Below, one piece after another: positions 1 through 26,691 of a stretch of 26,691 nucleotides of DNA. The stretch's first letter is position 1; every line of letters begins with the position of its first letter. Origin of the DNA: a virus; IMG/VR virus record IMGVR_UViG_3300025806_000177, positions 1 to 26,691 of that record. The stretch is one strand, 5' to 3'. A program made the translations under genes and the position numbers. The notes under the pieces are model-generated. The model made no database searches. It saw only the letters and a program-made list of their open reading frames with translations, and was not told the origin of the DNA.

Positions 1-392
1 AAGATGTTCAGACAGTTACCGATAATTATGGTGACGTTTTCAAAGAAGGTGATACATGGGTGGCTCATAATCAATACGGTTATGACCTCCCTTTACTTAT
101 AAAGTTGGGCATCATTAAAGACTTTACAGTCAATAGTGTTACAAACAATGATGGTACAGTTATAAATGTACAGTTTATAGATAGCCTTGCACTATCGAGG
201 GAATGGTATCCAGACCTACCAAGAAAGCATGGATTACTTGCTTGGTCTAAAGAGCTAGGTACTTATAAGCCTACTATTGATGATTGGGATAACTTAGAAT
301 TGAAGGAATATATTGAGAGATGTGAGGAGGATGTACTGACCACAGAAAAGGTGTTCTTATTTTTAACTGATAAACTAGGGATTAAATTATGA
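1..392 (+). CDS. DNA polymerase 3'-5' exonuclease domain, separate gene (5' end cut off)
   Basis: C-terminal part of the proofreading exonuclease of a T7 gp5-like family A DNA polymerase. The frame is open to the left edge (first full codon at 3), so the gene starts outside the window; the GTG at 60 is internal. Visible motifs are Exo II (AHNQYGYDLP, compare T7 GHNVIKYDVP), the FIDSLALSR region matching T7 DTLVLSR, and Exo III (YIERCEEDVLTTEKVF), which carries the metal-binding Asp. The gene stops with TGA at 390-392, exactly where the exonuclease domain ends in T7 gp5. The polymerase domain follows as a separate gene overlapping by 4 bases (ATGA). Family assignment is secure; that the two products work as a complex is inference. 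Confidence 0.9.
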   Translation, partial: DVQTVTDNYGDVFKEGDTWVAHNQYGYDLPLLIKLGIIKDFTVNSVTNNDGTVINVQFIDSLALSREWYPDLPRKHGLLAWSKELGTYKPTIDDWDNLELKEYIERCEEDVLTTEKVFLFLTDKLGIKL

Positions 393-1852
393 TTAACTTA
401 CCACAAAATGTAGACCTAGCAAACAAGACATACGAGGGTATGTGTAGACAGGAAAGGTATGGTGTAGCTTTTAACTCTATAGCTGCTACTGAACTAACTC
501 TTTGGATTGACAAGCGTATGGAAGAGATACGACTAGAGGTAGAGCCTAATCTACCCGCTCGCCCACTCAATACAGCAGAGATTAGGGCATGGACACCACC
601 TAAGATACAGTTTAGAAAAGATGGAAGTGTCAGTGCTATATGTGAGAAATGGTTTGATGAGATAACATTAGCAGGAGCACATGCGGGTTACTGGGGCTTT
701 AAAGATGGGGTTGGATTCTTATTACCGCATAATGAACCTGTAAAAGATAACCTTCCTAGTGAATTAAAGCACCAACATCACATTAAGAATTGGTTATTGA
801 CTAAAGGTTGGAAACCTACCCTCTGGAATCTCAAGAAGGATAAACACAACAAACCTATGAGAGACACTAGTGGGAAAGTGATAACTACATCCCCTAAGTT
901 CCATGAAAACGGACGTATATGTCCTAACTTAAAGAGGTTAGGTAATAATGATAACATAATAAAACCTATTATCGAATGGCTATCACTACGCAACAGACGC
1001 TCTGTACTGTTGAATGAGGGACGTAACACTGGATGGTTAGCAAACCCTAGATTAGCTACAGATGGACGATTAAGTGCAGCCTCTAGTGGTCTAACCAATA
1101 CTAAGAGACAAAAGCATACAGTGGTGGCTAATGTACCTAGAGTAAGTTCACTGTTAGGTAAGGAGATGAGAAGTCTGTTTATTTCTAGTGAAGGTAGAGT
1201 GATGGTAGGGGCTGATGCTAGTGGGTTAGAGGCTAGGGTGAAGGGACATTATACATTTAAGTTTGATGGTGGTGAGTACGCTAATAAACTGCTAGATGAT
1301 AACTATGACGAACACGCTGAAAATGCTGAACTGTGGGGATGCTCCAGACAGGATGCTAAGTCCCCTGCTTATGCCTTGCAGTACAACTGTCAACCTCCTA
1401 AATTCAGTGAGACATTAGGAGTACCTCTAAAAGTAGGTAAGAGGCACTATGAAGCATACTGGAATAAGAACTGGGCTTTAGCTAAAGCTATTGAAGAGGT
1501 TGAAAAGGAGTACGATAACAACCATCAGAAGTTTATCACTACTATTGATGGTGGAAAGATTGTGACTAGAGCAAAGCATAGTGTATTCAATGCTAAATGT
1601 CAGAGTACAGGAGCTAAGATCATGGATATGGCGGGAGTTATAGCTGATGATTTTATAATAGAACGAAGTCTTGACGCTCACAGGGTAATTTATTATCATG
1701 ATGAACTACAGTACGAGACAACACCTGAACTTGGTGATGAGGTTGGACGTATCTTAGTTAAGGCTATGAACCTTGCAGGAAAAGTCTTTAAACTGAACGT
1801 ACCTATTACAGGTGATTACTCAATAGGTAAATCGTGGGCAGATACACATTAG
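389..1852 (+). CDS. Family A DNA polymerase, polymerase domain as separate gene
   Basis: 487-residue replicative polymerase domain equivalent to the C-terminal two thirds of T7 gp5. Motif A is GADASGLEAR (catalytic Asp276). Motif B, the O helix, is R320-x3-K324-x3-Y328-x3-Y332. Motif C is YYHDELQ (His437, Asp438, Glu439). T7-like FDGGEYA (residues 292-298) follows motif A. The residue matching E. coli Pol I 762 is Tyr328, as in T7. The usual Gly after the last Tyr of motif B is Asn333, and a Pro lies at 326, both unusual. The start is ATG at 389, overlapping the exonuclease stop, so translation is probably coupled. An in-frame TAA at 383-385 rules out an upstream start. The partner exonuclease domain is the preceding gene. 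Confidence 0.93.
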   Translation: MINLPQNVDLANKTYEGMCRQERYGVAFNSIAATELTLWIDKRMEEIRLEVEPNLPARPLNTAEIRAWTPPKIQFRKDGSVSAICEKWFDEITLAGAHAGYWGFKDGVGFLLPHNEPVKDNLPSELKHQHHIKNWLLTKGWKPTLWNLKKDKHNKPMRDTSGKVITTSPKFHENGRICPNLKRLGNNDNIIKPIIEWLSLRNRRSVLLNEGRNTGWLANPRLATDGRLSAASSGLTNTKRQKHTVVANVPRVSSLLGKEMRSLFISSEGRVMVGADASGLEARVKGHYTFKFDGGEYANKLLDDNYDEHAENAELWGCSRQDAKSPAYALQYNCQPPKFSETLGVPLKVGKRHYEAYWNKNWALAKAIEEVEKEYDNNHQKFITTIDGGKIVTRAKHSVFNAKCQSTGAKIMDMAGVIADDFIIERSLDAHRVIYYHDELQYETTPELGDEVGRILVKAMNLAGKVFKLNVPITGDYSIGKSWADTH

Positions 1853-1864
1853 ATTAAATAAAAA

Positions 1865-1893
1865 TAGACAGCACCAAAGATACGTGGTATAAT
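1865..1893 (+). promoter_or_regulatory. Near-consensus sigma70 promoter
   Basis: TAGACA at 1865-1870 (5 of 6 to TTGACA), a 17-base spacer, and a perfect TATAAT at 1888-1893. It lies just after the polymerase stop, in the longest non-coding gap of the rightward arm, and faces the 37-residue protein, SSB, exonuclease and endonuclease genes. A start site near 1900 is predicted. This would let host RNA polymerase transcribe the second half of the arm independently. Confidence 0.7.
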
Positions 1894-1909
1894 ATACTAT
1901 AGTTACTAA

Positions 1910-1929
1910 TTTAGTATCATGATACTAAA
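1910..1929. promoter_or_regulatory. 20-base perfect palindrome, operator-like
   Basis: TTTAGTATCATGATACTAAA is self-complementary over all 20 bases. It begins 16 bases after the TATAAT at 1888-1893, so it overlaps or immediately follows the predicted transcription start. Its core AGTATCA/TGATACT recurs at 5498-5512 and 11536-11550 with one extra T in the centre. The position suits a repressor or regulator site. An mRNA hairpin is also possible, but without a U tract it is not a terminator. Confidence 0.55.
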
Positions 1930-1945
1930 AATATGAGGTTATAAT

Positions 1946-2059
1946 ATGAATGATTTAGATAATGAAGAATGGTATCAAACATATCAGGATGAAATAGACG
2001 ATACTTGGTGGCAGTATTTAGATGAAGAATCACAATTTAATCAACAACAAGGAGCATAA
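1946..2059 (+). CDS. Small acidic protein of 37 residues, unknown
   Basis: Short gene with ATG at 1946 preceded by GAGGTTATAAT (ribosome site GAGG) and stop TAA at 2057-2059. The next gene starts 3 bases later. The product has 11 Asp/Glu and no Lys or Arg, and is rich in Trp and Tyr (DDTWWQYLDEE near residues 18-28) and in C-terminal Gln. No family is recognised. It is the first gene behind the promoter at 1865-1893 and the palindrome at 1910-1929. The strong negative charge would fit a DNA mimic or an inhibitor of a host enzyme, but that is a guess. Confidence 0.6.
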   Translation: MNDLDNEEWYQTYQDEIDDTWWQYLDEESQFNQQQGA

Positions 2060-2062
2060 AGC

Positions 2063-2605
2063 ATGAGTTTAGATAGAAAGATAACGACTAAAACTAGTAG
2101 CGATTCAGATTATCAAAGCCTAGAGGCGGGTGAGTATGATGCTCGATTGGTGTATGTGGCTGATTTAGGTGTACATCAAGATGAGTATAAAGGTGAGGTT
2201 AAGAATCCTGCTCAGAAGATAGCGTTAGGTCTGGAAATTGTAGGTAAGACTATTACTATTGATGGCGAAGAAAAGCCTCGATACTTATGGACTAGACCTT
2301 TTAACATCTTTAGTACACTAACACCTAAAGGTAATGAGCTAAAGTTCTATTCTGTATTTGATTCATCAGCTACAGAAGGTGATGTACCTGATTGGGATGC
2401 ACAGATAGGTAAGGCTTGTTCATTAATAATGAACCAGAATGATAAAGGTTATGATGATATAACCACTATCGTTGCTATCCCTTCTAAATATCAGGACGAT
2501 ATAGCACCTGCTACCTTAGAAGGTGGTGTAGGTACTAGTGATAGTGTCATTAATGCTTTATTTGGTCTAACCAGATGGGCTTATGATAACCGTCTACAAG
2601 ACTAG
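2063..2605 (+). CDS. Probable phage single-stranded DNA-binding protein
   Basis: 180-residue protein resembling a family common in marine podoviruses and usually annotated as ssDNA-binding or hypothetical. Recognisable stretches are the N-terminal YQSLEAGEYDARLVYVADLG (about residues 18-37), then the ALGLEIVGKTITIDGEEKPR region and WTRPFNIFS (about 77-85). A beta-rich pattern suits an OB fold. The ribosome site is AAGGAG at 2050-2055 before ATG 2063. It sits directly before the gp6-like exonuclease and endonuclease I, the position of T7 gp2.5 relative to gp3, which supports a replication/recombination role. The function rests on context and remembered similarity, not on a diagnostic motif. 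Confidence 0.55.
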   Translation: MSLDRKITTKTSSDSDYQSLEAGEYDARLVYVADLGVHQDEYKGEVKNPAQKIALGLEIVGKTITIDGEEKPRYLWTRPFNIFSTLTPKGNELKFYSVFDSSATEGDVPDWDAQIGKACSLIMNQNDKGYDDITTIVAIPSKYQDDIAPATLEGGVGTSDSVINALFGLTRWAYDNRLQD

Positions 2606-2616
2606 GAGATATAACC

Positions 2617-3513
2617 ATGCCATTGATCAGAGCTAAGATTAAGACTAAAGGAGAGAACGGACGTACAGCCCTGATCGATGGCGATGTACTGGTATATTCT
2701 TGTGGATTTGCAAGTGATATAAGGACATACACTTGCTCCGATGGCTCTTCTTTTCAGTATAAGAAAGAAGCTAAAGAACATTGCTCAGAGTTTCACCTAG
2801 ATGTAGAAGCTATTAAAAAGAGGGTAAAAGCTGAACCTGTAGAGAACTGTTTACACTCTGTAAAGCTAATGATAAAAGACATTAAAGAAAAGAGTGAAGC
2901 ATCTAATCATAAAATTTACTTAACAGGTAAGGGGAACTTCAGGCACGATCTCCCCTCCCCATATACATATAAGGGTAACCGTAAGGACACACCTAAACCT
3001 TTACACTATCAAGCTATCAGAGTCTATATGGTATCTACTTGGGACGCTATAATAACTGATGGACAAGAAGCTGATGACGCTATGGGAATAGCTCAAGTCA
3101 ACAGTCCAGAGGGTACGACTACTATCTGCACAACTGATAAAGATTTAGATATGATTGCGGGACATCACTACAACTGGAATAAAAAAGAAAACTATACTAT
3201 TGGAGAGTTTGAGGGCATCCTTAACTTCTATCAACAGATACTCAAGGGTGATAGAACAGATAACATCTTTGGTATCAAAGGTATTGGAGATGTAAAGGCT
3301 AGACAAATCTTATGGAAGATGGATAATGAAAAAGAATTAAGTATAGAAACTCAACTAGCATATGCTGAGAACGGTAAGACACCTGAAGAGTGGCTAACCA
3401 ATGCTCGATTGTTATGGATTAGACGAGAGGAGGGTCAAATGTGGACTCCTGAACCTGAACATAGAACATCTTGGCTACAGGCGTATATGGAAACATTAGA
3501 TAATGAAGTTTAG
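2617..3513 (+). CDS. 5'-3' exonuclease, T7 gp6-like (FEN family)
   Basis: 298-residue structure-specific 5' nuclease, close to T7 gp6 in length (300). Metal-binding acidic motifs of the FEN superfamily are visible: TALIDGDVLVY (about 17-27), the arginine/lysine-rich YKGNRKD region (near 118-124), DGQEADDAMGIA (about 148-159) and TTDKDLDMIAG (about 172-182). The helix-hairpin-helix DNA-binding motif follows (FGIKGIGDVKARQIL). It probably degrades host DNA for nucleotide supply and removes RNA primers. The start is ATG 2617 behind AGGAGATATAACC, a T7-style ribosome site. It overlaps endonuclease I by 11 bases. Confidence 0.9.
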   Translation: MPLIRAKIKTKGENGRTALIDGDVLVYSCGFASDIRTYTCSDGSSFQYKKEAKEHCSEFHLDVEAIKKRVKAEPVENCLHSVKLMIKDIKEKSEASNHKIYLTGKGNFRHDLPSPYTYKGNRKDTPKPLHYQAIRVYMVSTWDAIITDGQEADDAMGIAQVNSPEGTTTICTTDKDLDMIAGHHYNWNKKENYTIGEFEGILNFYQQILKGDRTDNIFGIKGIGDVKARQILWKMDNEKELSIETQLAYAENGKTPEEWLTNARLLWIRREEGQMWTPEPEHRTSWLQAYMETLDNEV

Positions 3514-3916
3514 AGGACGTAGTAAGTTTGAAACACGTATAGCTAAAAACTTAGAAGAACGTGGCGTTAACTTTACCTACGAAACAACATCATACAATTA
3601 TCAAATTAGACCATACAACGCTAAGTGTCAGGAGTGTGGTAGTAGTAATATATATGAAACTAGGAAGTACACACCAGACTTCTTCTTGCCTAACGGTATA
3701 ATAGTAGAAGCAAAAGGTAGGTTTAAACCTAGCGATAGGAAGTTAATGAAGGCTGTTATGAGTAGTAATCCAGAGCTAGACATACGTATGTTGTTTCAGA
3801 ACCCTAACGTGTGGTTAACTAAATCAAAAAAGAAGAACTATGGTACTTGGTGTGATTATGAAAACATCAAGTGGGATAAGAAACTAATACCACAAGAGTG
3901 GTTGGAGGAAGTATGA
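3503..3916 (+). CDS. Endonuclease I / Holliday junction resolvase, T7 gp3-like
   Basis: 137 residues; it cleaves branched DNA and helps host DNA breakdown. It aligns well with T7 endonuclease I. The catalytic set is Glu10 (RSKFETRIA), Asp59 (YTPDFFLPNG), Glu69 and Lys71 (VEAKG), matching T7 Glu20, Asp55, Glu65 and Lys67. The C-terminal part also matches (PELDIRMLF, KLIPQEWLEE). Odd feature: an insertion at about residues 39-55 carries a CxxC pair (Cys42, Cys45) before the YTPDF motif, where T7 has a short turn. It overlaps the exonuclease gene upstream and shares ATGA with the gene downstream. Confidence 0.92.
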   Translation: MKFRGRSKFETRIAKNLEERGVNFTYETTSYNYQIRPYNAKCQECGSSNIYETRKYTPDFFLPNGIIVEAKGRFKPSDRKLMKAVMSSNPELDIRMLFQNPNVWLTKSKKKNYGTWCDYENIKWDKKLIPQEWLEEV

Positions 3917-4158
3917 GTGAACTATTCGCATTGCTTGTAGGAATATGTAGTATAAACTACTGTTCATTTTCTATAGAACATCGGGTTACAGGAGACTGGT
4001 TAGCTGTTAATGTTTATGACAAACGGTCAGAGGTAATAGATAAGGTTCAGTTTGATATATCAGCATTAGAATTTGATATTATTCTTCGTGAACATTTAAA
4101 GTTAAAGCCTATTCTTCCTAGTTGTTTAGGGAAGACAATGGTGACTAGTAATGATTGA
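3913..4158 (+). CDS. Unknown small protein, 81 residues
   Basis: No family recognised. ATG 3913 is chosen over the ATG at 3898 because it has a good ribosome site (GGAGGAAGT) and makes an ATGA overlap with the endonuclease stop. The N-terminus is mildly hydrophobic (FALLVGIC) with Cys12 and Cys17, followed by a mixed soluble region (DWLAVNVYDKRSEVIDKVQF). It overlaps the start of the metallophosphoesterase by 8 bases. Confidence 0.65.
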   Translation: MSELFALLVGICSINYCSFSIEHRVTGDWLAVNVYDKRSEVIDKVQFDISALEFDIILREHLKLKPILPSCLGKTMVTSND

Positions 4159-4870
4159 CACTATGATGGTACATAGTGTTAGTTCTAGCACTAAGAATAA
4201 TGCAGCTAGATTCTCACACAATAGTATACAAGGACACTTCCATAGTAACTTTGAGATTAGCTATGCAGCAGACACTAATCAGATTAGATGGGCTATGACC
4301 GTAGGATGTTTAATGAATCCAGATGGTGTAGCAGCTAGGTATGGGTCAGGTATAATATTAAAAAGACCTATACTAGGATGTGGTGTAGTAGTAAGTAGTA
4401 AGGGTAACTATTTAATTATCAGTGACTTACACATACCGTACCACCATCGTGATGCTTTTAGTTTCCTAGAATCTGTGTCTGAGTATTATGATTGTAAAGT
4501 AATACTTAATGTAGGAGATATGATTGACCACCATGCGGGTAGCTACCATGAGTCTGAGCCTGATGCTCTTAGTCCAGAGGAAGAGTACTATCAGTCTATG
4601 GAGTACTGTAATGAGTTACAAGATATATTTCCTAGCATGATTATAACCGAGGGCAATCACGACAAGATACCACAGAGGAAGCTAAAGACTTGTGGACTAC
4701 CTGCGTCTATGGTGTATGATTACAATAAACTATATAAGCTAGATGCTAAGTGGAAGTGGGTAGACAAGTATACGTTTAATTCTAATGGAGGACAGCCTGT
4801 ACTAGTACCTATGGTACTTAATCAGAAAGGGAGATGGAATAAGAAAGTACATGGGAGTAAAGTAGGATGA
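4151..4870 (+). CDS. Metallophosphoesterase with permuted motif order
   Basis: 239-residue calcineurin-like phosphoesterase holding all the metal-site motifs of the family in an unusual order. Residues about 7-80 look like the second half of a standard enzyme: VHS, then SIQGHFHS (GHxH, residues 28-31), AMTVGCLMN and KRPILGCGVV. Residues about 86-205 look like the first half: LIISDLHIPYHH (DxH, Asp92/His94), NVGDMIDHHAG (GDxxD, Asp123/Asp126), ITEGNHDKIP (GNHD, 168-171) and WKWVDKY. A tail (QPVLVPMVLNQKGRW, about 215-229) resembles the normal C-terminus of these phage enzymes, then VHG at 233-235. In relatives the order is DxH, GDxxD, GNHD, VHG, GHxH. The reading frame is intact, so the protein could fold as a circular permutant. 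It overlaps both neighbours (8 bases upstream, ATGA downstream). The substrate is unknown. Confidence 0.85.
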   Translation: MIDTMMVHSVSSSTKNNAARFSHNSIQGHFHSNFEISYAADTNQIRWAMTVGCLMNPDGVAARYGSGIILKRPILGCGVVVSSKGNYLIISDLHIPYHHRDAFSFLESVSEYYDCKVILNVGDMIDHHAGSYHESEPDALSPEEEYYQSMEYCNELQDIFPSMIITEGNHDKIPQRKLKTCGLPASMVYDYNKLYKLDAKWKWVDKYTFNSNGGQPVLVPMVLNQKGRWNKKVHGSKVG

Positions 4871-5025
4871 CTCTCACACTAGATGAAGTTAAGAAGTGCA
4901 TCTCTAGTCAGTATGATCCAGACTTAATAGTAGAGATACTAGAGATTACCACGGAAGAACTATTGGAAAATTTCCATGATAGACTAGTGGATAATTTAAA
5001 TAAATTTGAGATAGAGGGAGACTAA
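4867..5025 (+). CDS. Unknown small protein, 52 residues
   Basis: ATG 4867 overlaps the phosphoesterase stop (ATGA), and the stop is TAA 5023-5025. The sequence is acidic and helix-prone: TLDEVKKCISSQYDPDLIVE, then EILEITTEELLE and NFHDRLVDNL. Similar short proteins are common between replication genes of marine podoviruses, but no function is known to me. The tight coupling on both sides supports a real gene. Confidence 0.65.
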   Translation: MTLTLDEVKKCISSQYDPDLIVEILEITTEELLENFHDRLVDNLNKFEIEGD

Positions 5026-5031
5026 AGTACA

Positions 5032-5493
5032 GTGGCTATACACAACGCACTAAAAACCAGTAACAGTAACACATGGGAAACACCCAAGAGTTTGTTTGAT
5101 GAACTAGACAAGGAGTTTAACTTTACTTTAGATGTAGCTGCGTCATATGAAAATAGAAAGTGTAAAGAGTATTACTGTGAAGAAGCTGAATCAATAGGAA
5201 AGTCAGGACTAGACCTAGATTGGCATGGTTCAGTGTGGTGTAACCCTCCTTACTCTAGGGGTTTACAAAACAAGTTTATTAAAAAAGCTAACCAAGAGTA
5301 CTATGCAGGTAATGTAGAATCTATTGTAGTTCTATTACCTGCTAGAACTGACACGTTAATGTTCCATGAGTATGTATACAAAAAAAGAAATGTAGAATTA
5401 AGATTCCTAAAAGGAAGGTTAAAGTTTGAGGTAGGCGGAGTAGCAAGTAAAAACCCTGCACCATTTCCATCCATGTTAGTTATCTTTAAATAA
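5032..5493 (+). CDS. Phage DNA N6-adenine methyltransferase (Dam-like)
   Basis: 153-residue enzyme of the phage adenine-methylase family (Pfam DNA_N6-adenine-MTase type). It would transfer a methyl group from S-adenosylmethionine to adenine in DNA. Evidence: NTWETPKSLFDELDKEFNFT at the N-terminus (family hallmark TWeTP), TLDVAAS (SAM-site region), and the catalytic NPPY at WCNPPYSRG (about residues 70-78). VVLLPARTDT follows, and then LKGRLKF. The start is GTG 5032, with GGGAG at 5016-5020 as the ribosome site; no ATG fits better. It probably protects phage DNA from restriction or marks it during replication. No paired restriction nuclease is present. Confidence 0.88.
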   Translation: MAIHNALKTSNSNTWETPKSLFDELDKEFNFTLDVAASYENRKCKEYYCEEAESIGKSGLDLDWHGSVWCNPPYSRGLQNKFIKKANQEYYAGNVESIVVLLPARTDTLMFHEYVYKKRNVELRFLKGRLKFEVGGVASKNPAPFPSMLVIFK

Positions 5494-5497
5494 CAAA

Positions 5498-5512
5498 AGT
5501 ATCATTGATACT
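5498..5512. promoter_or_regulatory. Palindrome AGTATCA-T-TGATACT upstream of the reductase gene
   Basis: AGTATCATTGATACT has two 7-base arms around a central T. It lies in the 44-base gap between the methylase and reductase genes, about 25 bases before the reductase ATG. It is identical to 11536-11550 and has the same arms as 1913-1926. A regulator-binding site controlling the reductase is the simplest reading; no convincing promoter was found overlapping it. Confidence 0.5.
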
Positions 5513-5537
5513 ATTAAATATAAGGGAGAAGTAATTA

Positions 5538-7406
5538 ATGAAGTTATATGAAGATTATATTCATCAAAGTAAATACGCACGGTACTTAGACGAACAACAA
5601 CGTAGAGAATCGTGGGATGAAACTGTGTCTAGGTACGTAGATTACTGGGTTGATAAGGGGCTTATAGAAGGGGAGGATATAACAGACATAGTTACAGCTA
5701 TATCTGACAAGAGAGTTATGCCTTCTATGAGAGCTATGATGACTGCGGGTAAAGCATTAGACCGTGATAATGTAGCGGGATATAACTGTTCATACTTGCC
5801 AGTAGACCACCCTCGCGCCTTTGATGAAGCACTATATATACTGTGTTGTGGTACTGGTGTTGGCTTCTCAGTTGAGCGTAAGTTTACTGATAAGTTACCT
5901 GAAGTAGCTGAAGAGTTCCAAGATACTGATAGCACTATAGTAGTAGCAGATAGTAAACTAGGTTGGGCTAGTTCATACAAAGAGTTAATATCATTATTGT
6001 ATAATGGTAGAGTACCTACATGGGATACTTCCAAAGTTAGAAAGAAAGGAGAGAGGTTAAAGACCTTTGGTGGTAGAGCTAGTGGTGCTGAACCTCTGAT
6101 TGACTTGTTCCAATTCACTACTTATATATTTAAAACAGCAGCAGGGCGAAGGCTAACTCCGTTGGAGTGCCACGACTTGATGTGTAAAGTAGGAGATATA
6201 GTTGTAGTAGGTGGTGTTCGTAGGTCAGCGATGATTAGTTTATCAGACCTAGAAGACAGTCAAATGAGAACAGCTAAGTTTGGTAGATGGTGGGACGCTA
6301 ACCCACACAGAGCATTGTCTAATAACTCAGTTTGCTATGAGTCTAAACCTACTATGGAGCAGTTCATGGAAGAATGGAAAGCATTATACATGTCACACTC
6401 AGGTGAGCGTGGTATATTTTCTCGTGCTGCTGCTAAAAAGCTATCACCTAGTCGTAGAGATACTAACTTTGACTTCGGGACGAACCCTTGTAGTGAGATA
6501 GTTCTGCGTCCAAATCAATTCTGCAATTTAACAGAGGTAATTGTTAGACCAGATGATGATCTTGATTCTCTCAAAGAGAAAGTTAGATTAGCTACCATAC
6601 TAGGTACGTTACAGGCTACACTAACAGACTTCAGATACCTACGAGGTATATGGAAGAAGAATACAGAAGAGGAACGCTTACTTGGTGTTAGTATGACCGG
6701 TATAAGTGACCACCCTGTGTTAATGAATGAGAAATCTATAGACCTACCTAGATGGTTGGAGGAACTAAAAGATGTTTCCATTAAGACTAATAAGATATGG
6801 GCAGATAAGTTGGGTATTCCTGAAAGTACCAGTATTACTTGCGTTAAGCCTAGTGGTACTGTTAGTCAGCTTTGTGATACTGCTAGTGGTATCCATCCTC
6901 GTTACAATAGCTACTACATTAGACGAGTACGACAAGATAACAAAGACCCTCTGACAAAGTACATGGATAAGACTGGTATACCAAATGAACCGTGTTCTAT
7001 GAAACCAGATACTACTACTGTATTTGAGTTTCCAATGAAAGCTCCTAAAGGAGCGTTGACTAGAACAGATAAGTCTGCGATAGAACAGCTTGAGCATTGG
7101 TTAGTGTATCAAAAGTATTGGTGTGAGCATAAGCCAAGCATAACTGTTTATGTACGTGAGGATGAGTGGATGGAGACAGGTGCATGGGTGTATAGTCACT
7201 TTGATTATATGAGTGGAGTTTCATTCTTACCATTCGACAATGGGTCATACCAACAAGCACCGTACACAGACTGTACAGAAAATGAGTACAACGATGCGTT
7301 AAAAGCAATGCCAGAAGATATACAATGGAGCAGTATGATTGAGATGGAAGATAACACAACTAGCAGTCAGGAGTTAGCCTGTACTGGAGGAGCATGTGAA
7401 CTATGA
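5538..7406 (+). CDS. nrdJ: Adenosylcobalamin-dependent (class II) ribonucleotide reductase, monomeric
   Basis: 622-residue reductase that makes deoxyribonucleotides using vitamin B12. It matches the Lactobacillus leichmannii ribonucleoside-triphosphate reductase type. Active-site residues are Cys84 (GYNCSYLP), Asn316, Cys318 and Glu320 (TNPCSEI) and Cys329 (QFCNL). The 11-residue spacing from Cys318 to Cys329 equals that of Cys408 to Cys419 in the model enzyme. The C-terminal redox pair is CTGGAC (Cys615, Cys620). Other hallmarks are CGTGVGFSVER, FGGRASGAEPL, VGGVRRSAMISLSD and CVKPSGTVSQL. It is shorter than the bacterial enzyme (739), as usual in phages. Ribosome site GGGAGAAG lies before ATG 5538. 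The activity needs B12 from the host. Confidence 0.95.
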   Translation: MKLYEDYIHQSKYARYLDEQQRRESWDETVSRYVDYWVDKGLIEGEDITDIVTAISDKRVMPSMRAMMTAGKALDRDNVAGYNCSYLPVDHPRAFDEALYILCCGTGVGFSVERKFTDKLPEVAEEFQDTDSTIVVADSKLGWASSYKELISLLYNGRVPTWDTSKVRKKGERLKTFGGRASGAEPLIDLFQFTTYIFKTAAGRRLTPLECHDLMCKVGDIVVVGGVRRSAMISLSDLEDSQMRTAKFGRWWDANPHRALSNNSVCYESKPTMEQFMEEWKALYMSHSGERGIFSRAAAKKLSPSRRDTNFDFGTNPCSEIVLRPNQFCNLTEVIVRPDDDLDSLKEKVRLATILGTLQATLTDFRYLRGIWKKNTEEERLLGVSMTGISDHPVLMNEKSIDLPRWLEELKDVSIKTNKIWADKLGIPESTSITCVKPSGTVSQLCDTASGIHPRYNSYYIRRVRQDNKDPLTKYMDKTGIPNEPCSMKPDTTTVFEFPMKAPKGALTRTDKSAIEQLEHWLVYQKYWCEHKPSITVYVREDEWMETGAWVYSHFDYMSGVSFLPFDNGSYQQAPYTDCTENEYNDALKAMPEDIQWSSMIEMEDNTTSSQELACTGGACEL

Positions 7407-7639
7407 GTAAAGATATAAACAGTAACTACTATGATGCAGGTGATATAGAAGTTTTAGATGTCATTAAAGCAAAACTTACACCCCCTCAGTATGAGGGGTA
7501 CTTGCTAGGTAACTCTATTAAGTACAGCCTAAGACTTAACTGGAAAGGTAGTAAGGCTAGAGATGCAGAAAAGTTAAAGAACTACAGTGAGTGGTATTAT
7601 CACTGCATAAACCAACCTATTAAAGAGAGAACAGAATAG
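7403..7639 (+). CDS. DUF3310 family protein (T7 gp1.7-like region)
   Basis: 78 residues. The pattern matches DUF3310: NYYDAGDIEVLDVIKAKLTP, then YLLGNSIKYSLRLNWKGS and a C-terminal helix with DAEKLKNYSEWYYH. Proteins with this domain are common next to phage nucleotide-metabolism genes, and T7 gp1.7, a nucleotide kinase, carries a related region. The position directly after the ribonucleotide reductase, coupled by ATGA overlap, fits a role in nucleotide metabolism; that role is inferred. Confidence 0.8.
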   Translation: MSKDINSNYYDAGDIEVLDVIKAKLTPPQYEGYLLGNSIKYSLRLNWKGSKARDAEKLKNYSEWYYHCINQPIKERTE

Positions 7640-7650
7640 GAGATATATAT

Positions 7651-7938
7651 ATGAATGTAGTTGACATAAGTGAAAAAAAAGATAATATAGAACTATATCG
7701 GGCTGTCATAAGAACCTCTTCTAAGGGAGAGTTAGTAACTTACTTTACAGGGTATTTGTTTGATAAAGAAGAAGGGCTACCTGATACCATTTTCTTTCTT
7801 TATAATGAAAAGATTAGTGAAACACCTCATCTTATGATTAACATGGCTAATATAGAGTTCATCGAGATGGAGCTTATAAAGGATGATGATGAAGAAGATG
7901 ATAACTACACTACAGAACAGGAAAGAAACGATGATTAA
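7651..7938 (+). CDS. Unknown protein, 95 residues, acidic C-terminus
   Basis: No family recognised. ATG 7651 follows AGGAGATATAT, a strong T7-style ribosome site. The body looks beta-rich (LYRAVIRTSSKGELVTYFTG, then GLPDTIFFLYN and LMINMANIEFIEMEL). The end is a disordered acidic tail (KDDDEEDDN). It overlaps the next gene by 8 bases. Confidence 0.7.
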   Translation: MNVVDISEKKDNIELYRAVIRTSSKGELVTYFTGYLFDKEEGLPDTIFFLYNEKISETPHLMINMANIEFIEMELIKDDDEEDDNYTTEQERNDD

Positions 7939-8098
7939 AATGAGATGTGGTTTAAAGTGTCCTGAGTGTGGTAGTTGTAACACCGAGTACAGAGAAGGAC
8001 ATAGGCAAACTTCAGATACACCTGCTGAACTTTCTGGATGGGAGTGTGTTTGTGGTGTTTGTTTTGAAGAGGACAGTGTTAATTATGACGACTGGTAA
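7931..8098 (+). CDS. Zinc-ribbon-like protein, 55 residues
   Basis: ATG 7931 is preferred over the upstream in-frame ATG at 7883, because AGGAAAG lies at 7919-7925 and the overlap with the previous gene is then short (8 bases). Cysteine pairs fit a zinc ribbon: Cys10/Cys13 (KCPECGS), with further Cys6 and Cys16, and Cys39/Cys41/Cys44 (WECVCGVC). The acidic end is NYDDW. The role is unknown; such ribbons often bind nucleic acid or RNA polymerase. Confidence 0.6.
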   Translation: MIKMRCGLKCPECGSCNTEYREGHRQTSDTPAELSGWECVCGVCFEEDSVNYDDW

Positions 8099-8125
8099 GA
8101 CTAGTCAAGGAGATAGGTAACTTAA

Positions 8126-8344
8126 ATGAGAGATGATCTATGTGATAATTGTCATAGGAAAGCACCTCTTAAACTAACAGTTGGGTTTCAGATGCTATGT
8201 GTTGTATGTATGCACGACCAGTTTCAATATCCTTTAATGGATGCTTTGGAAGAGAAAGAAGCGAATGATATGAAACAAGAAGCATTGAAGAAACTAGCAA
8301 AAGACTTTAATAAAAAACTAGGGAGAGATAAACCAGATGAATAG
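8126..8344 (+). CDS. Zinc-finger-like protein, 72 residues
   Basis: Two CxxC pairs (Cys6/Cys9 in LCDNCH and Cys25/Cys28 in LCVVCM) make a probable zinc-binding module. A charged helix follows (LEEKEANDMKQEALKKLAKD). AAGGAGATAGGT lies ahead of ATG 8126. It overlaps the next gene by 8 bases. The function is unknown. It is the second small Cys-pair protein in a row, which suggests a cluster of small regulators. Confidence 0.65.
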   Translation: MRDDLCDNCHRKAPLKLTVGFQMLCVVCMHDQFQYPLMDALEEKEANDMKQEALKKLAKDFNKKLGRDKPDE

Positions 8345-8477
8345 TATACCAGTTATCAAAGAGTGGAAGAGTATAGATGGTGCATTGCGGGGAGTTATTA
8401 GAAACGGTACGTTATTACTTGACAAGAATAGCCAAGTAATATTACGTACCGAGAATGTAAGACTACTTAAAACTTAA
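8337..8477 (+). CDS. Unknown small protein, 46 residues, last gene of the rightward arm
   Basis: ATG 8337 is inside the end of the previous gene and the stop is TAA 8475-8477. The ribosome site is probably GGGAGAG around 8321-8327. The sequence is IPVIKEWKSIDGALRGVIRN then GTLLLDKNSQVILRTENVRL, a short beta-rich domain with no recognised family. Its last 11 bases overlap the end of the leftward arm's final gene. Confidence 0.55.
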   Translation: MNSIPVIKEWKSIDGALRGVIRNGTLLLDKNSQVILRTENVRLLKT

Positions 8478-11400
8478 ATTTAAAATCATCGTCCTTTAAA
8501 TCAAACTCCATATCATCACTAAGTAAACCAAAGTTATCATTAGCATCTTCACCAAACATGTAGTACATTGCTTTTCCTGTTAGTGGAACATGTCTAGCAG
8601 CTTTCCAGAAACTAGCTTGCCCTGTTACTGCTTTAAATATATCCTCTCCGGCACTAACAACTGGGGGAGCTAGAAAACCCGTTACAGCATCCTGTAACTC
8701 CCCTGTTTTTATTTTGTTATAAGTATATTTATTAGCACCTAGTATACGCATAGTGTTTACAGCTAAAAACTCAGGAGCAGTTGTGTCCCCGTAATTTTCC
8801 TCAAAGTCACCTCGTATAGCAGACTTGGCTGCGTCAATAGCACCATTAGTACCACCAACCATCAGTCCATATGCAGATAGTCTACTAATACCTTTAGCAT
8901 AATCTCCTCTTTTAATATCTTTAAGTGCTGTGTTGCGTAACAAGTCCCACTGCTTCAACATGAATGTCTTCATGGAATATAATATCCTAGCGTTAGGGTG
9001 GTTTAAATATGCAGCAGGTAGGTTTGATAGTGTTATAGGTTGTACTTGCATTAGTTCAGCGAAGGATACATAACGCATATCATCAGTTACAGTTTGACCA
9101 AACTTGCCGTAGTTTTTATATGACTCTACTAGTTTATTTAAATCAGTCTCAGTAAATGAGTTTTTAAATTTACGTCTAAACTTTCGTTCTCCCTGTTTAG
9201 TTAACACTGCTTTGGAGTGAGACAATAGTGAAGCAACTAGGTGAGAGTTTTTACCGAACACATCAACAGCCCTAAATCCTGCTGCTTGTAATAATACATC
9301 CGTTGCACCACCTTGAGCTACTTGAAATGGGTTTTTTATTATTTTATTAATAGTTGAATCGAGAGCAGCCTGTGCTTTTGGTCTAATAGTATGACGTAAC
9401 AGATCATCAATCCAACCAACTGAAGAGTTGTGCATTGAAAACTCCCCCGATAAATCCATAGCCGTATCATTATATTTTATAGGTGCTTTTCCTTTAGCAA
9501 CCATAGCAATAGCTTTAGCTGCTGTTGTTACACCATGCACATACGCTACAGAAGGTAGATCACCTATTTGAGTAGCAGTAGAGAATGGATTAGCTAGTGC
9601 TATAACATTACCAACTGCTCTTGCTTGTCTTATAACAGACATTGCTGCTTGTTCTCCCCCAATAAACCTAGCACGTAGCGCATACTCAAGGTCTTTCTTT
9701 TGTTTAACAGTAATCTTTTTACCTTCTCTTAACTTTCCAACTAAGTTAGATATTTGTAAAGTTTCATCTGCACCTCCTAGATAGGAAGTATCCATATTAC
9801 CAAAAAAATTACGCTTTGCAATTTCACTATTAACAGAAGTTACATATTTTACAAGTGCAACATCTGAGTTATGAAAGAACTGTTGCATATCTTCTGATAC
9901 TGTCTTTATTTTTCTTGATTTTGTAAATGAAGGTTTAGACATTAAAGTTTTAATTTCAGGTCTAGTTATAAATTTACCCCACACCTCACCATATTGTTCT
10001 GGAGTTAAGTCATAGTGTTTATAGTTAGTACTATCATCCTCTTCTTTCTTTTTATTTTCTTTCTTTTTAGTAGGTGTTTTACTTTCTGATTTACCTACTT
10101 CAACTCGTTTTCTATCAATCATCTGCTCAAATAATCTATTAGAGGCTACTTCCTCACCGTTTAAATCTTTTAATTTGACTGATTGGAAATTAGTATTTAC
10201 ATATCTCATTAGTCCTTCAGAGTTTTTAACAGACCGTGGAAAATAGTTTGGTAGATAGTTAACATTTTCTCCCATATGAGCTACCTGATGTTTATATTTA
10301 GTATTAAGGAGTGGCTTAACTGCACCAACAAACTCACTTCTCATAGACTTAGGCATAAGTTTAGCTGCCTCATCTAGTTGTTGACTATTTAATAATGAAT
10401 CTATTGCCTTTCTTTGGTCAGGAGGTAGTCCTTGCATATTTGATTGCCATCGTGCAAATATATTAAAGTCTCTAGCGTTAGCTGTTGCTAATTCATATTC
10501 CATCCTAGTTACAGAAGCACCTAGTTTAGGGTGAATGTCGTTAGCAAAAGATACAAGAGGACGTACTACTTTCCATATAGGAATATTAGAATTTAAAGTT
10601 CTAGCTATAGGGTCAACTGTATGATAATATGCTTTTTGTAATCCTGATAATTCTTTTCTAGGAATAAAAGAAGGTTCTCCAGTTAATTTATTATCTCTCC
10701 ATTTAGTACGAACACCAAATGTTTCAGCCCAATCTGCAAGTATATCTCCATCTAATCCTTCTTTAGTAGCAGCTTGCCAATATGCAGAAGGAGCATCTAA
10801 CTCACCTTCTTTAATAAGGTCAGCAGCCCTAGCTTCAACCTTTGCAACTTTCCGTTCTGCTTTTTTAGCTTTCATATTAAACAGTTTATCATTAATTTTA
10901 GTACTAGTAGTATCAATACTTTTCTTAACTAGGGTAGGTGACGACTTATAAAATAACTTAGCAGCAGGTTTTGTTACAGCACTTATCCCTCCTAGCGTTA
11001 CGTATGTAGTGGGGTCAACGACAATATCACTTGTTAGACCAAGACTTACTGCCAAAGAAGCAGCTAGTTTTGGGTTTTTACCTATGTAAGAATACAGTGG
11101 ATTCCTACGTTCAGCATCAGGATTGTATGCAGCCTCTTCAAACTTTCTAAATAAATTCTCTTGAAAGGAGGTGACTACTTCTGGATTACCCAACCATGCA
11201 CCTTTGACAGCATCTATCCTAGACATAGGATCACTAGCTATTTTAGAAATTAAACTAAGAGGAGTCGTGGGTAGTAACTTACTTGCACCTGATAGAACAG
11301 CTTTAGCTCGTTCTACATTAGTAACAGAACTATCAGTAATTGAACGAGTATCGTTATCAGGATTGTATGTAGGTTTAGCTGCATCTCCTATATCATTTAT

Positions 11401-11679
11401 TAATACTGCTCTAAGAACGCTACCAACCCGCATAACCCCCTCACCAAACCCATCTACAGGATCAAACCCACGTTCATCTTTTTCATTGTTACCACCCCAG
11501 AACGAAAAAGACTCCTCTTCTTGTTTAACAGGTTTAGTATCATTGATACTAACACCCCCACCGTAGTGCTTTTTCTTAATAAAAGCTATAGCATCTCCTT
11601 CAGTCTTTCCCTCTGGCACGGTAACAGAGAAACTGCGCCCGTCTTTTTTATTGTTTACAGTAAATGTGCGTTCAGACAT
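8467..11679 (-). CDS. Large internal virion / DNA-ejection protein, 1070 residues
   Basis: Largest gene of the window and last of the leftward arm. Its size and place after two other probable internal virion proteins match the T7 gp14-gp15-gp16 order, so it is most likely the large ejection protein that enters the host envelope with the DNA. The N-terminus has a small domain (FTVNNKKDGRSFSVTVPEGK, about residues 5-24) and then a low-complexity acidic linker. The middle is long and helical, with a Lys/Glu-rich stretch (TPTKKKENKKKEEDDS) near residue 540. The C-terminus is acidic. No lysozyme or transglycosylase active site was recognised. The start ATG shares its A with the upstream TAA (TAATG). 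Confidence 0.72.
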   Translation of the reverse strand: MSERTFTVNNKKDGRSFSVTVPEGKTEGDAIAFIKKKHYGGGVSINDTKPVKQEEESFSFWGGNNEKDERGFDPVDGFGEGVMRVGSVLRAVLINDIGDAAKPTYNPDNDTRSITDSSVTNVERAKAVLSGASKLLPTTPLSLISKIASDPMSRIDAVKGAWLGNPEVVTSFQENLFRKFEEAAYNPDAERRNPLYSYIGKNPKLAASLAVSLGLTSDIVVDPTTYVTLGGISAVTKPAAKLFYKSSPTLVKKSIDTTSTKINDKLFNMKAKKAERKVAKVEARAADLIKEGELDAPSAYWQAATKEGLDGDILADWAETFGVRTKWRDNKLTGEPSFIPRKELSGLQKAYYHTVDPIARTLNSNIPIWKVVRPLVSFANDIHPKLGASVTRMEYELATANARDFNIFARWQSNMQGLPPDQRKAIDSLLNSQQLDEAAKLMPKSMRSEFVGAVKPLLNTKYKHQVAHMGENVNYLPNYFPRSVKNSEGLMRYVNTNFQSVKLKDLNGEEVASNRLFEQMIDRKRVEVGKSESKTPTKKKENKKKEEDDSTNYKHYDLTPEQYGEVWGKFITRPEIKTLMSKPSFTKSRKIKTVSEDMQQFFHNSDVALVKYVTSVNSEIAKRNFFGNMDTSYLGGADETLQISNLVGKLREGKKITVKQKKDLEYALRARFIGGEQAAMSVIRQARAVGNVIALANPFSTATQIGDLPSVAYVHGVTTAAKAIAMVAKGKAPIKYNDTAMDLSGEFSMHNSSVGWIDDLLRHTIRPKAQAALDSTINKIIKNPFQVAQGGATDVLLQAAGFRAVDVFGKNSHLVASLLSHSKAVLTKQGERKFRRKFKNSFTETDLNKLVESYKNYGKFGQTVTDDMRYVSFAELMQVQPITLSNLPAAYLNHPNARILYSMKTFMLKQWDLLRNTALKDIKRGDYAKGISRLSAYGLMVGGTNGAIDAAKSAIRGDFEENYGDTTAPEFLAVNTMRILGANKYTYNKIKTGELQDAVTGFLAPPVVSAGEDIFKAVTGQASFWKAARHVPLTGKAMYYMFGEDANDNFGLLSDDMEFDLKDDDFKFKF
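11536..11550. repeat. Palindrome AGTATCA-T-TGATACT inside the large virion gene
   Basis: Exact copy of the palindrome at 5498-5512. The symmetry extends to TTAGTATCATTGATACTAA (11534-11552, 9-base arms). It lies in the early codons of the 1070-residue gene, encoding SINDTK. Its presence in coding sequence on the opposite arm suggests a phage-wide recognition site or a translation-affecting hairpin. Confidence 0.5.
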
Positions 11680-12908
11680 TATTTAATCTCTACTGCTGTA
11701 AAGCCATCATCACCATCACCACCAGAAACAATATCAACGCTTCCAGTGAGTGGAATAGGTACACCAAAAAAGGATGCTTTACCGTATCTAACATTAGCAT
11801 CCATAACATTTACGGTAGCTATTTCTATTGCATTTTCAGTAGAGATTCCTTTATTTTGCGCTGAAACTTGTTTAGTTGCTTGTGCTACTAAAAGTCTAAA
11901 CTGCGCTAACTGCTTTTCGTTCATTTCTGAAACAGTCTCTTTGTAATTATCATTAGAATTAACAATCACATCAAGAGTACTGGCTACATTTTTTATCTCA
12001 CTTAGCGAAGGCATGTTAACTTTTTCCCCTTGATCTGCAATTAGTGCTTCTATATCAACTCTCCTTGCTTTAATTCCAAGATCTTCATTAATTTGCCGTA
12101 AACGACTTTCATTATATCTAATAGTAGCCATATCAGTTAAATTTTGTCTTTGCTCTGCTGCTTTTTGTATATCTACCTTAGCACCTTCAAGGTCTGCTAT
12201 CTGTTGATCTATCTTTAAAGCATCAGCTTCCCTAACTCCTGCTGCACGATCTAACTTTAGTTTTTCTATTTGATTATTAATACCTGCGTCCATTTCTCTA
12301 ATTTTTGCTTTATTTAACTTTATTTCGCTATTCAGTATCTGAGGTAGTAATTCATTTCTAATATCAATAGCTTTAGTTGAACTTAACAACTGTTCTATTT
12401 GTCCTTTTTTTAATTCCAGATCTTTGTTAAACAAATCATCAAATACTCCTACATTCTTATCTATTAAATTTGACTCTGACTTTGTTTTTTCTGTTTGCGA
12501 TTTCTTATAATTTGTATCTGCTAAAGTAGATTCAGTAGACATTCCTGTTTTAGCAGCTAAGTCAGATTCATCTTGGTAACCCGCTACAGATAACCTATCT
12601 GCTAAAGTAGAAAAGTATTCACCATCTCTAGGTTTACCTTTAAAATCATTTGCTAACTGTTGTCTAATTTGAGTAATCTTTCTAACTTTAACCATAGGGT
12701 TTTCACCAAATAAATCAGGTCTAGCTACCTGTGCTGCACCTGTTATTGCATTTCCAAGTAAAGCACCACGCTCATTAGCTCTCATTACTTTGTTTCCCAA
12801 TAAGTTATCTATTGATCCACTACGAGTAAGTGTGTCTTTATTTGCGTTAGCAAGATCTTGGTTTTGTTGTGCTTGTACTTCTCGTACACCTTCAAATAAA
12901 CTAGCCAT
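11679..12908 (-). CDS. Internal virion protein, 409 residues, coiled-coil rich
   Basis: Long helical protein with many heptad-like stretches (for example KLNKAKIREMDAGINNQIEK, then KLKLDRAAGVREADALKIDQ). Ala/Gln/Asn-rich ends are typical of podovirus internal core proteins. The N-terminus is MASLFEGVREVQAQQNQDLA. It lies between a Gly-rich 281-residue protein and the 1070-residue protein, the position of T7 gp15. Ribosome site AGGAATTAAAAAAT lies before ATG at 12908. No enzymatic motif is seen. The role is inferred from order and composition. Confidence 0.65.
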   Translation of the reverse strand: MASLFEGVREVQAQQNQDLANANKDTLTRSGSIDNLLGNKVMRANERGALLGNAITGAAQVARPDLFGENPMVKVRKITQIRQQLANDFKGKPRDGEYFSTLADRLSVAGYQDESDLAAKTGMSTESTLADTNYKKSQTEKTKSESNLIDKNVGVFDDLFNKDLELKKGQIEQLLSSTKAIDIRNELLPQILNSEIKLNKAKIREMDAGINNQIEKLKLDRAAGVREADALKIDQQIADLEGAKVDIQKAAEQRQNLTDMATIRYNESRLRQINEDLGIKARRVDIEALIADQGEKVNMPSLSEIKNVASTLDVIVNSNDNYKETVSEMNEKQLAQFRLLVAQATKQVSAQNKGISTENAIEIATVNVMDANVRYGKASFFGVPIPLTGSVDIVSGGDGDDGFTAVEIK

Positions 12909-12920
12909 ATTTTTTAATTC

Positions 12921-13766
12921 CTATCCATTTAAACCGGCAAACTTACCAAATAAATTATTATTAGATAATGGATTGCCACCTTGAGCAAATCCAAAAGCTC
13001 CTTTAGTAGCACCTAGTGACCCTAGACCACTAAACCCTGCTCCTGCTGCACTACTTGCTCCTAGACTACCTCCTAGACTACCCCCACCAGTATAATAAGC
13101 CATACCTAAGTTTACTGCTGTTCCTAATATATTACTAAAAAAACTACCCTCTGCTTCTTGTGAAGCTAGGTCAGCTTGGTATTGTTGATTTGCTTGATTT
13201 GCCATTATTGCTGCTTGATTAAAATAACCGGCTTGATCTCGATTAGCTACGTTTTCACCACCGCCTAAGAAGTTTTGATAATTACCAAGTGCAGCATTTT
13301 GATTTCCAAAAAGTTGCTGCTGTTGTGCGTCCCCTGCATTAAGTAGATTTAAATAGTTAGTGTCTCTGTTTAACTCTCGTTCTCCTGCAAACAAAGCGTT
13401 TTGTTGTCGTTGTCCAGAAGTTACACCAACACCACCTCCTGTTGCAGCTTGAGTAGCCATTAGTCTATTAGTAGCTAACAGATCATCTCTGTTTAATCTA
13501 TTACGCATTAACTTTAATCGTTCATCTGCAAACGTAACTGGACTAAATTCATTATACTGATCTCTAGTGTTGTCTGCTATTCCTAAAAACCTATTTCGTA
13601 TATCAGATCCATCTGGAGATAATGTAACATTAGTAACACCATCTTTATTATAAGATGTGTTATACAAAAGCCCATCTGTTCTTGCACTGTTTGGTCTTAA
13701 TTGATCTAGTGTCGGTGCTTTTACATCACTACCGCCACCACCAAATAAACTACTTAAAAACCCCAT
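12921..13766 (-). CDS. Internal virion protein, 281 residues, Gly/Ala/Gln-rich
   Basis: N-terminus MGFLSSLFGGGGS, as in many podovirus gp14-like core proteins. A Gln/Asn-rich middle follows (NAGDAQQQQLFGNQNAALGN). Near the C-terminus is a hydrophobic, glycine-rich stretch (NILGTAVNLGMAYYTGGGSL, then repeated LGGSLGAS/GLGSLGA) that could insert into a membrane during DNA ejection. It is coupled to the gene before it by TAATG. The role is inferred from composition and position. Confidence 0.65.
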   Translation of the reverse strand: MGFLSSLFGGGGSDVKAPTLDQLRPNSARTDGLLYNTSYNKDGVTNVTLSPDGSDIRNRFLGIADNTRDQYNEFSPVTFADERLKLMRNRLNRDDLLATNRLMATQAATGGGVGVTSGQRQQNALFAGERELNRDTNYLNLLNAGDAQQQQLFGNQNAALGNYQNFLGGGENVANRDQAGYFNQAAIMANQANQQYQADLASQEAEGSFFSNILGTAVNLGMAYYTGGGSLGGSLGASSAAGAGFSGLGSLGATKGAFGFAQGGNPLSNNNLFGKFAGLNG

Positions 13767-14023
13767 TATACTATCCCCTGTTTTGTTAGTTGTAACATTT
13801 GGTCATTCTGTTTAGCCATTGTATTTCTAAACGATTCTACTGCTGCACCTGTCTGTCTAGCTTGTTGTGCGTTCTCTATAAGCAACATTGGCATAAAAGT
13901 CATAGCACATCCAAAGTTATCTACGTCTTCTCCAGACTGTGGATTTTTACCTATGATGTGTGTGTACCACTGACACCCATGTTCTAAACATTCATCTCCA
14001 ATTAATGGACATATCTTTTTCAT
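13766..14023 (-). CDS. Cysteine-motif phage protein, 85 residues, unknown
   Basis: The N-terminal half contains four cysteines and a histidine in a compact pattern: Cys5 (KKICPLIGDEC), Cys12, Cys17 (HGCQWYTH) and Cys39 (NFGCAMTF). This would suit a metal site. The C-terminal half is a helix rich in Gln/Ala (QQARQTGAAVESFRNTMAKQ). It lies between the collar/fibre gene and the internal virion genes, so a virion or assembly role is likely. The family is unnamed as far as I know. Confidence 0.7.
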   Translation of the reverse strand: MKKICPLIGDECLEHGCQWYTHIIGKNPQSGEDVDNFGCAMTFMPMLLIENAQQARQTGAAVESFRNTMAKQNDQMLQLTKQGIV

Positions 14024-14025
14024 TG

Positions 14026-14631
14026 TTAATCCTTAGAAGCTATGATTAAATCTAAATACTTTATGTTCATAGTTAGATCATGATCATGCTCTGCATTACC
14101 ACCAGTAGACCCTGATGTAGCAGCAGCAGGTTGAACATTTCTATTGACACCCCCACCACGTTCTTGTAAAGCTCCATTAGGGTAGTCATAAGAGTGAGTA
14201 TGTGCGGGTAACTCAGACACAGTTAGAGCATGTCCTTGTGTTGATATACTAGAACCAAACACAGAAGTAAATGCAGTAGCACCATGTGTCCCATCAGACC
14301 ATGAACTGCTAGTAACAACACGCAATGCGTGGTCATTAAGACTTGCCGTTGTTACTCTAGTCCACCCTGTAGGGGCTGCTGTTTGATAGAACACCATCTT
14401 AGTACCAGAAGGAAATCCACCAACTCCACCATCTTGTAAGTCACCTGTGGCAGATAGAGTTGCGACATTACCAGCAGAACTAGGTACTGCTTTATTAGCT
14501 TTACTTCCTACTGCTGTAACTATAGCGTCAAAGTCATCATCGACCTCACTTCCCTTTATTAGTTTACTAGGATTACCAGTACTTAAACTGTCTTTTGCAC
14601 TAAAATCATTAACCCTTGAATAATCCGTCAC
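14026..14631 (-). CDS. Tail collar / fibre-type protein with C-terminal His clusters
   Basis: 201 residues. The N-terminal region (SKLIKGSEVDDDFDAIVTAV) resembles the start of podovirus tail-fibre proteins. The second half has the collar-type pattern: PSGTKMVFYQTAAPTGWTRV, then SELPAHTHSYDY and AEHDHDLTMNIKYLDLIIAS. HxH clusters in such domains can bind a metal ion in the trimer, as in T4 gp12. It probably forms part of the short tail or receptor-binding tip. Its start overlaps the upstream tail gene by ATGA. Confidence 0.75.
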   Translation of the reverse strand: MTDYSRVNDFSAKDSLSTGNPSKLIKGSEVDDDFDAIVTAVGSKANKAVPSSAGNVATLSATGDLQDGGVGGFPSGTKMVFYQTAAPTGWTRVTTASLNDHALRVVTSSSWSDGTHGATAFTSVFGSSISTQGHALTVSELPAHTHSYDYPNGALQERGGGVNRNVQPAAATSGSTGGNAEHDHDLTMNIKYLDLIIASKD

Positions 14632-16598
14632 GTTGCTGAACCCCTTGCTAGTCTACCTAGCTTAATATATATTATAACTCTGGATATACAAAAACCAGAG
14701 CCATCTATGTTAACATCTAATCCTAATTGCATTGTGTCACCACTACCACCGTGCTGCACCATAGCAAATCTATTTTCAGTATCACCAGACCACTCAGCTA
14801 AACCCCACTCACCTGATGACCACTCCGAGCCAGATGAAGCAGTTAGTGTTTTTGTTCTTCGATGTACACTATCTTTAAAGTCATATCCTATTGTAAAATC
14901 TACGTCATACCCAGTACCACCTAGAAAGTAGGCGTTATACTTTTTAACAAACTTAACTCTACTTCTAAGTGATGGGTCAATTTCTCCCATGTCTATCCAA
15001 GCAGACCTCCAAGACATTAGGTATGGTTTATTTATAATGAACTCACCCTGTTCTAAACCATACTCATTGTATCCAGAATATACTCCAATCGCACCTGCTT
15101 TAGCTAAGTTAAGTTTACCAGTTCTAGTAAGTGCCATACTTTGTGCATTTATTGCAGTCCAAGTTGTAACTCTAGGTGGACTAAATCCTTTTAGTTCAGT
15201 AGAACTTTGATATGATTTCTTAAAATCAAAACAATAAATCAAGTCTCCTACTTTTACTACGTACATTCCTAACTCAGGAACATACTCAGATTTAATAGCT
15301 GTGTCATCTATAGCAGACGGTAAATTACTACGAACTTCATTTATTAATTCATCTCTTATAAATACAGATAACTCTTGTAGAGGTACTTTTTCTAAAGATA
15401 CTGTTCGGCTTAAAGCTCTCAGTCCTTGAAAAGATAAAAATATTAAATCATCACCAATGTTTTGAACAGAGTCTCTAGCAACACAACCAGTACCAACAAC
15501 TTGGTCAACTATAAGTAAGTTATCAGGATCGTTTATTCCACTAAATATTAAAGTATTAAATCTTGAGAATATAACTAAGTTGTTATTAAAAGTTGCTATT
15601 GAAGTTATAAAGTCATCGTTTCTTGCAAACACTAAACTAGTGTCTATTGACCCACCGCCATTAAGAGTGTCAAACCTGTGAGGAAACGCTAACGAAGAAT
15701 AGTCTACTGTTGTTCTATCTTCACGTAGAGCAAACAATCTACCATACGCTGACAAAACATCCCTTCCTTTTGGCATAAGTACAGTAGTCCATACTGCTGT
15801 ATTGTCTGATGTACTTGCTCCTTCAGTAGTACCCCATGATGGCTCAGAACTACCAGATGTTCCTGCTGTCTTACATACTAGATAGTAATCAGTAGTAGGT
15901 GACGCTGCTGCTTTAACTGTTGCTCCTAACGCATAAGCTGTTCCTGTTGCATATGCTGCATGTTTACTATGTAGCGTAGCAAAGTCAGTAGCTGACCCAT
16001 TCCAATATATAGGGTCTTCTCCTTGTGCAAACCCTATTACTTCTCCTTCAAAGTTTTGAAACTTCCAATGTGTTTCTGAAACAGCTATAGCACCATTCCT
16101 TTCTACTAGAGTACCATCCCCTGTACATATTCTACCTACTAGTACAGTTGTCCATCTAGCAGTATTGTCTGCTGTAACTGCTGCATCAGCAGCGTTCCAA
16201 CTAGGCTCAGTTCCGGCTGATGTACCCGCAACACTACAAACTAGAAAGTAAGCTGTAGTTGGTACTGCTGCTGCTCTGACTACATCTCCTACTGCATATG
16301 CTTTAGATGCAGCCCAGTTAGTGCTAGTTCTAGGCTCACCTGTTACTGAAATCATATGAGTTGTTGTTGTGTTTTTAACATATTCAAACAAAGTATCTAC
16401 ACTAGGGTGTCCTAATACTGGGTTTGTTGTTGTTTTCTTAAATGCTTCTCTAGCACACAACCTACCAAAAGCATCAAATACAGCATTGTCTGCTGTCTGC
16501 GCCCAAGCTCCAGACAAACCACCGGCATACGCTTCTGAATTAATTCCGTTACTAGCAGGTAAATCTATATTTAATGGTACAAGAGGTTGGCTAGGCAT
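14628..16598 (-). CDS. Tail tubular protein B-like (nozzle) with two inserted binding domains
   Basis: About 656 residues, starting at ATG 16598 (MPSQPLVPLNIDLPASNG), which shares A with the upstream TAA as neighbouring genes do; an ATG at 16613 would add five residues. The size, the DAFGRLCAREAF stretch, the FNNNLVIFSRFNTLIFSG region and the position after the adaptor protein fit a T7 gp12-type or P22-stabilisation-type tail protein. Two copies of a 59-residue module (encoded at 16140-16316 and 15777-15953) show the pattern YAxGxxVxAAAxPTTxYxLV, then AGTSxxxEPSW and DNTxxWTTVL. This looks like a small carbohydrate-binding-like domain. The C-terminal half is beta-rich. Confidence 0.8.
   Translation of the reverse strand: MPSQPLVPLNIDLPASNGINSEAYAGGLSGAWAQTADNAVFDAFGRLCAREAFKKTTTNPVLGHPSVDTLFEYVKNTTTTHMISVTGEPRTSTNWAASKAYAVGDVVRAAAVPTTAYFLVCSVAGTSAGTEPSWNAADAAVTADNTARWTTVLVGRICTGDGTLVERNGAIAVSETHWKFQNFEGEVIGFAQGEDPIYWNGSATDFATLHSKHAAYATGTAYALGATVKAAASPTTDYYLVCKTAGTSGSSEPSWGTTEGASTSDNTAVWTTVLMPKGRDVLSAYGRLFALREDRTTVDYSSLAFPHRFDTLNGGGSIDTSLVFARNDDFITSIATFNNNLVIFSRFNTLIFSGINDPDNLLIVDQVVGTGCVARDSVQNIGDDLIFLSFQGLRALSRTVSLEKVPLQELSVFIRDELINEVRSNLPSAIDDTAIKSEYVPELGMYVVKVGDLIYCFDFKKSYQSSTELKGFSPPRVTTWTAINAQSMALTRTGKLNLAKAGAIGVYSGYNEYGLEQGEFIINKPYLMSWRSAWIDMGEIDPSLRSRVKFVKKYNAYFLGGTGYDVDFTIGYDFKDSVHRRTKTLTASSGSEWSSGEWGLAEWSGDTENRFAMVQHGGSGDTMQLGLDVNIDGSGFCISRVIIYIKLGRLARGSAT
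15777..15953 (-). repeat. Second copy of tandem 59-residue module in tail protein
   Basis: Encodes YATGTAYALGATVKAAASPT and ends DNTAVWTTVL. About half of its positions match the copy at 16140-16316 at protein level. Confidence 0.75.
16140..16316 (-). repeat. First copy of tandem 59-residue module in tail protein
   Basis: Encodes WAASKAYAVGDVVRAAAVPT and ends DNTARWTTVL. Its spacing and conserved Trp, Cys and AGTS...EPSW residues match the copy at 15777-15953. The two copies are separated by about 62 residues. Confidence 0.75.
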
Positions 16599-17380
16599 TA
16601 AACTACCACCCAATCACCTTCAGCACCGTCATCTGCTGAGTCATAGTGAGATCTATCTCTTGATATAGCAGTTGCTAGATAGTCATTATATTTTTTAGTT
16701 ACTTCATCAAACAACTGACCACCATCTTCACCACGTTCAGATATACACCTAGCCCATGTTCCGTGCATTATAGCAGTTTCAGCACATGATAAAACAAGAA
16801 CACTAACATCAGTAGTTAAAGGTTCTTGTGGATTATATGCCCAACATGTAAAGTTATAAACTGTATCTGGTACTGGATATAATTCTATAATCATATCACC
16901 TTGATTATCATACCCTCTAGTTCTCCAATAGGAAGGTGACGACTGTTGTTGTGTTCCTAATTTAGTAACTCTATTAAAGTACTTATCAGACATGTTTTTT
17001 AATTCTTTATCTGAAGATGTATTAAATACTCCTAGAATTTTAGTTCGTTCATTACTAGCGTCTTCTGTGTCGTATCCTTCTACTTTAGTTACTTGGAATA
17101 AATTACCATCTGAGTCAATTACAGACAGTGCTGTTGATGTTATATCAGCGTTACCTAGATTATATAATGATTTTCCAGATGTAGTGCTAAAATTAAGTTC
17201 TGTTCTTAGTTGACTCCATGTCCACGCACTTTCTACTTCTTCTTTAACATCATTAAGAAACTCACCTACCATAGCTGCATATGGAACATCTGCTATGTTT
17301 TGCGAAGCAGTTAATTGATCTTCTCTTAATCGTAGAAGTATCTTATTTACTATCTGTTTTCTGGTAACATTTGTTGCCAT
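16598..17380 (-). CDS. Head-tail adaptor / tail tubular protein A-like
   Basis: 260 residues. The N-terminal helical part (RKQIVNKILLRLREDQLTAS), the EEVESAWTWSQLRTELNFST region and the C-terminal helix (LFDEVTKKYNDYLATAISRD) match podovirus adaptor/gp11-like proteins. These dock to the portal and form the upper tail. It lies directly before the gp12-like nozzle gene, as in T7. It is coupled to the previous gene by TAATG. Confidence 0.75.
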   Translation of the reverse strand: MATNVTRKQIVNKILLRLREDQLTASQNIADVPYAAMVGEFLNDVKEEVESAWTWSQLRTELNFSTTSGKSLYNLGNADITSTALSVIDSDGNLFQVTKVEGYDTEDASNERTKILGVFNTSSDKELKNMSDKYFNRVTKLGTQQQSSPSYWRTRGYDNQGDMIIELYPVPDTVYNFTCWAYNPQEPLTTDVSVLVLSCAETAIMHGTWARCISERGEDGGQLFDEVTKKYNDYLATAISRDRSHYDSADDGAEGDWVVV

Positions 17381-17637
17381 TAGTAAAACCTCTTTATTAT
17401 TGCTTCCATGACATTAGATTTTGTTGATGGTATAGGTACAGGTATTTCATAACTTTCACAGAACAATATTGAATTAACTAAGTCTATGTTTATATCTAGT
17501 ATATTACCACCGTTTTTCTTTAATACAGTTAAAGCATGTAGAGCATCTACTACTATAGTAGTACCAAAATAATCTACTTTAGCTGTACCTTCTTTCAATT
17601 CTTTTACTGCTTCTTTCTTTTTCTTCTTTACTACCAT
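17380..17637 (-). CDS. Unknown protein, 85 residues, Lys-rich N-terminus
   Basis: Starts MVVKKKKKEAVKELKEG; the rest is a mixed alpha/beta domain (VDYFGTTIVVDALHALTVLK). AGGAGAAATATGTC precedes ATG 17637. It is located between the decoration-like protein and the adaptor, so a head completion role is possible. No family recognised. Confidence 0.6.
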   Translation of the reverse strand: MVVKKKKKEAVKELKEGTAKVDYFGTTIVVDALHALTVLKKNGGNILDINIDLVNSILFCESYEIPVPIPSTKSNVMEAIIKRFY

Positions 17638-17674
17638 GACATATTTCTCCTATGGGGATATGTATTATTAAATA

Positions 17675-17693
17675 AGGGGAGAAAGTCTCCCCT
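17675..17693 (-). terminator. Hairpin with T-rich 3' side after the decoration-like gene
   Basis: Stem GGGGAGA/TCTCCCC (17676-17682 and 17686-17692) with a 3-base loop, plus one more A-T pair outside. On the minus strand it is followed by TTATTTAATAATA, a reasonable though imperfect U tract. It lies 7 bases after the stop of the 117-residue gene. It is probably a partial terminator that reduces transcription of the tail genes relative to the capsid genes. Confidence 0.6.
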
Positions 17694-17699
17694 ATTCTT

Positions 17700-18053
17700 T
17701 TACCAACTTGGACTTGCTACTAGTATCTTCATAACTCCTGCATTAAGTGCATCTGCTGCAAACTCACCTTTGTCTGCTTGTATATATACAGACACAACAT
17801 TTGCTGCTGTTACTGCACACAACATAGTTGCTTGGTCAGTTCCATCACTTAAATCTACATTTATACTATGTGCTACTACAACATCACCTAGCGAAACGCC
17901 GGGAACTGCTAAAGTTACTGTAGCTGTATCATTGGCTGCTATTGCATCTTGGTCTGCCCAAGTTGCTGTTAGCTTCCACATCTGTCCACCAAACGCACCA
18001 CCGAATTGCTCTCTGCCTTGTACAGCAGAATTGAGTGTTAACGTATTAGCCAT
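17700..18053 (-). CDS. Probable capsid decoration / head protein, 117 residues
   Basis: Small beta-rich, Ala/Val/Thr-rich protein: MANTLTLNSAVQGREQFGGA, then DTATVTLAVPGVSLGDVVVA and MLCAVTAANVVSVYIQADKG. It lies directly after the major capsid gene, the usual place for decoration or stabilisation proteins. A strong ribosome site (AGGAGG) precedes ATG 18053. It is flanked by the hairpins at 18076-18097 and 17675-17693, suggesting its transcript level is set separately. The role is inferred. Confidence 0.55.
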   Translation of the reverse strand: MANTLTLNSAVQGREQFGGAFGGQMWKLTATWADQDAIAANDTATVTLAVPGVSLGDVVVAHSINVDLSDGTDQATMLCAVTAANVVSVYIQADKGEFAADALNAGVMKILVASPSW

Positions 18054-18075
18054 TACTCATACCTCCTATTAAAGT

Positions 18076-18097
18076 GAGGGGAGTATTACCTCCCCTC
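18076..18097 (-). terminator. Hairpin between the capsid gene and the decoration-like gene
   Basis: Perfect 8-base stem GAGGGGAG/CTCCCCTC with a 6-base loop, 6 bases after the capsid stop codon on the minus strand. It is followed by ACTTTAATAGGAGG, so the U tract is weak and the next gene's ribosome site comes immediately. It could be a leaky terminator or an mRNA-stabilising 3' hairpin for the abundant capsid message. Confidence 0.5.
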
Positions 18098-18103
18098 TAT
18101 TGG

Positions 18104-19156
18104 TTATGCAGGGACTACGAAAGCCAATGCAGCGTCATCACGCATTTCACCAACACCATAAAGAGTATCAGCAGTAAATAAATCACCAAGCCATTCTTGC
18201 TTGTATTGTGATTGTGTACGTACAGATAGTTGTTCTACGTGAACAAATGCCGATTTGTGCAGTAACATACCTGCTCGGAATGGAGTATCCGTAGGGCTAG
18301 ATGAGTTCCAATCAACCGTGTGACCTAGCTCATCTACAAATGAAGCACCAGTAGGAGCAGAAGCAGTAAAAGTAACAGACTGAGTGCTAGTCTGGTTATT
18401 AACATGAATCCACGGACACTGAGTTGAAACATATACAGGTATTCCATATAAGTCACCAACTAAACCAGTACGAATTGCATTACCATCAGATAACTCACCA
18501 GTAAATGCTTGCTCTGTAAATCGTGAAAGACCTAATAGGTTATTCTTTTCTACAGGAGGTATAATAAAATAACGCTCTGACATTGGAACATCAAAATCAT
18601 CTAATGTCTGAACCATTTTACGAATACCTACATCGGCAAGTGCTGTACCATTACCAGTACCTGAACCGGCAGCACCAGAAAAGTTAGTTGATCCATCACT
18701 ACCTAGTACTGCTTTTTCGTAGGAGTTTGTTGCTCCTGCAATAGAACCACTGTTAACCGATGCACCTAGTAATTGTAGATCTTGATCTACTTGTTGAGCA
18801 AGTGAATAACCTGCATCATCTGTGTAGAATCTACGATAACTATCTATTGCTTGAGTAGCTGTAATATCTTCAATCAATCGAGAGTACTCATAGTGTTTGT
18901 TTATAGTAACATTAACATCACTTTCTGTGTCAGCAATTAAAGTTACTTGAGTTTGTGCAGCTTTTAAAGATGCAGCCCCTCTAGTTCCTTTAGGAATGTT
19001 TAATGTATCGCCTTTCTTACCACTATGGGATATTTTAGTAACTAAATTAGCTACTACTAAGTTGCTTTTAAAAGCACCTATAATTTCATCACTCCATATC
19101 TCAGGTATAAATTTATCCTGAGTAGTATTAGTGACATGATTTGAACCTAAAGCCAT
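18104..19156 (-). CDS. Major capsid protein (HK97 fold)
   Basis: 350 residues. The pattern is typical of podovirus coat proteins: ALGSNHVTNTTQDKFIPEIW, then SDEIIGAFKSNLVVANLV, GKKGDTLNIPKGTRG (E-loop-like region), INKHYEYSRLIEDITATQAI and the spine helix with SLAQQVDQDLQLLGA. The C-terminal domain contains RYFIIPPVEKNNLL and LYGIPVYVSTQCPW. It lies directly after the scaffold. Ribosome site AGGAGACATATATC lies before ATG 19156. Confidence 0.92.
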   Translation of the reverse strand: MALGSNHVTNTTQDKFIPEIWSDEIIGAFKSNLVVANLVTKISHSGKKGDTLNIPKGTRGAASLKAAQTQVTLIADTESDVNVTINKHYEYSRLIEDITATQAIDSYRRFYTDDAGYSLAQQVDQDLQLLGASVNSGSIAGATNSYEKAVLGSDGSTNFSGAAGSGTGNGTALADVGIRKMVQTLDDFDVPMSERYFIIPPVEKNNLLGLSRFTEQAFTGELSDGNAIRTGLVGDLYGIPVYVSTQCPWIHVNNQTSTQSVTFTASAPTGASFVDELGHTVDWNSSSPTDTPFRAGMLLHKSAFVHVEQLSVRTQSQYKQEWLGDLFTADTLYGVGEMRDDAALAFVVPA

Positions 19157-19176
19157 GATATATGTCTCCTATATCG

Positions 19177-19971
19177 TTATCGAACTCTACCTTCTACGTA
19201 GGCTTGTCTGATTTCATCAGCCATTTCCCAGTACTTAGTCGGATTTTGAGTTCGTAGATTAATTATTTCTTTTCGTTTAAATACTTTTGTACTAGTTTGT
19301 CCTGAACTGCCTGATTCAGTTGTCATATCAGCAACACGACTTTGAACATTACGTTCTTTATCATCAATAGAAGCTGTAGATACCGTTGGGTTCTGAGCTT
19401 TATAGTTAATAAGTAGTTCGTCTGCTGCTTCTAAATCTAGGTTATTGTTAGCACGACTATACAAATCCATACGAACATTTGATGAATTTACCCAATCGTT
19501 AAACTCTGGAGTTGCGACCACTTCTACAAAATCAGGGTGCTTACTTTTTAACTGTTGTTCTACAGAGTAGCTATCAGCTTTTGTAAGTTTATCCGTGACT
19601 GGTTTTAGACGTTGGTCTACCAATTTACCGATGGATTCTATTGGGTTATCGTAGTCAAATTCGACAGGTTCATCTACTTTAGTAGGCTCTGCTGTTTTTG
19701 AATCTAACTCACGTTGTACTAATTGGTCAGCTAACTTTCTCGCATTACCGAGTTCTTGTGCTTGCTTACCATATGATTTTTCAAGTTCGCTATAAGACTT
19801 TGCTACATCTTCAACAGACTTGTTTTGAAACTTAGAAGGTATCTGGTAATCAGGCTTCTCAGGTTCAGTGTTAGTATTTTTATTTTCTTCTGGTGTAGAT
19901 TCTTCTACGTATAAATCACCTGTTGCAGGTTCTGTTTCATTTACTATTCTATCTTTATCTTTGTTGCTCAT
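19177..19971 (-). CDS. Capsid scaffolding protein
   Basis: 264 residues, charged and largely helical, with a Glu/Thr/Pro-rich disordered N-terminus (ATGDLYVEESTPEENKN). The middle is the common scaffold pattern PDYQIPSKFQNKSVEDVAKS followed by YSELEKSYGKQAQELGNARK. It lies immediately before the major capsid gene. AGGAGCATATAAAA precedes ATG 19971. It overlaps the previous gene by 17 bases. It guides procapsid assembly and is lost before or during packaging in relatives. Confidence 0.85.
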   Translation of the reverse strand: MSNKDKDRIVNETEPATGDLYVEESTPEENKNTNTEPEKPDYQIPSKFQNKSVEDVAKSYSELEKSYGKQAQELGNARKLADQLVQRELDSKTAEPTKVDEPVEFDYDNPIESIGKLVDQRLKPVTDKLTKADSYSVEQQLKSKHPDFVEVVATPEFNDWVNSSNVRMDLYSRANNNLDLEAADELLINYKAQNPTVSTASIDDKERNVQSRVADMTTESGSSGQTSTKVFKRKEIINLRTQNPTKYWEMADEIRQAYVEGRVR

Positions 19972-20179
19972 TTTTATATGCTCCTATGTGTCTTTTATCC
20001 CATGTAGCTGCTGCTGTAGGGAAGTCACCTGTTACTCCTTCCAACACAAACTGAGGTGAGCTTATAATAAATCCACTTAGTTTGTTACAAACTGGACAGG
20101 GCTTTGGTGCTTGTCTGTCGTTCATTTTACATGTGTAAGTAAACTTACCATGCTCCTTACATCTATACTCATATATCAT
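19955..20179 (-). CDS. FmdB-like zinc-ribbon protein, 74 residues
   Basis: N-terminus MIYEYRCKEHGKFTYTC matches the start of FmdB-type zinc ribbons, then APKPCPVCNKLSG supplies the second Cys pair. The ligands would be Cys7, Cys17 (or His10), Cys28 and Cys31. Phages often carry such genes near the portal or scaffold, with no proven function. It is coupled to the previous gene by ATGA. Confidence 0.75.
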   Translation of the reverse strand: MIYEYRCKEHGKFTYTCKMNDRQAPKPCPVCNKLSGFIISSPQFVLEGVTGDFPTAAATWDKRHIGAYKNEQQR

Positions 20180-20424
20180 TCTTCTTCTTCTTCTTCAGTT
20201 TCTTCTACATTTTGAGTCATAGATACTTCTAAATTTAGTACCATATCTAATACATTAACTGTACCGTTTATTACACCTGCTTTAAATTCAGTATCTATTT
20301 CATATGGTGCTTTAGTAACTACTGCATCTTTATATTGTTGAACTGTAGTTAACCATTCTTTCCAGATAGGTGTACTAAACATTTCAGTATATCGTTCATA
20401 TATCTCTTGTTGGATCTTGTCCAT
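20176..20424 (-). CDS. Unknown protein, 82 residues, poly-Glu end
   Basis: Helical N-terminus (MDKIQQEIYERYTEMFSTPI with WKEWLTTVQQYKDA) and an acidic C-terminus ending in six Glu encoded by a GAA run. The start overlaps the portal's last 29 bases and has GGAGTTATGA as ribosome site. Its position between portal and scaffold suggests a head-assembly or packaging role, but no family is recognised. Confidence 0.65.
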   Translation of the reverse strand: MDKIQQEIYERYTEMFSTPIWKEWLTTVQQYKDAVVTKAPYEIDTEFKAGVINGTVNVLDMVLNLEVSMTQNVEETEEEEEE

Positions 20425-22357
20425 TCATAACTCCTTGTGGTTGTGCTTGCATTTCTGCTTGTTGCTGCATCATTGCTTGCGCCTGTTGTTGTTTTTCTTT
20501 ATCAGTTAGCATCATTTCATTTAATAATTGTAGCTCATCCGCAAATCCCTTACTGCGTACATTTTCTGTTTCTGACTCTGCTTTTTCTGCTTGAGCTAGA
20601 TTAAGTACGCCCTTAGTCTTCTTGAATACTGCATCATTTTTAGCAATGAACTCCTGAGTTTCAGCTTGTCTCCGTGCTGCTTCTTCTTGTGTATTAGGTT
20701 TAGGTTGCATTGCTTCTTGTAGTTTCTGATCAATCATTGGAATCATTTCTTCTCTATTAGAAATAGTACTTAATTGATACAGTGACTTAATTAGCATCCA
20801 GTATCCTACACTGTCAGGCTGAGTTGTATTAAGTAGTTGTACTATCTGTTGTGTTTCTACTTCCCTTGCCATAATGCCAAGACTAGAATTAACAACAAAA
20901 TGTAAATCTACCAGTGGGTACTTGTCGGGGTCAGCTTGCATGTATCTCCAAGCAGACTTTTTAACAAATTCATCTAACAGGTTAACTTCTATATTTAATA
21001 GTGTACGTTTGTTTCGTTTAATAGAAGCACTAACTACCATACCCATATTACCAGTTGTTTGATTAGGGTTTTGGTTTCTGGATTGTGCTTGAAAAGCACC
21101 TGTTCCCATTTCAACCATACGTTCTAAATCACCTGACTGATTAAAACTAGAAGGAGGTGGTGGGTTAAAGTTAATAGGAGCTATACTTTCTGCTATAGAA
21201 CCATTAGTAAATATGGTTCTGCCGGGGTATACCTTAAACTTAGTGTTTAAATCGCGAGGTACAAGGCTTGCGTTTACTCCAATCATGGGTGCTACGGCAA
21301 AAGCCATCGCGTCAATCCTCGCTCTTAATTCTGCATCTAACGCTTTTTGAGGTGAGTATCCTTTTTCAGCTACTCCTCTTCCCCAAAATCTATTAGGAAC
21401 TCTATCATGTTGATAAGCTATAATACTTCTATCGTGCATAAAGAATGGATTTTCAATAGCCCTTAACAAAACAGAATCATTTGCTATAGTTACAATAGCT
21501 TCTACCATTCCTGCTTCGTCTTCAGGTAAGTCTTGTGTCATTTCTAACTCTTCTTCAATGACCGAACCAATAGGGTCTAACATACTCTTAGGTACTTTAC
21601 CATGATACTCTGTTATTTTAACCCAATCTTCTTTGCTAGATGGTGTAGTTTCCCCGTAAGCAGAGAAGTTATCATCATCTGAGTAGCTTCCTATCTCTAC
21701 ATTTGCATATATTCCTGACTTTTGTTTAGCTTCTATTTTATGAACATTGCTTCGCATTACATGAGCGCAGCCTATTGCATCATCTATACTTCTAGCTAGT
21801 GGATCTATTACAAACTCACGGGGATCTATTGGAATTAACTTAACGCATGGATATAACTTCTCTTCTGATGTTAGCGTTCCATCTTCATTCTGTATTGGTA
21901 CACGATTCTTACGAGATTCAACTACTACTTTAGCAATACCAGTGCCGTATATAGCACCGTTTAATACTACTTCTGCAATGTTAGCAGGTACTTTATTAAT
22001 GTCGTATTCTTTCATTAAAGTAGACAAAAACACATCCATGCTTTGTCTTTGTTGTTCATCGTTTATAGTAGTTCTATCTATATCTAACCATTTCTTTTTA
22101 GAGAACAATGCTTCTTCTAACTCAGCTACTGTAGCTTCTATAGCTTGTTGTAAAGCAGGTGCAATAATTCTACTACGCTCACTACTTCTAAGTTTATCTT
22201 CTGACTTCCAAATACCACGCCATAGCCTGTAGTACTCATCCCATTTATCTTTGTAGTTATTATCTCGGTAGTCTTCCCATCCTTCACAGTGACCTATAAC
22301 CCAAGCTACTAGAGGGTCTCTTCCTTTACTTTCATTATTATTAGGTAGTCTATTCAT
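20396..22357 (-). CDS. Portal protein (head-tail connector)
   Basis: 653 residues, forming the ring through which DNA enters and leaves the head. The N-terminal part (GWEDYRDNNYKDKWDEYYRL, then SRIIAPALQQAIEATVAELE and FSKKKWLDI), the central domain with AIYGTGIAKVVVESR, the KLIPIDPREFVIDPLA stretch and the YQHDRVPNRFWGRGVAE region are typical of podovirus portals of this size. The Gln/Met-rich C-terminus (DKEKQQQAQAMMQQQAEMQA) suits a barrel or coiled-coil extension. It lies directly after the terminase large subunit. Confidence 0.9.
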   Translation of the reverse strand: MNRLPNNNESKGRDPLVAWVIGHCEGWEDYRDNNYKDKWDEYYRLWRGIWKSEDKLRSSERSRIIAPALQQAIEATVAELEEALFSKKKWLDIDRTTINDEQQRQSMDVFLSTLMKEYDINKVPANIAEVVLNGAIYGTGIAKVVVESRKNRVPIQNEDGTLTSEEKLYPCVKLIPIDPREFVIDPLARSIDDAIGCAHVMRSNVHKIEAKQKSGIYANVEIGSYSDDDNFSAYGETTPSSKEDWVKITEYHGKVPKSMLDPIGSVIEEELEMTQDLPEDEAGMVEAIVTIANDSVLLRAIENPFFMHDRSIIAYQHDRVPNRFWGRGVAEKGYSPQKALDAELRARIDAMAFAVAPMIGVNASLVPRDLNTKFKVYPGRTIFTNGSIAESIAPINFNPPPPSSFNQSGDLERMVEMGTGAFQAQSRNQNPNQTTGNMGMVVSASIKRNKRTLLNIEVNLLDEFVKKSAWRYMQADPDKYPLVDLHFVVNSSLGIMAREVETQQIVQLLNTTQPDSVGYWMLIKSLYQLSTISNREEMIPMIDQKLQEAMQPKPNTQEEAARRQAETQEFIAKNDAVFKKTKGVLNLAQAEKAESETENVRSKGFADELQLLNEMMLTDKEKQQQAQAMMQQQAEMQAQPQGVMNGQDPTRDI

Positions 22358-22366
22358 ATTATCCCT

Positions 22367-23641
22367 TTAGTATCCTGCAAAGTCATCCATCATTTCCCAT
22401 GTGTCAACAACAGATTCATCTATATAACTAGTTACTGCTATCTGGTCTATATAAGCTAGTGCATCAAGCATATCGTCATGTGTTAGTGGGTTAGGAAAAT
22501 CTAATGCTTGCTCTGCTAGTTGCTTTAGATAAGTTCCTGCGGTAAACGATACTCTCCCATGCTCTAACCGTCCTTGTAACGCCCATGTAACTCTATCTAT
22601 TTTTCGTTGACCACCGTGTGTTAATTCTACTGGTGTAAAATAGATGTTAAGTCTTCTCATTTGGTCAGAGAGGTATGGCATAATGGCGTTCTTTAAACTA
22701 CCACCCTCAATTCCTAACTTCATTGGTCTGTATTTCTGATAAGCCTTTATAATTTTAATACTAGTTTCTCTTACATCCCACCGTCCTACTTGTATATCCT
22801 CAACATGCCAACCATATTCACCTACTTTAACTATTGCTATAGCGTGTTGATCTAACCTTGCTAACCTACTCTTACTCTTTTTAGCAGTGTCTCCAAATCC
22901 CGCAGGGTCAACTGCTATATAATAGTTACCGCCTTCTGGTGTTTCTTTTATAGTTGTAAACATGTCAGGTTGGAATACTGCACCTCCACCTACATTAAAA
23001 CTAGCTTCAAACTCCTGTCTAAATACATCAGCACTTAACCTTCCTTTCTGGTTTTCTATTTCTTTCTTTGGAATAAAGGGGTTGTCCATTGATTTAAACT
23101 CAAAACATGTCCAATCTTCATCACGCTCACCTTGTTTTAATAACTCATAAAAGTGATTCTTACCTTTAGGTGTACCTATAAACAAAGCACCACCCTCTAC
23201 ATCTGCTAGTGTGGGTGATAATATTTCTTCCCACACTTGTGGTTTCATGTCTGCATATTCATCAAGAACCACATAAGATAAGCCTACACCTCGTAGAGTA
23301 TCAGGTCTATCAGACCCTTTTATATGTATTTCTCTACCATTTATTAACTTTACTACACCTGTATTTTCTAAAGTTTGGTTAATTACGTCTTTACCTAGAC
23401 CTTTGATTAGCTTCCACATAATATCCTTTCCTTGTTGGAAAGTAGGAGCTACATAATATACTACTATGTCTTCGCCTAAGTTGTATCCTTTTTCATTCTT
23501 GTTTTTTAATCCCTCTATTAGTAAGGTTACTGCTGATAGGTATGATTTTCCAAACCGTCTACCAGCAGCACATACCTTAAACCTAGAGTTAGTTTCAAAT
23601 ATCTCTAACTGGGGTGGGTGCAATTCAAACTTTAACTGCAT
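22367..23641 (-). CDS. terL: Terminase large subunit
   Basis: 424-residue DNA-packaging motor. ATPase domain: Walker A AAGRRFGKS (residues 25-33), Walker B YVVLDEYAD (about 124-132) and coupling motif FIGTPKGK. The RNase H-like nuclease domain carries acidic residues in YIAVDPAGF, LGIEGGSLK and THDDMLDALAYI. The length is on the short side but complete. The start ATG is 23641, coupled to the gene before it by TAATG. No small terminase subunit was recognised among its neighbours. Confidence 0.93.
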   Translation of the reverse strand: MQLKFELHPPQLEIFETNSRFKVCAAGRRFGKSYLSAVTLLIEGLKNKNEKGYNLGEDIVVYYVAPTFQQGKDIMWKLIKGLGKDVINQTLENTGVVKLINGREIHIKGSDRPDTLRGVGLSYVVLDEYADMKPQVWEEILSPTLADVEGGALFIGTPKGKNHFYELLKQGERDEDWTCFEFKSMDNPFIPKKEIENQKGRLSADVFRQEFEASFNVGGGAVFQPDMFTTIKETPEGGNYYIAVDPAGFGDTAKKSKSRLARLDQHAIAIVKVGEYGWHVEDIQVGRWDVRETSIKIIKAYQKYRPMKLGIEGGSLKNAIMPYLSDQMRRLNIYFTPVELTHGGQRKIDRVTWALQGRLEHGRVSFTAGTYLKQLAEQALDFPNPLTHDDMLDALAYIDQIAVTSYIDESVVDTWEMMDDFAGY

Positions 23642-23943
23642 TATTTTGTTTCTAAAGGAGTACCTTGTTTGTATCCACCTTCTGCATATTTTAAAGCCCT
23701 CTCTTTGTTTGGCATTGGTATATAATTGTTATTCCTTAGATTGTATTGCATTGCTAGTCTATTATCTTTAAATTGATACAGATCGCCACTAGGCATCTGC
23801 ACTATTGTTGGAAAAACGTACCAATTTCCATTATCATCTACTTCAGCAGCCATTTTATGCGTAGAAACACTTCCATCCTTATTCTTTATGTTTGGGTATT
23901 TGTCAGGGTTTTTAATCCTGTCTACAAACTCTGGTACAGGCAT
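23641..23943 (-). CDS. Conserved phage protein, 100 residues, unknown
   Basis: Contains VDRIKNPDKYPNIKNKDGSV, then THKMAAEVDDNGNWYVFPTI and ALKYAEGGYKQGTPLE. This pattern occurs in virion-associated proteins of marine phages, sometimes as a domain of much larger proteins. Here it stands alone immediately before terminase, where a small terminase subunit might be expected, but it lacks an obvious helix-turn-helix. The role is open. Confidence 0.65.
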   Translation of the reverse strand: MPVPEFVDRIKNPDKYPNIKNKDGSVSTHKMAAEVDDNGNWYVFPTIVQMPSGDLYQFKDNRLAMQYNLRNNNYIPMPNKERALKYAEGGYKQGTPLETK

Positions 23944-23954
23944 ATTAAATCCTA

Positions 23955-24338
23955 TTATTTCTTAAACACTTGAGCAATCTTCTCGCCACTTCTACCTACT
24001 ACATAACCACCTAACCCTATCTTTAGTAATTGCCACAGGTCAGGAGGTAACTCTAATAGTGGTGCTTCTATCCAAAACAAACTAAGATATGGATATACTA
24101 AGTAGTTATTTGCTATAATAATAACAAAAACTAGCATGGTAATAGGTCTCCACTGCGCTGTTAGTTTGTGTTCTGACTGAGCTTCTGCTATTATAATATC
24201 AGCTTGTTTTTCAAACTCTTTGAATGAACCATCTAACATCATACTATTTAACTTAGACTGAGCTTCTACTTGCTTGTCTTTGTTAGGTAGTACTCTTTTT
24301 ATTACTTCACCTATTATAGGAAACAATGCTGCAATCAT
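23955..24338 (-). CDS. Holin, 3TM GTA-type
   Basis: 127 residues. It matches the holin family with three membrane segments seen in gene-transfer agents and marine phages: an N-terminal helix (ALFPIIGEVIKRVLPNKDKQ), QWRPITML at the start of the main hydrophobic segment (about 62-90), and the conserved LGGYVVGRSGEKIAQVFK end. It would make the membrane lesion that lets the M15 endolysin reach the cell wall. ATGA overlap with the small gene before it. Confidence 0.85.
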   Translation of the reverse strand: MIAALFPIIGEVIKRVLPNKDKQVEAQSKLNSMMLDGSFKEFEKQADIIIAEAQSEHKLTAQWRPITMLVFVIIIANNYLVYPYLSLFWIEAPLLELPPDLWQLLKIGLGGYVVGRSGEKIAQVFKK

Positions 24339-24508
24339 TTATTTAATCCTAGCCTTTTTTGAACTGCTTTAGATAGTTCGTTTATATGGTAAAGAGGTAC
24401 ACTAGTAGAACTATGTTTTTTGTTAGTGTGTAGTGTTCCATCTTTCATTTTGTGAGAGTTACCAGTAAATAAAGTTCCATCTTTTTTATAGTGTTTCATG
24501 TTTTTCAT
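24335..24508 (-). CDS. Small basic protein, 57 residues
   Basis: ATG at 24508 (CAT 24506-24508), stop TGA overlapping the holin ATG. Sequence MKNMKHYKKDGTLFTGNSHK, then MKDGTLHTNKKHSSTSVPLY and HINELSKAVQK. It has two DGTL...H repeats (DGTLFTGNSH and DGTLHTNKKH). Similar short proteins are frequent in marine phage genomes, function unknown. Overlap with the holin supports expression. Confidence 0.7.
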   Translation of the reverse strand: MKNMKHYKKDGTLFTGNSHKMKDGTLHTNKKHSSTSVPLYHINELSKAVQKRLGLNK

Positions 24509-24511
24509 ATA

Positions 24512-24688
24512 CTATGCCCTTCTTTTAGCAGTCTTTTTAACAGTTTTTTTAGCAGTCTTTTTAGATTTTAAAAAATCTGCTTTTGTAGGCGCACCCTTAT
24601 CGCCTTTCTTTTTCATCTTTTCTTTACTACCTTCCTTAATGCGTTTTCTTTTTGCATGTATATTTGCATATAGTCCTTTCTTTTTCAT
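24512..24688 (-). CDS. Small Lys-rich protein, 58 residues, histone H1-like tail
   Basis: ATG at 24688, stop TAG 24512-24514. It starts MKKKGLYANIHAKRKRIKEG and ends with the repeat-like KKTAKKTVKKTAKRRA, similar in style to H1 or HU-like basic tails. The N-terminal KKGLYANIHAKRKRI pattern is familiar from many marine phages without a known role. The strong positive charge suggests DNA or RNA binding, perhaps packaged in the virion. Confidence 0.75.
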   Translation of the reverse strand: MKKKGLYANIHAKRKRIKEGSKEKMKKKGDKGAPTKADFLKSKKTAKKTVKKTAKRRA

Positions 24689-24748
24689 TTAATACTTCTT
24701 TTTCTTTGATTTAGTTTTCATTGGTTTTTTACCATATTTCTTATTCAT
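24689..24748 (-). CDS. Possible 19-residue basic peptide
   Basis: MNKKYGKKPMKTKSKKKKY. ATG 24748 is preceded by AGGAGATATATTATA, one of the clearest ribosome sites in the region, and the stop TAA directly abuts the next ATG (24688). It could be a genuine mini-gene or a leader peptide that couples translation of the 58-residue gene. It is too short for family evidence. Confidence 0.5.
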   Translation of the reverse strand: MNKKYGKKPMKTKSKKKKY

Positions 24749-24773
24749 TATAATATATCTCCTGTTTATGCAG

Positions 24774-25025
24774 TTACCACTTTACTTTATTTGCCCAGTA
24801 TGCTGCACTAGTTTTACCTTTAGCTATATTCTTAGCGTGTCTAGCTTTAAACGCTTTGTTTCTAGCTGACCCATCAGGACTACCTTTTACTCCGGCTTGT
24901 CCAAACCTAATCATACGATCTTTACCATTATCTTTTATAAGAACTACGTGTGACTTACCACCTTTGTTAGATGCTTTTGGTTGATTATATCCTGAAAAAG
25001 TTTCTCCCCTGTACTCTATACTCAT
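24774..25025 (-). CDS. Conserved small basic phage protein, 83 residues
   Basis: Sequence SHVVLIKDNGKDRMIRFGQA, then KGSPDGSARNKAFKARHAKN and GKTSAAYWANKVKW. The FKARHAKNIAKGKTSAAYWA end is a pattern I recognise from many marine phages and some algal viruses, with no established function. AAGGAATTAAAGT precedes ATG 25025, whose ATGA overlaps the stop of the DUF1289-like gene. Confidence 0.75.
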   Translation of the reverse strand: MSIEYRGETFSGYNQPKASNKGGKSHVVLIKDNGKDRMIRFGQAGVKGSPDGSARNKAFKARHAKNIAKGKTSAAYWANKVKW

Positions 25026-25180
25026 ACTTTAATTCCTTGTATTATTTTAGTTCTTTCAATGTTGCTTAAATTAATCCAATTTGATATTTCATCTTTTGTT
25101 CTGTTACACCCTGTACATATATTGTGTTCATTTAATAAACACACATTAATACATGGAGTTTCTATATCATATGTGTAAAT
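25022..25180 (-). CDS. DUF1289-like Cys-motif protein with non-standard start
   Basis: 52 codons in a frame with no ATG, GTG or TTG before the conserved part. ATT at 25178-25180, just after the endolysin stop, is a plausible start, with TTGGACG upstream. The residues match DUF1289: ETPCINVC...ICTGCNRTKDEISNW, with Cys10, Cys14, Cys22 and Cys25 in the family spacing (Cx3C...Cx2C) and a following IERTKII helix. The stop TGA overlaps the ATG of the next gene (ATGA), the same coupling as its neighbours, which supports translation. It could instead be a remnant that lost its start. The family is of unknown function, possibly metal-binding. Confidence 0.6.
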   Translation of the reverse strand: MYTYDIETPCINVCLLNEHNICTGCNRTKDEISNWINLSNIERTKIIQGIKV

Positions 25181-25181
25181 G

Positions 25182-25547
25182 TTAATACGTCCAACAGTTA
25201 GGTCTAGGAGATTCTAACTTATCATCTATATGTATAAATCTATTTTTTCCTTTTTGTGAAATACCTACTCCATTAAACCTCATTAAGAATATAACTCTAA
25301 GTAATCTATGTGCTTCTTTACCATTACATTTTATATCTACTGCATTTCCTTTGGTATGGGGTGAGTCTGCAACTCCCCCCACTCTATCATTATGTTCCAT
25401 ACATCTATAGGCAGAGTTGAGTACGATAGGTTTATTGTATCTGTTTCGTAACATATCGAGTTTTTCCATGAACACACTGTCCATGTCGGCTGTATTACAT
25501 CCACATTTGCATTTAAGTTCTTCGTGTGTAAAATAAGTACTCTCCAT
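25182..25547 (-). CDS. Endolysin, peptidase M15 (D-Ala-D-Ala carboxypeptidase type)
   Basis: 121 residues from ATG 25547 (MESTYFTHEEL), chosen because AAGGATG lies a suitable distance upstream; an ATG at 25559 would add four residues but lacks a ribosome site. Zinc ligands are seen in DSPHTKGNAVDIK (HxxxxxxD) and RFIHID (HxD), with VLNSAYRC upstream as in the family. It cuts peptidoglycan cross-links at lysis. The C-terminus is CWTY. It works with the holin at 23955-24338. Confidence 0.88.
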   Translation of the reverse strand: MESTYFTHEELKCKCGCNTADMDSVFMEKLDMLRNRYNKPIVLNSAYRCMEHNDRVGGVADSPHTKGNAVDIKCNGKEAHRLLRVIFLMRFNGVGISQKGKNRFIHIDDKLESPRPNCWTY

Positions 25548-25548
25548 T

Positions 25549-26079
25549 TTATATATCATCCTTGTTCTTTAGAGATTCTGGTTTTATCCATACTGTTGTG
25601 TCAGTATCGTCATCATCCTTGTCATCAGACTGTGTTGTTACGTCTATTACTTCTTTTTTCTTAACGTGATGCACCGTCATAAAACTATATATCCCCGTCC
25701 AACCTTTTCTTTGTGCGTGTCCTCGTAGTATGTCGTACACCATTTGGTTAAGTAAAGCACAAAATATTCCAGTCACAATAGTAGCTTTTAATGTTAGTGG
25801 TGGTATTGACAACAAATGTTCACCAACTTCTTGCAAACTGTACTGACAAAAACACCCAGATAAAAACCCTGATAAAAAACTAAATCTATATTGCAGTTTT
25901 ACACTATAAGGTTCACATCCACTTTTATAATTAATACGTTTCCAGTATATAGTCGTAGCTATAGCTAGTACGCACCCAACAAAGAATGGAGATATTGCTA
26001 ATATAGTATAAGCATACCACGGCATTTGAGACACATTTGAACCAACTGTCGCAGCATAGGCTAACGCTTCTTCTATCAT
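25549..26079 (-). CDS. Membrane protein, 176 residues, possible second lysis protein
   Basis: Three hydrophobic segments: about 22-45 (AYTILAISPFFVGCVLAIAT), about 65-82 (YRFSFLSGFLSGCFCQYSL) and about 92-117 (TLKATIVTGIFCALLNQMVY). A cytoplasmic-type tail follows, very acidic near the end (SDDKDDDDTDTT). It lies directly before the endolysin, a usual place for a holin or antiholin. No named family is recognised; the holin function is inferred. Confidence 0.65.
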   Translation of the reverse strand: MIEEALAYAATVGSNVSQMPWYAYTILAISPFFVGCVLAIATTIYWKRINYKSGCEPYSVKLQYRFSFLSGFLSGCFCQYSLQEVGEHLLSIPPLTLKATIVTGIFCALLNQMVYDILRGHAQRKGWTGIYSFMTVHHVKKKEVIDVTTQSDDKDDDDTDTTVWIKPESLKNKDDI

Positions 26080-26081
26080 TA

Positions 26082-26405
26082 CTATTTAGGATATTTGTCT
26101 TTAACAGCTTTACACGCAGCGACATATGCAGCTACTTGGTCAGTATCTTCTTTAACAATACCATCAAGATAATCAGCCATAGGCGGGTATTCTTTTCGTC
26201 TATTTTCAAGAACTTGTGCTGCTGCTTCTGTTGCTAGTGCAGTTGTAGTGTATGAGCTTAGATTATCGTCAGTAGGCTGTGCTACACCCTCGACATACCA
26301 TGCTTTGAAAGTAGATTCTCCATTTAATCTATAATAAGAATCTGTACTACCTGACACTGTCACACCATTAGCTTCGAGGTATAGGTTTATTGCGTTAATG
26401 TTCAT
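26082..26405 (-). CDS. Small tail-associated or unknown phage protein, 107 residues
   Basis: Sequence MNINAINLYLEANGVTVSGS, then SYYRLNGESTFKAWYVEGVA and NRRKEYPPMADYLDGIVKED. The RRKEYPP(M)ADYLDGIVK motif is frequent in short genes that follow tail or fibre genes of marine phages. Function unknown; chaperone of a tail fibre is one possibility. Confidence 0.6.
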   Translation of the reverse strand: MNINAINLYLEANGVTVSGSTDSYYRLNGESTFKAWYVEGVAQPTDDNLSSYTTTALATEAAAQVLENRRKEYPPMADYLDGIVKEDTDQVAAYVAACKAVKDKYPK

Positions 26406-26421
26406 ATGTATATTTCGCTTA

Positions 26422-26691
26422 TCAAAAAGAATAATGAATGTTTATCTTACCTGCATCAAAAGTATTAGGACTAACAGAGGTAAGTCTTATTTGAGTTAGT
26501 TCTGCTGACAATGATTTAGACCCTGCTACACTAGTTAACGCTTGTCCAGTTTGATGTATATTTCCTGCTGCAACCCAAGTAAATGTGCTTGCATCTAAAA
26601 GTTTTATAGTAACAAACCCATGACTTAGTGTAGCTGCTGCAACATCAACAGATAAAGTAAAACCTGCTGTGCCTGATGGAGTTGTACCATC
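26422..26691 (-). CDS. C-terminal part of a structural (tail or appendage) protein
   Basis: The frame is open to the right edge; 89 codons plus stop TGA (26422-26424) are visible. It is rich in Ser, Thr, Ala and Val with alternating hydrophobic residues (GTTPSGTAGFTLSVDVAAAT, then HGFVTIKLLDASTFTWVAAG and NTFDAGKINIHYSF), a beta-sandwich pattern seen at the ends of phage structural proteins. The start and identity lie outside the window. Confidence 0.7.
   Translation of the reverse strand, partial: DGTTPSGTAGFTLSVDVAAATLSHGFVTIKLLDASTFTWVAAGNIHQTGQALTSVAGSKSLSAELTQIRLTSVSPNTFDAGKINIHYSF

Follow-up and report, generated by a model that had tools for sequence, protein, structure and literature searches.

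The window, by which we mean the whole stretch of 26,691 nucleotides analysed here, carries a metallophosphoesterase gene at 4151–4870 on the plus strand, between exonuclease and endonuclease I genes on one side and a ribonucleotide reductase gene on the other. The 5'-3' exonuclease gene (2617–3513, plus strand) belongs to this neighbourhood and is followed by a phage endonuclease I gene (3503–3916, plus strand; Pfam and PHROG, PF05367), which we take to be of the T7 gp3 type. An open reading frame (ORF) of 86 amino acids (3898–4158, plus strand; ORF list) overlaps the start of the phosphoesterase gene and matched nothing in Pfam or PHROG at E ≤ 0.01, and another ORF of 52 amino acids (4867–5025, plus strand; ORF list and tblastn) lies directly downstream. 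The other neighbours are genes for an adenine methyltransferase and a B12-dependent-type ribonucleotide reductase. At 60–1852, a family A DNA polymerase is encoded as two overlapping ORFs; the ORF at 60–392 looks like the end of an exonuclease domain, and the polymerase part runs from an ATG at 389.

The phosphoesterase gene, assigned by ORF, PHROG, BLASTP, alignment and AlphaFold, is an open frame with an ATG at 4151 and a terminal stop, and encodes a calcineurin-like protein of 239 amino acids with swapped segments. Since this frame is blocked by a TGA at 4142–4144, two codons 5' of the ATG, no in-frame upstream block is missing. The motifs of the window protein come in the order B-A-C (VHS...GHFH, then SDLH...GDMID...GNHD, then the tail strand), compared with the usual A-B-C. 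Block B (residues 1–84, 4151–4402, plus strand; BLASTP pieces and conservation) corresponds to the normal C-terminal half, and contains VHS, GHFH, GCLMN and RPILGCGVV with the metal ligands H8, H29 and H31. Block A (residues 85–209, 4403–4777, plus strand; Pfam, BLASTP pieces and conservation) corresponds to the normal N-terminal half, and contains SDLH, GDMID and GNHD with the metal ligands D92, H94, D123 and N169, plus H170. Block C (residues 210–239, 4778–4867, plus strand; BLASTP and alignment) comprises the C-terminal strand and tail (GGQPVLVPMVLNQKGRW) and is still last.

When we compared the window protein by BLASTP with five normal-order phage proteins, the matching pieces were out of order, which bears out the B-A-C arrangement proposed in the initial annotation. 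These proteins come from Pseudomonas phage Bf7, Vibrio phage VEN, phage Phi NF-1, Methylophilales phage MEP301 and Pelagibacter phage Baldr, and represent phrog_221, a comparison set of T7-like and other phages. In all five, residues ~69–218 matched part A, which is N-terminal in the normal order (E 3e-26 to 4e-36), residues ~3–84 matched part B (E 2e-14 to 3e-12), and these E values indicate that the likeness to normal-order proteins is not due to chance. Residues ~214–233 matched the normal C-terminus in four of the five (E 0.004 to 1e-6), and in MEP301 the C piece was joined to the stretch upstream of it (E 2e-6). The phrog_221 profile matched in two stretches (E 2.8e-40), and PF00149 (Metallophos) covered only residues 87–214 (E 4e-7, profile positions 3–116 of 191) with 31.1 bits, above the gathering cut-off of 21.5. 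Among three other permuted proteins, those of contigs L116 and L113 also passed this cut-off and that of L120, with 20.4, fell just under it. The order B-A-C departs from the A-B-C usual in PF00149 and phrog_221, although order is not a formal condition of homology. The initial annotation had described the motifs as circularly permuted. The re-ordering stands, and the catalytic motifs taken alone are indeed cyclically permuted; however, a circular permutant would show the cyclic order B-C-A, and strand C is last in all 19 permuted proteins aligned, so that the arrangement is a segment swap and not a strict circular permutation.

Relatives were collected from IMG/VR viral contigs in five viral scans, and all counts given here are lower bounds and not frequencies. 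The initial annotation had proposed a database search for homologues with the same order, and genes with block B first were found in at least 30 IMG/VR contigs besides the window's own record, with at least 20 distinct full-length sequences including that of the window. The first scan gave at least eight contigs near-identical to the window (98.5–100% in DNA over the aligned pieces), seven of which reach into block B and one of which (L008) starts inside the gene; in six near-identical contigs the gene equals that of the window or is one synonymous base apart. At least 23 more contigs with divergent B-first genes came from the IMG/VR scans with alignments, and identity to the window protein is 47–70% among the 18 aligned permuted relatives. 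By profile search in six frames, 288 loci were classed as 51 B-first, 236 A-first and 1 truncated. Counted by contig name, the 51 B-first loci represent 30 contigs and the window's own record, and over the last 200 residues 21 B-first and 130 A-first sequences are distinct; L119, counted among the 21, repeats the L110 sequence in truncated form, hence 20 are distinct at full length.

The matches listed in two later viral scans included no further permuted contig, and one scan of bacterial and archaeal genomes yielded two relatives, both in normal order, and no permuted homologue. Named phages were searched by tblastn with three permuted proteins (those of the window, L113 and L120) against 50,697 records, which may omit records very near the window's own, and 820, 634 and 638 records were matched, respectively. 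The ranking was by coverage × identity, so that a permuted homologue with the closeness seen in IMG/VR should rank first. No permuted homologue was among the best 40 of 820, 12 of 634 and 12 of 638 rows listed, all of which were joined from two or three pieces as normal order predicts. The swapped phosphoesterase belongs to a family of uncultured phages. One permuted phosphoesterase has an N-terminal extension resembling a four-cysteine zinc ribbon (L116, 2317–2500), and a normal-order one (L128) is helix-turn-helix-like there instead, the Pfam matches being below the cut-off in both cases.

Eight residues are expected in or next to the metal site, namely D92, H94, D123, N169, H170, H8, H29 and H31. 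None of them varies in the 19 permuted rows of the alignment, and their counterparts are likewise constant in all 17 normal rows. We take DxH, GD, GNH, H and GHxH to be the metal-site motifs of calcineurin-like metallophosphoesterases. Either H8 or H234 had been expected to act as a ligand; the alignment decides for H8, which is the seventh conserved ligand and is kept in all 19 rows, and against H234, which lies in the HGSKVG tail of the window protein and is not matched by a histidine in any of the other 18 rows. We then estimated dN/dS for 11 pairs, five of which gave a ratio, with synonymous changes saturated in the other six. The ratios were 0.026 (L110–L111), 0.036 (L107–L109) and 0.033 (L104–L105) at dS below 0.6, and 0.044 (L102–L104) and 0.036 (L101–L133) at dS of 1.5–2.1. 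These substitution patterns show that the permuted gene is under strong purifying selection in close pairs, and in the three closest pairs neither junction carried an amino-acid change. Over the 19 codons of the A-C junction, the ratios were 0.32 (L102–L104), 0.48 (window–L100) and 0.55 (L112–L113), and this junction is the looser, less constrained part in wider pairs.

In a tree of block A, calculated by a quick method that warned of few columns and long branches, the B-first rows (20 of 103) form one side of a branch with an SH-aLRT of 95. In a tree of blocks A and B, with 50 rows chosen from the 103, the 18 B-first rows form one clade with support of 100/99, present in all of the 200 bootstrap trees. 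Taken by itself, block B offers 85 columns, a small number for this many rows; two changes are needed there instead of one, and it therefore does not resolve a single origin. The nearest relatives of the B-first clade are 15 normal-order genes (L121–L132 and L134–L136), all 15 with the order A-B-C. Since the other tree rows and the solved members matched by a normal cousin are also A-B-C, B-A-C is the derived state. On the evidence of its sequence, then, the window protein is a derived variant of the calcineurin-like metallophosphoesterases and not an ordinary member. The best reading of these data is that the swap arose once, by an exchange of halves. As to the route, we suggest more tentatively, as the simplest one, that the gene might have been duplicated in tandem, after which the first copies of A and of the short C and the second copy of B were lost. 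In six frames of the 288 loci, we found no duplication intermediate with A or B doubled in frame, nor another block of full size at a different place in the same stretch. Away from its phosphoesterase gene, L120/L226 has a 57-amino-acid ORF on the minus strand that matched block B weakly (E 0.0016, profile 32–69), probably by chance.

The neighbourhoods were compared by tblastn (E ≤ 1e-4), starting from the genes that flank the phosphoesterase gene in the window. In the B-first contig L115, polymerase, exonuclease, phosphoesterase and ribonucleotide reductase lie at −3878, −1730, 0 and +1091, and in the A-first contig L123 they lie at −3789, −1483, 0 and +999. Within the available stretch, the exonuclease was found beside 11 of the 15 normal cousins and the reductase beside 7 of the 15, one of the seven reductase matches being only 22% identical. 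Twenty divergent B-first contigs were tested (L103, L107 and L119 were left out), and the exonuclease was present in 6 and the reductase in 2; at least one of polymerase, exonuclease, endonuclease I, reductase and the 52-amino-acid ORF was present in 8, and none in 12, some of which are short contigs. The 52-amino-acid ORF is also found near a normal-order gene, just downstream of it in L124, and near the permuted gene in L100. Swapped and normal-order genes share a neighbourhood in part of the contigs, and it is likely, from those branches in which the neighbourhood can be seen, that the exchange occurred in place.

Other differences were observed around the gene. A Dam-like methyltransferase cassette (window 5026–5534) is present in the window, L001, L004 and L006, and is precisely absent from L002, L003, L005, L007 and L008, where the alignments end at 5025 and resume at 5535; L096, which is the same contig as L002, has a 58%-identical methyltransferase copy far upstream instead. 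L100, the closest divergent relative of the window, carries between its permuted phosphoesterase and the 52-residue ORF a different gene (3450–4166), presumably DNA methyltransferase-like as judged by its DPPY motif, so this spot seems to exchange methyltransferases. The exonuclease gene of L006/L099 has one gap in DNA that is otherwise near-identical to the window, with a match of 96% against 100% for its neighbours, possibly owing to a frameshift or an assembly error.

In order to compare the two orders structurally, we used AlphaFold2 models of the permuted protein (19 permuted rows only; pLDDT 84.7, pTM 0.86) and of the normal cousin L129 (17 normal rows; pLDDT 86.6, pTM 0.88). In each model 17 helices and strands are listed, and 16 of them correspond block by block in the orders B-A-C and A-B-C; helix 60–68 of the permuted model has a counterpart of just three residues in the cousin, and the list for the permuted model lacks helix 48–51 of the cousin. 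The three breakpoints fall in turns, which in the window protein lie ahead of the first B strand (before MMVH), at the step from the last strand of B to the first of A (SSKG, a B-A linker of about four residues, 82–85, between strands 76–81 and 86–91) and at the step from the last strand of A to strand C (NSNGG, between 206–209 and 215–220).

A Foldseek search of the PDB gave 0 of 733 matches at E ≤ 1e-3 for the permuted model (best 0.026, over 120 columns) and 87 of 827 for the normal cousin (best 1.4e-6), and a sequence search of the PDB with the permuted or the normal profile gave no convincing match. With VIA-align, blocks A and C of the permuted model aligned to Mre11 and LpxH with Z of 4.6–6.5; the best score, 6.5 on Mre11 (residues 85–223), is modest and at a level that may mean only a common arrangement, according to the tool's own note, and the match to LpxH covered residues 86–231. 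The cousin aligned to YfcE with Z 14.7 over residues 4–236. Residues 2–243 of the LpxH chain 5b4b_B aligned to residues 86–231 of the permuted model and to 5–233 of the cousin, starting in both with the first block A strand and ending shortly after the GRW/GSW conserved in block C. This identical span indicates that the permuted model leaves the first A strand and the C tail at their usual places. Sequential alignment places only residues ~82–231 of the permuted model on solved phosphoesterases, and VIA-align listed no solved family covering its block B, which is not evidence of absence. Since a sequential aligner cannot test block B, its placement rests on the AlphaFold confidence and on a match in BFVD. 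The latter, A0A516M849, is the only close full-length match there (E 3e-37, 237 columns of a 240-residue target, TM 0.94, 62% identity). Because this sequential match spans 237 columns, we infer that A0A516M849 is an independent prediction for a permuted relative in the same swapped order, and a swapped protein would already be present in UniProt without a name. The Andromeda and PP1 phage proteins in BFVD also matched over 235–241 columns, but with a TM of 0.55 and 22–23% identity, and the Andromeda gene was matched in three pieces by tblastn with the window protein. We suggest that the chain would adopt the usual sandwich.

Here, we need to consider other explanations. Since the swap is unusual, it might be an assembly chimera or a cloning artefact joining two fragments of a normal gene. 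This has almost no chance of being correct, as the same order occurs in the window and at least 30 other IMG/VR contigs with at least 20 distinct full-length sequences, and the junctions are without amino-acid change in the three closest pairs; divergent homologues sharing the junctions rule it out. The assembly join that the initial annotation wished to exclude with read data is excluded by independent contigs with the same order, which here take the place of reads, and the locus is not one with normal-order relatives only: these exist, and so do permuted ones. It is also highly improbable that the gene is a decaying or inactive remnant with motifs kept by recent descent, because dN/dS was 0.026–0.044 in the five of 11 pairs that gave a ratio, and the eight site residues do not vary in any of the 19 rows although the 18 relatives are only 47–70% identical to the window protein. 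A pseudogene was rejected on the divergent homologues, dN/dS and the B-first tally. The initial view of a selected, folding protein thus agrees with the B-first contigs, the strong purifying selection and the confident AlphaFold model.

The remaining two explanations concern the folded protein. The new B-A linker of only about four residues might not close within one chain, and Mre11-type phosphoesterases are dimers, so block B of one chain might complete block A of another and the protein might exist only as a domain-swapped dimer or oligomer. We regard this as unlikely, given the confident AlphaFold monomer (pTM 0.86, a model of a single chain) and its agreement at TM 0.94 with A0A516M849, likewise a single-chain prediction. 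In VPS29, a calcineurin-like fold has been converted from an enzyme to a binding protein, and the model of the normal cousin matches VPS29 among others. That the window protein is folded and metal-bound but repurposed in this manner is, however, very unlikely, since all eight site residues including the GNH histidine are invariant in 19 of 19 permuted rows.

Based on these observations, we suggest that the window gene very probably encodes an intact two-metal calcineurin-like phosphoesterase, predicted from sequence and models, whose halves are encoded in swapped order (B-A-C). Reconnecting the chain at turns would let the same pieces pack as before, and the predicted dinuclear site would be completed by H8, H29 and H31 of block B, now first, together with D92, H94, D123 and N169 of block A. 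Because the gene sits between exonuclease/endonuclease I and ribonucleotide reductase, we propose that the enzyme acts in phage DNA metabolism, where its putative substrates are nucleic-acid or nucleotide phosphodiesters; the adenine methyltransferase among the neighbours points to the same area of metabolism. With somewhat less assurance, we favour the fuller reading that the halves were exchanged once in a phage lineage to give a strongly selected, predicted active enzyme with a connectivity unseen among the solved metallophosphoesterases found. The swap may have altered the folding order, the oligomer state or the recognition by a host counter-measure, which would explain its retention.

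The hydrolase fold of the metallophosphoesterases is widespread, and both profile libraries and structure searches that align sequentially take the order of motifs as fixed. Here, Pfam matched the swapped protein only in part, and Foldseek gave no PDB match at E ≤ 1e-3. The permuted clade and its close normal cousins form a natural pair for studying how connectivity relates to folding, metal-site assembly and specificity, and the same pair, found for some members in a shared neighbourhood, may show how segment swaps get fixed in compact phage genomes. By the same token, other folds may have swapped variants that lie hidden among unannotated viral proteins.

Natural circular permutations are known for many folds. 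Four papers describe permutations of other folds (PMC7824862, PMC9503650, PMC12419801, PMC2876114), and a structure survey reports frequent non-sequential structural alignments within the metallo-dependent phosphatase fold (PMC2213659), so geometric re-orderings of this fold appear to have been noted at the structure level already. The function of the MEP301 phosphoesterase gene is called unclear in PMC8024684. In the literature searched, mostly papers outside subscription, we found no report of natural motif re-ordering in metallophosphoesterases, and what would be new here is the natural exchange of halves in this family, the fold itself being common. The phrog_221 metallo-phosphoesterases of Bf7, VEN, Phi NF-1, MEP301 and Baldr are homologous to the window protein in all three blocks and have the same motifs, while their order is A-B-C instead of B-A-C. 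An exonuclease gene is found shortly upstream of the phosphoesterase gene in Bf7, VEN and NF-1, as it is in the window, and the phosphoesterases of these three phages have an extra N-terminal region that is absent from the window protein. The 15 normal cousins resemble the permuted proteins in block B (RW[SA]M..GCL) but, unlike the window protein, have the order A-B-C, and the fold of the normal cousin is that of YfcE, the MJ0936-type phosphodiesterase, LpxH, Mre11 and PolD DP1 (Z 12–15).
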